DNA of 64,000 bases from Armatimonadota bacterium (GTDB lineage: Bacteria > Armatimonadota > Zipacnadia > Zipacnadales > UBA11051), in NCBI GenBank assembly GCA_013178155.1, contig JABLXH010000005.1, forward strand, positions 1 to 64,000. Reading direction: 5' to 3'. Below, piece after piece: positions 1 to 64,000 of the stretch. Position 1 is the first letter of the stretch, and each line of letters opens with the position of its first letter. The position numbers were made by a program, and so were the translations under genes. A model generated the notes under the pieces. It was given only the letters and a program-made list of their open reading frames with translations, was not told where the DNA came from and ran no database searches.

Positions 1-780
1 TTTGCCACCATCTTCACTCGTGGGCGGGCTGAGACGGGCGTGGCTTCCCTGGCGTCGTTTCCCTACTGGCAAGCCAGCCGCCAACTGAAGTCCTTCCTGG
101 GTTCACAGCCCCTGATGGTCAACGGCAGGATGACGAACCTCGTCATGCTGGGGAGCCTGATCTTCCTGCACTTCGGGCTCTACCCCGAGGGGATGACGTA
201 CCAGATCGAGACGCTGAAGATGGGCGAAGAGACCCGGCTGAAGACCTCCAACCTCAAGTGGGTCATCCTGGGGGCCATGCTGGTGGGGATCCTGGTGCAC
301 CTCCACACCTTCATGACCATGTCCTACGAGTGGGGGTTCAACACGCTGGCGGGGGGTACGACGGAGGGTGGCTACGGAGTGGCCATCTCGCGGGCCGAAT
401 GGGACGAGATCGCGACCGTGGCCAACGGTCGCCCCGCGCCGCCCAACTGGGCTCGGAACGGCTACACCATCGGTGCCGCGCTCTTTACCCTGCTGCTGGT
501 CGCCGTGCGTCTGCGCTTTCCGCGGTCGCCGTTCCATCCGCTGGGCTTTGTGATGACCACCAGCTACGGCTACGCCTACTGGGGCCCCTACTTCGTGGCC
601 TGGTTGGCGAAAGCGATTATCCTGCGGGTCGGCGGCGTGCGGCTGTACCACCAGCTGACGCCGATGTTTGTGGGCCTGGTACTGGGGCAGATCTTTGCCC
701 TCGGGGTAGTCTGGCAGATCTTCGCCGCCTTCTGCGGCGACGAGTGGAAGCGCCTGGCCGACCCCCTCAGCTACTTCTGA
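1..780 (+). CDS. DUF6785/DUF6784-type membrane protein, C-terminal part (5' end outside window)
   Basis: The reading frame is open from base 1, so the start lies upstream; the GTG at 40 is only the first start-like codon inside the window. About 259 residues remain, ending DPLSYF before TGA. The sequence alternates hydrophobic membrane segments (around LVMLGSLIFLHF, WVILGAMLVGILVHL, YTIGAALFTLLLVAV, MFVGLVLGQIFALGVVW) with loops, and the segment with FPRSPFHPLGF followed by a YWGPYFVAW-type stretch matches what I remember of the DUF6784 C-terminal region of DUF6785 proteins, which occur in Armatimonadota and Planctomycetota. The function is unknown; a polytopic inner-membrane protein is certain from hydropathy. 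It converges with the DUF4091 gene across a strong hairpin. Confidence 0.8.
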   Translation, partial: FATIFTRGRAETGVASLASFPYWQASRQLKSFLGSQPLMVNGRMTNLVMLGSLIFLHFGLYPEGMTYQIETLKMGEETRLKTSNLKWVILGAMLVGILVHLHTFMTMSYEWGFNTLAGGTTEGGYGVAISRAEWDEIATVANGRPAPPNWARNGYTIGAALFTLLLVAVRLRFPRSPFHPLGFVMTTSYGYAYWGPYFVAWLAKAIILRVGGVRLYHQLTPMFVGLVLGQIFALGVVWQIFAAFCGDEWKRLADPLSYF

Positions 781-791
781 CGCACGACGAC

Positions 792-825
792 ACTGCGGGG
801 ACGAGCCTCGCCTCGTCTCCGCAGT
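792..825. terminator. Bidirectional intrinsic terminator hairpin
   Basis: A 14-bp stem (792-805 with 812-825, one G-U pair, 6-nt loop) sits between two convergent stop codons and is followed on the + strand by a pyrimidine tract (TTCCCTCTTC). Placement and symmetry fit termination of both the DUF6785-type gene and the leftward DUF4091 gene. Confidence 0.7.
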
Positions 826-861
826 TCCCTCTTCGGCACAGCCGCCGCTGGTGGCAGGGCC

Positions 862-3800
862 CTAGCGCTTCAGTCGCTCCAGCATATCCGCCAGGCGCTC
901 TCGATGCTCCAGCAGGGGCCGGGGGTCGGGGTTGAACTCCGTGGGGGAGTCCACCACGTCCTTGGGCACCGCCAGCAGCTTCTCGGCTTCGGCGATGAGT
1001 GCAGCGGGTTTGCCCGCCTGCCTTGCCGCGGCGAGGGCCTGGCGCAGCTCGTAGAAGTACTCCCAGTCATCGCAGCCGTCACGCAGCATTTCCCAGCGAA
1101 TGCAGTTCACTGGCCCCTCAACATACGGCCGGCGCTCAGTGTTCACGTCGCGGTTGGGCGGATAGAGCAGACGGCCGTCACCGTTGCCCCAATAGGCGAC
1201 CTGCCCGGGCTGAAAGCCGTAGCCGGCCACGTAGCCCATGGGGTCCTCCCACGGGTTCTGGGGCTGGTCGGGAAAGGCGGCGCTGGACGTCCACCAGTTG
1301 GTGGTCCAGATGAGTATCCCTTGGACGTTGTACTTGACCGTCAGCCACAGCCAGACGCGCAGGTCAACGGCCGAGTGGTCAATGAAAAGGCCGGGCCACG
1401 GAGCCTTGGGGCCGGTACAGACATACCACCAGATGGTCTCACCACCGGCCTGGCGGGCGGCGGTCGCCTCGGGCACCAGATTGGACTCCACGGGGCACCA
1501 GATGTCCACGTCGCCGAAGAGCTCGGGCACCGGCTCCTCGGTCAGCATCCGCCGCACAAGAGGAGCGCCCCGCTTGATCAGGCGCATCCCCTCGGAGACA
1601 TAGGGGTAGTCCCGTGGTTCGGGCTCGTCGTACCAGTACACATACCCCTTTCTGAGCCAACCGTGTTCCTGCAGGTGCTGCTGCACGAGCATGGCTGCTT
1701 GGGCGTAGAGGCGTTCGTAGCCCTCTGTGCCCTGGCGGTATGGCCCCAGGTGGCCACTGCCGTCGCGGTTGAAGCTCATGCCCGCGAGACTCATCATCGG
1801 CAACGTGAAGTTGGCGAAGCCATAGTCGTCCAGATAACGTTTGGCCTGTTCATCCCAGGCGGCAAAGTCAGCGGTGACCTGAATGTCACCCAGTCTCGTC
1901 TCAAAGCCGGGGTCGGTGAGCAGGTTTGGGCCACCATCGGCTTTCCCGAAGTAGAGGTCATCGAACCAGGCGGTGCCCACGCGCTCACCGCCCTCACTCC
2001 AGAGAACGGGACGCAGCGACAGCGAGAGCTGGGCGGTATCGGGTGTCAGACGGCCGGCAGGGATGATGAACTCACCTGTCTGCCAGGTAACGTCACCGGC
2101 AAAGGCGAGATCGAGATTGCGGCCGGGCATCCAGGCCCCATCGGTACCGTGTTGACCGAGAGTGATCAGGTACTCCTGGCCCGGATAGGCGGTGCGCACC
2201 TTCCAGCTAAGGCGGTAGGCAACATCGGGCTGGACCGCCACGCGCGCCGTATGGTTTACCGTGACCGCAACGGTCTCGCTGTCATCCGTTATCTTCAGGC
2301 ACTGAGCGCCTGCGGCAGGGTCGGTGGTGTCAAACTCCCCGCCCTGCCAGGCGTCAGCGCCGCCGCTCAGGCGTACCGTGAAGGGGTCAAAAGGCGCGAA
2401 GGTGTAGGGGCTGAGACGATGGTCGCGGAAGTTCTGCATGTACAGGTCCCAGACCTGGCGCCGCTGTTCTGGCGAGGTCAGGTTGTGGTACTGGGCGATG
2501 GTGCCCTCCGACAGGCCAAAGCCGCTCTCCAGATGAGGTTCCTTGCTGAGGGTGAATCCGTAGACGCGCAGCTCGATGGGAACCGAGGCTCGCCAGCCGT
2601 CGGCGCTGAGGCGAAGCTGTGCCCGGTAAGTGCCTGGTCGGCTATCCGGCGGCACGTACACGGTGAGCCACAGAGGGTGGTTCTGGTCGGCTGCCAGGTC
2701 CAGCGGCTCTTTGATGGGGGGCAGGGCGTCAGGCCACCAGCCCACACAGCCCGCCTCGTCGGTGGGCCGTGAGACGTAGTGGTAGGCAACCTGGTCCACC
2801 GTCCAGCGCACACCAGGCAGCCCGGCCGGCCCCTCCACCTGCGCGGTGAGCCCTCTGAGCTCGTGCTGAAAGCGCAGCACAACCTGCGCCGCCTCAAACT
2901 CGTTGCCGGCTGCTGACAATCGCACCACCGGGTCCTGCGTCCTCGGTGCCGGACGGTCGCGACTGACCTTGTACGGTCCCTCGCACCACCACAAGGTGGG
3001 GGCGGCGGGGCCGCCTGGCTGGATGAGGTACCCGTATTGGCCGGCCTGGAGAGCTGTGAAAGCCACGGGACACTGGGCCGCAAACAGAGGCCCCGTGCGG
3101 TCTCGAACCGTCAGCACCAGGGAGTTCCGTCGCTGGTCCATTGGGATCTCGTCTAGCGCGTACTTGACCTCAAGACTGACTTCCTCTGCGGCCGGCACGC
3201 TGACCAGCTCACCCGCGGTCTCCGGGGTGGCTGGCGGGGAAGCCATCGCGGCGTTCACACGCAGTTCCATGCTCTTGGCTGTATTGTTGCGCAGGCGGAG
3301 TCTGGCCACATTGTCCTGCCCAGGCTGCAGTTCACCAAGCGAGAGCACGGTCACTGTGAGATCGGGGCGGCTCGTGTTGACCTGCAGGAAGCGGGTCGTC
3401 CCTCTCACCTGCCCGAGATCCCGATCGAGCTGGGCCTCATACTCGTACCCGGTCACCTGGAAGCTGCCGGGCGCTGCATCGCCGGGGGGTTCGCCCTCTC
3501 CCGGTGAGCGCAGACGCACGTAGATCTGTTCAGCGGGGAACAGGGCGTCTGGAAGCTCGAACCTGCCAGACCCGAGCTTGCCCAGGCGCCCCACGCTTTG
3601 CCACGTCTGGGCGTCGCGACTGGCCTCGACGATGCAATCGCCGGAGGTGTGGTAGCCAAGGTTGACGCTCACCCGGGCGGCCTTCTGGCTGGCTCCGGGG
3701 ATCCCCTGCCGATAAGTCAAGCTCGCACCGGGGCCAAAGGGCCAGCGATTGCTGTTGAACCCACACGTGTAGTCCACCAGGAGGGGGGAGTAGTTGCTGC

Positions 3801-4365
3801 CCTCATAGGCAAAGTCCGGCGCAAACCGGTAGGTGGCACCCTCCAGTTGCTCTCCCGCAGCCAAAAGCACGTCGCCATGGGGGGCATGGACCGGGATGAC
3901 CTCTTGCAAAACAACGTCATCGAACAGCAGCGTACCGCGCATACTCCACATGCCCAGCCGCAGTTGGGCATCGGCGGGCAGCTCGGGAGGGACGACGAAG
4001 ATGAACTCACAAGGCTGCCAGGTCGTCGTGTAGCCGAAGTCGCGGTTAGCAAAGCCCGGGCCCGAGACCACGCAGCCGCCCGTGGCGTCTACGCTCTTAA
4101 CCCAGAAGGCGAAACGATAGGTGTGCCCAGGCTGGAGCATGCCCGCGGGGCACCGCCACAGGGACAGGTCGCGTTCTGGCGATCCAGTCAGGCTGATGGC
4201 ATGGTCGCCGCTATGGCCTTGGGAAACCCAGTTACCCTCGCCCTCAACCTGCCAGCCTGCCGGCCGCTCGTCGCCGGTTTCAAACGACGGGTTAGGTGCC
4301 AGGTTCTGCGCCCAGACTGCAGAGACCAGACAGAATCCTATCATGGCTATCGCGACGCGCAACAC
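862..4365 (-). CDS. Secreted DUF4091 (GH123-like) glycoside hydrolase with carbohydrate-binding-like N-terminus
   Basis: The 1167-residue protein opens with a signal peptide (MLRVAIAMIGFCLVSAVWAQ). A jelly-roll-like module follows (NPSFETGDERPAGW), and a second one lies mid-protein near residues 640-830. The C-terminal third carries the DUF4091/GH123 signature: a TIM-barrel strand ending YWYDEPE, with an Asp-Glu pair at 913-914 in the place of the GH123 substrate-assisted catalytic pair, and a late IWTTNWW aromatic strand. GH123 enzymes act on N-acetylgalactosaminides; whether this multidomain relative does so is inference. It is presumably exported to the periplasm or surface. The gene is monocistronic, divergent from the secretin operon and convergent with the preceding gene. 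Confidence 0.8.
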   Translation of the reverse strand: MLRVAIAMIGFCLVSAVWAQNLAPNPSFETGDERPAGWQVEGEGNWVSQGHSGDHAISLTGSPERDLSLWRCPAGMLQPGHTYRFAFWVKSVDATGGCVVSGPGFANRDFGYTTTWQPCEFIFVVPPELPADAQLRLGMWSMRGTLLFDDVVLQEVIPVHAPHGDVLLAAGEQLEGATYRFAPDFAYEGSNYSPLLVDYTCGFNSNRWPFGPGASLTYRQGIPGASQKAARVSVNLGYHTSGDCIVEASRDAQTWQSVGRLGKLGSGRFELPDALFPAEQIYVRLRSPGEGEPPGDAAPGSFQVTGYEYEAQLDRDLGQVRGTTRFLQVNTSRPDLTVTVLSLGELQPGQDNVARLRLRNNTAKSMELRVNAAMASPPATPETAGELVSVPAAEEVSLEVKYALDEIPMDQRRNSLVLTVRDRTGPLFAAQCPVAFTALQAGQYGYLIQPGGPAAPTLWWCEGPYKVSRDRPAPRTQDPVVRLSAAGNEFEAAQVVLRFQHELRGLTAQVEGPAGLPGVRWTVDQVAYHYVSRPTDEAGCVGWWPDALPPIKEPLDLAADQNHPLWLTVYVPPDSRPGTYRAQLRLSADGWRASVPIELRVYGFTLSKEPHLESGFGLSEGTIAQYHNLTSPEQRRQVWDLYMQNFRDHRLSPYTFAPFDPFTVRLSGGADAWQGGEFDTTDPAAGAQCLKITDDSETVAVTVNHTARVAVQPDVAYRLSWKVRTAYPGQEYLITLGQHGTDGAWMPGRNLDLAFAGDVTWQTGEFIIPAGRLTPDTAQLSLSLRPVLWSEGGERVGTAWFDDLYFGKADGGPNLLTDPGFETRLGDIQVTADFAAWDEQAKRYLDDYGFANFTLPMMSLAGMSFNRDGSGHLGPYRQGTEGYERLYAQAAMLVQQHLQEHGWLRKGYVYWYDEPEPRDYPYVSEGMRLIKRGAPLVRRMLTEEPVPELFGDVDIWCPVESNLVPEATAARQAGGETIWWYVCTGPKAPWPGLFIDHSAVDLRVWLWLTVKYNVQGILIWTTNWWTSSAAFPDQPQNPWEDPMGYVAGYGFQPGQVAYWGNGDGRLLYPPNRDVNTERRPYVEGPVNCIRWEMLRDGCDDWEYFYELRQALAAARQAGKPAALIAEAEKLLAVPKDVVDSPTEFNPDPRPLLEHRERLADMLERLKR

Positions 4366-4541
4366 GGTGGCTCACCTCACTCGAATCGCTGGTTGGAGGT
4401 TCTCGCTAGACCGCGATTCCATTTGGCATCTTCTGCGCATCTCGCCGGGAACCTTCCGGCGGCGCCAAGGCACAATGATAGATAGGCACCCCGGAAAGCG
4501 AACATCAGAGGTCTCGGGTGGCCGGTGACGAACCTGAGTGG

Positions 4542-4569
4542 CAGGGGCGAAGCGGATCCCTCGCCCCTG
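4542..4569. other. Hairpin in the divergent DUF4091/secretin intergenic region
   Basis: A perfect 9-bp stem CAGGGGCGA/TCGCCCCTG with a 10-nt loop lies in the 257-bp gap 4366-4622. Both neighbours are transcribed away from it, so it is not an obvious terminator; it could be part of the secretin 5' leader or an operator. No clear sigma70 boxes were seen in the rest of the gap. Confidence 0.45.
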
Positions 4570-4622
4570 TGTCTCATGTCTGCTTGTAGGTCTTCCATAC
4601 CAACTGTAGGCTCAGGTGTACC

Positions 4623-6011
4623 ATGGCACGTGTAGCGTTCGTTCTCTCTTGCCTGCTGCTGGCTGCCTGTCTGGTGGCTCAACCTCCGCCCTCGGTGGTG
4701 CCGCCGCCGGCGCCAAACGCGAATGGCGGTGAGGCCCCGGCCGCGCCGCCTCCCGCGCCGGCTCCGCCGGCCACTAACGGCAACGGAGCTGGCAACGGCG
4801 GCGAAAAGCCGAAAGAAGAGAGCAAGGCCGAGGAAGGCAAGACGCTGCTAATCGAACCCAGCGAGGGTGGCTGGACGATCCACGCCATCAACGTTGAGGC
4901 GCACGAGCTGCTGACCGCCTTCGCCTCGAAAGCCGGACTACCACTCATCGTGGACGATACCGTCAGACGCAAGCTCACGCTCAACATCACGGGAAAGACC
5001 GAAACGGACATTCTCAGCATCATCGTAGATGCCTATGGTTTCTCCTGGGCTCAGGTGGACGGTATCCACGTGGTGTCGGAGGGAATGCCACGGACTCCAT
5101 CGTCGTACCTGTTGTCGGAGATTGCCTCGGTGACGACCAAGTACGTGGCCCCAAACCAGGCCCAACAGCTACTGCCGATCTTCCTCCAGCAACACGTCAA
5201 GGTGAATACGGACCAGAACGCGGTAGTGCTGTCGGGCCCGAAGCCGGTGCTGGAGAAGTTCCGACAGGATGTTGAGCAGTTCGACGTCCCAGCGACGCAG
5301 ATCATGCTGGACGTCAACGTCGTGGAGTTCACGGATGTGGACACTGACACTTTCGCCGCCCTGCTGGGGGGAAGCAATGACAGTCTGCGGATAGTGGCGG
5401 ACTCCCTGACCGGTAACCTCACGCTCACCGCCATCGCCGACCTGCCAACGGTGTTCTTCTCGCAGCTCCGGGCACTGGTAACCAAGCGTCAGGCCCGGGT
5501 GCGGGCCAACCCGCGCATCGCCACGGTGAGTGGTCAGTCGGCCAACATCTTCATCGGCCAGCAGCAGTACCTAACCACGCCCATCGGCTATGGCTACGGG
5601 GCCAACTCCATCAATGCAGGCGTCTCGCTGACGATGACGCCGCTGACCGGTGGCGAAGGCGAGATTATCCTGGACCTGGAGGAGGAGATCAGCACCCTTA
5701 GTGCTCCGGACCCGGTGACGGGCCTGCCAACGAAGACGACGCGCAGCGCTGAGACCACAGTGCGGGTGCGTGATGGCCAGACGATCGTGACAGGGGGCCT
5801 GCGTCAGCTGGAGCGCCGAGCGACACACCGTGCCATCCCCATACTCAGCGAGATCCCCCTGGTTGGCAAGCTCTTTCAATCCGACCGGGTTGAGAACACG
5901 GTGGTGGACCTGGCCATCTTCATCACGGCGCGGTCACTGTCAGCGACTGGCCATCTGCCAGACGAAGACACGAAGCTGCTGCAAGAGCAGTTCAGCACGG
6001 AGACGGAGTAG
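4623..6011 (+). CDS. Secretin-family outer-membrane protein 1 (possible lipoprotein)
   Basis: This 462-residue protein is the first of three adjacent secretin paralogs. The N-terminus is a signal sequence with a lipobox-like LAAC (Cys16), then a Pro/Ala/Gly-rich linker to about residue 75. An STN/N0-like domain (about 85-155, AINVEAHELLTAFASKAG), an N1-like KH fold (about 160-222, with KVNTDQNAVVLSGP) and a short secretin core follow. The core contains ARVRANPRIATVSGQ, VRVRDGQTIVTGGL and the terminal IPLVGKLF-type motif. Secretins form gated outer-membrane rings in type II secretion and type IV pili. No other secretion components lie nearby. The next gene begins 3 nt after the stop. Confidence 0.85.
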   Translation: MARVAFVLSCLLLAACLVAQPPPSVVPPPAPNANGGEAPAAPPPAPAPPATNGNGAGNGGEKPKEESKAEEGKTLLIEPSEGGWTIHAINVEAHELLTAFASKAGLPLIVDDTVRRKLTLNITGKTETDILSIIVDAYGFSWAQVDGIHVVSEGMPRTPSSYLLSEIASVTTKYVAPNQAQQLLPIFLQQHVKVNTDQNAVVLSGPKPVLEKFRQDVEQFDVPATQIMLDVNVVEFTDVDTDTFAALLGGSNDSLRIVADSLTGNLTLTAIADLPTVFFSQLRALVTKRQARVRANPRIATVSGQSANIFIGQQQYLTTPIGYGYGANSINAGVSLTMTPLTGGEGEIILDLEEEISTLSAPDPVTGLPTKTTRSAETTVRVRDGQTIVTGGLRQLERRATHRAIPILSEIPLVGKLFQSDRVENTVVDLAIFITARSLSATGHLPDEDTKLLQEQFSTETE

Positions 6012-6014
6012 CCT

Positions 6015-7757
6015 GTGCGGACCCGACTGGTCGCAGGATTGGGCTTCGTACTGCTGGCTCTTGGCGTGGCTGACGCCGAGCTGCAACAGTTCTGCAGCGT
6101 CGAGAAAGTGGATGTCCAGAAGCTCAGCAACGCCATCGTCATAAGGCTGCAGTGCGACGGCCTGGTGCAGCTGGAGCCTGTGCTCTGGACGATGAAGTCG
6201 GGGGACAGCGAGGACGACTTCAACCTGCGCGAGACGGACCAGATATCCTTCCGACTGACCAACGCAGTCTCCGGCTCCGCCTCCATGGTCAACATCGCTC
6301 AATATCCGGTCAGCCACCTTGCCTTTGAGATGGAGCCGGGCTCGGAACAGAACATAGGCATCCAGTGTACGCTGAAGCTGTACAAACCGGGCTGGGTGTT
6401 TGTGTTCACCAAGCGAAAGCGCGAGTACTCGCGCTGGTTCGATCGCCCGGACCGCGGCGACGAGTGGGACTGGACGCCCTTCCGCGAGTACTTCGACGAC
6501 CACTTCGAAGGCAAGCCATGGCTGGCCATACAGACCAGCGAAGACCAGAAGCAGATCATCATCACAGTGCAGACGGGTCGTCCGGAGGAGCCTGAGCCAG
6601 TCCGCCCACAAATAAAGGAAGCCGCTCCCTTGCTGCAGGTAGCAGGTACCGAGCAAGCAGTCAACCTCAGGGCTCTGCACGCGAACCTGGACAGCCTGCT
6701 GCAGCGACTGGCAGACGAGACCGGTATCCCCATCTTCCTCGATGACCGTGTGCAATGCCGGGTGACAATGCACGTAACGGATTTCCCGTTGCGCCGAGTG
6801 CTGCAGGTACTGGCCTCAAGCTACGGCCTGAATCTCAGGGAAGAGGGCGGGGCTTACTACCTGACCTTGAGCCATCCGGACAACCCCACGAGCTATTGGG
6901 CCGCCACTACCCGCAATGTCCCGCTGAATTACCTGTCACCGTCGCGGGCGCTGCTCATGCTACCGGATACCGTGCTCCCGTACGTGCATCCCAGCAGAGA
7001 CGGCAACGCGCTGGTGGTGGACGGCCCCGGCTCGATGGTACAGCGCATCGAGCAAGACCTGCGAACGCTGGACCAGCCCACACGGCTATGCCGGCTGCGG
7101 TGCTGGGTGGTGTCAACCGAGAAGACCGACGACGAGGTTCGCGAGGTGATGTCGCGGATCAGGGGTGGCAATACCGACCTGCTTGTCAACAGCGAGGGCG
7201 ATCTCAGCATCACCGTGGGGCCCGAACCGGGCACCCGGACACTGGCCAGACTGCGCGCCCTGCAGCGCCGGGGCAAGCTGCATATCGCGGCGTTGCCATC
7301 GGTACTGTGCTGGCCCGGGGGCAGCGCCAACCTCTTTGTCGGGCAGAGCATCTACTACCTGCGGGTCTATGGCGAGTACGGAGAGATCACGCTCGACAAG
7401 GTCAGTGTAGGTACCAGCCTCGACGTCTGGGCACGCAATGTCGGGGAGACGATTACAGCCTGGGTGAATGTGGCCAACAGCGTGACGGGTGAGCAGACCG
7501 CCGAGGGCCCGACGATCTTCACCCAACGGGCGCAGTCCACGTTGCGCATCAAGTCCGGTGACCTGATGGTCGTGGGCGGTCTGCGGTCCACGGAAGACGG
7601 CCGGGACGATCAGAAGCCACTTCCGGCCATCGGGCCGCTCTCGGACGTCATTTCTGGCCGCTTCAAACAGAGCATCAACGGCGAGGTCACGGTGCTTGTC
7701 CAAGCCGAGAGCCTGGATAGCGTTCCGGTGGCTGAAGGATACGAGGTCATGAAATGA
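6015..7757 (+). CDS. Secretin-family protein 2 (diverged barrel end)
   Basis: The 580-residue product starts at GTG with a signal peptide (MRTRLVAGLGFVLLALGVADA). Residues about 25-190 form an extra beta-rich domain, resembling AMIN-type domains and matching the N-terminus of the next protein (LSNAIVIRLQCDG versus LSNGVQIQVKADG). An STN-like domain (about 215-288), an N1-like domain (about 297-355, RDGNALVVDGPGS) and a secretin core follow. The end is atypical: after VVGGLRSTEDG the usual IPxLGDLPxIGxLF segment is replaced by LPAIGPLSDVISGRF. It sits in an operon between two more canonical copies and overlaps the next start (ATGA). It may be an accessory ring subunit. Confidence 0.8.
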   Translation: MRTRLVAGLGFVLLALGVADAELQQFCSVEKVDVQKLSNAIVIRLQCDGLVQLEPVLWTMKSGDSEDDFNLRETDQISFRLTNAVSGSASMVNIAQYPVSHLAFEMEPGSEQNIGIQCTLKLYKPGWVFVFTKRKREYSRWFDRPDRGDEWDWTPFREYFDDHFEGKPWLAIQTSEDQKQIIITVQTGRPEEPEPVRPQIKEAAPLLQVAGTEQAVNLRALHANLDSLLQRLADETGIPIFLDDRVQCRVTMHVTDFPLRRVLQVLASSYGLNLREEGGAYYLTLSHPDNPTSYWAATTRNVPLNYLSPSRALLMLPDTVLPYVHPSRDGNALVVDGPGSMVQRIEQDLRTLDQPTRLCRLRCWVVSTEKTDDEVREVMSRIRGGNTDLLVNSEGDLSITVGPEPGTRTLARLRALQRRGKLHIAALPSVLCWPGGSANLFVGQSIYYLRVYGEYGEITLDKVSVGTSLDVWARNVGETITAWVNVANSVTGEQTAEGPTIFTQRAQSTLRIKSGDLMVVGGLRSTEDGRDDQKPLPAIGPLSDVISGRFKQSINGEVTVLVQAESLDSVPVAEGYEVMK

Positions 7758-9511
7758 GCAAGGCGTACAGGATAGTACTGGTCATGGCGGTGGTGGTGCT
7801 GCTGGGCAGCGCGACGGTTCATGCGCAGCAGGCGTACTGCTACATTCGCGATGTCAAGATCACCCCGCTCAGCAACGGCGTACAGATCCAGGTCAAGGCC
7901 GATGGCATACTCAACTGGATGTACGGGTCAGACGACAACTCCCGCGAAGCCCGCTACGGGGAGGAGGTGCCCGAGCTCACCATCCGCTTCCCCGAGGCAC
8001 GGCTTGAGCTGGAGAAGACCCTCTACGATGTCGAGCAGCCCCCTGTGTCCACAGTCGTGCTGGCGGTACCGCAGGACGCCGTTGGTGGCATGGGGGTGGC
8101 AATGACGGTGCAGATGTCGGAGCGTTCGCGGGTACGCGCCAATACGTCCGAGGATCGGCAGTCCTTCCTGCTGACGGTCTACAGCTCCCGTACCATCGAG
8201 CGGGGAGCCAAGGGCGAGACTGCGACTGCCGACCTCAAGGAAGGGACCATTGAGGTGACACCGGGCACCGACGGTCGCCTGAGCGTCCGCGCGATCCGGG
8301 CGGACATCCACCAGGTCGTGGCGCAGGTGGCGCGGGCCGGACGCTTCGGGGTCGCGGTTGACGATGCGGTCCAGCGGAAGGTCTCGCTCAACCTACAGGA
8401 CCGCACCGCGCTTGACATCGTGAACGGCATCGCTGTCGGCTATGGGCTGGCCCTCTCCAACGTGGGCGACATGTACATGCTTAGCGAGGGCGTCCCGACC
8501 GATCTTCCGACCTATCGTCGCAGCGGGACGGCGTCCTTCCCGACCAAGTATCTCAAAGCCAAGGACGCAGCGCAGTTGCTGCCAACATTCCTGTTCAAGT
8601 ACGTCCACGACAACCCCGAGCAAAACGCAGTGGTGGTCACGGCCCCGACGCAGATGCTCACCAAGATCGAGCGCGACCTGAAGGCCATTGACGTCCCGCC
8701 GCCGATGATCATGGTGGAGTGTGCTGTGGTGGAGCTGACTGACGCCGACGACCTCGACGCCCAGTTCCGGTGGCGGTACCAAAGCACCGAGTACGACGTG
8801 GGCACCGACAGCGGCACTGGAGAGGTGGACTACACCAATGTGCAGCCCGAGAACGGCCTGGTCTCCGCCATTGTGCCAGCGCCAATCCTGCAGGCCTGGC
8901 TCCAGGGACTGACGACGCAGGGCAAGGCCGAGGTCAACGCCCATCCCTCCATGGCCGCGGTGAACGGCAAGAATGCCGAGATCTTCATCGGATCGGAGCG
9001 TTACATCAAGATTTCCTACCTGAGCAGTGGTGTGCAGCAGGAGCGAATCGAGAAAGTCCCGGTGGGTGTGCGCCTGAACGTACGCCCCTGGACCGGCGGC
9101 AACGACGAGATCACCACCGGCCTGCACGTCGAGGTGTCCAACATCGTGGACCTGGACCCGGCCACGGGCGTGCCCAAGCTCAGCTCGCGCGAAGCCAGCT
9201 CGACCCTGCGCACCCGTGACGGCGACATCATCGTGATTGGTGGTCTGTCCCAGCGCCAGCAGGAGAAGACCTGGCGGCGCATCCCTCTACTGGGCGACCT
9301 GCCGCTCATCGGCAAGCTCTTCCGCAGCCGCTCCACACGTTCCAGCACCACTGAACTGGTGATCCTCATCCGGCCGCGTCTGCTGGACGAGAACGGGCGT
9401 CTGCCGCAGGCCGAGGACTGCAGCATCCGGCAAGAGTTCCTGCTGCCCGGTGAGCTGGGCTGCCCCACGCCCGAGGAGGTGCCCGTGACGCCCGCTGCGA
9501 AGGCTGAATAG
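7754..9511 (+). CDS. Secretin-family protein 3 (PilQ/GspD-like)
   Basis: The 585-residue product overlaps the preceding stop by 4 bp (ATGA), implying translational coupling. It has a signal peptide (MSKAYRIVLVMAVVVLLGSATVHA), an AMIN-like beta domain (about 26-135), an STN-like domain (about 175-245), an N1-like domain (about 252-318, DNPEQNAVVVTAP) and a full secretin core. The core includes KAEVNAHPSMAAVNGK, RTRDGDIIVIGGL and the classic IPLLGDLPLIGKLF end. It is the most canonical of the three and the best candidate for a pore-forming outer-membrane ring. A strong hairpin follows the stop. Confidence 0.88.
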   Translation: MSKAYRIVLVMAVVVLLGSATVHAQQAYCYIRDVKITPLSNGVQIQVKADGILNWMYGSDDNSREARYGEEVPELTIRFPEARLELEKTLYDVEQPPVSTVVLAVPQDAVGGMGVAMTVQMSERSRVRANTSEDRQSFLLTVYSSRTIERGAKGETATADLKEGTIEVTPGTDGRLSVRAIRADIHQVVAQVARAGRFGVAVDDAVQRKVSLNLQDRTALDIVNGIAVGYGLALSNVGDMYMLSEGVPTDLPTYRRSGTASFPTKYLKAKDAAQLLPTFLFKYVHDNPEQNAVVVTAPTQMLTKIERDLKAIDVPPPMIMVECAVVELTDADDLDAQFRWRYQSTEYDVGTDSGTGEVDYTNVQPENGLVSAIVPAPILQAWLQGLTTQGKAEVNAHPSMAAVNGKNAEIFIGSERYIKISYLSSGVQQERIEKVPVGVRLNVRPWTGGNDEITTGLHVEVSNIVDLDPATGVPKLSSREASSTLRTRDGDIIVIGGLSQRQQEKTWRRIPLLGDLPLIGKLFRSRSTRSSTTELVILIRPRLLDENGRLPQAEDCSIRQEFLLPGELGCPTPEEVPVTPAAKAE

Positions 9512-9540
9512 GCACCAGAGGTTGTCCGCAGCAGCTTCCT

Positions 9541-9570
9541 GCGAGGGGCCGGCACTTGCTGGCCCCTCGC
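9541..9570 (+). terminator. Terminator-like hairpin after the secretin operon
   Basis: A perfect 10-bp stem GCGAGGGGCC/GGCCCCTCGC with a 10-nt loop begins 30 nt after the third secretin stop. There is no T-tract, so it may be a Rho-assisted or simple 3'-stabilising hairpin. Confidence 0.55.
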
Positions 9571-9610
9571 CGCGTGTGGCAATAAACCATCGGCGCAGGA
9601 GGTGACAGGG

Positions 9611-10753
9611 GTGTCTGCGGGCAATACGCCGCCGCAAACTCTCGCGCTCACGCGCTCCCAGGAGATGATCCCGTTGTCTGAACCGCGCAAAGCTCGTCTG
9701 GCCTTCGTTGGCTGTGGAGGCTTCACGAACGCCTCGATCTTCCCGTGTCTGCCCATGGTGCCCCGCGCCGAGGTGGTCGCTGTCTGCGACATTATCGAGG
9801 AGAAGGCGCAAGCCGCCTCTAGGCTGTTCAACGCCTGCCCGGTCTATACCGACATGGAGCGGATGCTGGATGAGATCGAGGTGGATGGTGTGTTCGCCAT
9901 CGGCCCCGCGCCGACGCAGTACGAGGTTGCCCCGCGTATCCTCAAGCGCGGCATACCGGTCTATGTTGAGAAGCCGTCGGCCAATACGTCAGCCGAGGCC
10001 CTGGAGATGGTCAAGGTCGCCGAGGACGCTGGTACCTGGGGCCAGGTTGGCTTCATGAAGCGCTTCGCCCCGGCCTATCGGCTGGCCCGCAGCATCATGG
10101 CCAGGCCGGAGTTCGGACAGCTCAACATGGTCAACTGCAAGTTCGGCCAAGGGCCGTACCCGCAGATCTGGGGCATTGACAGCGCCCAGCGCGCCTTCCT
10201 GATCGGCCAGTGCTGTCACCTGATGGATCTCATTCGCCACTTCGGTGGCGATGTGGCCACCGTGCAAACCATCTGTCGCGAAGCGCCTCAGAACCCGGAT
10301 GACCCCCACGTCTCCACCCGCATATCGTACCTGACCAACGTCACCTTCCAAAGCGGCGCCATCGGCCAGCTTAACCTCAACTGCATGGAGGCCAGGCACG
10401 GCTTCCGCGACCTGGACGAGCGTCTCGAGTTGGTCAGCATGGAGAACATCGTCACGGTCCATCGCATGTGCCACGTGACCTGGCGTAAGTCCGAGGACTG
10501 GGACGACACGTTGCCGTCCAGCGGCTGGTACTCCCTGGACCACGATGCCCGGGGCCTGGGTGTGTGGAGTGCTCACGTGCAGATCGGCTATGTCGGCGAG
10601 GTCGAGCACTTCGCCCTGCGCTGCCTGGGCGAGGTGGACAAGGGCGTATCCGGTGACCTGATGGACAGCGTGAAGAGCTTGCAGATCGGCGAGGCCATCT
10701 ATGAGAGCGCTCACAACGGCGGCAAGGTGGTGGAGGTGAAGCAAGGGGCGTAG
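9611..10753 (+). CDS. Gfo/Idh/MocA family NAD(P)-dependent oxidoreductase
   Basis: I start this at GTG 9611 because AGGAGG (9597-9602) lies 8 nt upstream; an in-frame GTG at 9602 overlaps that site. The 380-residue product has an N-terminal Rossmann fold (AFVGCGGFTN at 32-40, acidic strand-2 end AVCDI) and the family EKP motif at 120-122, whose Lys takes part in catalysis. The C-terminal alpha/beta domain carries the sugar-binding side. Family members oxidise or epimerise sugars and inositols. No signal peptide is present, so it should be cytoplasmic. The substrate cannot be read from sequence. Confidence 0.88.
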   Translation: MSAGNTPPQTLALTRSQEMIPLSEPRKARLAFVGCGGFTNASIFPCLPMVPRAEVVAVCDIIEEKAQAASRLFNACPVYTDMERMLDEIEVDGVFAIGPAPTQYEVAPRILKRGIPVYVEKPSANTSAEALEMVKVAEDAGTWGQVGFMKRFAPAYRLARSIMARPEFGQLNMVNCKFGQGPYPQIWGIDSAQRAFLIGQCCHLMDLIRHFGGDVATVQTICREAPQNPDDPHVSTRISYLTNVTFQSGAIGQLNLNCMEARHGFRDLDERLELVSMENIVTVHRMCHVTWRKSEDWDDTLPSSGWYSLDHDARGLGVWSAHVQIGYVGEVEHFALRCLGEVDKGVSGDLMDSVKSLQIGEAIYESAHNGGKVVEVKQGA

Positions 10754-10835
10754 TCAGGGGCATCCAGTCGGAACTCTTTCGCCGCTGCGGTGTTCCCCCA
10801 CGGGAGAGTGCTTGTTACTGCCGGAGGTGAGGCCG

Positions 10836-12314
10836 ATGTGTGCATGGTCTGGCCGGGCAGGGATCGCCGCGCTGGTTGCTGTCGCGGCGGTGGTGGGGGG
10901 GACGCTCGCCCTGCGCCCCGCAGCGGTTGCCTGGAACGATAGCGCCGCCGTGCGTCTGGCTCTGGGGCCGGTGCTGGCGGCGCTGTCTCAGGACCCTGTC
11001 GCCGACTTCCCTGAACTGGCCGGGCGTGAGCCCACGACAGAGGAGAAGACCGCCATCTCGGCCCAGGTGGCGGCCTATGTGGAGGCGCTGCATGCCCGCC
11101 AGTATCCGCAGGCCTGGGCCATGACTGCCCCGGAGACGCGCGAGCCCTGGGAACTGGATGAATGGGAGGCCTACTTCGCCGGCCTGCGTGGCGGCACCAA
11201 TGACGGTGACGAAGACGCTGAGCTGTATGGTGAGGCATACGACGGCGACACGATGGCGCTGTTGCTGGGCCACGAAGCGCGCCTGGCCGAGGTGCTGACC
11301 TGGGGTGACGCCGGGGTGTGCCGCATCGTGGTCGAGGACGAGATGCCGGCGATGCTGGCGCTGGTCCACACCGACCAGGGCTGGCGCGTAGACCTGCATG
11401 GCACCGACGATGCCCAGGCAAGGCTGGTCGTGCACCGGCAACTGTCTACCCTCGCCAGGACCACGACGATGCAGGGCTTCCTCCAGGGGATGATGATGAC
11501 CCAGGAGGACGCCGTGCCCCCCAGCTACCTGGATCTACTGGTCGTGCCCGCGGGGAAGCTCGACTACCGGATCGCGGCCTGCAGGATCGAAGGCAACCGG
11601 GCTCTCGTTGCCATCCTGGGGCGCCGGGAGCTACATCTACGGGTGCCGCTGGCCAACGGCGATCAGGGCTGGAGTATCGCCTGGTGCAGGGGCTGTCGGG
11701 TCATGCAGCCCAACGAGAAGCTTACCACCCCCTCGCCGGAGGAGCTGGCCGCGCGGGACTGGCGGATTAGCTGCGCCAGCAACCTCAAACAGCTGGCGCT
11801 GGCTATGCTGATGTACTGCCAGGACTACGATCAGAAGATGCCCATCGCCGACCGCTGGTGCGGGGCGACCTACCCGTACATCCGCAACAACGCTATCCAC
11901 CACTGCCCGGCTGACGACGGTTTCCCTTTCAGCTATGCCATGAACTACAAGCTCAGCCGCCAGCCCATGTCGCGAGTGATGGCCCCGGCAGAGACCGTCA
12001 TGCTGTTTGAGTCCAGCCTGCACCGGGCCAACGCGTACGACAGGGACGGATACCCTGGCGACTCCCTGGCTGTACCGCCACGCCACGGTCGGGTAAACAA
12101 CTACGCTTACGTGGACGGCCACGTCATAGCCCATCCGCCAGAGGCGATGGGACGGGACTTCTACCGGCTGCAGCCGGAACGTTACGCGGGGATGCCCTAC
12201 CCCCCTGTTGGCACGCCCCCCACTGGACCGGGTGGATCACCGGCCCTGCCCGGACATGCACCCGGCTCGCCGCCGATGCCGCTCCACCTCCGCCACCACT
12301 GGACTGAACCGTGA
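10836..12314 (+). CDS. Membrane-anchored protein with pilin-type H-X9-DG C-terminal head
   Basis: The start at ATG 10836 is supported by GGAGG 8 nt upstream. The 492-residue product begins with a short N-region and one hydrophobic helix (about 9-27), acting as signal or anchor. Residues about 30-305 form a domain I do not recognise. From about residue 308 it shows the post-helix segment of Armatimonadota/Planctomycetota pseudopilins (SNLKQLALAMLMYCQDYD) and an exact H-X9-DG motif (His417, Asp427-Gly428). The class III prepilin peptide (GFTLIE-like) is absent, so this is a pilin head moved onto another scaffold. The tail is Pro/Gly-rich. It follows an oxidoreductase with no clear functional link. 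Confidence 0.7.
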   Translation: MCAWSGRAGIAALVAVAAVVGGTLALRPAAVAWNDSAAVRLALGPVLAALSQDPVADFPELAGREPTTEEKTAISAQVAAYVEALHARQYPQAWAMTAPETREPWELDEWEAYFAGLRGGTNDGDEDAELYGEAYDGDTMALLLGHEARLAEVLTWGDAGVCRIVVEDEMPAMLALVHTDQGWRVDLHGTDDAQARLVVHRQLSTLARTTTMQGFLQGMMMTQEDAVPPSYLDLLVVPAGKLDYRIAACRIEGNRALVAILGRRELHLRVPLANGDQGWSIAWCRGCRVMQPNEKLTTPSPEELAARDWRISCASNLKQLALAMLMYCQDYDQKMPIADRWCGATYPYIRNNAIHHCPADDGFPFSYAMNYKLSRQPMSRVMAPAETVMLFESSLHRANAYDRDGYPGDSLAVPPRHGRVNNYAYVDGHVIAHPPEAMGRDFYRLQPERYAGMPYPPVGTPPTGPGGSPALPGHAPGSPPMPLHLRHHWTEP

Positions 12315-12424
12315 CCGCACCTGTATACATCCGGCACAGATAGAGGAAAGGAGTGCCTGCAGGGCGTGACGAACACGTGATGAAAGGCGCAGTCTCGTAC
12401 TCTGTGACGGGGACGGTGGACGCC

Positions 12425-13960
12425 ATGATGAGCCGAGCAGCCGGAGCCGTAGCCGCATGTCTGTTGGTCTGTGCTTCGCTGGCACTCGCCCAGGGACAGA
12501 CGCCGTCCCAGGCCGCGGGTCTGACGTTGCAGGCCCTGTCTCCCGAAGACCTTGACGCGATCCAGGAGCAGACCGGTTACCGCGTTGGTGTGTTGGTGAC
12601 TGCAGTCGCCGCTGGATCACCGGCGGCGGCTGTGCTGCGCGCCGGTGACGTGCTTTTCCTGGTAGCCGACAAGCCTGTGGCTTCGCCCCAGGACGTGGAT
12701 GCTGCCCTTCAGGGCAAGGCCGGAGCAGTTCGCGTAGCGGCCTTACGGCCCACAGAGGACGGTAGCGGCGAGCTTGTGGACGCCACCATCACCATCCCGG
12801 GCACCGGGGCGGCCGCGGCTCCCGCGCCGGCAGGTCCAGACGCCGGGGATCAGCAGGAGAAGCTGAAAGCTCTCGACGCGGCATTGGCTGCAGGTGTCAT
12901 CACTCAGGCTGAGTACGACCAGAAGAAGGCGGCGCTCCAGGCTCAGACGCCGGCGAGTGACCCGCAGACGCAGGAGAAGCTCAGGGCGCTGGACACGGCG
13001 CGACAGGCGGGCATCATCAGCGAGGCGGAGTACCAGCAGAAGCGGGCCGCTCTGCTCGGGCCGGCTCCGGTGACGGCTCCGACCGGAGGCGCTGCAGGCG
13101 ATCCCTTGACCGCGTACCTGGACATGCTCGATTTCGTGCGCTCGGAGGCCTGGGGCAGGCAACTTGCTACGCCGCCCGCCGAGCGCCAGCGCCTGGCACA
13201 ACTCCTGCAGGAAGCTGAAGCAGAGACTCGCCAGGCCGTTGAGCAGGAGCTGGCGCAGGTGCCGCCAGTCTGGGCCGACCTGCAGCGAAAATGGGCTGCC
13301 GCCGACGACCAGCGGAAGGCCGAGCAACGTGAGCTGTGGCGCAAGCAGGTGTTGCTGCCCAGCTTTGTCTACCCGCCGCCCCTGGAGACCGAGACCTTCC
13401 GCGCCCCCGATGACCGCGTCGTCTTCGAGCGCCCGAAGGACTGGATCATGGCTCAAGCCGAGGACGAGGGCACCCAGTATCTCTACATGGGGCCGCCGGG
13501 GACCGAGACCACCTGGGAGCAGGTAGCCGATCCCGCCGCCAGCCCGCCTGGGGCGTTCTTTGCCGTTCTGCCGTTGCCGGATGAGTTGCGTAACGTAGAG
13601 CCCGCTGAGGGGGTGCGGATCCTTGCCCAGCAGTATGTCTGTCCACCAGGGGCCAATATGAGCGAAGTTGGCGCCGAGCCCCTCGGCGACGGGGTTGTTC
13701 TGACCCTTCGCGGGACCTATCCCGGCAGCCAGGAGGAACGCTTCTACTGGGTTGGCCTGGTGAAGTACGGTCCCGACCACTTGCTGGCCGGTAGACTCGG
13801 GGGGCCGCTGTCGAAGGCCGACCAGCTCGTACCGGTGTTCGCCCACATGATCATGACGATGGAACTGAACCCACCGACCGGGGGCGGCGACGAGTACCAT
13901 AGCGCTATGGTTGGCTACTACGCCGCCCGCGTGGGCAACATCGTCAACTCAAGCTGGTAG
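12425..13960 (+). CDS. Secreted PDZ-like protein with two SHOCT-type segments
   Basis: I place the start at ATG 12425, where a clean signal peptide begins (MMSRAAGAVAACLLVCASLALA); upstream in-frame starts at 12353 and 12380 would only lengthen the N-region. Residues about 33-125 look like a PDZ domain (GYRVGVLVTAVAAGSPA, AGDVLFLVADKPV). Two near-copies of a SHOCT-type helical hairpin follow at about 144-172 and 182-211 (LDAALAAGVITQAEYDQKKA; LDTARQAGIISEAEYQQKRA), separated by short Ala/Pro linkers. The remaining 300 residues are an unrecognised alpha/beta region with a coiled-coil-like Gln/Glu/Arg stretch. No protease catalytic site is visible, so a periplasmic scaffold role is more likely than a peptidase. 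Confidence 0.72.
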   Translation: MMSRAAGAVAACLLVCASLALAQGQTPSQAAGLTLQALSPEDLDAIQEQTGYRVGVLVTAVAAGSPAAAVLRAGDVLFLVADKPVASPQDVDAALQGKAGAVRVAALRPTEDGSGELVDATITIPGTGAAAAPAPAGPDAGDQQEKLKALDAALAAGVITQAEYDQKKAALQAQTPASDPQTQEKLRALDTARQAGIISEAEYQQKRAALLGPAPVTAPTGGAAGDPLTAYLDMLDFVRSEAWGRQLATPPAERQRLAQLLQEAEAETRQAVEQELAQVPPVWADLQRKWAAADDQRKAEQRELWRKQVLLPSFVYPPPLETETFRAPDDRVVFERPKDWIMAQAEDEGTQYLYMGPPGTETTWEQVADPAASPPGAFFAVLPLPDELRNVEPAEGVRILAQQYVCPPGANMSEVGAEPLGDGVVLTLRGTYPGSQEERFYWVGLVKYGPDHLLAGRLGGPLSKADQLVPVFAHMIMTMELNPPTGGGDEYHSAMVGYYAARVGNIVNSSW

Positions 13961-13981
13961 AGGAACGTGTTGGAACGAGTG

Positions 13982-14011
13982 CCGGGCAAGGTCTTACCAG
14001 GCCTTGCCCGG
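13982..14011 (+). terminator. Terminator hairpin after the PDZ-SHOCT gene
   Basis: A perfect 10-bp stem CCGGGCAAGG/CCTTGCCCGG with a 10-nt loop, followed by TTTGCCCTCTTCC. It overlaps the last codons of the convergent zinc-ribbon gene. Confidence 0.65.
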
Positions 14012-14587
14012 TTTGCCCTCTTCCTTGCCCAGGGCCGGGGCGGCGGTTGCGGGGCCCCCGGTGGCGGTCAAGATGGCGTGGCAGCCCGGACATTGACAGT
14101 CACCCGGCTTGTCCGTCGCTCCCAGACACAAGACTGCTTCGCAGACTTCACAGATGCTGAGTGCGCCATCGCCGCAGTAGGGGCAGCGGTAATCCGGGCC
14201 CATGCGGAAGGTGCCGGCCACCGACGCCATGGCGCCCGGGCCAGCGGCCTTGGCGTCCGCAGGGGCGGTCCTGACCGCCTCGACCGCGCGGTAGACGCCT
14301 GGCTCGGATTCCTCAAAGCGCACCTCGAAGTGCTGGCCCGTCGCTGAGCAGATGCAGGGGACTATCACCCCCGGCTTGCCCAGTGCGGCCTGTTGCTCCG
14401 TAACTGCCGGGTACTCCGCAGACGCCGGGCACGCTTCCTCCGCCAGGTCCTCCAGCGTGATTTCCAGGACCTCATCGGTCGCCGGAACGGGCGGCGGGGG
14501 AGCGGGGACAGGGGGCTCCGGCACATCGTCCAGTTCGATGTCCAGCACGTCATCCTCGCCCAGTTCATTGGGTGGCCGGTCTATCAT
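13994..14587 (-). CDS. Zinc-ribbon protein of unknown function
   Basis: The 197-residue protein starts at ATG 14587 and overlaps the upstream SpoIIM stop by 4 bp (ATGA), so the two are probably co-translated. The N-terminal 45 residues are acidic and Pro-rich, suggesting a flexible linker. Cysteines cluster near residues 78-80 (CIC) and in a C-terminal double-knuckle (Cys135, 138, 146, 149, 154, then CQCPGC at about 164-169), the spacing expected for two zinc sites. There is no signal peptide or membrane segment. Its partner is probably the membrane protein encoded just upstream; the molecular role is unknown. Confidence 0.65.
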   Translation of the reverse strand: MIDRPPNELGEDDVLDIELDDVPEPPVPAPPPPVPATDEVLEITLEDLAEEACPASAEYPAVTEQQAALGKPGVIVPCICSATGQHFEVRFEESEPGVYRAVEAVRTAPADAKAAGPGAMASVAGTFRMGPDYRCPYCGDGALSICEVCEAVLCLGATDKPGDCQCPGCHAILTATGGPATAAPALGKEEGKPGKAW

Positions 14588-15660
14588 GGTCGCTTCCTCG
14601 GTCGCCGCCGCAGGCTCGAGCTCGGGGCCTGTCGCACTGATGGGTCAAACAACAGGTCGCCGGCCAGCAGCCAGCAGTATAGCAGGAGCCCGCCCGTAAA
14701 GCCCACCAACAGGCGGATCACGTCGTTGGCCAGTATGCCCGTGGATTGGGGGCTCACCAGGCCCTCCACCAGCCCAGCGTAGATGAACATGGGTACCGTG
14801 CCCAGCGCGATCTGCCCGGCGTCACGAGCGGCGAGCAGGAGAGCGTCCCGGCGCAGTAGATCGCCAGGGTTGACCAGAGCATACCCCAGGCGCAGGCCTG
14901 CCGCACCTGCCAGCACCACAGCCGAGATCTCGACAACCCCATGCGGCGCAACCACCGAGCTCATTAGCAGCAGCTTGCCGTGAGCGGCGCCCAGGCCCAG
15001 GGCCGAGCCGAGCATCAGCGAGTTCTGGGCCAGGACATAGACTGTCCCCAGGCCAAAGGAGATGCCCAGCGCGAAGCACAGCAGGGCCACGCGGATGTTG
15101 TTGGTCATCAGGACGCCGGAGAAGCCGCCACCGCCCAGCATTTCGGCGGCCCCCCCAAAGTACTGCCCGGCGGCCTTGTCCTCCTGCACGAAGGGCTCGA
15201 TCATCTCGCGCATGCCGCGACTGACCAGGACCTCGGCCCAGGCGGGGTTGTGGGCCGCCAGCGCAAAGCCCACGCCCGAGCCGACGAAAAGGATGGCCAG
15301 CGAGACCGCCCAGTACGGCCAGTTGCGCTTGCAGGTGCGGGGAAGCGTGACGCCGAAGAACTCGCCCAGCCTGACGCGCCGCCGGGGCGGCCGGGCATAG
15401 ACCAGACCGTGAGCCCTCCCCACCAACTGGTTCAGGTACTCGGCCAGTTGCTGCCGGCCCTGGGAACGCGCCAGCGAGAGGTCACTGGTGGCGGAGCGGT
15501 AGAGACGCTGCAGCTCGCGCAACTCCGCGGCGCTGAGCGCCTTGAGGCCCTGGCGCCCCTCGCACTTCTCCAGGAGCTCGGTCAGGCGATCCCACCCGTG
15601 TTGCGGGCTCGCGGGTTGCGAGCCCCTGGTGTCGGGAATGCCCATGGAAGACCGCATCAC
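14584..15660 (-). CDS. SpoIIM (stage II sporulation protein M) family membrane protein
   Basis: The product is 358 residues from ATG 15660, with a second ATG at 15645; the true start could be slightly inside. It has a cytoplasmic helical N-terminus (LQRLYRSATSDLSLAR) and then five or six membrane helices with the SpoIIM-family pattern (NNIRVALLCFALGISFGLGT, then VAPHGVVEISAVVLAGAAGL). Outside sporulating bacteria such proteins are typically paired with RDD-family proteins, and here an RDD gene begins divergently over the same bases. The role is probably membrane remodelling or envelope stress; the biochemistry is not known. It is coupled to the zinc-ribbon gene by a 4-bp overlap. Confidence 0.82.
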   Translation of the reverse strand: MMRSSMGIPDTRGSQPASPQHGWDRLTELLEKCEGRQGLKALSAAELRELQRLYRSATSDLSLARSQGRQQLAEYLNQLVGRAHGLVYARPPRRRVRLGEFFGVTLPRTCKRNWPYWAVSLAILFVGSGVGFALAAHNPAWAEVLVSRGMREMIEPFVQEDKAAGQYFGGAAEMLGGGGFSGVLMTNNIRVALLCFALGISFGLGTVYVLAQNSLMLGSALGLGAAHGKLLLMSSVVAPHGVVEISAVVLAGAAGLRLGYALVNPGDLLRRDALLLAARDAGQIALGTVPMFIYAGLVEGLVSPQSTGILANDVIRLLVGFTGGLLLYCWLLAGDLLFDPSVRQAPSSSLRRRPRKRP

Positions 15661-16426
15661 AATCGAAACTCCCGAGTTTGTGCAGGTGAGCTATGAGCTG
15701 GCCGGCATCGGGTCGCGGGCGCTGGCCTGCGTGCTCGACAGCTTCCTGCAACTGGTCATCGTGGCGCTGCTCATCTGGGCGCTGGTCTGGCTGCAGTACT
15801 TGTTGGGCCTGCCTGACATCACTGGAACCATCGTGGCCATAGCGCTGGGCAGTGTAACCTTCATGGCGACGGTGGTCTACTATGTGGTCTGTGAGATGGC
15901 CATGGCGGGCCAAAGCCCCGGGAAACGTCTGGCGGGGCTGCGCGTGGTACGAGCCAACGGTACACCACTGACCTTCACCGATTCGGCCATCCGCAACATA
16001 GTGCGCCTCGTGGACCTGCTGCCCGGCTTCTACACAGTCGGTCTGATTGCCGTCTTCTGCAGTCGTCAGTGCCAGCGATTGGGCGATATGGCGGCCGGGA
16101 CCATCGTGGTAAAGGAGCGACTCTACGAGGCGCCAACGGCGCCGGTGCCCGACCTGGCCGCGGCTCCCGTTGTGCCCCCGAGCCTGTCCACGGAGGCCAT
16201 AGCCCGCCTGCGCAACAGCATCCATCTGCTCAGCGAGAATGACTACGCCGCCGCGGCGCGTTTCCTGGAGCGGCGAGCGGAACTAGACCCCCAGGTCCGC
16301 CGCGAACTTTCGGTGAAGCTGGCCACGCCGCTGGTGGAGCGTCTTCCCGGTCTGTCCCTCCAGGAGTTCGGTGGCGCCGAGCAGTTCCTGGAGGCGCTCA
16401 TCCGCCTGCGCCCGACCCGTTTCTGA
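15644..16426 (+). CDS. RDD family membrane protein
   Basis: The start at ATG 15644 gives 260 residues (MEDRITIETPEFVQVSYELAG); in-frame codons upstream encode no recognisable extension. The RDD signature is present: GIGSRALACVLDS in helix 1, a second helix (VALLIWALVWLQYLLGL), then GQSPGKRLAGLRVVRANG and LGDMAAGTIVV. The C-terminal 85 residues are soluble and helical. RDD proteins have been linked to ion exchange and transport, but most are uncharacterised. Its 5' end overlaps the start of the divergent SpoIIM gene, so their promoters must lie inside each other's coding sequence. Confidence 0.82.
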   Translation: MEDRITIETPEFVQVSYELAGIGSRALACVLDSFLQLVIVALLIWALVWLQYLLGLPDITGTIVAIALGSVTFMATVVYYVVCEMAMAGQSPGKRLAGLRVVRANGTPLTFTDSAIRNIVRLVDLLPGFYTVGLIAVFCSRQCQRLGDMAAGTIVVKERLYEAPTAPVPDLAAAPVVPPSLSTEAIARLRNSIHLLSENDYAAAARFLERRAELDPQVRRELSVKLATPLVERLPGLSLQEFGGAEQFLEALIRLRPTRF

Positions 16427-16453
16427 AGACCTGCCCCCGGAAAGAGCCCGCCC

Positions 16454-17194
16454 ATGACAGGCAGAAGCTCCATACTCGTAGCCGCAGCCCTACTCGTCGC
16501 TGCGACCGTGCTGCACATACTGCACGCGGTCGTGTTTCGGCAGGCCCGCGACACTGTCTTCTACATGACTCTCGACATTGCCTTCCTGCCGTTGAACGTG
16601 TTGTTTGTGACTCTCGTGTTGGACCAGGTCCTCACGGCCCGGGAGCGCAAGGAGCGGCAGCGAAAGTTGAACATGGTGATCGGCGCCTTCTTCAGCTCCA
16701 CCGGCTACGACCTGCTGCGCCGGCTGGCGCCGGTGGCAGAGGAAAGAAGGGACATCGCCGAGCACTTGGCGCTTGACCTGACCTGGGACGGACCGCGCAT
16801 TCGCCGGGCCATTGCGTGGTGTCAGGGCCGGACCTTCACCATGCGTCCCGAACCGGCGGCCCTCGCCGAACTGCGGCAGTTCCTCCTGGACCAGCGCCCG
16901 TTTCTCCTGAACATGCTGGAGAACCCGCTACTGCTTGAGCACGAGGTGTTCACCGACGTGCTGTGGGCGGTGTCGCATCTGAGCGAGGAGCTCATCGCTC
17001 GGCAAGACGTCACGAGCTTACCCAGCGCCGACCTGAAACACCTGGCCGGCGACCTGGAGCGAGCGTACACACGCCTGCAGGTGCAGTGGTTGCACTACAT
17101 GATCCATCTTCGGCAGGACTATCCCTATCTCTACTCCTTTGCGGCTCGGACGAATCCCTTGCGTCCCGGAGCCAGGGTGGAGATCGAGGAGTAG
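16454..17194 (+). CDS. Membrane-anchored hypothetical protein
   Basis: I do not recognise this 246-residue protein. It has two hydrophobic helices at the N-terminus (about 5-24 and 38-62), then a basic stretch (ARERKERQRKL) that predicts a cytoplasmic C-terminal body by the positive-inside rule. The rest is mostly helical and rich in Leu, Glu and Arg, ending in EIEE. It lies 27 bp after the RDD gene and 30 bp before the next gene, consistent with one transcript. Nothing suggests an enzyme; a membrane-attached adaptor is possible. Confidence 0.7.
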   Translation: MTGRSSILVAAALLVAATVLHILHAVVFRQARDTVFYMTLDIAFLPLNVLFVTLVLDQVLTARERKERQRKLNMVIGAFFSSTGYDLLRRLAPVAEERRDIAEHLALDLTWDGPRIRRAIAWCQGRTFTMRPEPAALAELRQFLLDQRPFLLNMLENPLLLEHEVFTDVLWAVSHLSEELIARQDVTSLPSADLKHLAGDLERAYTRLQVQWLHYMIHLRQDYPYLYSFAARTNPLRPGARVEIEE

Positions 17195-17224
17195 CCGACG
17201 ACCCAGAGCACGAGGTGACGCCCC

Positions 17225-18166
17225 ATGGCCAGCATTCGCTGGGAAGGCCCTGACATCACCATCGAGACCGACTGTCTCCTGGCGACAGTTGCCACGGAGG
17301 GGTACGTAAGCGGCGTCAAGGCAGGAACGCTGCTGGACAAGCAGACGGGCGCGTTTGACCTGGGCTTTGGGTTGGACATCGTGGATTTTCTACTGGAGCC
17401 CCTGGCTGACGATGGTCAGAGTGGAGCCAGCCACGACTACGCTGGCGATGTCATGCTGCATGGGCACATGCCCAAACGCTACGTGGAACTGCCGCAGATC
17501 TGCACGCAGGCGCGATGGAGCAACGCCCAGACCTACCAGGGCAAGGGCTTCGTCGCGGTGAAGCTCTGGTGGCGATATACGGAGGCCACCTACGGTCGGA
17601 GGCCGGGGTCATTGTGGGAGCAGCACATAGTCTTCCCTGATGGACAGCGCTACTTCTTCGCCGCGGACCGCATCACGAGTGCCAACACAGTCCAGGACCT
17701 CATCCTGCGCATAGACATGCCGGGGCATCTGAAGCACACCGGCGGCGACAGCTTTGAGCAGATATACCTGAGCTATGAGGGGTACTTGCCAGGCACCGAG
17801 TTCCTGGAGGACTTCGCGCCCGACGCCAGGTTTCTCTACCAGCGCGACAATGCTCACATCCCCGAACGGATGATCCGGGCGTATCAGGTCACGCTGGAGG
17901 GAAGGCCCGGCCCGTGGCTGGCGGGAATGACGCTGCAGCCAGCAGCCGTGAGCGCGGCCTGGTGTCACCAGCGGGGGTATGTCTGCTTCATTCAGGAGAT
18001 CGGGCAGTGGCCGGTCGCGGCTGGGGAGAGCTTCGGGGCCGCTTACGTCATCGGCTGGTTTGACGACCTGCGCGAGATGCAGGCCGTCTATGACCGGCAC
18101 AAGGGGGCGGGGGGCATCAGGCTGCAGGGGGCGCCCGACGCTGTGCGCTGGGAGTGGACCGACTAA
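17225..18166 (+). CDS. Hypothetical protein, possible carbohydrate-active beta-sandwich
   Basis: The 313-residue protein has no signal peptide. It is rich in aromatic residues and predicted beta strands ([40 protein letters not shown]), reminiscent of sugar-binding or lyase-like sandwiches, but I see no known catalytic motif. It lies between a membrane protein and a GH4 gene and ends 102 bp before the latter. The neighbourhood suggests a role in galactoside handling, by context only. Confidence 0.65.
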
Positions 18167-18183
18167 CCCCATGGCCGCGCCGG

Positions 18184-18212
18184 TTGACTCGCCTTAGCGC
18201 ACGGCATACAAT
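18184..18212 (+). promoter_or_regulatory. Sigma70-type promoter for the GH4-galT genes
   Basis: TTGACT (18184-18189), a 17-bp spacer and TACAAT (18207-18212) match the consensus at five of six positions in each box. The predicted transcript begins near 18219, about 50 nt before the GH4 start. Confidence 0.6.
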
Positions 18213-18267
18213 CCCTCGGGTCGGCGCTCGCCGGCTCCACCGTCAACAGAGAGGACCGCAAGACTCT

Positions 18268-19602
18268 ATGGCTAAGATCGCCTTCATTGGTGCAGGCAGT
18301 TTCGGCTTCACCCGGACGCTGGTCAAGGACATCCTGACTTTCGACAGGATGGCCGACGCCGAACTGGCACTCATGGACATTGACCCGGAGCGCCTGGAGT
18401 ACAGCAGACTGGCGTGCGAGCGGATCGTGCGCGAGGGGAACTACCCCGCCAAGGTCACTGCCACCCTCGACCGGCGCGAGGCGCTGGAGGGGGCTGACGC
18501 CGTACTGGTCACCATTCTCGCTGGCAGCGTTCAGGTCTGGCGCCACGACATCGAGATCCCCAAGCAGTTCGGCGTAGACACCAACGTCGGGGACACACGG
18601 GGGCCGTCGGGCATCTTCCGCGCCCTGCGCACTATCCCGGTCATGGTCAGCATCTGCAAGGACATGGAAGAGCTGTGTCCCAAAGCAGTCATGCTCAACT
18701 ACACCAACCCCATGGCCATGAACTGCCGAGCCATGCAGCGATCCACGAGCGTGGCGGTCAGCGGCCTTTGCCACAGCGTGCAGGGCACTGCCCACATGCT
18801 GGCCCACTGGATCGGGGCCAAGCCCGAGGAGATTGACTACGTCTGCGCCGGCATCAATCACCTCTCGTGGTTCATCAAGTTCCTGTGGAAAGGCGAAGAC
18901 GCCTACCCGCTGATAAGGAAGGCGATGAAGCGGAAGGAGGTCTACGAGCACGAGAAGGTGCGCAATGAGATGTTCTTGGCCTTCGGCTACTATGTGACCG
19001 AGTCCAGCGGCCATAACTCCGAGTATAACGCCTGGTTCCGCAAGCGCCCGGACCTGATCCAGAAATACTGTCTGGACACCAGCGAACACACGGGCTGGAA
19101 CCCCGGTGAGTATGCCTACATCCTGAAGCACTACCTGGCGGCCGAGAAAGGCTGGAAGAAGGGCATCCAGGACTGGCTCAATGACCCACGGCCACTGAAT
19201 CTGGCACGCGGACACGAGTACGCCGCTTCGATCATCAATGCCTGGCTCGGGGGCGAGACCTTCCTCTTCAATGGCAACGTGCCCAACACTGGTCTAGTGA
19301 CCAACCTGCCGCCCGATTGCTGTGTTGAGATCCCCGTTTTCGCCACTCGCGGCATGCTCAACCCCGTCTACGTGGGAGCTTTGCCGCCCCAGTGTGCAGC
19401 GCTGACTGCGCTCCAGGTCGCTGTGGAAGAGATGGCCGTAGAGGCCGCGCTCACGGGCAACCCGGAGATGGTTTACCATGCCATCTGCCATGACCCGCTG
19501 ACGGCGGCGGTGCTCTCGCTGGCCGAGATTCGGGAGATGGTCAAGGCGATGCTGAAGAAGAACGAGAAGCACTTGCCGCAGTTCAAGACGATCAAGTTCT
19601 AG
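18268..19602 (+). CDS. GH4 family glycosidase (alpha-galactosidase type)
   Basis: ATG 18268 gives 444 residues, normal for GH4; upstream in-frame codons are noncoding. GH4 enzymes use NAD and a divalent metal in a redox-elimination mechanism. Visible are the NAD-binding GAGSFGF (8-14), NYTNPMA (144-150), the metal-ligand Cys-His motif GLCHSVQG (Cys168-His169) and GINHLSW with ligand His198. CHSV is the signature of the MelA-like alpha-galactosidase subgroup rather than phospho-glucosidases, so an unphosphorylated galactoside substrate is likely. The enzyme is cytoplasmic. With GalT just downstream it would feed galactose into the Leloir pathway. Confidence 0.88.
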
Positions 19603-19620
19603 GCGCTAACGAGCCCACGC

Positions 19621-19697
19621 ACCTCACCCCGGGCCTTTGGCCAACCCTCTCCATGGAGCTTGCTCGCAGGCTCAGTGGAGCGGGCACGGGGTGAGGT
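19621..19697. repeat. REP-like palindromic element
   Basis: Perfect 10-bp outer arms ACCTCACCCC (19621-19630) and GGGGTGAGGT (19688-19697) enclose an inner imperfect palindrome. The layout resembles the dispersed CCTCACCCC...GGGGTGAGG intergenic repeats of many high-GC genomes. Only one copy is seen here, so repeat status is inferred. It lies between the GH4 and galT genes. Confidence 0.5.
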
Positions 19698-19741
19698 GCT
19701 GTCTGTGGCCGTACCCAGGCTGCCGCCCGGAGACGCGACCA

Positions 19742-20782
19742 ATGCCTGCCTTCTCACTTGCCGACCACCCACACCGCCGTTACAACGCCTTGACCGGGGA
19801 GTGGCTGCTGGTCTCGCCCCATCGGGCCAAGCGCCCGTGGTCGGGCCAGGTGGAGGAGGTGCCCTCGGAAGTTCGGCCCCCGTATGACCCCGCCTGCTAC
19901 CTGTGCCCCGGTAACGTGCGTTCCAGCGGCGAGCGCAACCCCAACTACACCTCTACCTACGTCTTTGACAATGACTTCATGGCTCTGCTACCAGACACGC
20001 CCGAGGGCGAGGTGCGGCAGGGCGACCTGCTGCGGGCGTCAGCCGAGCGGGGGCTATGCCGCGTCATCTGCTTCTCACCGCGCCACGACCTGACCCTGGC
20101 GCAGATGACCGTGGAGCAGATCCTGCCGGTCGTCGAGGTCTGGGCTGGGCAGACGCTGGAGATCGGGGCCCGTCCCGAGATTGGCTATGTGCAAGTGTTT
20201 GAGAACAAGGGCGCAATGATGGGCTGCAGCAACCCGCATCCGCACGGGCAGATCTGGGCCACCGAGCACCTGCCCAACGAGCCCGCCAGGGAGCTGGCCC
20301 GGCAGGAGGCCTACCAGCAGGCCCACGGCCGTTGCCTCCTGTGCGACTACCTGGAGCTGGAGTTGGCGCGCGGGGAGCGGCTGGTGTGTGCCAACGACCA
20401 CTTCGTGGCCCTCGTGCCCTTCTGGGCTGTCTGGCCCTTCGAGACGCTGGTGCTCCCCCGAGAGCACGTGACCGACATACCCTGTCTGGACGTCAGGCCG
20501 CGGCAGGACCTGGCCGACATCCTGCGCCGCCTGACCGTCCGCTACGACAACCTCTTCCAGGTCTCATTCCCGTATTCCATGGGCTGGCACCAGCAGCCCA
20601 CGGATGGCGATGAGTATTCCTGCTGGCACCTGCACGCCCACTTCTACCCGCCACTGCTGCGCTCGGCTACGGTCCGGAAGTTCATGGTGGGCTTCGAGAT
20701 GCTTGGGACCCCCCAGCGCGACATCACCGCCGAGCTTGCGGCCGCCCGCCTGCGAGAGATGAGCGAGACGCGGTTCAGGTAA
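19742..20782 (+). CDS. galT: Galactose-1-phosphate uridylyltransferase
   Basis: ATG 19742 yields 346 residues, the usual GalT size. GalT exchanges UMP between UDP-glucose and galactose-1-phosphate in the Leloir pathway. The active-site HPHGQ is at 166-170, with His168 as the expected nucleophile. A zinc CxxC (Cys52, Cys55), the [14 protein letters not shown] context and a second His cluster ([11 protein letters not shown]) are all present. It follows the GH4 galactosidase across a REP-like element, so both probably serve galactoside breakdown. No galactokinase or epimerase is visible in this window. Confidence 0.93.
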
Positions 20783-21185
20783 GGCGACCGTGTGCCACTG
20801 CAAGGGTGGCGACCAACCTCGGGTGTAGCTCGGAGGTCCACGAACCGTGGGCATGGTAGCCTTGGCCGAGAAAGACACACGGATCCGCCCAGCCCGACAC
20901 GGCGGCCGACCAGCAGGACTCTCTGCGCTGCGCAGCGAAAGCGTTGGAAGCGTGATCCAAAGCGCAGCTGAGAGACCAGTCAGCATTGGCGTTCCTATGG
21001 CGTCCTGCCGGCGCTTGGGGCACGGCATAGCCCGGTGTGGTGCCATGCCGGAACGGCCTTGGGAGGCCTGCGGAGACCGTGATCCGTGCTGAGCGGGGCA
21101 GGCGCTCACCGCCGCCACCGAGAGGCTGCGAGTCCAGACCTAAAGAGTGTCGCGGCAACGATGGGTCTGGCCCAGGAGAGCAGTT
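20783..21185. other. Gene-poor interval
   Basis: These 403 bases contain no reading frame with plausible protein composition on either strand. I looked for tRNA-like cloverleaf features and known ncRNA signatures and saw none. The promoter of the downstream SSB-like gene may be here but has no clear consensus. Confidence 0.5.
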
Positions 21186-22091
21186 ATGGTGAACCGCGCC
21201 GTCCTCACAGGCCATGTGTTCTCTGATCCCGAGTTCGTCAGTCACGCCGACGATGGCGTCGTGCTCCTGTTCCGCTTGGCGGTTAGCCGTGGCCGTCGTA
21301 GTGTCTCCGGCCGGGAGGTCATGGACTGGCTCGACATTGTCTGCGATGAGCGAACCGCCATCACACCCGGACTGGCCAAGGGAGCACTCATAGCGGTCGA
21401 GGGTCGTCTGCAGAGCTACACACGAACCCGACCCGATGGCCAGCCCGTGCGAGGCGTGAAGATAGCCGCGAGCCGCGTCTGGTCTATCTCAAGCCGATGG
21501 CTGGCAGAGCGCTCCGAGGCAGAGCCGCGCGGCTTCGGCACCGCATCCAGCACGGGAGGTGCCACTCATCCCCAGGCGAACAGCGTAGTGGATGATGGAC
21601 TGCCACACGCACGTGTGAGGAGTGACGACAAGTGGCCCTGTAAGGGTGTGGCAGGACGTGGAGACCACTCCGCAGCCGACGGACAGCAAGGTCGTCCACT
21701 TCAACTGTCCTTCCCGCCAACGAACGTCGGACCCCCTGCCCTTGGTGCTGAAACTCCAGAGGTTAGCGCGCCGGCTCCTGGTGCCGCTGAGGGCGAGAAC
21801 CGGTATGTGGCCGGACGGCTGCCTACCCCAGCGCTCCATACCGTGGAGGGGTCAGGGCCGTGCTCGCGGTGCATGAACAGCAGCATGATCGAGCGGGATG
21901 CGCGGCGGTTCCCGACTCTCCTGCGATGTCGTCTGGTGGGTGGTCCTGATCGCGTTCCGGCAGGGGTTACGCTGAGCTGCGCGCAGTTTCGCGATAGGAG
22001 AGCGGCTTTCAGGCAGGAGGACGACGCTGGTAACAGTGGCAACTGGGCGGTTGGGCCGCTCATTGGCCCGAACCCGTCGGGGATGCGGTAG
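21186..22091 (+). CDS. Single-stranded DNA-binding protein-like, with unusual long tail
   Basis: AGGAG lies 9 nt upstream of ATG 21186. The first ~105 residues form an SSB-type OB fold (MVNRAVLTGHVFSDPEF, FRLAVSRGRR, GALIAVEGRLQSYTRTRPDG). After that about 195 residues of low-complexity, Arg/Ser/Gly/Pro-rich sequence continue without a recognisable domain. The acidic DDDIPF-type tip, through which SSB recruits partners, is missing. Either the gene is an atypical SSB or the original C-terminus was lost by frameshift and the frame now reads noncoding DNA. It is the only gene in a 1.7-kb gene-poor stretch, suggesting an acquired or decaying locus. Confidence 0.6.
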   Translation: MVNRAVLTGHVFSDPEFVSHADDGVVLLFRLAVSRGRRSVSGREVMDWLDIVCDERTAITPGLAKGALIAVEGRLQSYTRTRPDGQPVRGVKIAASRVWSISSRWLAERSEAEPRGFGTASSTGGATHPQANSVVDDGLPHARVRSDDKWPCKGVAGRGDHSAADGQQGRPLQLSFPPTNVGPPALGAETPEVSAPAPGAAEGENRYVAGRLPTPALHTVEGSGPCSRCMNSSMIERDARRFPTLLRCRLVGGPDRVPAGVTLSCAQFRDRRAAFRQEDDAGNSGNWAVGPLIGPNPSGMR

Positions 22092-22494
22092 CATCCTGGG
22101 CAGCGGTCTGATCATGGGTGCTGCGGGTCTCGCTTCATTATGGGCGCCTCGCATACAGCCGGCCGCGCTGGATCGCAGGGCCGCGCGGCGCGAGTCCTTG
22201 TGTCGCGCGAAGGCACGCATGTATTGCCTCTGGGCAGTCAGGCGTTCTCGCTTGGCTCACGCCTCGAGCCGTGGAGGCCAGAGTCGCGGCAGTCTCGCTC
22301 TGCTCTCCTGATGCGGGCGAACCGGCCCAGTTACCTGGCAATCGCACCCGGTTACCTACCGTTGCCAGCAGAATATAGCCCGCAGATGATGCCATCGGGA
22401 CGCTGTGCACCGCGGACGGACAGGCCTTTGCAGCACCGGAAGCCAAACGGTTGGCTGGCCGTGTTGTCGCCCCTCGCGGGATTCGGCACCCCTT
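22092..22494. other. Gene-poor interval
   Basis: These 403 bases follow the SSB-like frame and precede the fucosidase stop. Several overlapping open frames exist on both strands but all have the erratic Arg/Ser/Pro-rich composition of chance ORFs. No RNA gene or terminator is recognised. Confidence 0.5.
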
Positions 22495-23712
22495 TCACAC
22501 CTGGCCGGTCACGCAGTGAACCTCGACCGCGCGGAGGCGCGTCTCACCGTCGCTCTCCAGAACGCGCAGCCGCACCGTGTGCGCGGTCACGGGTGGGAAT
22601 TGGCAGATGGCCTTGTGGCCGATATTGCGGCCCTGCCAGAGCGTGATGGCCGGGTAGTCGCCATAGGGGATGTCCAGCACGAAGCGGCGACAGTGTTCTC
22701 CCGCGCTAAGATCCTCCTGCAGCACGATGTGGTCTATCAGCGTCGGCCTGGCGGGTGACCACTGCCAGCCATCGGTGGTCGGCTGCCAGTCGGCCAGCGT
22801 CGCCAGCGGCGATCCGAAGCGCCGCCGCAACTCTGCCCCGAACTCCAGCAGTCGCGCCCGGTCGCGGTCCGGAAGCAGACCCCGGCGGTCGGGGCCGATG
22901 TTAATGAGCAGGTTGCAGCCGCGGCCCACCGAGTAGTAATGAAGCCCCAGCAGTTCATCGAGGCCCTTGACCGTGTCCTCGTCCTGGTCGCTGTAGAACC
23001 AGTTGGCGGCACGCATCCGGCAGTCACACTCGGCCGGCAGCCAGCGCCCGGCGAACTCGCCCTCGGTCACGGTATTCCAGCAGGGCACGGGTGCAAGACC
23101 CGCCTCGTTGCCAACCCAGCGGAAGTCGGGATCAGCCATGTTGAAGATCATCACCCTGGGCTGCAGCCTCCGCACCTCGGCGACGATGCGTGGCCAGTCG
23201 TACTCATGCCCCTCGCTTCCGCAGCCATCGAACCACAGGATGTCTATGTCGCCGTAGGGCTGCAGGATCTCGCTGATCTGGTTGATGAAGTAGTCGTCAT
23301 AGGCCCTCTCATCCTGATAGATGCTGGTGCCGCCCCACTCGGCCGGCGAGTAGTACAGCCCACAACCCATGCCGTGCTTGTGGCAGGCGGTCACGTACTC
23401 GCCCACCACATCGCCCTGGCCGGCGCGCCACGACGACGAGGCCACTGAGAAATCCGTGTAGCTGCTGGGCCAGTTAGCGAAGCCGTCGTGGTGCTTGGCG
23501 GTCAGCACCAGGTACTTCATCCCGGCTTCTTTGGCCGTCAGCACCCAGTCCTCGGCATCAAAGGCCGTGGGCTGAAAGGCCTCGGGGTCCATCGGCTTGC
23601 CGTCCCAGTCGCGATGCCCCTCGTAGAACGTACGGATGCCAAAGTGCAGAAAAAGCCCCATCTCCCAGTCCTGGTATTCTAGCTGGCGCGGGGTTGGGAT
23701 GGCGGTGTTCAT
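22495..23712 (-). CDS. GH29 alpha-L-fucosidase-type enzyme
   Basis: The 405-residue protein has no signal peptide, so it is probably cytoplasmic. AGGAG precedes ATG 23712. GH29 enzymes remove alpha-L-fucose by retention. Family features include WEMGLFLHFGIRTFY near the N-terminus, YLVLTAKHHDGFANW (68-81) and the nucleophile strand IDILWFDG (Asp162). The late GRGCNLLINIGPDRRG loop and a C-terminal beta domain (about 310-405) are also typical. The acid/base residue is poorly conserved in GH29 and I cannot place it. The gene is 56 bp downstream of the secreted nitrilase-like gene on the same strand. Confidence 0.88.
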   Translation of the reverse strand: MNTAIPTPRQLEYQDWEMGLFLHFGIRTFYEGHRDWDGKPMDPEAFQPTAFDAEDWVLTAKEAGMKYLVLTAKHHDGFANWPSSYTDFSVASSSWRAGQGDVVGEYVTACHKHGMGCGLYYSPAEWGGTSIYQDERAYDDYFINQISEILQPYGDIDILWFDGCGSEGHEYDWPRIVAEVRRLQPRVMIFNMADPDFRWVGNEAGLAPVPCWNTVTEGEFAGRWLPAECDCRMRAANWFYSDQDEDTVKGLDELLGLHYYSVGRGCNLLINIGPDRRGLLPDRDRARLLEFGAELRRRFGSPLATLADWQPTTDGWQWSPARPTLIDHIVLQEDLSAGEHCRRFVLDIPYGDYPAITLWQGRNIGHKAICQFPPVTAHTVRLRVLESDGETRLRAVEVHCVTGQV

Positions 23713-23768
23713 GGGTAGCTCCTATGCCGCGTCGTCTTCTCGCATGGAGGCGCCGGCCTCTCCAACGG

Positions 23769-26027
23769 CTATTGCGCTGCCTTCCATATCACCCCGTACA
23801 GCTCCGGCCGTCGCGCCGCCAGGAGCACCTCACGCAGGTCATTGGTCTCCGTGGGCATCTGGGTGTCCTGGTACTCGGGCAGGTAGCCACCAGGCTCATG
23901 CGGCTGCCACTGGCGGCTGTAGCGGCGGGGGCGGTTCAGGTCGAGGTCTACCACGGCGGACACAATGCCGCTACCCAGGTAGTCGCTCTGCGCGACGGCC
24001 ACGCCGCAGGGGTCAACAATGGTGCTGCGATGCAGGGCCTCGCTGGACGTGTGGGTGTCCTCGACCCGGAAGAACAGGTTGTCCATGCAGCGGCTGATGT
24101 TGCGCAGGTTGCGGTGGATAGCGTCCGGACCCCAGTCCTGGGTCAGGTCGAACATGATGTCGGCGCCCTTGACCCCATAGGCCCGGTCCAGCTCCACCAT
24201 CCAGTTGTCGGCGCAAATGCGCACCGCGACGCGCCCGAAGTCCGTCTCAAGGATGGGGGTCTCGGTGCCGCAGATCTGCTCCGGGTGGGTCTGGACGATC
24301 TTGAAGTAGCGTCCGACCTCCTGGCCGTCACGCCCGTACAGGATGGCCTCGTTGCGCTCCAGGCGGTCCACCACGCCGCCGACCAGGACGTACATGCCAT
24401 ATTGCTTGGCCTTCTCGGCGATGCGTCGCAGGTTCTCCTTCGCGGCTGCGGTTTGCCTCTGAACCTGCTCCTGCGGCCCGCCGCTGATCCAGACCATCTC
24501 GTAGGTTGATGCGATGTCGGTGCCGAGGCGGCCCGCCTCGTCCAGGGCCTGAAGCAAGGCGTCAAACCCCATGGCCGGAATGGCGGTCAGACGGACCTTA
24601 CGCTTGGCCCATTGGCGCGGTGCCAACGGCTGCACCGGTTCCACCAGGCACTTCGCTCCGGGCAGCGTGGACGGTCCGCGTCCGGCCCCGAGCAGGGCGC
24701 TATGAGGGATGAGTGCCGTCGCCACCGAGCCCTTGCGCTCCGTATAGGCGATGGGCATGCCCTCGCGGTTGATGATGTAGGAGCGGCCGATAGGGCTGCC
24801 GCGGTACGTGGGCATGAAGCTGGTGATCCAGCCCTCTTCGGCGCGCGAGTAGCGACTGCAGGCGATGAAAGTGCTGAAGTCCTGGGCCCGGCCCTGCTGG
24901 GGGAAGTCCTGCAGGTACTCGTCTTCCACCGGCTCCCGCTCCTGGCTCCAGAAGATCATCGTGGCGCCCTGGGCGGTGTAGGCCCAGTCTATCTCGGGGA
25001 AGTAGCGGTCGCTGCCGATCTTCATGCCTATCTTGGCGAAGTCAGTCTGAAAAACCGGGAGTTCATCGCCTAGATCTAGAGTCTCATCCGGCAGCTTGTG
25101 GGACTTGCGGTACTTTCCCACCAGCGCGCCCTGCCGGTCGAGCAGGAAGGAGGTCACATAGGTCTTGTCTCCGTCGCGTTCGCGGAGGTTGCCGATGACG
25201 TACATGCCGTACTGCTTGGCCTTGGCGGCCAGCGTCTCGCTGAGGGGGCCCGGGATGGTCTCGCCGTCGGTCTGGATGCACTCCATGGGCAGGCACACGA
25301 TGTCGGAGCCCTGCGTCCCGGCCTCATCCAGACGGTCCAGGACATAGGGCAGGGACCGTCCCTCGTCACTGAGGGGAAGGGTCACGACGCTGGCACGCAC
25401 ACGTGCGAACCGTCGCCGCCTGGCCTCGTCGGCCAGCCGGGCCGAAGTCCCCTCCTCAGCGGTCACCACGACGTCGTCCAGCGTGATGTCGGCCGTAGTC
25501 TCCGGCGCAGTTGTGACGGCCACGATGAGACTGGTGATGAACGCCTCCTCGGCCCTGCGGTGTCCAACTTCACACCAGTTGCGGAGCTCCTCGTGCAGGT
25601 TTGGCAGGCGCAGCTGCTGCCACTGCTGGGAAGCACCGACACCGGGGCCGTGGTAGATGAACCCGAAGGGGCTGATCGCGACCTTGATGCTGATCGGGAC
25701 ATTGCTTCTGACCCAGACCGAGGCCTCACGAAGCTCCGGCAGAATCGGAATCGGCGGCGATAGGTTGACGTGGTAGTAGCTGAGCCGCGCGGGCGTCTCC
25801 GGTCCGTAACGCAGCCGCAGGTGCATCCCCGGACCCTCGCGGCCCGCCTCCGGCTCGACAGCGTTGACGAGAACCTCTGGGTCATCGCCGTAGGTCTTCG
25901 GCAGAGAGTAGCTGGCCGAGAGCCCGTCGAAGCTCAGGTGTACCACTCTCTCGTCGGCAAGCGAGGGGGCCACGAACACAGTTGGCGAAAGCAGCAACGG
26001 CAGCACACGCAATGGCGAGAGGGACAT
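23769..26027 (-). CDS. Secreted protein with two carbon-nitrogen hydrolase (nitrilase) domains
   Basis: I choose ATG 26027: AGGAGG is 4 nt upstream and a signal peptide follows (MSLSPLRVLPLLLSPTVFVA); a longer frame to 26264 reads leader DNA. Of 752 residues, about 25-195 form a beta-sandwich like carbohydrate-binding modules. Two nitrilase-fold domains follow, about 205-445 and 477-725. The second keeps the Glu-Lys-Cys triad (Glu510, Lys576, Cys605 in VRICADNW). The first keeps Glu249 and Lys308 but has Gly338 where Cys is expected (MKIGSDRYFPE), so it should be inactive. A periplasmic or surface amidase is unusual, since nitrilases are normally cytoplasmic. The substrate is unknown; the fucosidase neighbour suggests an amino-sugar or glycan amide. 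Confidence 0.82.
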   Translation of the reverse strand: MSLSPLRVLPLLLSPTVFVAPSLADERVVHLSFDGLSASYSLPKTYGDDPEVLVNAVEPEAGREGPGMHLRLRYGPETPARLSYYHVNLSPPIPILPELREASVWVRSNVPISIKVAISPFGFIYHGPGVGASQQWQQLRLPNLHEELRNWCEVGHRRAEEAFITSLIVAVTTAPETTADITLDDVVVTAEEGTSARLADEARRRRFARVRASVVTLPLSDEGRSLPYVLDRLDEAGTQGSDIVCLPMECIQTDGETIPGPLSETLAAKAKQYGMYVIGNLRERDGDKTYVTSFLLDRQGALVGKYRKSHKLPDETLDLGDELPVFQTDFAKIGMKIGSDRYFPEIDWAYTAQGATMIFWSQEREPVEDEYLQDFPQQGRAQDFSTFIACSRYSRAEEGWITSFMPTYRGSPIGRSYIINREGMPIAYTERKGSVATALIPHSALLGAGRGPSTLPGAKCLVEPVQPLAPRQWAKRKVRLTAIPAMGFDALLQALDEAGRLGTDIASTYEMVWISGGPQEQVQRQTAAAKENLRRIAEKAKQYGMYVLVGGVVDRLERNEAILYGRDGQEVGRYFKIVQTHPEQICGTETPILETDFGRVAVRICADNWMVELDRAYGVKGADIMFDLTQDWGPDAIHRNLRNISRCMDNLFFRVEDTHTSSEALHRSTIVDPCGVAVAQSDYLGSGIVSAVVDLDLNRPRRYSRQWQPHEPGGYLPEYQDTQMPTETNDLREVLLAARRPELYGVIWKAAQ

Positions 26028-26095
26028 TGCGCCTCCTGGGCTAACCGTGGTCATTGGACTGGTCCCCATTTCGCTGCCTCTGCAGAATCGCCTGC

Positions 26096-26239
26096 ACGGC
26101 AAGAAGGTGGGGGAGGGCGAGCCGGCGAACACCCCAGCAGAGCGGGGTTGGAACCCCGTCCCTTGCCGTCCAAATGGCCCCCTGCCGGGAGAGGTGCGGG
26201 GCATCGCGCTGGCCGAGTGGCTACGCACGCGATGCCCCG
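26096..26239 (+). promoter_or_regulatory. Structured 5' leader upstream of DUF485-symporter operon
   Basis: In the 292-bp divergent gap two nested stems appear: ACGGCAAG (26096-26103) with CTTGCCGT (26162-26169) enclosing CGGGGT/ACCCCG (26143-26148/26153-26158). Then a perfect 12-bp stem CGGGGCATCGCG/CGCGATGCCCCG (26197-26208/26228-26239) is followed by TCTTTGCTTCC. The last is terminator-like and ends 80 nt before the DUF485 start, which would fit attenuation. I do not recognise a known riboswitch class. Confidence 0.5.
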
Positions 26240-26319
26240 TCTTTGCTTCCTGCCAGGGAGCCATAGTCGTTACATGGGGATTGTGCCGGGCCGATACTGG
26301 AGACGAAGGAGGACAAGCC

Positions 26320-26613
26320 GTGCTTCACGAGCCAGCCGCACAAGCAGGGGAGGACCGGGCCGCGTCGTACAAGGCAAGTCTCGGAGTCTGGATGTTTGTG
26401 TTCTACTCGCTGTTCTATGCCGGCTTTGTGTGGGTGAACCTGTCGAATCCAACAGCGATGGAAGCCGAGTGGTTGATGGGTCTTAACGGAGCTACCGTGT
26501 ATGGCTTTGCACTGATCATCGTCGCGCTGATCCAGGCCCTCATCTACGATGTGCTGTGCCGGGCGCGCGAGCACGCTCTGAGCAACCAATCCCGGGACAC
26601 TTCGGAGGGCTGA
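26320..26613 (+). CDS. DUF485 family membrane protein (symporter partner)
   Basis: I start at GTG 26320 with AAGGAGG about 7 nt upstream; the open frame extends further left but through structured leader. The 97-residue product has a charged N-terminus (about 25 residues), then two membrane helices (FYSLFYAGFVWVNL; VYGFALIIVALIQALIYDVL). This is the DUF485/YjcH pattern, almost always encoded directly before ActP-type sodium/solute symporters, as here (1-nt gap to the next start). It is thought to assist the symporter; the mechanism is not established. Confidence 0.82.
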   Translation: MLHEPAAQAGEDRAASYKASLGVWMFVFYSLFYAGFVWVNLSNPTAMEAEWLMGLNGATVYGFALIIVALIQALIYDVLCRAREHALSNQSRDTSEG

Positions 26614-26614
26614 A

Positions 26615-28531
26615 ATGGTCATTGCGATCTTCCTGTTCTTCGTGCTGTTTGTGTTGGGTCTGTCGTTCTACCTGGGCAGCAAGACACGCACTTCCTCCGG
26701 CTACTACGCCGCGGGAGGGCAGATCCACTGGGGTGTCAACGGCATTGCCTTTGCCGGCGACTACCTGTCCGCTGCGTCCTTCCTGGGCATCTGCGGGATG
26801 ATCGCCACCGTGGGCTACGACGGGTTCCTCTACTCCATTGGCTACCTGGCCGGGTGGATCGTGGCCCTCTTCGTGGTCGCTGAGCCGCTCAAGCGCCTGG
26901 GGCGCTTCACCTTCACCGACGCGGTGGACTCCAAGTACAACTCCCGCGGCATCAAGCTCGCCGCAGCCATCAGCACCCTTGTTGTCTCCGTCTGCTACCT
27001 GATTCCGCAGATGGTGGGCGCCGGAGTGCTGGTCACGCCGCTGCTGGGCCTGGCTCACCACTGGGGCGTCATCATGGTCGGGGCCATCGTCATCACGATT
27101 GTGGCTACGGCCGGCATGACCTCCACCACCTACGTGCAGTTCCTCAAGGGCGCGATGCTGATCGTCTTCTCCTTTGCGCTTGTCTGGTGCGTCTGCGCCC
27201 GCGGCCTGAGCACGAAGCCTGACCAGGGCGGCAAGGTGCCGTTCTATGAGTACAAGTCGCTCCCGGCCAGCGAGGCTGGCGGCCAGATCACCGTGGCTGA
27301 ACCTGGCTGGGAGGTCGTGGCCGTCCAGGAGGTCCCCGCGGCCAAGGGATCGTTCGCCAAGCTGCGCAAGGACGGCGTGGAGACCTGGTGGTATGTTGAC
27401 CACAAGGATGGGCAGGTCCTGTTGCGTGAGACCCAGTCACAGGTCACGGATAGCCAGGGGCGCAAGTTCGTCAACGGCGCTCCGGCGGGTGAGGGCAACG
27501 CCTTGCGACAGGTCAGTAACATCGAGGTATTGCGAGGCGAGACGGTCGCGCCGCCGGGGAGCATCTCCCCGTTCGGGCTGCTCTCGGCCATGGGGGACCC
27601 CAACACGCAGGTGCGGCGCTGGAAGGATGTCGCCTTCGATGACGAGACCGGGGCCAAGGTAAAGGTCTTCTATCCGACCCTGACCCCTGGCAACAAGCTC
27701 ATGCGCCCCGGCCTGAAGTTCAAGGTCGAGGGAACGCCGTTGGAGAAGCTGGACTTCATCTCCCTTATGCTGGCGCTCTTCCTGGGGACGGCGGCCCTGC
27801 CGCACATTCTGATCCGCTACTACACGGTCCCCAACCCCGCCGCGGCACGCAAGTCCACCATCGTAGCCATCGCTGCCATCGGCTTCTTCTACATCCTGAC
27901 CCTCTTCATGGGCCTGGGAGCCATGGTCAACGGGGTGCTCAACCCCGCCGACAGCAACATGGCTGCCCCGCTCCTGGCGCGTTCCTTCGGCAACTTCCTC
28001 TTCGCGGTGATCTCAGCGATTGCCTTCGCTACGGTGCTCGGCACGGTAAGCGGCCTGATCGTCGCCGCCTCGGGTGCGGTGGCCCACGACCTCCTCGACC
28101 GCTTCATCGGCCTGGGGATGGGCGACAAGCAGAAGATCCGAGCCGGCAAGATCTCTGCCTTTGCGATCGGTGCCGTAGCCATCTTGCTGGGTATCATCTT
28201 CAAGGGCGTCAACGTCACCTTCCTGGTAGGCCTGGCCTTTGCCGTGGCTGCCTCGGCCAACCTCCCGGCGGTGCTGATGCTGCTGTTCTGGAAGGGCACG
28301 ACCGCCAAGGGTATCACCGCCTCGATCTTCATGGGGATCATCTCCTCGCTGGGCCTCATTGTCTTCTCGCCAGACCTTTACAAGCTCTACGGGCTCGACC
28401 CGACCACGGCGCCGATCCCCTTCAGCAACCCGGGCATCGTTTCCATCCCCCTGAGCCTCATCACGCTGGTTGCAGTGTCACTCCTGACACGCAACGACAA
28501 CTCAGCTCAGGCCGAGACGGCCACGCCCTAG
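26615..28531 (+). CDS. Sodium:solute symporter (SSSF, ActP-like) with large soluble insert
   Basis: The 638-residue product has a typical start and GGAGGG Shine-Dalgarno. SSSF features include the N-terminal GYYAAGGQIHWGVNGIAFAG, AGDYLSAASFLG and about 12-13 helices. The DUF485 partner and sequence style suggest a monocarboxylate (acetate/pyruvate-type) substrate, but that is inferred. Unusually, a hydrophilic insert of about 180 residues (199-378) separates helix GAMLIVFSFALVWCVC from DFISLMLALFLGTAALPHIL, replacing a normally short loop. The insert looks beta-rich (WYVDHKDGQVLLRE). The gene ends at a strong terminator. Confidence 0.87.
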   Translation: MVIAIFLFFVLFVLGLSFYLGSKTRTSSGYYAAGGQIHWGVNGIAFAGDYLSAASFLGICGMIATVGYDGFLYSIGYLAGWIVALFVVAEPLKRLGRFTFTDAVDSKYNSRGIKLAAAISTLVVSVCYLIPQMVGAGVLVTPLLGLAHHWGVIMVGAIVITIVATAGMTSTTYVQFLKGAMLIVFSFALVWCVCARGLSTKPDQGGKVPFYEYKSLPASEAGGQITVAEPGWEVVAVQEVPAAKGSFAKLRKDGVETWWYVDHKDGQVLLRETQSQVTDSQGRKFVNGAPAGEGNALRQVSNIEVLRGETVAPPGSISPFGLLSAMGDPNTQVRRWKDVAFDDETGAKVKVFYPTLTPGNKLMRPGLKFKVEGTPLEKLDFISLMLALFLGTAALPHILIRYYTVPNPAAARKSTIVAIAAIGFFYILTLFMGLGAMVNGVLNPADSNMAAPLLARSFGNFLFAVISAIAFATVLGTVSGLIVAASGAVAHDLLDRFIGLGMGDKQKIRAGKISAFAIGAVAILLGIIFKGVNVTFLVGLAFAVAASANLPAVLMLLFWKGTTAKGITASIFMGIISSLGLIVFSPDLYKLYGLDPTTAPIPFSNPGIVSIPLSLITLVAVSLLTRNDNSAQAETATP

Positions 28532-28554
28532 CCGCACTGGCTCAAGAACGCGAC

Positions 28555-28585
28555 GGGGCGCCGGACCACCACGGTCCGGCGCCCC
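28555..28585. terminator. Strong bidirectional intrinsic terminator
   Basis: A perfect 13-bp stem (28555-28567 with 28573-28585, loop ACCAC) followed by TCTTCTCTC lies between the convergent symporter and zinc-ribbon genes. It is the best terminator in the window. Confidence 0.9.
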
Positions 28586-28642
28586 TCTTCTCTCGGTAAC
28601 CAGGGCAGGCTCCCCGCCTGCCAGTGTCACGATCAGCGCGTC

Positions 28643-29299
28643 TTACCCCTCCGGCGCTTTGTGGCCGCACTCACCGCAGAACTTCGCCTCGGCCTTGAGC
28701 TTTGCCCCGCACTCGGTACAGTGTTTCTCCGCGACCAGCTTCGCGCCGCACTCGCCGCAAAACTTGGCGTTCCTTTCCTGCGGCGCGCCACACTCGGGGC
28801 AACTGGCGACAACCGTCTCCCGCCAGGCCTTCTCCTTGAGCATCTCGCGGTCTTCGTTGGTCATCCGTGAGTGGGCGTGGATCTCCTCGACAGCCCGGTC
28901 GGACTGCGCCGCCGACATCTCCACCCCCAGGTCGGGAGCGCACTCCTTGCAGAGCCCCTTGGTCTGGTTCCAGCAGCTCTTCTGGCACACCCAGGCAGAG
29001 CAGCGCGGGCACTGTCGGAAGTTGGGCTTGATCTCCTCCACGGCAGCGCGGTACGCCTTATCGTGAGCCTGTTCCCAGGTCGCCGAACGGGCCCGCTCGC
29101 TGAGATCGGCGGCACTGCTGAGCACACCGCCAAAGAGGCTGCCTGCCGCGTTGAGCACGGAGCTAACCCGCCCACTGACCGAAGGCTTGAAGGGAGTGCG
29201 GATCCCGTTGTTGCAGCGGTCGCAGTAGAACTCGAACTGGAAACCCTCGTCCGTCGAGAGGTCCCCCACGTTGCGCACGAACTCGATGTTCTCGGACAT
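28643..29299 (-). CDS. Multi-zinc-ribbon protein
   Basis: The 218-residue protein has GGAGGG upstream of its ATG. Cysteine pairs occur at 26/29, 97/100, 105/109, 117/120, 167/170, 181/184, 194/197 and 208/211. These could form four zinc knuckles; the last two are DZR/zinc-ribbon repeats (FCGECGAKL, HCTECGAKL). Between them lies a Gly/Ala-rich helix (about 45-75), possibly membrane-associating. A central long helix has charged residues. No enzymatic motif is seen. It is divergent from a glycosidase operon with a 132-bp gap. Functional assignment is not possible; such proteins often act as adaptors. Confidence 0.75.
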   Translation of the reverse strand: MSENIEFVRNVGDLSTDEGFQFEFYCDRCNNGIRTPFKPSVSGRVSSVLNAAGSLFGGVLSSAADLSERARSATWEQAHDKAYRAAVEEIKPNFRQCPRCSAWVCQKSCWNQTKGLCKECAPDLGVEMSAAQSDRAVEEIHAHSRMTNEDREMLKEKAWRETVVASCPECGAPQERNAKFCGECGAKLVAEKHCTECGAKLKAEAKFCGECGHKAPEG

Positions 29300-29431
29300 G
29301 TTGCCGCCCTCCTACGGGTCACTCGCCAGACCTTCGCCGTGGAGGCGCTCTCGTCCTGCTCCGCTCCAGGGAGGGGGCCGCCGTCCGTGCGGAGAAGCGA
29401 CCCGGACTTCTCGCCGGGAGGTGCAGACCCG

Positions 29432-30910
29432 ATGTACCGGCTCCTCGTCTCAGGCGTTGTAACGCTGGGGCTACTGGCCATCACGTGCGCCAGCGCCGCC
29501 ACACTCGTGCCGGCCGAGGACCGCGACGCCGTACTGCACAACCCGGACATGGGGTGGGTGCTGTACGAGAACTACCCGATAGACCAGGGAGCGGCCTCGA
29601 CGCTGGCCACCATGCCGGACGCTGACTGGAGCGGGGTAGACCACGTCGCCATCATGTTCTCCTGGGCTGATGTGGAGCGTGAGCCGGATGTCTATGACCT
29701 CTCCAAGGTGGATTACGCCTACGACTGGTGGCAACAGCGGGGCAAAGGCCTGCAGCTTCGCATGAGCACAGCCTCGCTGCTGTGGTGGAACAACGCGGGA
29801 CGCGGCACCGGGGTCCCGCAGTATGTGCTGGACCGGATGCCGCCCGAGCAGAAGCAGGTCCGCCAGTGCGAGGGTCTCAGCTACACCGATGTGGACACTC
29901 GCAACGCCTACTACCGGGAACGCCTGAAGCGGTTCCTGCAGGTTGTGGCCGCGCACTTCGCGCCTGACGGCGACCGCCCGGTGAGCCTCGTGGACCTGCG
30001 CGGCTTCGGGCTATGGGGTGAGTGGCACACCGGCTTCCAGTACCCTTCGCTCGCGGAGCGGCGCGAGGCCCTGGAGGGGGTACTCGATTGCTGGTCAGCG
30101 GCTTTCCCGCAGCACCTGTTGGCCCTTAGCTACTCCTATGACCCCGACAGCCCCAAGAGCTATTGGGATGGTCCAACAGACCGCTATGACCCCGCCTTCA
30201 CTTCCACCTACCAGGAGTTCCTGTACTTCAGCGCCTTCGACTATGCGCTGACCAAGACCAACATCACCTTCAGGCGCGACGGCTGCGGTGGCGCAGTGCA
30301 TTCTAACGAGCGGAGGTTCTGCGAGGAGGCCTTCGCGGCGGGACGAGGCCCGTTCATGTCCGAGTTCGTGGGCGGCTACCGCGCGGCGCTCGCCGCCGGC
30401 AATGCCTGGGTCACAGCGATGGTCGCTGACGCCTTGAGCCTGCATCCCAACTATGTGAACCTGCTGGGCTGGCAATGCCAGGACGCCCACGATTTCCTGG
30501 TACAGAGACCGGACCTGATCGCCCATGGACTCCGCACCATGGGTTACCGCCTGGTCCCCGTTCGGGTGAACTGCCCCCAGCGGCTCGTGCCGGGACGCCC
30601 GGCGCGTGTGACCGTGAACTGGGTGAACCGGGGGGTGGGAAGAGCTCTGCGTGACTTTGCGGTGTCGTTCCGTCTCACCGATGCGGAGGGGCAGCACGCC
30701 GCAGACTCGACATCAACTACGGTGCCAAGTAGCACCTGGGTGCAAGGGCAGACTTACCGTGTCAACACGACGGTGAGCTTTGCCACCTTGCCCGTGGGGA
30801 AGCCGGCGCTCTGGCTGCGGCTGACCGATCCCCGTGACAACCGGTCCATCGCCCTGCCGCTACGGGGCGGGACCCCGGACGGCTTCTACCCCCTGGGCCA
30901 ACTGCCCTGA
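29432..30910 (+). CDS. Secreted DUF4832 glycosidase-like protein
   Basis: ATG 29432 with GGGAGG 9 nt upstream gives 492 residues starting with a signal peptide (MYRLLVSGVVTLGLLAITCASA). The N-terminal LHNPDMGWVLYEN is typical of DUF4832/DUF4874 proteins, which are predicted TIM-barrel glycosidases. The strand GFGLWGEWH places Glu197 where GH-A clan enzymes have acid/base or nucleophile Glu. The last ~100 residues are an Ig-like beta domain. No assayed homolog is known to me, so the sugar is unknown. It begins a three-gene rightward operon with GH5 and SGNH genes. Confidence 0.78.
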   Translation: MYRLLVSGVVTLGLLAITCASAATLVPAEDRDAVLHNPDMGWVLYENYPIDQGAASTLATMPDADWSGVDHVAIMFSWADVEREPDVYDLSKVDYAYDWWQQRGKGLQLRMSTASLLWWNNAGRGTGVPQYVLDRMPPEQKQVRQCEGLSYTDVDTRNAYYRERLKRFLQVVAAHFAPDGDRPVSLVDLRGFGLWGEWHTGFQYPSLAERREALEGVLDCWSAAFPQHLLALSYSYDPDSPKSYWDGPTDRYDPAFTSTYQEFLYFSAFDYALTKTNITFRRDGCGGAVHSNERRFCEEAFAAGRGPFMSEFVGGYRAALAAGNAWVTAMVADALSLHPNYVNLLGWQCQDAHDFLVQRPDLIAHGLRTMGYRLVPVRVNCPQRLVPGRPARVTVNWVNRGVGRALRDFAVSFRLTDAEGQHAADSTSTTVPSSTWVQGQTYRVNTTVSFATLPVGKPALWLRLTDPRDNRSIALPLRGGTPDGFYPLGQLP

Positions 30911-30921
30911 CGGAGGTCGCG

Positions 30922-32151
30922 ATGCAGACAGCGGGATGGGTTGCGCCAGCGATGGCGCTTCTGCTGACGGGAGGCATGGCCATGGCCGAGGGCTTCGTAA
31001 CTGCCGAGGGGGCGCGGCTGATGCTCGACGGCCGTGAGTATCGCGCTGTGGGTGTGAACGTGCCGCATCTACACCAGGCCTACCTCGGGACCTGGTTCCA
31101 CATCGCAGAGATCTACGGCACGCCCGAAAAGGCCCGACAGGCTATCGTGGCCGCCATCGAGGATGCAGGACGGAGTGGACTGCGTTTCATCCGGTTCTTC
31201 GCTGACCCAGGGTACCCGCGGGACCGCGCCCTGCTGTATGACCGTGACCCCGAACGCTATTGGCAGGGGATGGACGAGGTCTTCGCGCTCTGCCGACAAC
31301 ATGGCGTTAAGCTCGTCCCGTCGCTGGGCACCATCCCCGGCCCTTACTTGCACTACGGCGAGACCGGCCAGGCGATACTGGACCCTGGCTCGAGGACCTA
31401 CGAGGCCGTCCACCGGTATGTCCGGGAGTTCGTCACCCGGTACCGGGACGACCCGACCGTGCTGATGTGGGAACTGGTCAACGAAGCCATGCTGCGCGCC
31501 GATGTCGAGATGGTCGGGCGGAAGCTTCTCCCGGCGGGCGTATACCCGGAGGGGGCGACGGTGCGCGAAGACGGTACGCTCGAGGACAGCCTGACCTGGG
31601 ATATGCTGCAGCGTCTCTACCGGGAGCAGACCGCGTTCATCAAGTCGCTGGACCCCAACCACCCGGTGACCAGTGGCGACGCCGGGGTGCGGCCGGAGTG
31701 TACCAGCCGCCGCGAGACCTTCCCCAACCTCGCGTTCAGGCGCGACACCTGGCGCGAGTGGCTCGGCAACAACCTGCTCTCACAGCCCGAGCCGCTGGAT
31801 GTCTTCAGTTTTCACTTCTATGGGAATCCAGAGCCGGCCGGCCCCGGTGAGGCGTGGCAGGGGATGACTACGCTGGAGGCCATGCGCCGTGTAGTGCGCT
31901 GCGTTCACGCCGCCGGCGCCCCGGTCTTCATTGGCGAACTGGGCGCCTCGCCCAGCAACCAGGCTGACCCGGCCGGCAAGTGGCTGTGCTCGGCTCTCGA
32001 CGCCATGGAGGCGGAGGGGACGTCGCTGATGGCCCTGTGGGTCTGGCACTTTCCCTGGCAGCCCGAATATACCCTGGACAGCGCCACGTTTCCGGCAGTC
32101 GTGCAACGGGCAGCGGAGTTCAACCGTGCCTACGCCGGCGGGGGCACTTGA
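30922..32151 (+). CDS. Secreted GH5-type (beta-mannanase-like) glycoside hydrolase
   Basis: The 409-residue product begins 11 bp after the DUF4832 gene and has a signal peptide (MQTAGWVAPAMALLLTGGMAMA). It is a GH-A TIM barrel: LRFIRFFADPG on an early strand, MWELVNEAM with acid/base Glu188, FSFHFYG with the aromatic near the active site, and VFIGELGAS with nucleophile Glu339. The overall sequence is closest in my reading to endo-beta-mannanase-like GH5 members. The single-domain layout lacks a CBM. It would act outside the cytoplasm on beta-linked polysaccharide. Confidence 0.82.
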   Translation: MQTAGWVAPAMALLLTGGMAMAEGFVTAEGARLMLDGREYRAVGVNVPHLHQAYLGTWFHIAEIYGTPEKARQAIVAAIEDAGRSGLRFIRFFADPGYPRDRALLYDRDPERYWQGMDEVFALCRQHGVKLVPSLGTIPGPYLHYGETGQAILDPGSRTYEAVHRYVREFVTRYRDDPTVLMWELVNEAMLRADVEMVGRKLLPAGVYPEGATVREDGTLEDSLTWDMLQRLYREQTAFIKSLDPNHPVTSGDAGVRPECTSRRETFPNLAFRRDTWREWLGNNLLSQPEPLDVFSFHFYGNPEPAGPGEAWQGMTTLEAMRRVVRCVHAAGAPVFIGELGASPSNQADPAGKWLCSALDAMEAEGTSLMALWVWHFPWQPEYTLDSATFPAVVQRAAEFNRAYAGGGT

Positions 32152-32209
32152 CGCGCAGGACAGACTGGTGTTTCATATGCTGACTCATCTCCCCGGGAGG
32201 ACGTAGCTG

Positions 32210-33562
32210 ATGCTCTTTCTGGCCCTGCTGCTCGCGTTGTGTCTCATCGCTGGTGTCGCCTGTGCCATGCCTCCGCACGATGGGATGCCCATCACGGTTG
32301 CCGGGCAATGGACGGTCAAAGTCGGCCCCGGCGAAGTCAGGCTGGATGGCCGCACTATCCGCCTCCCCCAGGCTGTCCGGTTGCACATCGCCCGTCCGCG
32401 ATCGGTTCACGTCCATGACGAGGCCCATGCCGGCCTGCCCCTTTTCAGACCGGACGCGGCTTCCTGGGTGCGTGGTCTGCACCCGCGACCGCTGGCGGCG
32501 CAGGAGTGCGTGGCGACCGGCCTCCTGGTTCCGGGAACCATGCGCATCAAGGCCGGGCCCGGCGCAGGCCAGGAGTTCGTTCAGGGGCGTGACTGGGCAA
32601 TGGACGAGTACTGGACCGCGGTGGGCCGCCTCGAAGGGGGCAGCATCCGCCCTGACCAGCAGGTCTACCTTGACTACGAGTATGTGCCTTGCCGACTGGA
32701 CAGCATCGTTGTTGATGCCGGGGGCGAGGTCAGGGTGGTGCAGGGGACACCCGCCGCCAGCCTCGCCCATCCGCCGAGTCTGGCCGACGGTGAGACCGCC
32801 GTCGCACGGGTGTGGCTGCAGGGGCCGACAGAGAGACTGAGTGACCTGAATCTGTACCCCATTGACCCCACCGTAGGCGGCCCCCTGGTCGGCGACGGGA
32901 GTGCGGCACGTCTCCTCCCGAGGACTCTCGCCAAGCTCCGCAACGGGGAGGAGGTCACGATCGTGGCCTGGGGTGACAGCGTGACCTGCGGCGGAGGGGT
33001 CGGCGCCGACCAGAGCCTCTGGTACCAGTACCGTTTCGCGGCGGCGCTACAAAAGCGCTTCCCGCAGGCAAAGATAAGGATGTTGACTGCCGGCTGGGGG
33101 GGCTACAGCAGCCGGGCTTACATGGACCAGCCACGCGGTGCGGAGAAGGACTTCGTACGGGACGTCCTGGAGCCCAAGCCTGACCTGGTGACCATCGAGT
33201 TCGTGAATGACGCGTACCTGAGTGGCGACGCCTTTGAGAAGCAATACACCGAGATCATGGGGCACATGAACCGCATCGGCGCCGAGGTCATCCTCATCGC
33301 GCCACATCTCGTTCGGCCGGACTGGTTGGGCGCTGCCGACGAGCCGCGTTTCGACAACGACCCCCGCCCGTACGTCCAAAGCTTGAAGGCCTTCGGTGCC
33401 CGGCACCATATCGCGGTCGCCGATGCCTCGGCTCTCTGGTGTCGCCTGTGGCGCCAGGGCATCCCCTACATCACCTATGAGGCCAACTGGATCAATCACC
33501 CTGATACCCGGGGCATGCAGCTCTTCGTGGACGCGCTCCTGCGGCTGTTCCCGGAGAGGTAG
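32210..33562 (+). CDS. Secreted SGNH/GDSL hydrolase with N-terminal beta domain
   Basis: The start ATG 32210 is preceded by GGGAGG. The 450-residue product has a signal peptide (MLFLALLLALCLIAGVACA), about 200 residues of beta-rich sequence and then an SGNH catalytic domain. Block I is VAWGDSVTCGGG (Ser nucleophile), block II GWGGYSS, block III EFVNDAY (oxyanion Asn), and the C-terminal NWINHPDTRG carries the likely catalytic His. Such enzymes often deacetylate xylan, mannan or pectin. Its place 58 bp after GH5 fits a debranching esterase. Confidence 0.82.
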   Translation: MLFLALLLALCLIAGVACAMPPHDGMPITVAGQWTVKVGPGEVRLDGRTIRLPQAVRLHIARPRSVHVHDEAHAGLPLFRPDAASWVRGLHPRPLAAQECVATGLLVPGTMRIKAGPGAGQEFVQGRDWAMDEYWTAVGRLEGGSIRPDQQVYLDYEYVPCRLDSIVVDAGGEVRVVQGTPAASLAHPPSLADGETAVARVWLQGPTERLSDLNLYPIDPTVGGPLVGDGSAARLLPRTLAKLRNGEEVTIVAWGDSVTCGGGVGADQSLWYQYRFAAALQKRFPQAKIRMLTAGWGGYSSRAYMDQPRGAEKDFVRDVLEPKPDLVTIEFVNDAYLSGDAFEKQYTEIMGHMNRIGAEVILIAPHLVRPDWLGAADEPRFDNDPRPYVQSLKAFGARHHIAVADASALWCRLWRQGIPYITYEANWINHPDTRGMQLFVDALLRLFPER

Positions 33563-33588
33563 GGGGACACGGCCCTTCGCCCTGTTGT

Positions 33589-34350
33589 CTACTCCGCGGC
33601 CAGGGCCTCGCGCCATGCGCGCTCTACGACGGGCCGCACGACCTTCACCCAACGCGCGTAGGTCTCGGGACGCAGGTGCAGCATATCTTCGAGGAACAGC
33701 TCAGGGCGGGGTTGCCCGCTGGCGTCCAGCAGGGTGGCCGAAAGATCAACGAAAGACAACCGCGGGTCTCGCGAGCACATGCGCTCCAGGCGGCGGTTGG
33801 CCTCCTGGTACTTGGGCCACCACTCCCACCGGGAAGGGCTTGGCTTGTTGGAGAGAAACACCAGTCGCGTGCGTGCGTCCGCCTGCCAGACGCAGTCGCG
33901 AAACAGGCGGATGTACTTCATGTAGTTCCCGACAGTGACGCTGGCCTGGCAGAGGTCGTTATCGCCCACATAGACCACCACCACTCGGGGCTTGCGGGTG
34001 AGCACGGCCCGGTCGGCATACCACCAGAGCTGCGGACTGGTGGCACCGCCGAAGCCGCGGTTGACCACCGGCAGCGGGGCCATATCCCGGAGCAGGGTCT
34101 TCCAGCCCACGATGCTGGAACTGCCCGTGAACACGACGCCGCCGGTCCGCCGGTCGGCGGCGTCTTCGCGAGCGAAGCGCTCCATATCTGCCTCATAGGC
34201 CAAGGCGAACGCCCTGCCTTCGTGCCTTCCCACCCTGGCCCCCTTTGGGTCCTCGGTGATCTGGACCCCACTGGGGGTTGCCCAGAGCGCCGCTGAGAGC
34301 TGTGCCGCCAGACAGCAGGTCAGTATGCCAAACCCTCTGAACTCCACCAC
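33589..34350 (-). CDS. Secreted SGNH/GDSL hydrolase
   Basis: The 253-residue protein has a hydrophobic N-terminus acting as signal peptide (FGILTCCLAAQLSAALWA). SGNH blocks are clear: VVFTGSSSIVGW (Ser), NRGFGGATS (Gly), VVYVGDNDLC (Asn) and FLEDMLHLRPE with the Asp-x-x-His catalytic pair. It resembles small acetylesterases such as platelet-activating-factor acetylhydrolase-like proteins. It is the last gene of a leftward run and begins 3 nt after the GH67-N-like gene stops, so they are likely co-expressed. Confidence 0.84.
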   Translation of the reverse strand: MVEFRGFGILTCCLAAQLSAALWATPSGVQITEDPKGARVGRHEGRAFALAYEADMERFAREDAADRRTGGVVFTGSSSIVGWKTLLRDMAPLPVVNRGFGGATSPQLWWYADRAVLTRKPRVVVVYVGDNDLCQASVTVGNYMKYIRLFRDCVWQADARTRLVFLSNKPSPSRWEWWPKYQEANRRLERMCSRDPRLSFVDLSATLLDASGQPRPELFLEDMLHLRPETYARWVKVVRPVVERAWREALAAE

Positions 34351-34353
34351 AGT

Positions 34354-36507
34354 TCAGTCCTCACCGCCTGCAAACCGCTCGAACTCGGCCAGTGCCTCGA
34401 GGCGACCGGGCATCCCCTCGGCTGGCAGGGAGTTTGCGGCCGCCCAAGCCCCATAGAACCGGCTCATCCGGCGCTGCGTGCGTGCCTGAAGACGCACAGC
34501 CACAAGCTGCTTCTCTAACTGCTCCCGTGGCGTGAGACGCGGCGGGGCGCCGGCCTCGGGCGTGTGCCAATGCCTATAGACCGACTGCTGGTCAGCAGGC
34601 ATGGCCTCCAGTGCCTGTTCGAGCAGGCTCATCGCTCGCGCGAAGTGCTCCGCCGCCTGGCCCAAAGCGGTGCCCAGGGCTCGGGCTCGCGCCACGTCAT
34701 CGCGGTGCGGAGCGTAGTCGCGGCCCCGCCAGGCCTTGGGCGGCTCGGCCCCCGAAAGGGTGATCTGCTGCAGGTTCTGGAGCGTCAGTGGAGCATCCAG
34801 CACCGGACCGGACCACGCAGGCCGCAGCAGGTGCCAGTAGTACGTGTGATCGGACTGGACTCGCTGAGCCGCCTCGATCTCTTGCCAGGCCTGGGCCACC
34901 GCCGCAGCCGCTTGCGGTCCATACTGATCCCGGGCCAGTCGCCGCGCGAACGCCCACGCTGCCCGGGGTGAGGTGGTCTCTGGATGGAAAATGAAGTGAC
35001 GCAGCGCAATGGCATTGGCGGGCACGTACTCGGCCTGTGTCCCCCACTGGTCAAAGAAGCCGTCGGCGCCCATCAGACCCCAGCGGCGCAGCTTGGCCGC
35101 AAGTCCCAGCGGAAAATCGTATAGCTCAGTCTCGGGGAAGACTGTGTCATCACCCCAGAACACAATGTCATAGCCGAGGAAGATCTGACCAGCCTTCTGG
35201 ACGGCACGACAGCTTGCCAACAGCGGCTCCGTGAGCTTGCGGTCAAAGGACCATGCCTCGCCGTCGGGGGGGCTGGTAAGACCCGTGCCAGCCGGCAGAG
35301 ACGTCTGCAGGGCCAGGAAGTCGGGGTCGTTTCGGAAGTGCCAGCCCCAGCCGACCGTAAGCACCCGGAAGTCCGGCCGCACAGCCCGTCCCTCCTCAGC
35401 CAGCAAGGCCAGCAGGCGACCATACTGCACCAGTTTGCTCACACCCCGGTGCCGCTCACAACGGTCCGGATCGCAGAACTCGCCATTGGAGTCGCAGGTG
35501 AAGACGAGAACCATGGCGATCTGCGGAAACTCGCGAAGCAGGCGCCGGGTCATCGCCCGATAGGCCTGTTCCACCAGCGGGTGCCCGAGGCACAGCACCT
35601 TCCCCTGACCTGTCCCCGAGTCAGAGAGACACTCCGCCGGGAAGCGCGTGAGGAAGGCCTCGCGACTGCTTTCCGGCATCCATGCCCCGCCCTGGCACGG
35701 CATCTCGCAAAGCCACAGGGCAGCCCGCAGGCCGAACTCATCACACCAGGCCAGATAGCGCCGCAACGCATCGCGGTTGCGCTCCCGCACATCGGGGGGA
35801 GTTGCGTCAGGGAGTTCGGCCGACGGCACGAAGCTCATCAGTGTCTTTTCAGACATCCAGTCATGGGACAGGTGCGCGACGTTCGCACCGCAACGAGCGA
35901 TGAACTCGAAGTCGCTGCGCCGGTAGCCCAGGAAACCGCCCCGCACCCTTGGGTGCAGCAGCCGCAGATCCATAGCTGGGCTGCCTCGCATCTCCAGGGT
36001 CTCGGGGACACGCCCGTGCCTGGCGATCACGTCCTCAAGCTCAAAGACGCCATACAGTGCCGCTCGCGGGTTGGAGCCGACAATGACGATGCAGCCGTCT
36101 GCGGCTGCAACTTCAAAGGCATCGTGGTCCGGATCTGCGGCGATGCGGCTCGGTGGCGGCTCAGCGGTCGAGCGAGTCAGCCGAGGGGCTTCCGGAGGGG
36201 TGGAGATGATGACAGTGCCAGGCTGCGGCTGGGGGCGGGGTGTGCCCGAGCCGCGCACGATGACCCGTCGGCCCTGGTGGTCCGACAGGAAACGCGCCAG
36301 TTCCTCGGCAGCCGTACGCAGCGCTGGCTCTGACAGGTCAGTCTGGATGCGGCGGATAGTCAGGGGCTCGGCCATGGAGCTCGTGCCTCCCTGTGCACGG
36401 GCGTCGCGAACAGCCCCGATAGCCAGTAGCAAGAGCGCGGCTGCCGCAGACAGATGCCTGTGGAAGCGGGGTTCCGACAGGTTCTGCCTGCGGCAGCAGA
36501 TAGTCAT
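34354..36507 (-). CDS. Secreted glycosidase-like protein with alpha-glucuronidase-type N-terminus
   Basis: The 717-residue product has an N-terminal signal (SAAAALLLLAIGAVRDARA after an arginine-rich N-region). Residues about 50-175 resemble the GH67/GH20 N-terminal alpha/beta domain (AAEELARFLSDHQGRRVIV, ALYGVFELEDVI). A TIM-barrel-like region follows (VAHLSHDWMSE, MVLVFTCDSNGEFCDP, TVGWGWHF, FLGYDIVFWGDDT). Asp/Glu pairs at the strand ends are plausible catalysts but I cannot assign them firmly. The helical C-terminus is typical of this group. It starts 18 bp after the fhs stop on the same strand. Confidence 0.68.
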   Translation of the reverse strand: MTICCRRQNLSEPRFHRHLSAAAALLLLAIGAVRDARAQGGTSSMAEPLTIRRIQTDLSEPALRTAAEELARFLSDHQGRRVIVRGSGTPRPQPQPGTVIISTPPEAPRLTRSTAEPPPSRIAADPDHDAFEVAAADGCIVIVGSNPRAALYGVFELEDVIARHGRVPETLEMRGSPAMDLRLLHPRVRGGFLGYRRSDFEFIARCGANVAHLSHDWMSEKTLMSFVPSAELPDATPPDVRERNRDALRRYLAWCDEFGLRAALWLCEMPCQGGAWMPESSREAFLTRFPAECLSDSGTGQGKVLCLGHPLVEQAYRAMTRRLLREFPQIAMVLVFTCDSNGEFCDPDRCERHRGVSKLVQYGRLLALLAEEGRAVRPDFRVLTVGWGWHFRNDPDFLALQTSLPAGTGLTSPPDGEAWSFDRKLTEPLLASCRAVQKAGQIFLGYDIVFWGDDTVFPETELYDFPLGLAAKLRRWGLMGADGFFDQWGTQAEYVPANAIALRHFIFHPETTSPRAAWAFARRLARDQYGPQAAAAVAQAWQEIEAAQRVQSDHTYYWHLLRPAWSGPVLDAPLTLQNLQQITLSGAEPPKAWRGRDYAPHRDDVARARALGTALGQAAEHFARAMSLLEQALEAMPADQQSVYRHWHTPEAGAPPRLTPREQLEKQLVAVRLQARTQRRMSRFYGAWAAANSLPAEGMPGRLEALAEFERFAGGED

Positions 36508-36525
36508 CGGTGGCCTCTTGGGGGC

Positions 36526-38223
36526 TCAGAAGAGCCCAACTACATTACCCGCCTCGTCTATATCCACATCCACTGCCGCCGGGCGACTGGGCAGGCCCGG
36601 CATGGTGCTCATCGTGCCGCACAGGGGGTAGAGGAAGCCGGCGCCCACCGACGGGCGCACATCGCGCACGGGGAGCCGCCAGCCCGTGGGCCGGCCCTTG
36701 AGGTTCGGATCATGGCTCAGCGACAGGTGTGTCTTCGCCATGCAGATGGGCAGGTTGCCCAGGCCCTGGGCCTCGAAGGCCGCGATCTTGCGCTCGGCAT
36801 CTGGCTCATAGTCCACGCCGTCCGCGCCGTAGATGCGGGTGGCAATGGTCTCGATCTTCTGCTTGATGGGCATATCCAGCTCATAGAGGTATCGGAAGTC
36901 GCTGGGCCGCTCACAAGCCTCCGCAACGGCCTCGGCCAGCTCCGCGCCGCCCTCGCCGCCTTTGGCATGGACAAAGCTTTCCACCGCCGCCAGAGCCCCT
37001 GCACCCACCGCCGCCTGGCGGATGATCTCGACCTCCTCCGGGGTGTCATAGGGGAAACGGTTGATGGCGACGACCACGGGCAGGCCGAAGCCACACATGT
37101 TTTCCACATGCTTGACCAGGTTCTCCACACCCTTCTCCACAGCCACGGGGTTGGGCGTCTGAATTTCCTCGGTGGGCGGCTTCTTGCCCGGCGGGAACTT
37201 GAAGGCCCCGCCATGCAGCTTCATGGCCTTGACCGTGGCCACGATCACCACCGCGTTGGGCTGCATGTTAGCCACCCGGCACTTGATGTCCAGGAACTTC
37301 TCCGCACCGATGTCGGCACCGAAACCCGCCTCGGTGACCACGTACTCCCCGAGCTTCAGAGCGACACGGTCCGCCAGGATCGAGTTGGTGCCGATGGCAA
37401 TGTTGGCGAAGGGGCCCGCATGCACGAAGCAAGGCCCGTTGTCCAGGCCCTGTATCAGGTTGGGCTTCAGCGCGTCCTTCATCAGCACGGTCATGGCTCC
37501 GCCGACGCCAAGGTCATCGGCCGTAACCGGTTCCCCGCTGGTGTCAAATCCGATCCAGATGCGCCCCAGGCGCTGCCGCAGGTCTTGCAGGCCGCTGGTT
37601 AGCGCGAGAATCGCCATCACCTCGGAAGCCACGGCGATATCGAAGCCCGTCTGGCGCGGCCGCCCATCGCGCTCGGTTCCCAGTCCGCCCACGATGTTGC
37701 GCAGGAAGTTGTCATTCATGTCCACCACACGTCGCCAGCTGATGCTGTAGGGATCAATGCGCAAAGGGTTGTTGTGCCAGAGGCTCGCATCTATGGCCGC
37801 TGCCAGCAGGTTGTTTGCTGCCGCCACGGCATGGATGTCACCCGTGAAGTGGAGATTGAGGTCCTCCATCGGCACGACCTGGGCGTGCCCGCCGCCAGCG
37901 GCGCCACCCTTGATGCCAAACACCGGCCCCATGCTGGGCTGGCGAATAGTGCTGATTGCGCGCTTCCCCAGGTACCTCAGGCCCTGGGTCAAGCCCAGGG
38001 TAGTCACCGTCTTGCCCTCGCCCAGCGGTGTGGGGGTGATAGCGGTGACCAGCACGAGCTTGCCGTCAGGCTGGCCTGCCAGCCGGTCCAGGACGGAGAG
38101 CTCAACCTTGGCCTTGTAGCGACCATAGAGCTCAAGTTCGTCCTCCTGCAGACCCATGGCTGACGCGACCTGCGTAATAGGGAGCAAGGTGGCCTGTTGG
38201 GCGATCTCAAGGTCACTCAGCAT
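36526..38223 (-). CDS. fhs: Formate--tetrahydrofolate ligase
   Basis: I start at ATG 38223 (MLSDLEIAQQATLLPI), the usual N-terminus, with AGGAGG 11 nt upstream, giving 565 residues. The enzyme makes 10-formyl-THF from formate, ATP and THF. The nucleotide-binding TPTPLGEGKTV is at 63-73, and LNLHFTGDIHA, RQPSMGPVFGIKGGAAGGG and VVVAINRFPYDT are highly conserved FTHFS blocks. It is cytoplasmic. It lies at the downstream end of a folate cluster (folP, cyclo-ligase, folB) and directly upstream of secreted hydrolases, an odd juxtaposition. Confidence 0.95.
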   Translation of the reverse strand: MLSDLEIAQQATLLPITQVASAMGLQEDELELYGRYKAKVELSVLDRLAGQPDGKLVLVTAITPTPLGEGKTVTTLGLTQGLRYLGKRAISTIRQPSMGPVFGIKGGAAGGGHAQVVPMEDLNLHFTGDIHAVAAANNLLAAAIDASLWHNNPLRIDPYSISWRRVVDMNDNFLRNIVGGLGTERDGRPRQTGFDIAVASEVMAILALTSGLQDLRQRLGRIWIGFDTSGEPVTADDLGVGGAMTVLMKDALKPNLIQGLDNGPCFVHAGPFANIAIGTNSILADRVALKLGEYVVTEAGFGADIGAEKFLDIKCRVANMQPNAVVIVATVKAMKLHGGAFKFPPGKKPPTEEIQTPNPVAVEKGVENLVKHVENMCGFGLPVVVAINRFPYDTPEEVEIIRQAAVGAGALAAVESFVHAKGGEGGAELAEAVAEACERPSDFRYLYELDMPIKQKIETIATRIYGADGVDYEPDAERKIAAFEAQGLGNLPICMAKTHLSLSHDPNLKGRPTGWRLPVRDVRPSVGAGFLYPLCGTMSTMPGLPSRPAAVDVDIDEAGNVVGLF

Positions 38224-38273
38224 GTGCGATAATGCCTCCTGCCGCCGCCCCGTAGGGCTGTGCACGTAAGATG

Positions 38274-38289
38274 CCCCTCCAGTGAGGGG
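38274..38289 (-). terminator. Short hairpin after wrbA
   Basis: CCCCTC/GAGGGG with a CAGT loop lies 28-43 nt after the wrbA stop on the minus strand. It has no clear T-tract, so termination may be partial with readthrough into fhs. Confidence 0.35.
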
Positions 38290-38316
38290 GTGACGATCGT
38301 ACTGAACGAGTCAAAG

Positions 38317-38940
38317 TCAGCCGCGCAGCGCCGTGAGCGCCTCAGCGACAGCCGCCACGCGCTGGCCCAGAGCCCTGCAGATCAGCAATTCCGTCTCGTC
38401 GGGAGCCCGGTCACCCATGGCGCCGGCGAGGTGGGTCGGACCATACGGAGTGCCGCCGGTAGTTGTGGACAACAGCTCCTGCACCGAGTAAGGCACACCG
38501 ACAATGACGAAGCCCAGGTGGATAAGCGGGGCGTAAGTGACCAGCGCCGTGACCTCCTGGCCGCCGTGCAGGCTGGCGGTGGACACAAAGACGCCCGCGG
38601 GCTTGTTGATGGTGGCGCCTGAAAGCCAGACCCCCGCCAGACTGTCAATGAAGCTCTTCATCTGTGCAGCCATGTTGCCGAAGCGAGTTGGCGTGCCGAT
38701 GCACACACCATCGGCTGCTGCGAGGTCTTCGGCAGTGACCAAGGCGTACTGGGCCATGAGGCGCTGGTGGGTGTCCTGCCAACGTTTGTCCTGTGCCATG
38801 ATCTCCGGCGGCGTCAGGGTGTCGCCAGTGAAGGCAAGCTGCGGCTCGGCCCCTTGCTCGCGCACCCCTTCCGCCACTGCCAGAGCCATGGTCTCAGTGT
38901 TACCGTACCGGCTGTAAAACGGAATGTAGATCCGGGTCAT
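38317..38940 (-). CDS. wrbA: WrbA-type NAD(P)H:quinone oxidoreductase
   Basis: ATG 38940 with GAGGAAGGTGG upstream gives 207 residues, standard for WrbA. The flavodoxin-like fold binds FMN through the N-terminal FYSRYGNTETMA phosphate loop. Also visible are GTPTRFGNMAAQMKSF, the ASLHGGQE loop and GTPYGPTHLAG. It performs two-electron quinone reduction in the cytosol, protecting against redox cycling. It lies between folB (28 bp upstream) and fhs; no metabolic reason for this placement is evident. Confidence 0.93.
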   Translation of the reverse strand: MTRIYIPFYSRYGNTETMALAVAEGVREQGAEPQLAFTGDTLTPPEIMAQDKRWQDTHQRLMAQYALVTAEDLAAADGVCIGTPTRFGNMAAQMKSFIDSLAGVWLSGATINKPAGVFVSTASLHGGQEVTALVTYAPLIHLGFVIVGVPYSVQELLSTTTGGTPYGPTHLAGAMGDRAPDETELLICRALGQRVAAVAEALTALRG

Positions 38941-38968
38941 CGTTTCCACCTTCCTCTCATCGGCTGGT

Positions 38969-39349
38969 CTACACCGATTCCGTATCCTCTCTCCGCCTAG
39001 TGATCTCCACCTCCGCGTAGTCCACCAGCCCGCCCAGCGGCACGCTCTGCTTGCGGGCGCGAACGGTGACTTCCTCGACGGCAAAGTGCTTCAGGATCGC
39101 CTCCGCCACGTCGTTGGCGAGGGCTTCCAGCAGCAGGTAGCTCTTGGTGGCCTCCACCCGGCTCACCAGATCGTAGACGGCCTTGTAGTCCACGGTCTGT
39201 GTCAGGTCGTCCGTGCGTCCTGCGATGCTGAGGTCGCGGACCAACTCCACATCCAGCGCAAACTTGCCGCCCAGGCGGCGCTCGGAGTCATCCACGCCGT
39301 GGTACCCGTAGAAGCGCATGTTGACCAGACGAATGCGGTCGCGGGTCAT
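38969..39349 (-). CDS. folB: Dihydroneopterin aldolase
   Basis: The 126-residue product is the normal FolB size. It converts 7,8-dihydroneopterin to 6-hydroxymethyldihydropterin and glycolaldehyde in folate synthesis. Family motifs include MRFYGYHGVDDSERRLGG (with the Tyr/His substrate region), a TVDYKAVYDLV helix, LLLEALANDVAEAIL, and VRARKQSVPLGG with the catalytic Lys. Its ATG directly follows the stop of the cyclo-ligase gene with no spacer, implying translational coupling. It belongs to the folP-cyclo-ligase-folB unit. Confidence 0.92.
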   Translation of the reverse strand: MTRDRIRLVNMRFYGYHGVDDSERRLGGKFALDVELVRDLSIAGRTDDLTQTVDYKAVYDLVSRVEATKSYLLLEALANDVAEAILKHFAVEEVTVRARKQSVPLGGLVDYAEVEITRRREDTESV

Positions 39350-39982
39350 TCATCTGCCTCGGTTACGGCAGTGAGCCGCCGTCGTGTGTATGATCCGTTC
39401 CTCGGTGGCCAGCACCGGCACTGGAACGTCTTTGGGCTTGTGTGGCACCGCGTCCACAATCTGAAGCTCAAAGGCCAGCCCCACCACGGCCCCCGCGGCC
39501 AGCGCGTGCCGTAGCTGGGGAAGCAGCATGTCGTAGAAACCCCCACCGTACCCCAGTCGATTGCCGGCCAGGTCGAAGGCAACGCCCGGCACAAAGGCGA
39601 AGTCCACATCCCTCGGCATGACCTCGGGGCAGCGATCGGGTATCGGTTGCGGAATGCCCCACGGGCCGGGCCGCAGATCCCGTTGCAGGTCCTTGATGGT
39701 GTAGAGGTCCAACCTCCGCGGGTCCCGGCAAATCCTTGGCAGGACCACGTCTTGTCCCGCCCGCAGACAGGCGCTGATAAGCTCGCCGGTGTTGAGTTCG
39801 GTGCCAAAGCTGGCGAACAAGAGCACTGTGTCGGCTTCTGCCAGGGCCGGGAGGCTCAGGGCGTTCTGGACGATGCGCTGGCTGCGCTCCGCCACCTCCT
39901 CGGCGGTAAGCATCGCCCGTCGCGCGAGTATCTCCTGGCGCATCGCAGCCTTGGCCGCCTTCAGGTCCAGTGCCGCGCTCAA
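39350..39982 (-). CDS. 5-formyltetrahydrofolate cyclo-ligase
   Basis: I place the start at TTG 39982, which overlaps the folP stop as TTGA and has GGAGG upstream; longer frames run antisense-like through folP. The 210-residue enzyme converts 5-formyl-THF to 5,10-methenyl-THF with ATP. The signature is present: MRQEILARRAML near the N-terminus, FASFGTELNT, FVPGVAFDLAGNRLGYGGGF and a substrate-loop YGGGFYDMLL. Coupled on both sides (folP upstream, folB downstream), it gives a compact folate operon. Confidence 0.9.
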   Translation of the reverse strand: MSAALDLKAAKAAMRQEILARRAMLTAEEVAERSQRIVQNALSLPALAEADTVLLFASFGTELNTGELISACLRAGQDVVLPRICRDPRRLDLYTIKDLQRDLRPGPWGIPQPIPDRCPEVMPRDVDFAFVPGVAFDLAGNRLGYGGGFYDMLLPQLRHALAAGAVVGLAFELQIVDAVPHKPKDVPVPVLATEERIIHTTAAHCRNRGR

Positions 39983-40938
39983 CTGGCCCCCGCCTCCATG
40001 ACACGGACCGGCGGCCTCTGCCAGTCCCTTCCCTGGACTGCAGCCACGATGCGCACCATGTCCGCGGCGGCCGCAACGTCGTGGACCCGCACCAGGCTCG
40101 CTCCCTGGGCGACTCCCATGGTATGCATCGTCACCGTACCGGCTAGACGGTCCTCCACTGTTCTGCCAGTAAGCTCGCCCAGCGTGCGCTTGCGCGACGC
40201 CCCCAGCAACACCGGCCGTCCAAGTGAGCAAAGCTCCCCCAGACGCCGGACGAGCTCCAGATTGTGGGCGGCCGTCTTGCCGAAACCGAAGCCCGGGTCC
40301 AGGATAATCCGGCTTTCCGCGATGCCCGCAGCGATTGCCGCGCTCACCCTTTGCGCCAGGAAAGCCCGGACTTCACCCACCACGTCAGCGTAGGCGGGTG
40401 CCTGCTGCATGTCGCGAGGCTGCCCCTGCATGTGCATGATACAGACCGCCACGCCTGTCTCAGCCGCCAGCTCCAGCATGCCCGGTTGGCGAAGACCCCA
40501 CACGTCGTTGATGATCGTGGCCCCAGCAGCTATCGCCTCCCGGGCCACTTCCGGCTTGCTGGTGTCCACGGAGATGGGGCGGTCGCAGCAGGCGGCCAGG
40601 CGCTGGATCACCGGGATGACCCGCCGCAGCTCCTCGGCCGCCGGCACGCCCTCACTGCCAGGCCGTGTGGACTCACCACCGACGTCGAGGATGTCCGCAC
40701 CCTCGTCCACGAAGCGTTCTGCCTGCTCGACGGCATCTACCTGGTTCCGCAGCCCATCACCGGAGAATGAGTCCGGGGTGACGTTGATGATGCCCATGAC
40801 CACGGCACGTCCGCCGAAACTCACGAGGTAACGCCCGCAGCGAATCGGGGGGGGCGAGACAGTGGATGTGCCGGCAATGGATAGCGCCATGTCTTCCGCA
40901 TGCAATCGCGCGGCCCGGGAGATCCTGCGGGCCTCCAC
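39979..40938 (-). CDS. folP: Dihydropteroate synthase
   Basis: The product is 319 residues from GTG 40938; an ATG at 40890 (MALSIAGTST) is an equally possible start. DHPS joins p-aminobenzoate to hydroxymethyldihydropterin pyrophosphate, and is the sulfonamide target. Signature motifs are IINVTPDSFSGDG, DVGGESTRPGSEGV, ISVDTSKPEVA, INDVWGL, DPGFGFGKT and LLGASRKRTLGEL. It is cytoplasmic. It overlaps the cyclo-ligase start and follows an acyl-CoA ligase gene by 66 bp. The kinase FolK, which would act between FolB and this enzyme, is not encoded nearby. Confidence 0.93.
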   Translation of the reverse strand: MEARRISRAARLHAEDMALSIAGTSTVSPPPIRCGRYLVSFGGRAVVMGIINVTPDSFSGDGLRNQVDAVEQAERFVDEGADILDVGGESTRPGSEGVPAAEELRRVIPVIQRLAACCDRPISVDTSKPEVAREAIAAGATIINDVWGLRQPGMLELAAETGVAVCIMHMQGQPRDMQQAPAYADVVGEVRAFLAQRVSAAIAAGIAESRIILDPGFGFGKTAAHNLELVRRLGELCSLGRPVLLGASRKRTLGELTGRTVEDRLAGTVTMHTMGVAQGASLVRVHDVAAAADMVRIVAAVQGRDWQRPPVRVMEAGAS

Positions 40939-41004
40939 CGGGTCGCGCTGGTTGGGGGGTATATACCTGCTTGCGGCGTTCCCGTCAAGCCGATTTGGCT
41001 TTCC

Positions 41005-42522
41005 TCAGGCTTCCTCGCCCTTTAGCCGCCGCTTAACCACCTTGCCCGAGGGGTTGCGTGGCAGAGCCTCTACGAACTCGACAGCCTGGGGCACCTTGTA
41101 GCTCGCCAGCCGCTCGCTACACCAACGCCTCAGGTCTCGCTCGGAGGCTTCGTGCCCGGGGCGGAGCACAACTACAGCACGGACCACCTCGCCGAAGACG
41201 GCGTGCGGCTCACCGATGACCGCGGCTTCGGCCACCGCCGGGTGGCGTGTCAGGACATTCTCCACTTCCACCGGGTACACGTTCTCTCCTCCGACGATGA
41301 TCAATTCCTTCTTGCGGCCCTGGAGGAATATAAAGCCCTCGCTGTCCATCAAGGCGGTGTCACCGGTGTGCAACCATCCGTCCACGATGGCTTCGGCCGT
41401 TGCTTCCGGCCGATTGTAATAGCCCTTGACGATGCTCGGTCCTCTGATCAGCAGTTCGCCCACCTGTCCCGGTGGCAGCGTCCGCCCGGCGTCATCTACG
41501 ATCCTGGCCTCCAGGCCAGGGACCACCCGCCCTATCGACTCGGGCCTTACGAGAGCCTGGTCACTGGGCAGGACGCTGGTGCACGACGTCGTCTCTGTGA
41601 GACCAAAGAAGTTATGCAGGAGCTTGTCAGGGTATAGCTCCCGAAGGCGCTCGATGGCTCGAACGGGCATCGGCGCCCCCGAGTAGGCCAGGAGACGGAG
41701 GCTGGGCAGTTTCCTGGCCTCGATGCCTGGTGTCTGCACCAGCAGTATCATCGTTGTCGGCACGGCGAAGAAAGTGGTGCACTGATGGCGCTCGATCAGG
41801 TCAAGCACGTTCGCCGGGCTTGGATCGGCCGACACTACAACCGTCGCGCCCTGGTGGAAAGCCGTCGGCATGATGGTGTTCAGTCCTGTGACGTGGAACA
41901 ACGGCACTACCAACAGGTGAACATCATCGGGACGGAAGCCATGGCCAACTATCGTCGCTTGCACGTTGAAAAGCACGTTGCCGTGGGTGATCATGGCGCC
42001 TTTGGGCAAGCCCGTGGTACCGGAGGTGTAGATGATGGCGGCTACCTCATCGCTGTCCGCCTCGTAGGGTGGGGAGTCCTGGCCACTTGAGAGCATGTCG
42101 CTGACATCGCGGGCGGCGCCGTTACCGAAGCCCACCCCAACTACCGCCTCGACGCTCTGCAGCCCCTGGATGGCCTCTTGCACTGTCTCCCACAGGGTCT
42201 TGTGCACGATCACCAGCCGGGCACCAGCATCCTCCAGCATGAAGCGCATCTCACCGGCCTTGAGGCGGATATTGATGGGCAGCGCCGTGGCTCCGGCCCG
42301 GATGCAGCCCAGATAGCAGACGATTGAGTGCAGGCAGTTGGGCATCACCAGTGCCACCCGGTCGCCGGGGGCGATGTCGTAATCCTCGCGCAGGCCCGCA
42401 GCGAACGAGCCGATCATGTGGTCCAGCTCAGCGTAAGTATATTCCCGGCCGTCATGGATGACAGCGATGCGTGTTGCGTGCTTGGTTGCAGCCTGGGTCC
42501 AGAGGTCGGTGAGGTTGCGCAT
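41005..42522 (-). CDS. Acyl-CoA synthetase (AMP-binding, ANL superfamily)
   Basis: The 505-residue enzyme is typical of medium/long-chain fatty-acid or aryl-CoA ligases. It forms acyl-AMP, then acyl-CoA. The P-loop-like IIYTSGTTGLPKGAMI, FGLTETTS, the hinge region GWLHTGDTALMD, GRKKELIIVGGENVYP and the catalytic-Lys PRNPSGKVVKR at the end are all intact. There is no signal peptide. Chain-length preference cannot be read from sequence. It lies between a DUF4010 membrane protein and folP on the same strand; functional linkage with folate genes is doubtful. Confidence 0.92.
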   Translation of the reverse strand: MRNLTDLWTQAATKHATRIAVIHDGREYTYAELDHMIGSFAAGLREDYDIAPGDRVALVMPNCLHSIVCYLGCIRAGATALPINIRLKAGEMRFMLEDAGARLVIVHKTLWETVQEAIQGLQSVEAVVGVGFGNGAARDVSDMLSSGQDSPPYEADSDEVAAIIYTSGTTGLPKGAMITHGNVLFNVQATIVGHGFRPDDVHLLVVPLFHVTGLNTIMPTAFHQGATVVVSADPSPANVLDLIERHQCTTFFAVPTTMILLVQTPGIEARKLPSLRLLAYSGAPMPVRAIERLRELYPDKLLHNFFGLTETTSCTSVLPSDQALVRPESIGRVVPGLEARIVDDAGRTLPPGQVGELLIRGPSIVKGYYNRPEATAEAIVDGWLHTGDTALMDSEGFIFLQGRKKELIIVGGENVYPVEVENVLTRHPAVAEAAVIGEPHAVFGEVVRAVVVLRPGHEASERDLRRWCSERLASYKVPQAVEFVEALPRNPSGKVVKRRLKGEEA

Positions 42523-42549
42523 GGCGTGAGAGTCGTCTCCGCGATGATC

Positions 42550-43821
42550 CTAACGCAAGGTATGCAGGGCCATGCCGGCCACGCCCAGCGCGCCGGACGC
42601 CGCCAGAGCCATCAGTGCTGGCCGCCCCACCGCCACGCCGGCGACAGACACGGCATAGATGCCCTTGGCGATGTTGTTGCTGGCGGCCGCGATGGCCACA
42701 GCCATCGCGGCGGCGGACAGTGGCGTACCGACTTGGGCGCTCTGCGTTAAGCCCATCACAAACGGGTCCACATCGGTCACTCCCATCACCGCCGCCAGGG
42801 CGTAGACACCGCCACTGCCCAGGTACTGGACGACCAGCCGCGTGACCACGGTCAGGACGAGAAACACGGCCGCGAAGAGAAAGGCGGTCTGCAGCTCCAG
42901 CGGATTCTGCCCGATGTCCGCGCCCGGCGCAGCCGGCGCCTCAGGCTGACGCTCGCTGCGCAGGATGAAGAAGGCAGCGCTCCCGGTGGCCGCAGCGAGG
43001 AGCAGCAGGACGGGCAGCGTGTGCATACCCAGCACCGGGTTGAAGATGTAGATGAGCACGCACAGCCGCACGTACATCACCGCGGAGGCGGCCACGATGG
43101 CCCCGGCGTAGCGACGCGGCTGGTCGGTTCCGACGGACCGGCGAGACAGTGAGATGGTCGTCACGGTGCTGGAGTACGCTCCCCCGAGCACAGCGGTGAG
43201 CAGTGCGCTGTCACCAGCCCGCAGGAACCGCTGAAGGAGGTAGCTGGCGTATGAGATGGCGCTCACCGCGACCACAACCAGCCAGGTCTGCTGCGGGTTG
43301 AGCCGAAACTGCGTGAACTCCTGGTTCGGCACGATCGGCAGAATGACGGCCGTCAGCAGGAGGAACCTGACAAAGGTCACCAGCTCCCCCCGGTCAAGTC
43401 TGGCGGCTAGCCCCTGCAGCGGCCGTTTCGCGCTGAGCAGCAGGACATCGGCCACGGCCAGCGTCACCGCGATCCAGTACTCGCTGCGCGCCACCAGGGC
43501 GCCCATGGCGAAGGCCACCAGCGCGGCCAGTTCACTGGTAAAGCCGTAGGTGCCGTCGCGCTGCTTATGGAGATACGAGGCAATGAGAAAGGCCGTTACC
43601 GCCAGCAGTCCCGCGGTGAAAGGCACCATGCTGTCCGGTGAGAGCAAGACCAGCGTATAGCCGAAGAGCGCGATGAGGACAAACGTGCGCACGCCTGCCG
43701 CGATGTACTTGCCAGGCTGCAGCTTGTGCTCCTCGCGCTCCAGCCCCATGAGCAGGGACAGGAGCAGAACGAGAGCGATCTGAGCAAACGAAGACGAGGC
43801 TATCTCACGGACCGTGTCCAT
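42550..43821 (-). CDS. MgtC/DUF4010 family membrane protein
   Basis: The 423-residue product has about 12 membrane helices. The N-terminal part contains an MgtC-like stretch (LLSLLMGLEREEHK, followed by GVRTFVLIALFGYTLVLL), and the C-terminal two thirds match DUF4010 (ILPIVPNQEF, GAYSSTVTTISLSRR, GVTDVDPFVMGL). Such proteins are predicted transporters or ion-homeostasis factors; the substrate is unknown. It is the second gene of the long leftward run, 27 bp before the acyl-CoA ligase. Confidence 0.87.
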   Translation of the reverse strand: MDTVREIASSSFAQIALVLLLSLLMGLEREEHKLQPGKYIAAGVRTFVLIALFGYTLVLLSPDSMVPFTAGLLAVTAFLIASYLHKQRDGTYGFTSELAALVAFAMGALVARSEYWIAVTLAVADVLLLSAKRPLQGLAARLDRGELVTFVRFLLLTAVILPIVPNQEFTQFRLNPQQTWLVVVAVSAISYASYLLQRFLRAGDSALLTAVLGGAYSSTVTTISLSRRSVGTDQPRRYAGAIVAASAVMYVRLCVLIYIFNPVLGMHTLPVLLLLAAATGSAAFFILRSERQPEAPAAPGADIGQNPLELQTAFLFAAVFLVLTVVTRLVVQYLGSGGVYALAAVMGVTDVDPFVMGLTQSAQVGTPLSAAAMAVAIAAASNNIAKGIYAVSVAGVAVGRPALMALAASGALGVAGMALHTLR

Positions 43822-43828
43822 CCCATGG

Positions 43829-43960
43829 CTACCCTGACTGTTGTCGGCTGGTCATATAGCCGTCCCACAGCGTGTAGTCCGCCGCGACGTCTCTGTGGCA
43901 GCAGGCGCAACACCGGTCCAGACGGTGGCACCGCATCCAGAGCCCTCGCCACCAAACCAT
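43829..43960 (-). CDS. Candidate Cys/Trp-rich microprotein
   Basis: A 43-residue frame on the minus strand runs from ATG 43960 to TAG, 7 bp before the DUF4010 start. It begins MVWWRGLWMRCHRLD and has a dense metal-binding-like core RCCACCHRD, then ADYTLWDGYMTSRQQSG. Five Cys and two His in about 15 residues resemble a tiny zinc or heme-type site, and the amino-acid composition downstream is protein-like. There is no strong Shine-Dalgarno, and a competing 94-residue frame overlaps. Coding status is uncertain. Confidence 0.4.
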   Translation of the reverse strand: MVWWRGLWMRCHRLDRCCACCHRDVAADYTLWDGYMTSRQQSG

Positions 43961-44108
43961 CGGCGACCACCAGGACCGCCTTGACCCCGCTGACCTGCAT
44001 TGGCACCCTTCCTCTCCGGAACGGCGCGAACCTTCGTCCAGTACGGAGGGTTAGCCCGAAGGCAAGCAGAAGGAACCTGATCATCCCGTCAGTTTGTGGA
44101 GGCAGGTC

Positions 44109-47100
44109 ATGTCTCGGTTCCCCGCCGTCTGGCTGATGGTCTCACCGCTTCTGGCGGCGCCACCGGCCACAGGTCTTGAGCTCGTGCCCGTGCCGGACGT
44201 GCCTTGGTTTGAGCTCCGCGCCCCTGGGCTCAGCTCGGAACCGCTGATTGTGCGGCTCCCGGAGCACATCGTCACCCTGGAGGGCCTCGTCCCGCAGGGG
44301 GTGGTCTGGGAGCAGGCAAACGAGGGGTGTTGGCGCTTCCGCTGGGAGGCTGACCGTAGCCTGAAAACCGCCAAGCAGACCGATTTCAGGGGTGAGGTGA
44401 CCACTGCTGCTGACGAGGTGGCTTTCACGTTCCACATTACCAACCCCACCGACTCAGCCTGGACCTCGGAACGGTACAACGCCTTTGATGTCATCTGCGG
44501 CCGCATTCCGGGCCTGCGCGATCCGGAGGGCACCCGCACCTTTGTCTACGTGAACGATCGCTTCGTGAGCGTCAAGGAGGCCCTCGGCGATCAGCTTCAG
44601 CCCGGGCAGGCGAGCTGGATGGTGCTCCGCGGCAGCCATCAGGCACCGGATTTCCGCCAGTACACCCACCGTCTCATGGCCCGCACCTCGGAGGATGGAC
44701 AATGGGTAGTGGCCATAGCCAGCGACACAGGTGACGGCGCGACTTTCAACCTCGATCCCGACACGTCCTGCATCCATCAGAACCGGACGTGGAAACCGCT
44801 CCAAGCGAGAGAGAGTCGGGTACTGCGGGGGAAAGTGTACGTTCTGCAGGGCGGTCTCGCGGACCTCTGGGAACGCTACCTGGCCGACGAGCGCACTTGG
44901 GCCCGGGACCGGGATACGGCCCAGGTACAGGGCCAGCAGGGCGCCAAGCAGGAACAGGAGACCGTTGTGGGTTACCTGCCCACAGTATGGGCGCCGCCCA
45001 CGCCATCGCCCACGTTGCAGCGACTGGCTCGCATGCGACCAGTGTCACTGCCCGAACATCCATTGGCCGCCTGGGTCGCCGACCGCCTGGCACGAGACAC
45101 CGGGCAGCGCGCTGAACGCAGCGCTATCGCCGGAGAGCTAGCGGCTTTCCGGAAGACGGAGAGGACCTGGGTGAGGCAGGATGGCAGTGGCCTGTGGATC
45201 AGCAACGGCGAGGTCGGTGTGGCACTACTGCCGCCGGCCGAGGGCTTGGCAATCGCCAGCCTGTATCATCTGCCGACACGGACCGAGTGCATCTTCAGCC
45301 CCCCCACGTCGGGGCCGCCGTGGCGTCTCCAGCGGTTCGAGGGCGCGGGTCTGGTAGATGATTCCCCCACACAGGGCGCCCCGGAGGTGCAGGTCATCTG
45401 TCGGAGAGGCGGCGCTACGGTGCACATGGTGTGGCGGGGACCGGTGGCGGTGCACGCAACGCTGACACTACCCCCGGCTGGCAGTTTGCTTCGCTGGCGG
45501 GCTCAGCTCATCCCGCGTGAGGGGCAAGCGCTGCCATACGCGCTGCACTTCCCGGTTATCCACGGTCTCGGGGCGCCAGGGGAGAACGACATCACCACTA
45601 GCTGGGGTAGTGGAAGAGGTCAGCTCTTCCGTGGGGCCCGGGCCAGACTGTGGAACAGCGACTGCCGATACCCCGACAGCAACTGGACCACCCAGATGCT
45701 GTCCATGAGTTTCGGTCCGTCCGTATTGTACCTGGCCTGCCACGATGGGACGTATCAGACCAAGTCCTTCGCCCTGGATCCGGGGGGTGAGTTCCGCTTC
45801 ACCAACTACGTACCACAGAACGGCTCCGGGAAGCCGCTCATGTACGAATCCCCGGAGATGGTCATTGGCCCCCTGGAGGGCGACTGGTTCACCGCCGCCC
45901 AGACGTACCGCCAGTGGGCGCTTCGGCAGCAGTGGTGTGCTGCCGGCCCACTCCGCCAGCGCGTTCGCAGGGGCCAGATGGCTCGTGCCTTGCTCGAAGC
46001 CCCCTTTGTCGCCAAACCCAACTGGACCTTTGGTGATGGTGATGACTGGAGCAAGCACTTGCTCGCTACGGAGATCTATGGTCTCAGGCACCTAGGCGCT
46101 GACCGCGAACTCGTGGGGCGCGACCTGCCTGTCTCCGTCTGGTGGTACGGTTGGGAGAACGAACGCTTCGATGACGATACGCCGATCTTCACACCCCGTG
46201 AAGGAGTGGCCCAGGCCTTCCGCCGGCAGGTAGAGGAAGGTCTCACCGTGATGCCCTACACCCAGTCTCTGCTGTGGGACACCGAGACCCCACGCTTCGA
46301 CGCGGAGGCGCGGGCCGCAGTGTGCAAGTCGCGGGACGGCCTGCCCCAGGTCACGCAATGGCACTGGTGCGAGGCCGCGAGCATGTGCCTGTCGCAGCAG
46401 GTCTGTCAGAAGGCTTCCATCGGTCTGGCCCGGACCGTCGCAGAAGCGGGTGCCAACGCCATCTACCTGGATGCTTTCCCCGTGATGAGAGAGTGCTGGG
46501 ACACCGCTCACGGCCATCCGCTGGGCGTCGGCGGCAACTGGTGGGCAGACAGCGTGCGCAGCATCCTAAGAGGCATCAAGGCCCAGCAAGGGCCTCAATT
46601 CGGCATCATGCAGGAGTACTACTCAGAACCCTACCTGGACCTGGTGGACTTGCAGATGAGCTGGTGGTACGTGGAGGAGACCGACTGCCCCCTGTTGCCG
46701 GCCATCTATAGCCAGTACGCCGTGTGGTCCGGCAGCCATACCCACAAGCACTACCCGGACGATATCATCTCATTTCGGATCAAGCAGGGCCGGTGCCTGC
46801 TTTGGGGCAGCCAACTCGGGCGCGCGCAGTTCTCCGACTATCTCTCTGACGAGGCCAAGGCCACCTTTCTCCGTCAGGCCGTGCGTCTGCGTTACCGTCT
46901 GACTGACGTGCTGACCTACGGGCGGATGTTGCGGCCGCCCCCCTGGGAGTGCCCGGTGCCCCGGGTGACCGCAGAGAAATGGAACATGGGCCACCTCGGC
47001 ACTCGCCGGCTGGAGTATGATGCGGTGGAGAGCGCTCTTTGGCGTGCCGACGACGGCAGCGCGGTGCTTCTGCTGGCCAACTACGACGATGCGCCGCACA

Positions 47101-47270
47101 ACGTGCGCTTTCGGGTCAGCCCGTGGTGGCGAGGGGCGCAGGCTCGTGCCAGCCTGCTAGGCGGCGACCAGGAGCGAACATGGCGAGCCACGGTGCGAGC
47201 GGGAGACCTCCTGGACCTCGAGCTCCCCGACGCCGCAGTCTGCGCACTGCGTTTCGTACCCGCAGATTGA
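44109..47270 (+). CDS. Large secreted DUF6259-like glycosidase
   Basis: ATG 44109 with GGAGG 6 nt upstream gives 1053 residues and a signal peptide (MSRFPAVWLMVSPLLAAPPATG). The N-terminal ~600 residues are beta-rich, including galactose-mutarotase-like sandwich segments (LPPAGSLLRWRAQLIPREG). A TIM barrel follows from about 640. Strand GANAIYLDAFP (Asp788) is the characteristic YLD nucleophile-like strand of DUF6259/GH36-related barrels, with FGIMQEYYSEPYLDLVD as a later Glu-bearing strand. A C-terminal beta domain closes the protein. The substrate is unknown; alpha-linked sugars would fit the clan. It is monocistronic and converges with the next gene at 5 bp. Confidence 0.75.
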   Translation: MSRFPAVWLMVSPLLAAPPATGLELVPVPDVPWFELRAPGLSSEPLIVRLPEHIVTLEGLVPQGVVWEQANEGCWRFRWEADRSLKTAKQTDFRGEVTTAADEVAFTFHITNPTDSAWTSERYNAFDVICGRIPGLRDPEGTRTFVYVNDRFVSVKEALGDQLQPGQASWMVLRGSHQAPDFRQYTHRLMARTSEDGQWVVAIASDTGDGATFNLDPDTSCIHQNRTWKPLQARESRVLRGKVYVLQGGLADLWERYLADERTWARDRDTAQVQGQQGAKQEQETVVGYLPTVWAPPTPSPTLQRLARMRPVSLPEHPLAAWVADRLARDTGQRAERSAIAGELAAFRKTERTWVRQDGSGLWISNGEVGVALLPPAEGLAIASLYHLPTRTECIFSPPTSGPPWRLQRFEGAGLVDDSPTQGAPEVQVICRRGGATVHMVWRGPVAVHATLTLPPAGSLLRWRAQLIPREGQALPYALHFPVIHGLGAPGENDITTSWGSGRGQLFRGARARLWNSDCRYPDSNWTTQMLSMSFGPSVLYLACHDGTYQTKSFALDPGGEFRFTNYVPQNGSGKPLMYESPEMVIGPLEGDWFTAAQTYRQWALRQQWCAAGPLRQRVRRGQMARALLEAPFVAKPNWTFGDGDDWSKHLLATEIYGLRHLGADRELVGRDLPVSVWWYGWENERFDDDTPIFTPREGVAQAFRRQVEEGLTVMPYTQSLLWDTETPRFDAEARAAVCKSRDGLPQVTQWHWCEAASMCLSQQVCQKASIGLARTVAEAGANAIYLDAFPVMRECWDTAHGHPLGVGGNWWADSVRSILRGIKAQQGPQFGIMQEYYSEPYLDLVDLQMSWWYVEETDCPLLPAIYSQYAVWSGSHTHKHYPDDIISFRIKQGRCLLWGSQLGRAQFSDYLSDEAKATFLRQAVRLRYRLTDVLTYGRMLRPPPWECPVPRVTAEKWNMGHLGTRRLEYDAVESALWRADDGSAVLLLANYDDAPHNVRFRVSPWWRGAQARASLLGGDQERTWRATVRAGDLLDLELPDAAVCALRFVPAD

Positions 47271-47288
47271 GAGCTTAGCGGGCTCTCA
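47268..47288. terminator. Hairpin spanning two convergent stop codons
   Basis: TGAGAGC/GCTCTCA with a 7-nt loop includes the TGA of the rightward gene and lies across the TAA of the leftward gene. It is short and lacks T-tracts, so it would be a weak bidirectional terminator. Confidence 0.35.
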
Positions 47289-48387
47289 GCAGCGCTCCGT
47301 CGCCTGGCTTGAGGGCGAAGCGTGTGGCAGTGACGCCGCGGGCGCCGTCACGCAGTTCCACCGGCCTCCAGGCCTTTGTCGCGACGTCGAATCGCTCCAG
47401 CACGTGGACACCGGCCGGAAAGGCCAGATTGACCGGCTGGGTGCGGTCTATGGCGCGGTTCACCACGAACACGTAGCGCTGCCTGCCAGGCCCTTCAAAC
47501 AAGCCGAGAGTCAGATTGCGATTGCGCGGCTGGACCCACAGGTCACCAGGGACCGGGCGGGTGTGGTCGGGAACGGGGGCAGTATGCACCACATCCAGCG
47601 ACCGGAGTTGCAGCAGGATAGGGCCGAGGGCTGCCATCTCGTGGTTGAGGACCTTAATGTCACGCCCGGCGGCATTCAGTGTGCGTTCCGACGGCTCACC
47701 GCGCTCAAAGGCCAGGCCGCTGGTGAACCACTGGATACCGCGCACACCGTAGGCCATGGCTAGATACACGCTTTGGCGAAGCTTGGCCTGGTTGTCCGGC
47801 AGGTAGGTGGCCCCTTCCTTGCCCCATTCCCAGCGGGGGTCGGCGTTGGACTCCACCCAGCAGATCAGGTCCTGGTTGTGCTTGAGCGCCGCTTCGCGGT
47901 GCGCTTCGAGCCGCCAGCAGTAGTTATGCGGTCCCCACCACCACTGGTAGTAGTCGTAGCTCAGGAACCGGGGCTTGACCAGCTCGTAGTACCTCTCCAG
48001 GTTCATCCACGCCATCAGATTAACGTACGCCGGATGGTTGGGATCGGCCGCATGGTACTGGGCCACGACCTCTCCGGTAGCCGCGAAAGCATCCTCCGGC
48101 GGCTCATCCCGCACGTACCACCCCCATACTACTGGGTCGTCCTTCATCTTGGCCGCCAGCTCCGGGCTGCCATCCATGACGATGGCGCGGATACCGTAGG
48201 GCCGCAGCAGGTCCAGGTGCTCGACCTTGGCCATCACGGTGTTGAAACCCGCATCAGCGAAGGCTTTGGCGCTCTCGGCATCGGTCGGCGCGCCCCAGGT
48301 GCTGATCATGAAGCGGTCAAGACGCCATTGTGCCTGGGCCTCGGCCGGTATCACGAACACGAGTGCAAGCAGCGTCAGTCTGTTCAT
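47275..48387 (-). CDS. Secreted TIM-barrel glycosidase-like protein
   Basis: I start at ATG 48387, with GAGGTGG upstream and a signal peptide (MNRLTLLALVFVIPAEAQA), giving 370 residues. The fold looks like a GH42/GH-A-type barrel: FMISTWGAPTD, GFNTVMAKVEHLDLL, VVWGWYVRDEPPED (with Asp-Glu in a typical acid/base position), ICWVESNADP and IQWFTSGLA. The last ~90 residues form a beta domain with an FVVNRA strand. It overlaps the upstream GT-C gene by 4 bp (ATGA), so it is translated with envelope glycosyltransferases, which suggests trimming or modifying the same glycan. Confidence 0.7.
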   Translation of the reverse strand: MNRLTLLALVFVIPAEAQAQWRLDRFMISTWGAPTDAESAKAFADAGFNTVMAKVEHLDLLRPYGIRAIVMDGSPELAAKMKDDPVVWGWYVRDEPPEDAFAATGEVVAQYHAADPNHPAYVNLMAWMNLERYYELVKPRFLSYDYYQWWWGPHNYCWRLEAHREAALKHNQDLICWVESNADPRWEWGKEGATYLPDNQAKLRQSVYLAMAYGVRGIQWFTSGLAFERGEPSERTLNAAGRDIKVLNHEMAALGPILLQLRSLDVVHTAPVPDHTRPVPGDLWVQPRNRNLTLGLFEGPGRQRYVFVVNRAIDRTQPVNLAFPAGVHVLERFDVATKAWRPVELRDGARGVTATRFALKPGDGALLRAR

Positions 48388-49799
48388 AGTTGGTCCACCT
48401 CTTTGGATTGCGGCGTCCTTTCGGCGGCTGCCTTCCTTCTGAGTGAGCGCAGGCCAGGGCACTTTGGGTGTGCCAGCAGCCAGGAGACCAAGGCCCCAGC
48501 GGCGCCACAGCCGAGCAGGGCCCAGAAGAGAGTGTCAAACTGGGTCCCGGCGAGCAGGCCCTGATAGAGGTCAATCGGGTCGAAACTCGATAGGACGACC
48601 AGTCCAAGTCTGTGCCCGGCCGGATTCTCCGCATAGCGGTAGAACAGCTCATGGCCATTCATGCCAACGGTGAAGAAGAGCAGCAGATAGAAGGCGCCTT
48701 CGGTCAGGAAGCGGCGAGCGGGCGCACAGGGTTGCGTCATGTAGCCGTCTATCCAGACCCCCAGGGCCAGGAACAGCACGGGGGCCACGCAGGTCAGATA
48801 GCGCGTATCCTGCGCTGTCCCCCCCGCCCAGGTCGCATGGGCCGCGGTAGTCACCAGGACCGCCACGAAGGTGCCCAGACACAGTGCCGCCTCGGCGGCC
48901 TGACGACGGAACTGGAGCGCATAGCCCCAGACAGCGAGCCAGGCCACCGGTGACAGCGTGAATAGACCGCGAACCATGCCCCCGCCAAAGAGCAGCCCCT
49001 GCAGACCCTCGCGGAGGTCGCCTGACCAGGCCATGCTCTCTTGCCAGCCCGGTCGGTAGGCGTAGGCCGTGTGCCAGGGGCTGCCAAAACAGGACCAGTG
49101 GTAGAAGGCCAGGAGGCCCATGGCCAGGGCCCACGTGAGTGCAGCCGGCCACAGTGTCCGTAGAGCCAGCCAGCGGCCATGGCGCCACCGGCAGGCCACG
49201 ACATAGGTTGTCAGCAGGGGTGTCAAGATGATGAGCTGGTACTCCGTTGCGGCTGCGTAACCGACTGCCCAGCCGAGGAGCGGGGCCACCCAGCGCGCCG
49301 AACGAGCTTCATCGCCGATCCGGAGTGCCAGGTAGACCGACGCGAGCACGAGCATGGCGGCAGGTACGTGCGAGAACAACAGGTGGGCGTAACGCCAGAC
49401 CAGGGTCCCGAGGGCCACCGCCAGTGCGGTCAACAGCGAGGCGTAGACACCGGCCCAGCGCCGCGCCAGAACGTAGCTGAGGAAGGCGACGGTCACGCCG
49501 ACCAGGGCCGGAAACGTCTTCACGTCGAGCCCCAGGGCTACACAAACGGCCGCCATGAAGGCTGTGCCTGGAGCGCGGTCGCTGTAGAAGTGGCCGTCTC
49601 GCATCGCATAGTCAACGCCCGAGGTGCTGGCGAAGCGTTTGTCAATACAGAAGGTGTGGTCTTCCACGATGGCCTGAACCAGCGCCAGGTGAGAGCCGTC
49701 GTTGGAGGACCGCTGGAGGGTCGGGCTGTAGTAGATGTAGCCCAGAGCCACCAGTAGCCCTGCAGCCCAACCCAGCGGAATCCGGGCCTCAGCGTGCAT
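48384..49799 (-). CDS. GT-C type polytopic glycosyltransferase-like membrane protein
   Basis: From ATG 49799 (MHAEARIPLGWAAGL) the product has 471 residues and about 11 helices. The first extracytoplasmic loop carries an acidic SNDGSHLALVQAIVEDH and a HFYSDRAPGTAFMAA motif, as in GT39/PMT-like and ArnT-like enzymes that take sugars from polyprenyl-phosphate. The in-frame extension to 49829 lies inside the upstream gene. It overlaps genes on both sides. Acceptor and donor are not known. Confidence 0.78.
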   Translation of the reverse strand: MHAEARIPLGWAAGLLVALGYIYYSPTLQRSSNDGSHLALVQAIVEDHTFCIDKRFASTSGVDYAMRDGHFYSDRAPGTAFMAAVCVALGLDVKTFPALVGVTVAFLSYVLARRWAGVYASLLTALAVALGTLVWRYAHLLFSHVPAAMLVLASVYLALRIGDEARSARWVAPLLGWAVGYAAATEYQLIILTPLLTTYVVACRWRHGRWLALRTLWPAALTWALAMGLLAFYHWSCFGSPWHTAYAYRPGWQESMAWSGDLREGLQGLLFGGGMVRGLFTLSPVAWLAVWGYALQFRRQAAEAALCLGTFVAVLVTTAAHATWAGGTAQDTRYLTCVAPVLFLALGVWIDGYMTQPCAPARRFLTEGAFYLLLFFTVGMNGHELFYRYAENPAGHRLGLVVLSSFDPIDLYQGLLAGTQFDTLFWALLGCGAAGALVSWLLAHPKCPGLRSLRRKAAAERTPQSKEVDQL

Positions 49800-51315
49800 C
49801 GTGAGCCTCTCCGCCCTCGTCCCCGACACCCAGGCCCCACAGCAGGAGATAGGTAGTCAGGACGTAGTAGTTGAAGTAGCCCTGCTTATGTCCCAGGATG
49901 AATGCCAACACTGAGGCACCAAGACAACACGCCATGTTCCCCGCGTTGCGCCCCGGGTTACGCCAGGCTATGGCGAGTATGAGAGCTAACGCCACCAGCC
50001 AGCCTGCCGCCGGGGAGAGGTCCAGCGCCAAGCTGTTCTTGGCCAGGGCGAGCAGGGTCAGGGCCTGCGGCACCACAGGCCGCGCGAGATGCTTGGTTAC
50101 GACGATCTCCCAGAAATGCCCGGGTCCCCACAGAGCAAAGGGGGCGACCACGATAGCAAAGACCAGTGCGGCGGCCACCCAGAGACCACGCTGGCGTCCC
50201 CACTGTCGGGCCAGGCAAGGCAGGAACACAACAGCGTACTGCTTGGTCGCCAACAGGGCCCCCAGTGCGGCACCTGCCCAGGTTCCGGCCCGCGCGCCCC
50301 TTCCCGAGCCAGCCAGCAGAAGCATCGTTCCGGCCAGACAGGCCATCTGCGGCTCGATCCAGGACTGCTCCAGGAAGAAAGGGGTTCGTGGCAGGCAGAG
50401 GTAGAGCCCCGCGGCCAGGGCCCCCGGGCCCGTGCGTCCGGCAGCACGGGCCGCCAGAAAGAGCAGTACCGCCGCCAGGACGTCAGCCGCCACATTCACG
50501 TAGCGGACGTCTAGGCCCAGCAGGACCGCGGGCACACCCGTAAGGACCGCCACAGGGGGGTAGGTGGCCGGCCGGGGGTCAGGAGCGTCGTGGATACCGG
50601 CGGCACTAGCTCTGGCGGTGCCGTAGGGGCTGGCGTAATCCACAGCGTAGGGGTTCCGCCCTTGGAGAAGGAACCGGGGCGCTTGCTGCAGCCAGGCGTT
50701 CACGTCTATGATCGGGTCCGGCGAGGCCGTTACCGCCAGACCTCGTATCCCCAACCCCACGGCCACCAGCAGCCCCAGACGGACCAACCAGCCCCTTCCA
50801 GGCACCGGCTGGGCCAGGAAGCTGAGCCAGACCAGGTACCCTGCCGCCGCCAGCGCCACAATGGCGAGAACAGAGCCCAGCGCGGCGGGATCGGGGTAGC
50901 GCAACTGGCACGCCAGGACGGCGAAGCCCGACAGCAGAATGCCAGCGCCGATCAGACCGGCCTGAAGCGGGTCGCGGGGCCGCAGGCCGGCCAGGTGGGC
51001 GGTCATTGCTGTTAGCAGACCCACGACGGCCATGACTGCGTAAAGCATGGCCAGCATCCCGTTGGCAGTGAAAGCAGCTTCGCGAAGCAGCAGCACCATG
51101 AGGGCGAGAAAAGGGCCGTAAAGCATGACTCTGGGAGCACTGGCGGGCAGCCTCACCATCCGTGGCCGGGCGAGCATTGCGCAGAACGTTAGCACCGCGC
51201 CGGCAAGCACCAGCCCGATGGCCCCGGGTGAGTAGAACCCCAGGTTGGCCGTGTAGCCCGGCACCAGGAGGGGCACGGCCGCAAGGATGAGCAAGGCCCG
51301 GGAGCTAACCGCCAT
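49789..51315 (-). CDS. GT-C/GT87-like polytopic membrane glycosyltransferase
   Basis: The 508-residue product has about 13 hydrophobic helices. The first loop after the early helices holds ASPDPIIDVNAWLQQAPRFL and RNPYAVDYASPYG, resembling the GT87 polyprenol-phosphate-mannose transferases (acidic loop plus NPY). A late WIEPQMACLAGTMLLL is also family-like. It overlaps the YfhO gene upstream by 11 bp and the next GT-C gene downstream by 11 bp. It probably adds a sugar to an envelope glycan on the outer face of the inner membrane. Confidence 0.78.
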   Translation of the reverse strand: MAVSSRALLILAAVPLLVPGYTANLGFYSPGAIGLVLAGAVLTFCAMLARPRMVRLPASAPRVMLYGPFLALMVLLLREAAFTANGMLAMLYAVMAVVGLLTAMTAHLAGLRPRDPLQAGLIGAGILLSGFAVLACQLRYPDPAALGSVLAIVALAAAGYLVWLSFLAQPVPGRGWLVRLGLLVAVGLGIRGLAVTASPDPIIDVNAWLQQAPRFLLQGRNPYAVDYASPYGTARASAAGIHDAPDPRPATYPPVAVLTGVPAVLLGLDVRYVNVAADVLAAVLLFLAARAAGRTGPGALAAGLYLCLPRTPFFLEQSWIEPQMACLAGTMLLLAGSGRGARAGTWAGAALGALLATKQYAVVFLPCLARQWGRQRGLWVAAALVFAIVVAPFALWGPGHFWEIVVTKHLARPVVPQALTLLALAKNSLALDLSPAAGWLVALALILAIAWRNPGRNAGNMACCLGASVLAFILGHKQGYFNYYVLTTYLLLWGLGVGDEGGEAHDAR

Positions 51316-53758
51316 CCCTATCCTCCCACGCCCAGGGCCAGAAAGCCAGCAACGCCATAAGCACCAAACCGCCCAGCGCCAGCACCAGACCAGTGCGCCA
51401 GGATGAGGGGCGGTAGCGAAACTCGACCCGGCATTCCCCGGCCGGAACCGTCACGGCCCGGTTGACTCCATTGGCCCGCAGGAGCCGCTGCGGCTGCCCG
51501 TTCACGGTTACGGTCCAGCCGGGGTACCAGGCGTCAGCCAGCACCAGCAGGGCGGGCTGGGAACATCTGGTGATGACTTCCACCCGAAGATTGCTCTCGG
51601 CGGCGATGGTGGCAGTACCAACGGGCGGCCTGGTCGGGAACCGTTGTACAGGACCGTCGACCACAGCATCGGCGTGGGGGTCGAAACCGCGCTCCTTGAC
51701 TGCCTCCAGTTGGTCCGTCGGATCCTCGATCGTCCAGACCGTCCCCGCCAGCCAGACGCGAGGGTGCTCCTGCCGGTAGCGGTAGACCCGCACCGGACCG
51801 TCATGCAGGAGATCGAGGTCACCGCCTCCCGCCTCGCCCGGTGTCACAATGTACTGAACCCCACAAAGAGCATGGAACTTCGCCATCCGCTCGGCGGGCG
51901 TGCCGACGCGCTCTATGGTCTCGGCACTGGTCTCCACCTGTCCCGTGAAGCTCTGCACCGAGTAGCGGTAAACGGTATCCCACCAGCGCAGTGTGGAGGG
52001 TGTCACCAGACCTTGCTTGTAGCCGTCGGCGTAGGCAAGCCCAAAGAGGGTGCCGATGGCTGGCGTGAGCAGCTCTCGAGACAGGTAATCCGCCGGGATG
52101 TCGTCACTGCCGCCGCGAGTGCGCCAGGAATTGTCAGGACAGACCAGTTCAGGGGGCAGATGCACAAGGCGGCCAGAGCCTGATTGCAGAACCGCCTGTG
52201 CGGTCCGTGCCGGCGGGCCCAGGTAGTAGTCGCGGGGCACCGTATGGTTGGTGACCTGCCAGAAATGCCACAGTGGTAGTCCCAGAGCCAGGCCCAAGGT
52301 CATGGATTGCGCCCAGGAAAGATCGCGCCCCGCCGGCCAGGTGAGCAAGACTAGGGCGACGACGATCAGTCCGCCGGCGACGAACAGAGCTTCCCAGCCG
52401 GTGAGTGAGTTGTAGATCGCGTCGGCCATATTCTGGACCGGTACGGCCGCTTCCGGGTGTCCCGGCAGCGCCAGGTGCCCGCCTTCGGCGCCGAAGGTCA
52501 GCCAGAGCGCCGCCAAGGCCAGGCAAAAGAGCGACGCGAGCAGCACGATTCCGCGCCGGGCGATGGCGTGGCTGGCGGCGGTAAGTCGGGGCCAGCTCTG
52601 GAGCGCAAAGCTCACGAACAGCCCTGAGGCCAGCATGGGCAGGACCGCCCACCGCCCCATGGCCCGAAACGACCCCAACAGCGGGACGTGCGCCACCAGT
52701 CGGTGCAGCGGGTTATGCGCCCACATCAGCGCGCCACCAACGAGCAGGAGCGCAAGAGCGAAGGCATAGCCACCGTGTCGCCGACCGACGCCCAGGCCCA
52801 GCAAGGCCAGGAGCAGCGCCCCACCTCCGATGAAGGCGCATGTCTCGTGGAAGGCCGGTCCGCCACCGATGACGTTGGCCTCAGCGGTTCCGAACAGGTC
52901 AGGCAGCACGACTCGCACCAGGTCCAGGGCACGGAAGGGGTAGCTGGTCACGAACTGTTCAGCCCCCAGCGTCTCAGCGGGCGTCACCCCCTGACTCTCG
53001 CGGGCCAGTTCGAGGGTGGGCAGTAGTTGGGGCATAGCCAGCAGCAAAGCCGTCGCCGTCGCCAGGGCCAGACCAGGGAAGCGGCGTGCAGGCCTCCTGA
53101 CGTCGCGCCACCAGCCTCCGGCAACCAGCCACAGGGCAGCCACCACAAGACTCATGAGAAACACTTGCGGATGACTGCAGAGGAAAGCCAGAGCACCCTC
53201 CAGGGCCAGGAGGGCCCACCAGTAAGCTCTGTTGGTGCGCAGGGCAAGCTGGGTGGCCCCTAACATCAAAGGCACGTGGGCCGCGGCGGTCACGAAGTTG
53301 TAATGCACTAGGTGAGCGGCCTGGTAACCACTGAAGGCATAGACCACGGCACCCAGTCCCGCGGCTTTCCAGCCCAGTCCGAGATGGCGGCCGACCCAGA
53401 CAAACCCGGCCACAGCCAGGGCCAGGTGAAGCCAGTATCCAAAGTGCAGGGCAGTCATCCAGGGCAGGATGCGGAAGGCTAGCAGATGCGGCGGGTAAAG
53501 CTGTCCGGTCTGGCCGCAGGCCAGAGCGGGGAGACCGGAGTACTGACCTGGGTCCCACAGGTACAGGTGTCCCTGGCGCAGGCATTCGCCCAGTGCCCGG
53601 TACATGGGGTATACGAAGAGCGCGGCGTCATCGCGCACCAGGGGCCGACCGACCAGGAGTGTCTGCCACATGAAGACGAGCGGGAGGAACGCCGCCACAG
53701 CGGCAGCCACCCAGGGCCTGCGGTCGCGAGGCATGGCAGATGACTGGCGAGGTTGCAT
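51305..53758 (-). CDS. YfhO family membrane protein
   Basis: The 817-residue product (ATG 53758; ATG 53734 is an alternative) has about 12 helices and a C-terminal periplasmic beta domain. YfhO features are LLVGRPLVRDDAALFVYPMY, WDPGQYSGLPALACGQTG (the acidic first loop of GT-C enzymes), VVYAFSGYQAAHL, and the terminal WYPGWTVTVNGQPQRLLRANG. In Gram-positives YfhO-like proteins add sugars to lipoteichoic acids. It is first in a four-gene overlapping leftward operon and is divergent from a Gfo/Idh/MocA gene. Confidence 0.87.
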   Translation of the reverse strand: MQPRQSSAMPRDRRPWVAAAVAAFLPLVFMWQTLLVGRPLVRDDAALFVYPMYRALGECLRQGHLYLWDPGQYSGLPALACGQTGQLYPPHLLAFRILPWMTALHFGYWLHLALAVAGFVWVGRHLGLGWKAAGLGAVVYAFSGYQAAHLVHYNFVTAAAHVPLMLGATQLALRTNRAYWWALLALEGALAFLCSHPQVFLMSLVVAALWLVAGGWWRDVRRPARRFPGLALATATALLLAMPQLLPTLELARESQGVTPAETLGAEQFVTSYPFRALDLVRVVLPDLFGTAEANVIGGGPAFHETCAFIGGGALLLALLGLGVGRRHGGYAFALALLLVGGALMWAHNPLHRLVAHVPLLGSFRAMGRWAVLPMLASGLFVSFALQSWPRLTAASHAIARRGIVLLASLFCLALAALWLTFGAEGGHLALPGHPEAAVPVQNMADAIYNSLTGWEALFVAGGLIVVALVLLTWPAGRDLSWAQSMTLGLALGLPLWHFWQVTNHTVPRDYYLGPPARTAQAVLQSGSGRLVHLPPELVCPDNSWRTRGGSDDIPADYLSRELLTPAIGTLFGLAYADGYKQGLVTPSTLRWWDTVYRYSVQSFTGQVETSAETIERVGTPAERMAKFHALCGVQYIVTPGEAGGGDLDLLHDGPVRVYRYRQEHPRVWLAGTVWTIEDPTDQLEAVKERGFDPHADAVVDGPVQRFPTRPPVGTATIAAESNLRVEVITRCSQPALLVLADAWYPGWTVTVNGQPQRLLRANGVNRAVTVPAGECRVEFRYRPSSWRTGLVLALGGLVLMALLAFWPWAWEDRDGG

Positions 53759-53931
53759 CGGCCCCTGCTTCGCCCCGTCGTCAGGTCATTCCTGCAATGG
53801 CCAGACCAGAGGGAGCAGTGATGCCGGGCAGAGGTCTTTCCTCAGGTGGCGGCGAAAACTGCACGGTCCCGCCCCGTCCGGAACAAGCGGACAGCCGGGG
53901 TTGCCCGTGCGGGCGGGGCGGAGGACTAGCC

Positions 53932-55005
53932 GTGCCGGAACACTACCGCGTGGCCTTCATCGGGACCGGAGGCATCTCCCGCACCCATGCCCGGTACTAT
54001 GTAGCCAACCGCGCCACCGAGATCGTGGCGGCGTGCGACATCGATCCTGAGAAGCTCAAGGGTTTCCAGGAGGAGTTTGAAGTCCCGGCCGGGTACGCCG
54101 ACTACCATCAACTCCTGGAGCAGGAAAGACCGGACATCGTCAGCATCTGCACCTGGCACGGCACGCATGCAGAGATCTGCGTTGCAGCAGCGGAGGCCGG
54201 TGCGAAAGGCATCCTGGCCGAGAAACCTATGGGCCGAGACCTCGGCGAGGCCAAGGCGATGGTCGAGGCGGCCGAACGCCACGGCGCCAGACTCGCCATA
54301 CACCATCAGCGACGTTTTGACCCCACCATTGTGGCGGTACGGGAAGCCATCGGTGCGGGCGCCATTGGATGCCCGGTCAGTATGATCTTCTCTACCAGCG
54401 GCGGCTTACTGAACAACGGCTGTCACGGTATTGACCTTTTCGTCTACCTGACAGGACAGCCCGCCTGGACGTCTGTTTTTGGTCAGGTGCAGCGAACGAC
54501 CAACCGCTACGAGAGGGGCATACCGGCGGAAGACAAGACTCTCGGAGTGGTCCGCTTTGAGGGGGGACACGAGCTGGTGTTACAGGTCGATATGCTGGAG
54601 GGCGAGGTGGTCGGCACGGCCGAACGCGTCCTGGGGCCCCAGGGCATCATCCGGTACGACCGCCACGGGGCCTCGCTCCTTTCGCCCGGGGCCCGCGATT
54701 GGCAGCTCCTTGAGGAACGACGCCCCCAGCCTACACCGGTAGAGGAGCTCATTGACTGGATGGAAGGGGGACCCGAGCATCGCAACTCGGGGCGTGCCTC
54801 GCTGGTGGCCGAAGAGATCATGATGGCGATCTATGAATCGGCACGACGGCGCGAGCTAGTCAAACCCCCCTTCACCCGGCTCAGTTCGCCTCTGCTGGAA
54901 ATGGTCGCCGACGGGACTCTGGCCGTTGACGAACCGGCCTATGATATTCGCAGCGAGGCGGCGCTGCAGTATGAGATGCAGCGCCAAGCAGCAACTGCAG
55001 ACTGA
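53932..55005 (+). CDS. Gfo/Idh/MocA family oxidoreductase
   Basis: GTG 53932 is chosen because GGAGG precedes it and the Rossmann fold begins at once (HYRVAFIGTGGISRTHA); the frame upstream lacks domain content. The 357-residue product has GTGGIS (11-16), CDIDPEK as the acidic strand end, and ILAEKPMG with Lys98. HHQRRFDP follows on the catalytic side. A myo-inositol- or sugar-type dehydrogenase is expected; the exact substrate cannot be read. ArgD starts 20 bp later, so they may be co-transcribed. Confidence 0.88.
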   Translation: MPEHYRVAFIGTGGISRTHARYYVANRATEIVAACDIDPEKLKGFQEEFEVPAGYADYHQLLEQERPDIVSICTWHGTHAEICVAAAEAGAKGILAEKPMGRDLGEAKAMVEAAERHGARLAIHHQRRFDPTIVAVREAIGAGAIGCPVSMIFSTSGGLLNNGCHGIDLFVYLTGQPAWTSVFGQVQRTTNRYERGIPAEDKTLGVVRFEGGHELVLQVDMLEGEVVGTAERVLGPQGIIRYDRHGASLLSPGARDWQLLEERRPQPTPVEELIDWMEGGPEHRNSGRASLVAEEIMMAIYESARRRELVKPPFTRLSSPLLEMVADGTLAVDEPAYDIRSEAALQYEMQRQAATAD

Positions 55006-55024
55006 GACGAAAGGACGTCCGGCC

Positions 55025-56218
55025 TTGAACAACGCAGAGATCGCGGCCCTCACTGGCAAGTACGTGATGCCGACCTATGGACGGCTTCCCCTGGCGTTCG
55101 TCCGGGGGGAGGGGTGCCGGCTTTGGGACGCGGACGGCAAGATGTACCTGGACTTCCTGGCCGGCATCTCCGTAGTCGGCACGGGACACTGCCACCCGCG
55201 GGTGGTGGAGGCCATCTGCCGCCAGGCCGCCACGCTGATGCATACCAGCAATCTGTTTCACATCGAGCCTCAGGCACGACTGGCCGAGCTTCTCTGTACT
55301 CACTCCTGTGCCGAGAAGGTGTTTTTCTGCAACAGCGGTGCCGAGGCCAACGAAGCGGCGATCAAACTGGCTCGCAAGTGGGCTGGGTTGCACAAGGGGC
55401 CCCAGGCACGGGGCATCGTAACCGCGTTGAACTCATTCCATGGGCGAACACTGGCCACAGTGACGGCCACCGGGCAGGAGAAGTACAACAAGCCCTTTGC
55501 ACCCCTCCCGCCGGGGTTCACCCATGTCCCTTACGATGACATAGACGCCCTGGCGGCTGCGATGGATGAGACGGTGTGCGCGGTGATGCTGGAGCCGATC
55601 ATCGCCGAAGGCGGTGTCATCGTGCCGGACGAGGGGTACATGGGCAAGGTCCGGGAGCTGTGCGACGAGCGGCATGTGCTGCTGATTCTCGATGAGGTTC
55701 AGACCGGACTCGGTCGGACCGGTAAGCTCTTTGGTTACCAGCACTGGGGCATCGAACCTGACGTGTTCACCCTGGCCAAGGCGCTGGGTGGCGGCTTCCC
55801 CATCGGCGCTTGCTTGGCCCGCGGCGACGCGGCCACAGCACTGGAGCCGGGCAATCACGCCTCGACGTTCGGTGGCAACCACCTGGCGTGCGCTGCCGGT
55901 GAGGCGGCGGTGCGCGTCATCCTTGAGGACGACCTGGCCCACAACGCGGCCGTGATGGGGCAGCGGCTTCGCGACGGTCTGTTGACGATGCGGAAGTCCG
56001 TACCGCTGGTTGCCGGGGTGCGGGGCAGAGGCCTGCTGCTGGGCCTGGAGCTGTCTGCCCCCAAGGGGACGGAGGTCGAGGCCGTCTGTCGGGAGCGCGG
56101 CCTGATCGTCAACAAGCTGGGTGATGACCTGCTGCGCCTGGCACCACCGCTCGTGATGACTGCGGCTGAGGCTGACGAAGGTCTTGAGATCCTGCGCGAG
56201 GCGCTGCTAGCGGTATAG
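55025..56218 (+). CDS. argD: Acetylornithine/succinyl-diaminopimelate aminotransferase family
   Basis: I start at TTG 55025 (LNNAEIAALTGKYVMPTYGR), giving 397 residues, the standard ArgD length; AAAGGA lies upstream. It is a class III PLP aminotransferase. CNSGAEANEAAIKLAR, NSFHGRT, LDEVQTGLGRTG (Asp223-Glu224) and the PLP-lysine strand TLAKALGGGFP (Lys252) are clear. ArgD makes N-acetylornithine in arginine synthesis; no other arg genes are in the window, so related roles (ornithine or GABA-type aminotransferase) cannot be excluded. It is convergent with the CDF gene at 10 bp. Confidence 0.9.
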   Translation: MNNAEIAALTGKYVMPTYGRLPLAFVRGEGCRLWDADGKMYLDFLAGISVVGTGHCHPRVVEAICRQAATLMHTSNLFHIEPQARLAELLCTHSCAEKVFFCNSGAEANEAAIKLARKWAGLHKGPQARGIVTALNSFHGRTLATVTATGQEKYNKPFAPLPPGFTHVPYDDIDALAAAMDETVCAVMLEPIIAEGGVIVPDEGYMGKVRELCDERHVLLILDEVQTGLGRTGKLFGYQHWGIEPDVFTLAKALGGGFPIGACLARGDAATALEPGNHASTFGGNHLACAAGEAAVRVILEDDLAHNAAVMGQRLRDGLLTMRKSVPLVAGVRGRGLLLGLELSAPKGTEVEAVCRERGLIVNKLGDDLLRLAPPLVMTAAEADEGLEILREALLAV

Positions 56219-56227
56219 GTGAGCGCC

Positions 56228-57193
56228 TCAAGTCTCGTGGACGTGGTCGTGGCCGTGGGTGTGCGTGTCCACCAGGTCCGCGTGACTGAGGGGATGGATA
56301 AGCGTTCCGCCGACACACGGCTCGCACTCCAGTTCAAGCGTCGCCTCAACCACCCCGAACCGTCTGTAGAGCATGTTGCGCAGGCGCTCTCGCAGCGCCT
56401 TGCGCTCCTCCTCGGTCTCCGGACAGGTCACAATATGGGCGGTAAGGATGTAAGCGTTGGAGCACACCGCCCAGACCCGCAGGTTGTGGACGGCACAGAT
56501 CTCCGGCTGGGTCTCGATGGCGGCAGTGATCTGACGCAAGTCGAGGTGGGGGGGTACGCCCTGCATCAGGATGTGAGCGGCTTCGCGAACCACTCGGGCG
56601 GCACTCACAAAGATCAGCAGGCCGATGGCAGTGCTGATGATGGGGTCCGCCAGGTACCATCCCGTGGACGCCATGAGGATGGCCGCGGCCACAACGCCCA
56701 GGGAAGCAAGCAGATCGCCCAGGACGTGCAGGTAAGCGCTATGGAGGTTGATGTCGTGGGAGTGACCGCGCAATCCGAGCAAGACGTAGCCATTGGCCAG
56801 GAGGCCCAGGACCGCGATAGCCAGCATCTGGCTGGTATGGATTTCGGGCGGGGCCAGGAAGCGCTCCCACGCTTCGCGGCCGATGAGTATAGCAATGGCA
56901 AACAACGCCAGGCCATTGATCAGGGCCGCAAAGATCTCCGCCCGGTGGAACCCGTAGTTGTGCTGCATGGTCGGGACCCGACACGCGAGGCGCAGGGCAA
57001 AGAAGCTCAGCAGGAGGGAGAAAACGTCAGCGAAGACATGAGCGGCATCGCTGAGCAGCGCCAGGCTGCCGCTCATCAGCCCACCGATCAGTTCGAGTAC
57101 GCAGACAGCACCAGTGATGACCGCCGCCAGAAGCAGGCGGCGGGACTTTGCGGCGTCCTGCGGAAGCAGAGGGCCTTCTAGGACCTGACCCAT
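56228..57193 (-). CDS. Cation diffusion facilitator (CDF) metal exporter
   Basis: The 321-residue product has six membrane helices and a cytoplasmic C-terminal domain. The binuclear transport site is visible: SDAAHVFAD (Asp49, His52, Asp56) and HVLGD (His156, Asp160). YGFHRAEIFAAL is a typical helix 3 entry. A HDxxHD-like His-rich tail (HTHGHDHVH) closes the protein, as in CzcD/ZitB zinc exporters. It probably exports Zn2+ or related divalent ions by proton antiport. It stands alone, convergent with argD. Confidence 0.92.
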   Translation of the reverse strand: MGQVLEGPLLPQDAAKSRRLLLAAVITGAVCVLELIGGLMSGSLALLSDAAHVFADVFSLLLSFFALRLACRVPTMQHNYGFHRAEIFAALINGLALFAIAILIGREAWERFLAPPEIHTSQMLAIAVLGLLANGYVLLGLRGHSHDINLHSAYLHVLGDLLASLGVVAAAILMASTGWYLADPIISTAIGLLIFVSAARVVREAAHILMQGVPPHLDLRQITAAIETQPEICAVHNLRVWAVCSNAYILTAHIVTCPETEEERKALRERLRNMLYRRFGVVEATLELECEPCVGGTLIHPLSHADLVDTHTHGHDHVHET

Positions 57194-57340
57194 CGGCGAC
57201 TCTCCAGCGGCATCGCCCGCCTGCTGGCCGTGCCCGGCGATGCCCTGCGCAGGACGGGACTCCAGCGCCTGCTCTCGCCCGGTGAGGGGCAGCCGGCGCA
57301 GCGTCGGCCGCCCTGTGTCGTGAGCGCGCGAACAGGGCTC

Positions 57341-57796
57341 CTAGTGATGCCCGTCATCGGCATGGGGGTCAACAGTGTCCAGGTACTTGGCTTTCTCAAC
57401 CAACTCGGGGGGCGGCGTCTTCTCTGGGTGGCGACGGTAGTAGTCCTGTAGGGCCGCCACAATGCCCTGTTCGCCGAGGACTGAACAGTGGAGCTTGACG
57501 GGCGGCAGCCCGCCCAGCTCTTCGACCACCGTCTTGTTGTTGAGAGCCAGTGCTTCCCGCAGGGTCTTCCCCTTGACCATCTCGGTGAGCATTGAACTCA
57601 CCGCAATGGCCGCCCCGCAGCCGAATGTCTTGAAGCGCACGTCCTCGATTACCTCGGTCTCCGGGTTGATCTTCATCGTGATCCGCATCATGTCGCCACA
57701 CTTGGGGTTGCCCACATCGCCCACGGCGTCAGCATCCTCAAGTTCACCCACGTTGCGGGGCTCACGGAAGTGCTCTAACACCTTCTCGGAATACAT
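57341..57796 (-). CDS. NifU/IscU-type Fe-S cluster scaffold
   Basis: ATG 57796 (MYSEKVLEHF) with GGAGAGGG upstream gives 151 residues. The scaffold holds a nascent [2Fe-2S] cluster. The three conserved Cys are present: GNPKCGD (Cys33, Asp35), FGCGAA (Cys60) and KLHCSVLGE (Cys104). The sequence is nearer the NifU-N-terminal/ISU group than SufU, as it lacks the SufU zinc insert. The C-terminal ~25 residues are a charged helix. No cysteine desulfurase, IscA or ferredoxin is adjacent. An extended -10 promoter lies upstream at 57863. Confidence 0.92.
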   Translation of the reverse strand: MYSEKVLEHFREPRNVGELEDADAVGDVGNPKCGDMMRITMKINPETEVIEDVRFKTFGCGAAIAVSSMLTEMVKGKTLREALALNNKTVVEELGGLPPVKLHCSVLGEQGIVAALQDYYRRHPEKTPPPELVEKAKYLDTVDPHADDGHH

Positions 57797-57862
57797 GCGA
57801 TCCCTCTCCTGTCTACAGGGCAGGCAATGGCCTTCAACGGCCTCTTTGTCTAGCCTGGCTTC

Positions 57863-57871
57863 AGTATACCA
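57863..57871 (-). promoter_or_regulatory. Extended -10 promoter of the NifU/IscU gene
   Basis: On the minus strand TGG-TATACT is an extended -10 (TGn plus five of six consensus bases), about 66 nt before the ATG. The -35 is weak. The ten bases ATGGTATACT recur upstream of the gene starting at 62596. Confidence 0.5.
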
Positions 57872-57958
57872 TTCGCTCTGTCCCTTGGGAAGGGTATCGG
57901 GGGCTCTACGACGAACAACCACGGGCTGTGACGGAAGCGCTACGGTGGAGCTGGTACG

Positions 57959-58261
57959 ATGCTAGACTCTCCCATCGGTGGATGGGCCCTTATCATCTTC
58001 GCTTGCGGGGGGTTTGTGCTCGCCTTCGGGCGCCGCCTGGCACACCTGGTTGAATGGCCTCCCTGGGGTATGTGGGCCGTCGGTCTGACCACACTCGCCT
58101 GGGCCTTGGGAGTGGCCTGGCATGCTATAGGCCCAGGCACTGTGGTCAAGGTCGGCATTGCCGGGGCGTTCGCTCTGGCCGGATACGCCTGGTTCGGCGA
58201 CCGGGCGGAGGGCCACAGTCACGGACCGACGGCCCCTCGGCGCCAGGAACTCTTGAAGTAG
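57959..58261 (+). CDS. Small membrane protein of unknown function
   Basis: The 100-residue product has three hydrophobic helices (ALIIFACGGFVLAFG; MWAVGLTTLAWALGVAWH; VVKVGIAGAFALAGYAWFG) and a His-containing charged tail (GHSHGP). GGAG precedes the ATG. It lies between the NifU gene (divergent) and a Gfo/Idh/MocA gene 34 bp downstream, so it probably starts a rightward operon. I do not recognise the family. Confidence 0.6.
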   Translation: MLDSPIGGWALIIFACGGFVLAFGRRLAHLVEWPPWGMWAVGLTTLAWALGVAWHAIGPGTVVKVGIAGAFALAGYAWFGDRAEGHSHGPTAPRRQELLK

Positions 58262-58295
58262 CCCCTCGTCGGGGGCGCTGCAGCCTAGTTCATTC

Positions 58296-59486
58296 ATGGG
58301 GACTAGCGGAATGCAGACAGTCAAGGTCGGTGTCGTGGGGATGGGGGTTCGCGGGATGTGGATAGCCCAGATGGCCCGCGAGGGCGCAGAGACCGAACTG
58401 AGGGCCATCGCCGACAGGGACCCCCGGATGCTGGGCATCGCCGCTGAGGCCTATCCTGAGGTCGCCACGTACGGAAGTGGGGAGGACCTGGCCCGCGAGG
58501 CTGACGTCGAGGCCGTGGTCATCGCCACCAGCGACCGCTTTCACGCCCAGAACACCCGTGAGGCTCTTCAGAACGGCAAGCATGCGCTGATCGAAAAGCC
58601 GATGGCTCAGAGCTTCGCTGACCTGGAGGAGATCGCCCGTCTGCAGCGGGAGACAGGGCTGGTTGTCGGTACCTTCCTGGAACTTCGACACAGCGCTTTG
58701 TGGCAGCGCGTCAAGGCCATCGTCCAATCCGGAGAGATCGGCGATATACTGGCGGCATCGCTGGTGGACCACGTGGGCCGCGACAAGGGTCAGTTTTTCG
58801 GCCGTAAGCGCGGGCGCTCCCGTGATGCCATGCTCAGCCTGGTCTTGCAGAAGGGTGTCCACGCCCTCGACCTGGTCAACTGGTACGTGGGTGCCCCTCC
58901 AGTTCGCGTGGCGGCCATGGGCAGACTCGCCTTCTTTGGCGGTCGGACGCCGGCTGACAAGCGCTGCCGCGACTGCGCCGAGCGCGAGACGTGCCCATAT
59001 GAACACGGTCACACCTACGCGCTGCCAAACGTGGTGGTGGACCACGGCGACGACCATTGCGTCTGGTCTGAGGCGTGCGATCTGGAGGATGTCACTCTGG
59101 TGACCATTGAGTACGCCAACGGCGTGGTGGCTTCATACAACGAGGTGCACTTCGCGCCTTACTACGCAACGCACATGACACTCTATGGCTCAAAAGGGCA
59201 GCTTGATGTAGAGGCGAACCACGACACCGGCGAGTGCTGGGTACAGGTGACTGAGCGTCATACTCACAATGAGCGGCGCGAGCGTCCGAGCAGGGATACG
59301 GGCCATGGCGGCGCCGATCCCGCCTTGCTCAGCGACTTCGCCCGCTCCGTCCGCGAGGGGCGTGAGCCGCTCAGTGACCTTCGCGCAGGTTACGAGAGCG
59401 CGCAGATCGGTATCGCTACCCGGCAGTCGCTCGACACGGGGCAGTTCGTGACGCTGAAGCTGCTGGACGACCTGGCGGCGCGGTGA
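58296..59486 (+). CDS. Gfo/Idh/MocA oxidoreductase with Cys-rich insert
   Basis: The 396-residue product (ATG 58296; ATG 58311 is an alternative) has VGVVGMGVRG as Rossmann loop, IADRDPR as strand-2 end and LIEKPMAQ with Lys101. RDKGQFFGRKRG and LVLQKGVHALDLVNWY are in the catalytic half. A short insert around residue 226-236 (RCRDCAERETCPY) has C-x2-C-x5-C, seen in some family members of Planctomycetota-like bacteria, perhaps a metal site. The next gene starts 4 bp later. Confidence 0.87.
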   Translation: MGTSGMQTVKVGVVGMGVRGMWIAQMAREGAETELRAIADRDPRMLGIAAEAYPEVATYGSGEDLAREADVEAVVIATSDRFHAQNTREALQNGKHALIEKPMAQSFADLEEIARLQRETGLVVGTFLELRHSALWQRVKAIVQSGEIGDILAASLVDHVGRDKGQFFGRKRGRSRDAMLSLVLQKGVHALDLVNWYVGAPPVRVAAMGRLAFFGGRTPADKRCRDCAERETCPYEHGHTYALPNVVVDHGDDHCVWSEACDLEDVTLVTIEYANGVVASYNEVHFAPYYATHMTLYGSKGQLDVEANHDTGECWVQVTERHTHNERRERPSRDTGHGGADPALLSDFARSVREGREPLSDLRAGYESAQIGIATRQSLDTGQFVTLKLLDDLAAR

Positions 59487-59490
59487 CCTC

Positions 59491-60996
59491 ATGGGCTCCG
59501 ACCGTGCGAGGGTCCTGGCGCTGACGGCTCTGGCAATGGTCGCGTATGTCGCCTGTGCCGGTGGGCTGCAGATCGGGCAGCATGTAGACGATGCCAGTTA
59601 CGTGATGCTGGCCAAGGCGTTGCTGTCCGGTCAGGGCTACCGCCAGATCGCCTACCCCGATGCGCCCCTGGAAACCAAGTACCCCCCGCTGCTGCCCCTT
59701 CTGATTGCTCCCTTTCTGTGGCTCAGCGGGGGTGCGCTCTGGGCGGCGCGCCTGCCGGCGCTCGTGAGCGCCATAGCGGCGGTGCCGGTTCTCTGGTTGT
59801 TACTGCGCCGGTTCGCGGACGGATGGACGCTGTGGCTGGTAACCGCGGTCGTGGCCCTGCATCCGATGATCGTGGGCTTCGCCGGCATGGCCATGACGGA
59901 GGCCCCGAGTCTGCTTCTGACCTGGGGGATATTGCTGCTTGTGCTGCCAGCCGTACCGCCAGGGAGTGGGGAGGCGAAACCCCCGGGTGCGGGACGTTGG
60001 CTGGGGACCGGTCTGCTGCTGGGCCTGGGGATGCTGCTGCGGGCGGACACAGTGGCACTGGTCGCTGCGGTGGCGCTCTGGCTTCTGTGGCGGCATCGCT
60101 GGACGGAGACGGGGCTGACAGCTCTGGGATGTATTCTGCCGCTACTGCCCTGGTGGATGCATCTGGCCCGTGCCACCGGTGGCGAGACCTATCTGGTGGA
60201 GGCCGCCGTGGCCTGGTGGGACCCTTCGCCGCTGCCCATGCGGCTCTGGCACAGCCTCGTTATCTATCTGGGTGACTATGTTCCCCAGGTGGTGACTCTG
60301 GTGTTTGGGCAACAGGTCACTGCGGCAGCTCAGACCCACGGAGTCGGCTGGCTCGTCGTCGGGCTGCAATGGCTCACCTCTGCCCTCGTCGTTGTTGGCG
60401 CCTGGTGTCTACGGCGACAGCTTCCCGCCCTCGTACTGATCTTCATCATCCTGCGTCTGGGGATGTTGCTGGCGTTCGCCCGAGCCACCCGCTATCTGCT
60501 GCCAATGCTGCCCTTTCTCACACTCTTCCTGATCGAGGGGAGCGGTCTGTGGAGGCGCAGGCTATGCCTCCGGGGCCGCGAGGTGTCTGGCGCTATCCCT
60601 GCTTTGGCTTTGTTGCTCGCGCTGGCGCTGGGGCGCGATGGGCTTCTCCTGGTGCGTCCACCCCGTCTGCAGTACCCGGACCTTGTGGCCGGGGCGGCCC
60701 TGATCCGGGAGCACGCGCCCCCTGAGGCAGTCGTCATGTGTACCTGGGTAGCGAAGTCATTCTGGCTGTACGCTGACCGGCCCCTGCTGGAGGCGGACCC
60801 CACGCTGGGGCGTCGGTTGCGCGGGGCGGAGTTACTGCGGAGGCTCAGGCAAGCCGACTATGTGCTCTTCTCGCCATACGCGGAAGGGGAGGACCCTGCG
60901 CTGGCGAACCAGATGGGTGAGCCGGAGTTTGAGACCGTCGCGGTAGCCAGCGACGGAAGACAACGCCTGCTGCGCGTCAGGCATCCAACGCCTTGA
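59491..60996 (+). CDS. GT39/ArnT-like membrane glycosyltransferase
   Basis: The 501-residue product has about 12 helices. The first periplasmic loop carries QIGQHVDDASYVMLAKALL, with the acidic pair (DD) of GT-C enzymes, then AYPDAPLETKYPPLLPLLIA, the PPLxP motif typical of ArnT/PMT relatives. These transfer a sugar from a polyprenyl-phosphate donor to a lipid, protein or glycan. It begins 4 bp after a Gfo/Idh gene, so its sugar may be made by that dehydrogenase; that link is inferred. It is 10 bp before the next gene. Confidence 0.8.
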   Translation: MGSDRARVLALTALAMVAYVACAGGLQIGQHVDDASYVMLAKALLSGQGYRQIAYPDAPLETKYPPLLPLLIAPFLWLSGGALWAARLPALVSAIAAVPVLWLLLRRFADGWTLWLVTAVVALHPMIVGFAGMAMTEAPSLLLTWGILLLVLPAVPPGSGEAKPPGAGRWLGTGLLLGLGMLLRADTVALVAAVALWLLWRHRWTETGLTALGCILPLLPWWMHLARATGGETYLVEAAVAWWDPSPLPMRLWHSLVIYLGDYVPQVVTLVFGQQVTAAAQTHGVGWLVVGLQWLTSALVVVGAWCLRRQLPALVLIFIILRLGMLLAFARATRYLLPMLPFLTLFLIEGSGLWRRRLCLRGREVSGAIPALALLLALALGRDGLLLVRPPRLQYPDLVAGAALIREHAPPEAVVMCTWVAKSFWLYADRPLLEADPTLGRRLRGAELLRRLRQADYVLFSPYAEGEDPALANQMGEPEFETVAVASDGRQRLLRVRHPTP

Positions 60997-61006
60997 GGGA
61001 GCGTCA

Positions 61007-62086
61007 ATGAACCGCGATCTGCAGCCATTGGAGTTCAAGGATAACTTCTTCGAGACCGTCGAAAGGATGGAAGCCTTCTGGGCCGGGGAGATGCTGGACC
61101 GCCCGGCGTGCAGTATCACTGCCCCCAAGCCCGGCACGGAGCCCCTTCCCGGCGGCGCTTACATGGAAGGTGCACGTGAGGAGTTCGAGCCCATAATCGA
61201 GCGAGTGGTGCACAACGCCGGGTGTACCTACTGGGGCGGCGAGGCCATGCCCCACTACGTCCCCAGCTTCGGACCGGATCAGTTCGCTGCGTGGATGGGT
61301 GCCGACCTGCGCTGGTCTGACAGCGGCGAGGGGACCAACTGGGTTGTGGAGTTCGTGGACGACTGGCGCCGGGTTTTCCCCCTTCATATTGAGACCGAGG
61401 GCAAGTGGTGGCGGCGGATGGTGGAGTTCATGACCCGGTTGGGCGAGGCTTGTCGCGGGAAGCTGTTGGTCTCGCACCTGGACCTCCACAGCAACGCTGA
61501 CGCCCTCTCGGCCATCCGTACCCCGGCGAAGCTCTGTATGGACTTCTACGATTGCCCATACGAAGTCGACAAAGCCATGCGGCAAGTCCGGGGGTTGTAC
61601 CCATTTGTGTATGAGACATTCTACCAGGCGGCTGAGATGTGGCGCAGCGGCACTCTCGGCTGGGTCCCTATCTACCACCCCGGCCGCTCCAACACGATCC
61701 AGTGTGACTTCCTGGCGCTGATCAGCCCGGAGCTCGGGCGGAAGTACGTCATACCCGCGCTCGAGGAGGAAGCATCCTACCTGGACGCCTGCAGCTATCA
61801 CTACGATGGCCCCGAGTGTCTTCCGCATTTCGACGATATCATGGCTATCGAGCGTATCCATGTGATCCAGTGGACCAGTGGAGCCCGCAACAAGCCGGAC
61901 CTGGAGTGGATGGACCTGCTCAAGGAGATACAGGCGCGGGGGAAAGCCGTATGGCTCTCGTGTTCAGTCGAGCAGATGAAGCTGTTTCACCGTGAGCTTA
62001 GGCCCGAGCTGGCCTTCTATAGCACCTGGGCAGCCACACCCCAGGAGGCGGAGGCGGCCCTGGAGTGGCTCGTCAACCACACCTGA
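61007..62086 (+). CDS. Uroporphyrinogen decarboxylase-like TIM-barrel protein
   Basis: The 359-residue protein has no signal or membrane segment. The C-terminal half shows URO-D/MtaA-like strands: ACSYHYDGPECLPHFDDIM, RIHVIQWTSGARNKPDLEW and AVWLSCSVEQMKLFH. This class includes methylcobamide:CoM methyltransferases and many uncharacterised relatives. I cannot see the corrinoid or zinc ligands (His-x-Cys) clearly, so methyl transfer is not demonstrated. It ends the rightward operon before a strong terminator. Confidence 0.68.
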   Translation: MNRDLQPLEFKDNFFETVERMEAFWAGEMLDRPACSITAPKPGTEPLPGGAYMEGAREEFEPIIERVVHNAGCTYWGGEAMPHYVPSFGPDQFAAWMGADLRWSDSGEGTNWVVEFVDDWRRVFPLHIETEGKWWRRMVEFMTRLGEACRGKLLVSHLDLHSNADALSAIRTPAKLCMDFYDCPYEVDKAMRQVRGLYPFVYETFYQAAEMWRSGTLGWVPIYHPGRSNTIQCDFLALISPELGRKYVIPALEEEASYLDACSYHYDGPECLPHFDDIMAIERIHVIQWTSGARNKPDLEWMDLLKEIQARGKAVWLSCSVEQMKLFHRELRPELAFYSTWAATPQEAEAALEWLVNHT

Positions 62087-62126
62087 TGGGCGCGACGGGC
62101 CGGCAACGGCTCAGATGCAAGAAAAG

Positions 62127-62151
62127 GGCCCCCCGACACGAGCGGGGGGCC
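62127..62151. terminator. Bidirectional intrinsic terminator
   Basis: A perfect 9-bp stem GGCCCCCCG/CGGGGGGCC with a 7-nt loop is preceded by GAAAAG (a T-tract on the minus strand) and followed by TGTGCTTTG. It lies between convergent genes. Confidence 0.85.
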
Positions 62152-62176
62152 TGTGCTTTGTGGCCGCGGTTGGTGT

Positions 62177-62596
62177 CTAGCAAGTCCGGTCGCGTTGGCG
62201 GTCGCGAGTGCGAGTCCGGTCGCTGGCAAGACAGCTCCCGTCGCGCTTGCGGTCACGGATCTGCTTGCGGGCCTCCTGGCAGCTCCCATCGCGCTTGCGG
62301 TCACGGGTCCGAGTGCGGTCCTGGTCCCGGTCACCGTCGCGGTCACGGATCTGGCTCTGCGTGGGATCATCTAGCTGGTTTCGGTCCCGCACTCTGTCCT
62401 GAGTCTGCGTGCGCGTCTGCAGTTGGGACTTTGCGCGGACCTGAGAAGCCGATTGCGTCTCCATCGTCTGGCTGTTGCGGATACGAGGTCGGGGCTGTGT
62501 GCCGTCCTGGCCATGTCGGTTCTTGTCGCCGCCGGCCCAGGCAGCGGTGACAATGAGCAGAGCGGAGAGGGTCAGAACAACTGCATGGCGTAGCAT
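62177..62596 (-). CDS. Secreted Arg/Asp-rich repeat protein with repeated Cys
   Basis: ATG 62596 with AGGAGG 7 nt upstream yields 139 residues and a signal peptide (MLRHAVVLTLSALLIVTAAWA). The mature part is extremely polar: Arg, Asp, Gln, Thr and Ser, probably disordered. The C-terminal third repeats a 16-residue unit containing RDRKRDGSC twice and ends DRQRDRTC, so each unit ends in Cys and the last residue is Cys. No domain is recognisable. It is divergent from an XRE-type regulator across 181 AT-rich bases. It might be a disulfide-linked surface polymer, a metal or polyanion binder, or a source of exported peptides. All of these are inference. Confidence 0.7.
   Translation of the reverse strand: MLRHAVVLTLSALLIVTAAWAGGDKNRHGQDGTQPRPRIRNSQTMETQSASQVRAKSQLQTRTQTQDRVRDRNQLDDPTQSQIRDRDGDRDQDRTRTRDRKRDGSCQEARKQIRDRKRDGSCLASDRTRTRDRQRDRTC
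62231..62310. repeat. 48-bp tandem repeat inside the Arg/Asp-rich gene
   Basis: Two near-identical 32-base blocks (62231-62262 and 62279-62310) are spaced 48 bp apart and encode the 16-residue RDRKRDGSC units; a third diverged unit encodes the C-terminus. Confidence 0.6.
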
Positions 62597-62640
62597 CGCA
62601 TTGCCTCCTAAGGCGCGAGATTGGTTGTACGCACGCCGAG

Positions 62641-62649
62641 AGTATACCA
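62641..62649 (-). promoter_or_regulatory. Extended -10 promoter for the Arg/Asp-rich gene
   Basis: TGG-TATACT on the minus strand lies about 45 nt before ATG 62596. It is identical over ten bases to the NifU-gene promoter at 57863. The -35 is poor. Confidence 0.5.
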
Positions 62650-62698
62650 TTACTCACAGACGTTATCTATTCTAAAACGCACATTTGTCTGTTACAAC

Positions 62699-62712
62699 TA
62701 TACATCGGTATA
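62699..62712. promoter_or_regulatory. Candidate operator (inverted repeat)
   Basis: TATAC-ATCG-GTATA lies between the two divergent promoters; a second spaced repeat, ACAGAC (62656-62661)/GTCTGT (62687-62692), is nearby. XRE proteins bind such dyads, so autoregulation is plausible but not shown. Confidence 0.35.
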
Positions 62713-62729
62713 TCAAGAAAAGACTAAGG

Positions 62730-62758
62730 TTGACACGCTTCCTCAAGTATGGTAGCTT
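62730..62758 (+). promoter_or_regulatory. Sigma70-type promoter of the XRE regulator gene
   Basis: TTGACA (62730-62735, perfect), a 17-bp spacer and TAGCTT (62753-62758). The predicted transcript would start about 13 nt before the ATG at 62778, giving a very short leader without a strong Shine-Dalgarno. Confidence 0.6.
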
Positions 62759-62777
62759 ACGCGTGGGACCTAACAAC

Positions 62778-64000
62778 ATGGATCTGGTGACCAGCGACGG
62801 TAGAAAAGAGCTCGGTCGGCGCATCCAGGCGGCCATCATGGAGGCTGGCTATGGATCGCTGTCTGAGTTCGCGAGACAGGTCGGATGGTCGCGTGCGCTG
62901 ATATACCAGTACGTGAACGGAACGGTTCTGGTGCAACTCGACCGTCTACAACAGATTGCGGAGCGCACCGGCAAGACGTTGGAGTGGTTCCTGGTTGGCG
63001 ATCAGGCTGTTGACAACGGTCTGGTGGCGGAGCTGCGAGAAGCTCTGGGCACAGCCCGGGAAGAGGTCAGGGCGCTGCAGTTGGAACTCAGCGAAGAGCG
63101 TGCCGCGCGTTTGTCGGAGGGACAGCGGCAACTGCGGTCGGAGCTGAACCTGCTGGGTGACTACTGTCGGGCTCTGCGTCGTGCTGGTGACGCGCCCGGC
63201 CTCGTCGAGGCCGGGTCGCGCTGGTTGGAGGCCGCTCAGCGGGCCGGCGATCAGCGCAGCCAGATGCAGGCGAGACTGCAGATGGGTCACGGGTGGTTCC
63301 TGCAGGGGCAGCTTGGGCGCGCCGAGGAAGTGCTTGCGGAAGCAGTGACTGAGGCTGGCGGTGCAGGGCAGGAGGCGATCGTGAACTCCGCCCGCCAGGA
63401 ACTGGTCAGGGTGCTGCTGCAGTCGGGCAAGACCGATGAGGCCCGCCGTCAGGCGTCATCGCTGGCGCACGCAGACCTGTGGTGGCCGCGATGGGCCGGG
63501 CGGCTGATGCTGGCCGCCATAGCGGCTCAGGAAGCCGAACTGGACGAGTGCACAGAAGAGCTTCAGCAGGCTGAAGAGGTCATAGAGTCAGGCGATGAGC
63601 CGGCGGCTCGGCGGGCGGTCGCCCGGGCGTATCTGCTATCCAACCGCGTGACCGCAGCCCTGGCCGCGGGCCAGTACGGCCGGGCCGCTTCGCTAAACGA
63701 TGAACTGAGATCCCTCGCCGCCCAGGCGGGGGTGGCTGACCAGTTGCGCGAGGCAGAGCTGAACCGGGCCATCATCGCCGTGCGTCGTGGACAGGTTGCG
63801 GACGCACAGCGCAGTCTGGGCCTGCTGCGTGACTGGGCTCAGATGGCCCAGGATGCCCGCCTTGAGGCCCTCACGAGTGCGTTCCAAAGCGAGTTGGCGC
63901 GGCGGCTGGGGCAGCCTGCCGAGGCTCGGGAGCTGGGCAGGGCGGCGCTGCAGAAAGCTCTTGGTTCGGGGCAACCACACCTGATGCTCGAGGCCCACCT
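62778..64000 (+). CDS. XRE-family HTH regulator with C-terminal helical (TPR-like) repeats, 3' end outside window
   Basis: The frame from ATG 62778 stays open to the window end (407 codons). Residues about 12-72 form an XRE/Cro HTH: LGRRIQAAIMEAGYGS, SEFARQVGWSRALIYQYVNG, LQQIAERTGKTLEWFLVG. Residues about 82-125 look like a coiled coil. The rest repeats helical pairs with TPR-like spacing (QARLQMGHGWFLQGQLGRAE; QELVRVLLQSGKTDEAR; NRAIIAVRRGQVADAQ). HTH plus TPR is the architecture of peptide-binding RRNPP regulators and of other sensors. The divergent gene encodes a secreted repeat protein, which makes a sensor role attractive. No ligand evidence exists. Confidence 0.8.
   Translation, partial: MDLVTSDGRKELGRRIQAAIMEAGYGSLSEFARQVGWSRALIYQYVNGTVLVQLDRLQQIAERTGKTLEWFLVGDQAVDNGLVAELREALGTAREEVRALQLELSEERAARLSEGQRQLRSELNLLGDYCRALRRAGDAPGLVEAGSRWLEAAQRAGDQRSQMQARLQMGHGWFLQGQLGRAEEVLAEAVTEAGGAGQEAIVNSARQELVRVLLQSGKTDEARRQASSLAHADLWWPRWAGRLMLAAIAAQEAELDECTEELQQAEEVIESGDEPAARRAVARAYLLSNRVTAALAAGQYGRAASLNDELRSLAAQAGVADQLREAELNRAIIAVRRGQVADAQRSLGLLRDWAQMAQDARLEALTSAFQSELARRLGQPAEARELGRAALQKALGSGQPHLMLEAH

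Follow-up and report, generated by a model that had tools for sequence, protein, structure and literature searches.

The window (the whole stretch of 64,000 nucleotides analyzed here) carries on its minus strand one open frame encoding 752 amino acids at 23769-26027; the initial annotation had given precisely this span without stating its strand. The features of this gene and of the gene downstream of it are the following:

23769..26027, minus strand: tandem nitrilase-like gene, starting with the ATG at 26027, encoding 752 aa, and ending with the stop codon at 23769-23771
26032..26037, minus strand: AGGAGG, resembling a ribosome-binding site, four bases upstream of the ATG
25956..26027, minus strand: putative signal peptide, residues 1-24 (cleavage site placed by eye, S-L-A before D25)
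25458..25955, minus strand: N-terminal beta-sandwich, residues 25-190 (structure model; no Pfam family)
24663..25412, minus strand: domain 1, nitrilase fold with predicted disabled active site, residues 206-455 (Pfam, model, fold match)
25284..25286, minus strand: Met248 codon, at the canonical catalytic-Glu position of domain 1 (alignment, profile comparison)
25278..25283, minus strand: Glu249 and Cys250 codons (alignment)
25104..25106, minus strand: Lys308 codon, catalytic Lys retained in domain 1 (alignment, 29/29 family A)
25014..25016, minus strand: Gly338 codon, replacing the nucleophile Cys of domain 1 (alignment)
23772..24608, minus strand: domain 2, nitrilase fold with predicted complete triad, residues 474-752, ending in an RRPELY tail (Pfam, model, profile match)
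24498..24500, minus strand: Glu510 codon, domain 2 (alignment)
24300..24302, minus strand: Lys576 codon, domain 2 (alignment)
24213..24215, minus strand: Cys605 codon, sole intact nucleophile (28/28 family-A rows reaching it)
22495..23712, minus strand: GH29-type alpha-L-fucosidase gene, 56 bases downstream of the tandem gene (PF01120, E 3e-47)

Relatives of the encoded protein were compared in an alignment of 88 rows, comprising 29 tandem proteins similar to that of the window (family A), 16 tandem proteins of a second type (family B, mostly about 560-600 aa), one intermediate tandem (L074, labelled C), and 42 single-domain relatives. Several loci were dropped before counting, including L031, whose frame is broken and masked though its domain 1 carries Gly, the fragments L072, L078, and L080, and L048-L055 and L061-L063, which are duplicate copies of the same loci. 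L077 and L079, both from Pirellulales, were dropped as well, as they look like internal deletions or joins of domains 1 and 2 and may be assembly faults: in L077 (4532-6007) the middle of domain 2 is missing, and in L079 (5438-6409) the front of domain 1 is joined to the back of domain 2 near a shared TDFG stretch. Both resemble in-frame internal deletions, which could reflect either natural recombination or faulty assembly. The single-domain loci L123, L140, L142, and L145-L149 stayed outside the alignment (a motif listing shows the Cys in L123, L140, L142, L145, and L146 and does not include this site for L147-L149), L041 was used in the quick tree described below and is absent from the alignment, and L084, L085, L088, L089, and L091 figured in the quick tree only, or in part.

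The leader of the 752-aa protein reads MSLSPLRVLPLLLSPTVFVAPSLA up to the putative cleavage site and continues with DE. Although the frame stays open upstream to another ATG at 26264, the relatives' leaders line up with the one that begins at 26027, which fits the start given above and the signal peptide proposed initially. A hydrophobic leader was found in 20 of the 29 family-A rows; in the remaining nine, the N-terminus is truncated at a contig end or the start is ambiguous. Judging from these leader-like N-termini, the tandem protein is apparently exported.

Against the Pfam CN_hydrolase model (PF00795), the whole protein scored 130.5 bits in two stretches (cut-off 23.2), and it is thus a member of the nitrilase superfamily. 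Together with a beta-sandwich spanning residues 26-190 in the structure model, the two stretches reproduce the domain order described in the initial annotation. No NCBIfam family scored above its cut-off for the tandem protein: N-carbamoylputrescine amidase (TIGR03381) reached 55.1 bits against an equivalog cut-off of 410.25, deaminated glutathione amidase (NF033621) 35.1 bits against 355, and apolipoprotein N-acyltransferase Lnt (TIGR00546) 17.5 bits against 132.9, and all three assignments were rejected. Modelling from 14 close rows gave a weak structure (pLDDT 71.5); the model used here was built from the 88-row alignment and had a mean pLDDT of 93.2 and a pTM of 0.90, a score that is silent on which face pairs. 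When this model was compared with solved structures by VIA-align, its residues 210-460 matched 3ivz_A with a Z score of 30.8 and an rmsd of 2.4 A over 233 residues, which indicates an alpha-beta-beta-alpha nitrilase fold for the modelled domain 1. The Foldseek and VIA-align lists were filled by nitrilase matches (in VIA-align those of domain 1), domain 2 and the beta-sandwich being barely probed in this way. A profile search of solved structures with domain 2 placed an N-carbamoyl-D-amino acid hydrolase (6lei_A, E 5.5e-16) at the top, a nearness that appears to go no further than shared membership in the superfamily.

The two domains differ in their active-site residues. In domain 2 of family A, Glu510 is present in all 29 rows and Lys576 and Cys605 in all 28 rows reaching them, so that the alignment upholds the originally proposed Glu510-Lys576-Cys605 and shows a complete Glu-Lys-Cys triad in this domain. 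The domain-2 Cys is also present in all 16 family-B rows and in the one C row reaching it. In domain 1, the Cys is missing from all 46 tandem rows and present in all 42 single-domain rows, some of which were picked as best Pfam matches, a choice that favors Cys-bearing rows. The nucleophile position is occupied by Gly in every family-A row and in L074, and by Gly (11), Thr (4), or Ser (1) in family B; Gly338 in place of Cys, as well as the retained Lys308, had been recognized initially and reappeared in the alignment. The catalytic Glu of domain 1 had been assigned to Glu249, which is off by one: the corresponding column is 248, where all 42 single-domain rows have Glu, where the window protein has Met, and where a comparison of the domain 1 and domain 2 profiles sets Met248 opposite Glu510. 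This position is Gln in 14, Met in 11, and Glu in 4 of the 29 family-A rows, and Glu in none of the 16 family-B rows (one of which has a gap). Position 249 in family A is Glu in 25 rows and Val in four, and an acidic residue is found at 248 or 249 in 28 of 29. Based on these comparisons, the triad of domain 1 (Met248, Lys308, Gly338) has lost two of its three residues. In the structure model, Gly338 is the first residue of helix 338-342 and Cys605 that of helix 605-609, and, as modelled, the disabling change in domain 1 is not an indel shift. A second Glu typical of the superfamily occurs in domain 1 (Glu315) in 28 of 29 family-A rows and in domain 2 (residue 583, seven after the Lys) in 14 of 28.

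Phylogenetic analysis was used to examine how the tandem arose. All first domains formed one clade (100/98) and all second domains another (100/99) in a careful tree covering 63 domains, and a quick tree of 87 domains gave the same split (98 and 99, respectively) regardless of family. The hypothesis that the tandem arose independently in families A and B, by a separate duplication in family A, was rejected (p-AU 3.4e-5), and the absence of the Cys requires a single change on the tree. Because of these three observations, a single fusion, with the Cys of the first half lost once before families A and B parted, is supported. The sister of the domain-1 clade in the careful tree is a pair of single-domain proteins, L039 and L042 (99/90), both of which keep the Cys and share the motif ICMDIHYPE; descent of domain 1 from a Cys-bearing single-domain protein is likewise supported by the tree. 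The disablement of domain 1 thus appears to be old and common to the relatives, with no decay confined to one genome.

Domain 1 nevertheless seems to be under strong constraint. The mean share of the commonest letter in family A was 0.694 in domain 1 versus 0.625 in domain 2, and 44 of 234 positions were invariant in domain 1 versus 33 of 230 in domain 2. Domain 1 was nearer than domain 2 to the window protein in 11 of 14 relatives, whose rows are not independent. By these alignment measures, domain 1 is not drifting, its conservation being equal to or higher than that of domain 2. Cys250, Arg282, and Glu370 are examples of invariant residues peculiar to domain 1 of family A. Cys250, which lies two residues past the catalytic-Glu position, occurs in 29 of 29 family-A rows and in L074, in three of 42 single-domain rows, and in none of the 16 family-B rows. 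It has no invariant disulphide partner (Cys390 is replaced by Val in 10 of 29 rows, and Cys152 lies within the optional N-terminal domain), an unexpected state for a cysteine of an exported protein.

The distribution of tandem proteins was examined across genomes. In 101 genomes, made up of that of the window and those of 100 relatives, family-A matches covering the greater part of the protein were found in at least 15 and family-B tandems in at least 15. Searching genome contigs with the family-A alignment gave 45 loci. Tandems were seen in Armatimonadetes/Zipacnadia/WS1, Planctomycetota, Verrucomicrobiota (one labelled Akkermansia), Kiritimatiellota, Lentisphaerota (Lentisphaeria), and Latescibacterota. 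At E values up to 1e-40, they were found in three of 343 genomes in the phylum of L070 (Thermoguttaceae) and in two of 337 genomes in the phylum of L059 (Verrucomicrobiota), the centre genome being included in each count; tandems are therefore rare outside the group of the window. Of the 16 CN_hydrolase matches in the genome of the window, two belong to the tandem described here and others to a second tandem, which is shorter and lies on contig C187 (L118, 4201-5913). In this shorter protein and in family B in general, domain 2 keeps the Glu and the Cys (16/16 each), and no residue aligns with the catalytic Lys in any of the 16 rows. In addition, an invariant His is found two residues before the Cys (HxCGD, 14/14). 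It is possible that domain 2 of family B is a non-canonical or inactive hydrolase.

The beta-sandwich in front of the two nitrilase domains is optional; in rows such as L056 and L069, domain 1 directly follows the leader. A search of 15 N-terminal domains for carbohydrate-binding modules in Pfam gave no match at E values up to 1, which is no argument against such a module. By sequence, a single PDB chain, a beta-galactosidase, was matched at E 1.4 and none under E 1, and CenC-like carbohydrate-binding names occurred among weak viral fold matches. The beta-sandwich might be an add-on that tethers the enzyme to a glycan or a surface.

The fucosidase gene downstream is a possible operon partner of the tandem gene, in the genome of the window only. 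It had been the basis for suggesting an N-acyl amino sugar as substrate. A phmmer scan of 29 loci, many of whose flanks are short contigs, found a fucosidase only in the window and beside L075, i.e., at one of 28 other loci, and clustering of the neighbor frames of the 29 loci by BLAST revealed no type that recurs beyond close relatives, many flanks being short. Forty neighbor proteins were scanned against Pfam, 10 from the window and 30 from relative loci (out of 189 neighbor frames), and the flanking genes were mixed, including rhamnogalacturonan lyase, heparinase-like proteins, protein kinases, M19 dipeptidase, methyltransferases, and many proteins assigned to no family. Since the flanking genes show no pattern across the scanned loci, a substrate could not be derived from the neighborhood and the fucosidase argument was dropped; the proximity is a trait of the window genome and not of the family. 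Around the tandem gene, sugar-related genes at 18154-20782 and 26615-33562 on the plus strand encode a GH4 enzyme, galactose-1-phosphate uridylyltransferase, a sodium:solute symporter, a DUF4832 protein, a GH5 enzyme, and a GDSL hydrolase. A frame at 28643-29299 on the minus strand is related to a zinc-ribbon protein of the nearest genome (L093), which likewise lies beside a tandem gene there, and a 717-codon frame at 34354-36507 on the minus strand has no Pfam family at E 1e-4.

Nitrilases act as dimers or larger assemblies. We consider it rather probable that the protein is an exported fusion of an enzyme and a pseudoenzyme, in which domain 2 hydrolyses the substrate and domain 1 is a non-catalytic stand-in for the second subunit of the dimer. 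The pseudoenzyme-enzyme pair of the initial annotation is retained as a fused pair behind a putative signal peptide, with an old and shared loss of the Cys, and its amino-sugar substrate is not. Because its triad is intact, domain 2 would act on a small amide, carbamoyl, or nitrile compound outside the cytoplasm and break its C-N bond via the usual Glu-Lys-Cys thioester. Domain 1, whose sequence lacks both the nucleophile and the general base, would be incapable of such chemistry; we propose that it was kept as a replacement for the second subunit because enzymes of the nitrilase type work as dimers, and its remaining conserved pocket may bind a ligand. The pair would have arisen once, prior to the divergence of families A and B, with domain 1 descending from a single-domain protein that had the Cys. 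With the second Glu lost from half of the family-A second domains and the domain-2 Lys lacking throughout family B, hydrolysis by all tandem families is, on the aligned residues, not certain.

The higher conservation of domain 1, which is not catalytic by the usual route, would also be expected if this domain were a ligand-binding module in its own right, whose dead active site serves to take up the substrate or to detect the product and exerts control over domain 2, and not a mere dimer stand-in. The retention of Lys308 (29/29) and Glu315 (28/29) and the invariance of the family-A-specific Arg282, Cys250, and Glu370 are consistent with such a role; however, folding constraints alone could account for part of this conservation, and we regard this reading as tentative and rather unlikely. 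The same Cys250 might serve as a displaced nucleophile beside Lys308 and Glu248/249, the elbow at Gly338 having been emptied, in which case domain 1 would be active through a relocated site, and the protein would combine two nitrilase-fold enzymes, one with a redrawn triad and the other with the classic one. The conservation of Cys250 throughout family A and in L074, its scarcity among single-domain relatives and absence from family B, its position next to an acidic residue at 248 or 249, and its lack of an invariant disulphide partner would fit this idea. Nevertheless, the nucleophile elbow at the start of helix 338-342 is in its usual place and nucleophile-free in the model, family B, a product of the same fusion, has Pro at the position of Cys250, and we know of no nitrilase with a relocated site of this type, which makes an active domain 1 very improbable. 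We give the least credence to the idea that domain 2 is inactive in vivo as well, which would make the entire protein a pseudoenzyme scaffold: the missing Lys of family B and the patchy second Glu of family A point in this direction, but across several phyla no family-A row that reaches these positions lacks Glu510, Lys576, or Cys605.

The preferred reading, a hydrolase fused to a disabled partner, may be of wider use. Nitrilase-type enzymes are widely used and have been studied as homo-oligomers, in which the contribution of the neighboring subunit is hard to tell; a natural fusion with one half silent since before families A and B parted would make this question testable in a single chain. 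Automatic annotation would call two carbon-nitrogen hydrolases here, which the present analysis corrects. In addition, the tandem suggests that Armatimonadota and related bacteria carry out an amide chemistry outside the cytoplasm, one that has no name in the libraries searched. An exported tandem nitrilase whose first half was disabled once and then strongly constrained was not described in the literature searched, which covered few subscription papers; the domains belong to a known superfamily, and it is the combination of apparent export with an old dead half that was not found described.

Among known systems, domain 1 resembles in fold the Pyrococcus amidase-nitrilase PH0642 (1j31, 3ivz, 6ypa; Z about 30), N-carbamoyl-D-amino acid amidohydrolase (1erz, 6lei) is the top profile match of domain 2, and the triad of domain 2 is like that of the nitrilase superfamily (CN hydrolases, PF00795) to which both of these enzymes belong. 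PH0642-type nitrilases and N-carbamoyl-D-amino acid amidohydrolase are single-domain, homo-oligomeric, and intracellular, whereas here two unequal domains, one of them without the Glu and the Cys, are found in one apparently exported chain. In NitFhit, NAD synthetase, and Lnt, a nitrilase domain is joined to a partner of a different fold; in contrast, the partner in the tandem is a second, disabled nitrilase domain. In Poaceae, a review attributes all of the nitrilase activity of NIT4A and NIT4B to heteromers that contain both isoforms (PMC3537687), and a NIT4A/NIT4B2 heteromer is named in another paper (PMC5154151). The plant system offers a precedent for two unequal nitrilase subunits that are required together, although these are encoded by separate plant genes and form heteromers, whereas the bacterial tandem holds its two unequal halves in one fused chain.

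Follow-up and report, generated by a model that had tools for sequence, protein, structure and literature searches.

We identified, in a genome of the phylum Armatimonadota, what is probably a local, self-regulating switch for envelope genes, so far seen in this phylum alone. The proposed switch consists of an operon that encodes an HTH-TPR regulator and a lipoprotein, joined in the order to which this genome belongs by a divergently transcribed exported gene. Its gene order, a conserved box in the lipoprotein, a repeated dyad in the divergent region, and the domain structure of the regulator can each be demonstrated by reading the sequence.

The locus lies at the end of the window, the 64,000-nucleotide stretch of DNA analyzed here. 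The contig extends to 93,292 bp and the window covers its first 64 kb, which allowed us to read the 3′ end that the regulator gene lacks in the window. A sequence-only reading of the window had described a secreted protein divergent from a regulator with a helix-turn-helix and TPR-like repeats, and both genes are located as it described. The exported protein, which is rich in Arg, Asp, and Gln, has 139 aa (62177–62596, minus strand). An AT-rich divergent region of 181 bp (62597–62777) separates it from the regulator, which begins at 62778 on the plus strand. The window contains the first 407 of the regulator's 583 aa (62778–64000); the remainder of the gene extends to contig position 64529. 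Recovery of this end also revealed a gene invisible to the sequence-only reading: a 135-aa lipoprotein with a GTG start, encoded on the same strand beyond the window (contig 64526–64933), whose start overlaps the regulator stop (contig 64526–64529). Beyond the exported gene, a scanner predicted a hairpin (62126–62152) that resembles an intrinsic terminator acting in both directions, and Rfam gave no match within the window. A role in defense was considered and rejected, as PADLOC gave no match.

The regulator–lipoprotein pair is the real unit of the locus. The next gene on the regulator's strand encodes an exported lipoprotein in the 22 loci that we read closely. The 36 named loci from a collection-wide scan show this arrangement in 34 cases, and the remaining two are broken or cut off. 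Fourteen contigs, recognized by identical length, are common to both sets, leaving 42 distinct loci, and the pair is kept in 42 of 42 resolvable loci (genes in relatives were called with a simple script). The two genes often overlap by 4 nt and otherwise lie within about 45 nt of each other. The earlier proposal of a module that links a secreted gene to the regulator thus survives as a local unit of regulator and exported protein, but the obligate partner is the downstream lipoprotein.

An alignment of 22 lipoprotein sequences contains an invariant lipobox (G20-C21) behind a signal peptide, both judged from motif and hydrophobicity, and the signal peptides show no conservation beyond the lipobox. 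The proteins carry a CarboxypepD_reg-like domain, and Big_2 is present in some of them. Shortly after the lipobox cysteine, the box GG-x-[ILV]-P-x-G appears in all 22 aligned sequences, in slightly varying form. The box has 19 DNA matches in its own genome, of which only the one in this lipoprotein gene is preceded in frame by a signal peptide and lipobox. In a structural model of the lipoprotein, the box region has low confidence (block means 53–62, compared to about 97 for the domain), and the box is accordingly predicted to sit in a disordered linker ahead of a beta-sandwich domain. Conservation of the box could equally serve sorting or surface anchoring of the lipoprotein.

We found a match to the regulator in 22 of 81 Armatimonadota genomes. 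The collection-wide scan, which was alignment-based and seeded from a single HTH peptide pattern, returned the 36 loci mentioned above, including one in a genome assigned to the cultured species Chthonomonas calidirosea; the loci that bear taxonomic names belong to Zipacnadia/WS1, Chthonomonadaceae, Fimbriimonadaceae, and other Armatimonadetes; a single-sequence scan of the collection contigs, unlike the alignment-based one, gave no matches. Within the reach of a scan from one HTH peptide pattern, the regulator–lipoprotein switch is so far confined to Armatimonadota, in that every taxonomically named locus falls there. A distant HTH-TPR protein in G079 was set aside, as it is encoded without a lipoprotein. 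None of the papers listed by our literature searches describes the pair, as judged by title and abstract.

The regulator itself is described consistently by sequence and model. The sequence-only reading had called it an XRE protein with a coiled coil and TPR-like repeats, which agrees with an HTH_3 match (Pfam E-value 5.7e-7) and with an AlphaFold model built from the 22-member alignment (pLDDT 93.3), in which the HTH is followed by a 58-residue helix (79–136) and then by 11 TPR-like helix hairpins. Across the 22 aligned regulators, Pfam identifies HTH_3 in 21 and TPR models in most. These proteins range from 488 to 618 aa, with two members below 500 aa, and two stretches are nearly invariant among them: the recognition region, GCSRALIYQY, and the N-terminus, where M-D-L is followed by GR. 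The alignments used here are shallow.

The regulator is genuinely linked to its divergent neighbor, but at the level of the order, and the divergent gene is not conserved in sequence. The ORF in the window starts with an ATG at 62596, and its N-terminal signal peptide ends at approximately AWA-GG. The protein had been described as secreted and made of RDRKRDGSC units. Export is borne out by the signal peptide, but the composition was overstated: the string occurs twice, together with a terminal RDRQRDRTC variant, within 139 aa, giving three C-terminal RDxxRD-x-x-C units. At the DNA level, a 27-nt repeat is present in four copies at 65% identity or higher, with a spacing of 42–51. A search with the protein sequence across the 81 genomes returned only the self-match and is uninformative given the low complexity of the query, and we read gene neighborhoods in its place. 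An exported protein is divergent from the regulator in 10 of 10 order-level loci; its family differs between relatives and its sequence varies. The divergent gene is Arg/Asp/Gln-rich in G000, G008, and G013, with the latter two carrying exported ORFs of composition similar to the Arg/Asp-rich protein in the same position, and the remaining order-level loci encode lipoproteins. Full-length members of the main family of these divergent lipoproteins occur nowhere but next to the regulator, and the gene in G024 contains an internal stop codon. Outside the order, the neighbor is divergent and exported in about one-third of cases and is usually something else. Conservation of the divergent pair, on which the sequence-only reading had staked its proposal, therefore holds within the order but usually not beyond it.

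Two smaller observations concern the divergent lipoproteins. One locus (L061; G031:C3) encodes two of them in tandem beside the regulator (9137–10144 and 10680–11309), both from one family; the alignment shows stop codons in the second, which is perhaps a decayed copy. In addition, the RDGSCQ string of the Arg/Asp-rich protein (62177–62596) resembles [LV]RDGSCQADV in the divergent lipoproteins of L054–L061; the likeness may be due to chance, and we do not claim homology from it.

The divergent region has an unusual base composition. Its 181 bp, a length that the sequence-only reading gave exactly, have a G+C content of 44.8% compared to 65% for the window, and only 4 of 3191 windows of the same size are equally AT-rich. 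For the divergent gene, a scanner predicts a pair of promoter-like sites on the minus strand (TTGTAA-17-TAGAAT and TAGATA-17-TATACT, 62641–62697). On the plus strand, a promoter-like TTGACA-17-TAGCTT (62730–62758; TTGACA at 62730, TAGCTT at 62753) falls below the scanner threshold, but its layout resembles, by eye, the arrangement in order-level relatives. Of the promoters previously suggested on both strands, the minus-strand sites are therefore supported by the scanner and the plus-strand site by this likeness. The predicted leader of the regulator is only about 13 nt, and the position of the −10, assigned by eye, suggests a very short-leader or leaderless mRNA. In order-level relatives (L053–L061), a −10-like element is likewise seen by eye roughly 6–20 nt before the regulator start, in the interval that corresponds to 62753–62780 of the window.

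An inverted repeat noted earlier in this region (ACAGAC/GTCTGT) is present, but its arms are more plausibly half-sites of a 17-bp dyad that occurs repeatedly and is common to relatives. We scanned all combinations of 5-mers and gaps over the ten order-level upstream regions, and the top dyad, GTCTA-N7-TAGAC, scored 85, compared to 74–77 for the best dyads in six shuffled sets. The best sites begin 70–91 bases ahead of the regulator start. Within a fixed 25-nt range the score is 85, whereas none of 500 shuffles exceeded 65; when two close relatives are left out, the windowed score is 68 compared to 54 for the null. Shuffling leaves the shared ancestry of the intergenic regions in place, so these scores make the operator a strong prediction rather than proof, and since the dyad was examined within the order, the prediction is an order-level one. 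In the window, one candidate operator, GTCTGTTACAACTATAC (62687–62703), covers a −35-like hexamer of the divergent gene, and a second, GTATATCAAGAAAAGAC (62708–62724), lies just upstream of the regulator's −35; a third dyad, TACCATTACTCACAGAC (62645–62661), is weaker (6/10). Across its own genome the dyad is not enriched (22 sites compared to 45 for a reversed control), and of ten other sites inspected, nine are enclosed by plausible coding frames, whereas the tenth may be intergenic. A wider regulon is not claimed, and this distribution is what would be expected for a local regulator. The recurrence of the dyad at a fixed distance in ten divergent regions thus makes a local self-regulating switch likely.

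The domain build of the regulator invites comparison to the RRNPP receptors of Gram-positive quorum sensing, and the sequence-only reading had proposed an RRNPP-like module. Under this explanation, the Arg/Asp-rich protein or the lipoprotein would be cut, and the TPR domain would bind the resulting peptide after its re-import. Like PrgX, PlcR, NprR, and Rgg, the regulator combines an XRE-type HTH, a helical linker, and a C-terminal TPR solenoid with an adjacent exported product; Rap is an RRNPP receptor that lacks the HTH. The published signature comprises a receptor of 250–500 aa with peptide-binding TPRs and an adjacent secreted propeptide of 10–100 aa (PMC10075063), and a precedent for lipoproteins exists in enterococci, where the pheromones of PrgX derive from lipoprotein signal peptides (PMC7117660). 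TPR_12 is found in 19 of 22 family members, a TPR superhelix that might bind a peptide is predicted, and the genes for receptor and exported products are adjacent. By contrast, sizes fall outside the signature: the receptor has 583 aa here and more than 500 aa in most family members, and the annotated exported neighbors have 139 and 135 aa here and 118–367 aa (divergent) and 135–261 aa (lipoprotein) in relatives. No RRNPP model (such as Rgg_C, RNPP_C, RapH_N, or TIGR01716) is among the Pfam and NCBIfam matches listed for the 22 members (the best 25 of 39 Pfam families). The best 50 Foldseek matches are generic TPR superhelices, and a match of the regulator's sequence profile to RapJ (E-value 5.5e-7) ranks behind dozens of unrelated TPR proteins. 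The OppA-type binding protein SBP_bac_5 (PF00496), which the proposed importer would need, is missing from this genome, which is 95.6% complete, as well as from 11 of 21 carriers, while control genomes match. Furthermore, pheromones diversify, whereas the lipoprotein box hardly varies within the phylum; the signal peptides that served in the enterococcal case are unconserved here beyond the lipobox, and the divergent protein switches family between relatives. RRNPP membership is not supported, and we regard peptide quorum sensing at this locus as very improbable. The family thus differs from RRNPP systems in its lack of a family-model match, its length, its 11 hairpins, its larger exported partners, its independence of OppA, its obligate lipoprotein with a conserved box, and its phylum.

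A more serious competitor, though one we still consider unlikely, is an ordinary one-component regulator that controls envelope genes while its TPR domain senses something unrelated, be it a small molecule or a protein partner, and the lipoprotein is just carried along as operon cargo. The best-scoring named TPR regulator models, of the NsdA, AfsR, and MalT type (NCBIfam NF053720, NF053617, and NF003420), match a minority of members and do so through generic TPR repeats only; such generic similarity is compatible with a one-component regulator, as is the presence of common surface folds (CarboxypepD_reg and Big_2) in the lipoprotein. AfsR and MalT have a domain build that differs from that of the HTH-TPR regulator. 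The constant presence of the lipoprotein and its family-specific box, on the other hand, exceed what would be expected of passive cargo. Even in distant classes the operon is invariably retained, and the box lies in a predicted disordered linker, which argues that regulator and lipoprotein cooperate.

In the self-regulating switch that we favor, a regulator dimer, formed by the HTH and the long helix (79–136), would bind the predicted dyad sites. From the dyad just upstream of the −35 it would act on its own promoter, and it could either occlude or co-activate the divergent promoter, so that the two exported proteins would be adjusted jointly. The groove of the 11-hairpin TPR domain may be the sensor, although this is uncertain. 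As the ligand, our favored guess is not an imported pheromone but the lipoprotein precursor: whenever export lags, its conserved box might be recognized while the protein is still in the cytoplasm. Such sensing would amount to feedback on envelope export. The more specific proposal that the groove reads GG-x-[ILV]-P-x-G of its own lipoprotein, as an export state or a returned fragment, and that the pair forms a phylum-wide export-feedback system in a didermic lineage, seems to us improbable as it stands. In FlgM–sigma28 and the ExsCDE cascade, a cytoplasmic regulator reads the export of a co-expressed protein. The proposed switch resembles these systems in logic, as an analogy only, and differs in that the exported partner is a lipoprotein.

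To our knowledge, few regulatory systems have been described in Armatimonadota. If the lipoprotein precursor were the ligand, the switch would represent a new mechanism by which cells keep track of export to the envelope, and the predicted operator together with the relative in the genome assigned to Chthonomonas calidirosea makes the idea testable. Separately, further TPR proteins that match the TPR part of the regulator but lack the HTH are encoded at L027, L032 (G045), and L028 (G044), and one Chthonomonadaceae genome has Dpp/Opp-like ABC transporter genes in the vicinity of the regulator (L072; G052:C17, 10032–12139).
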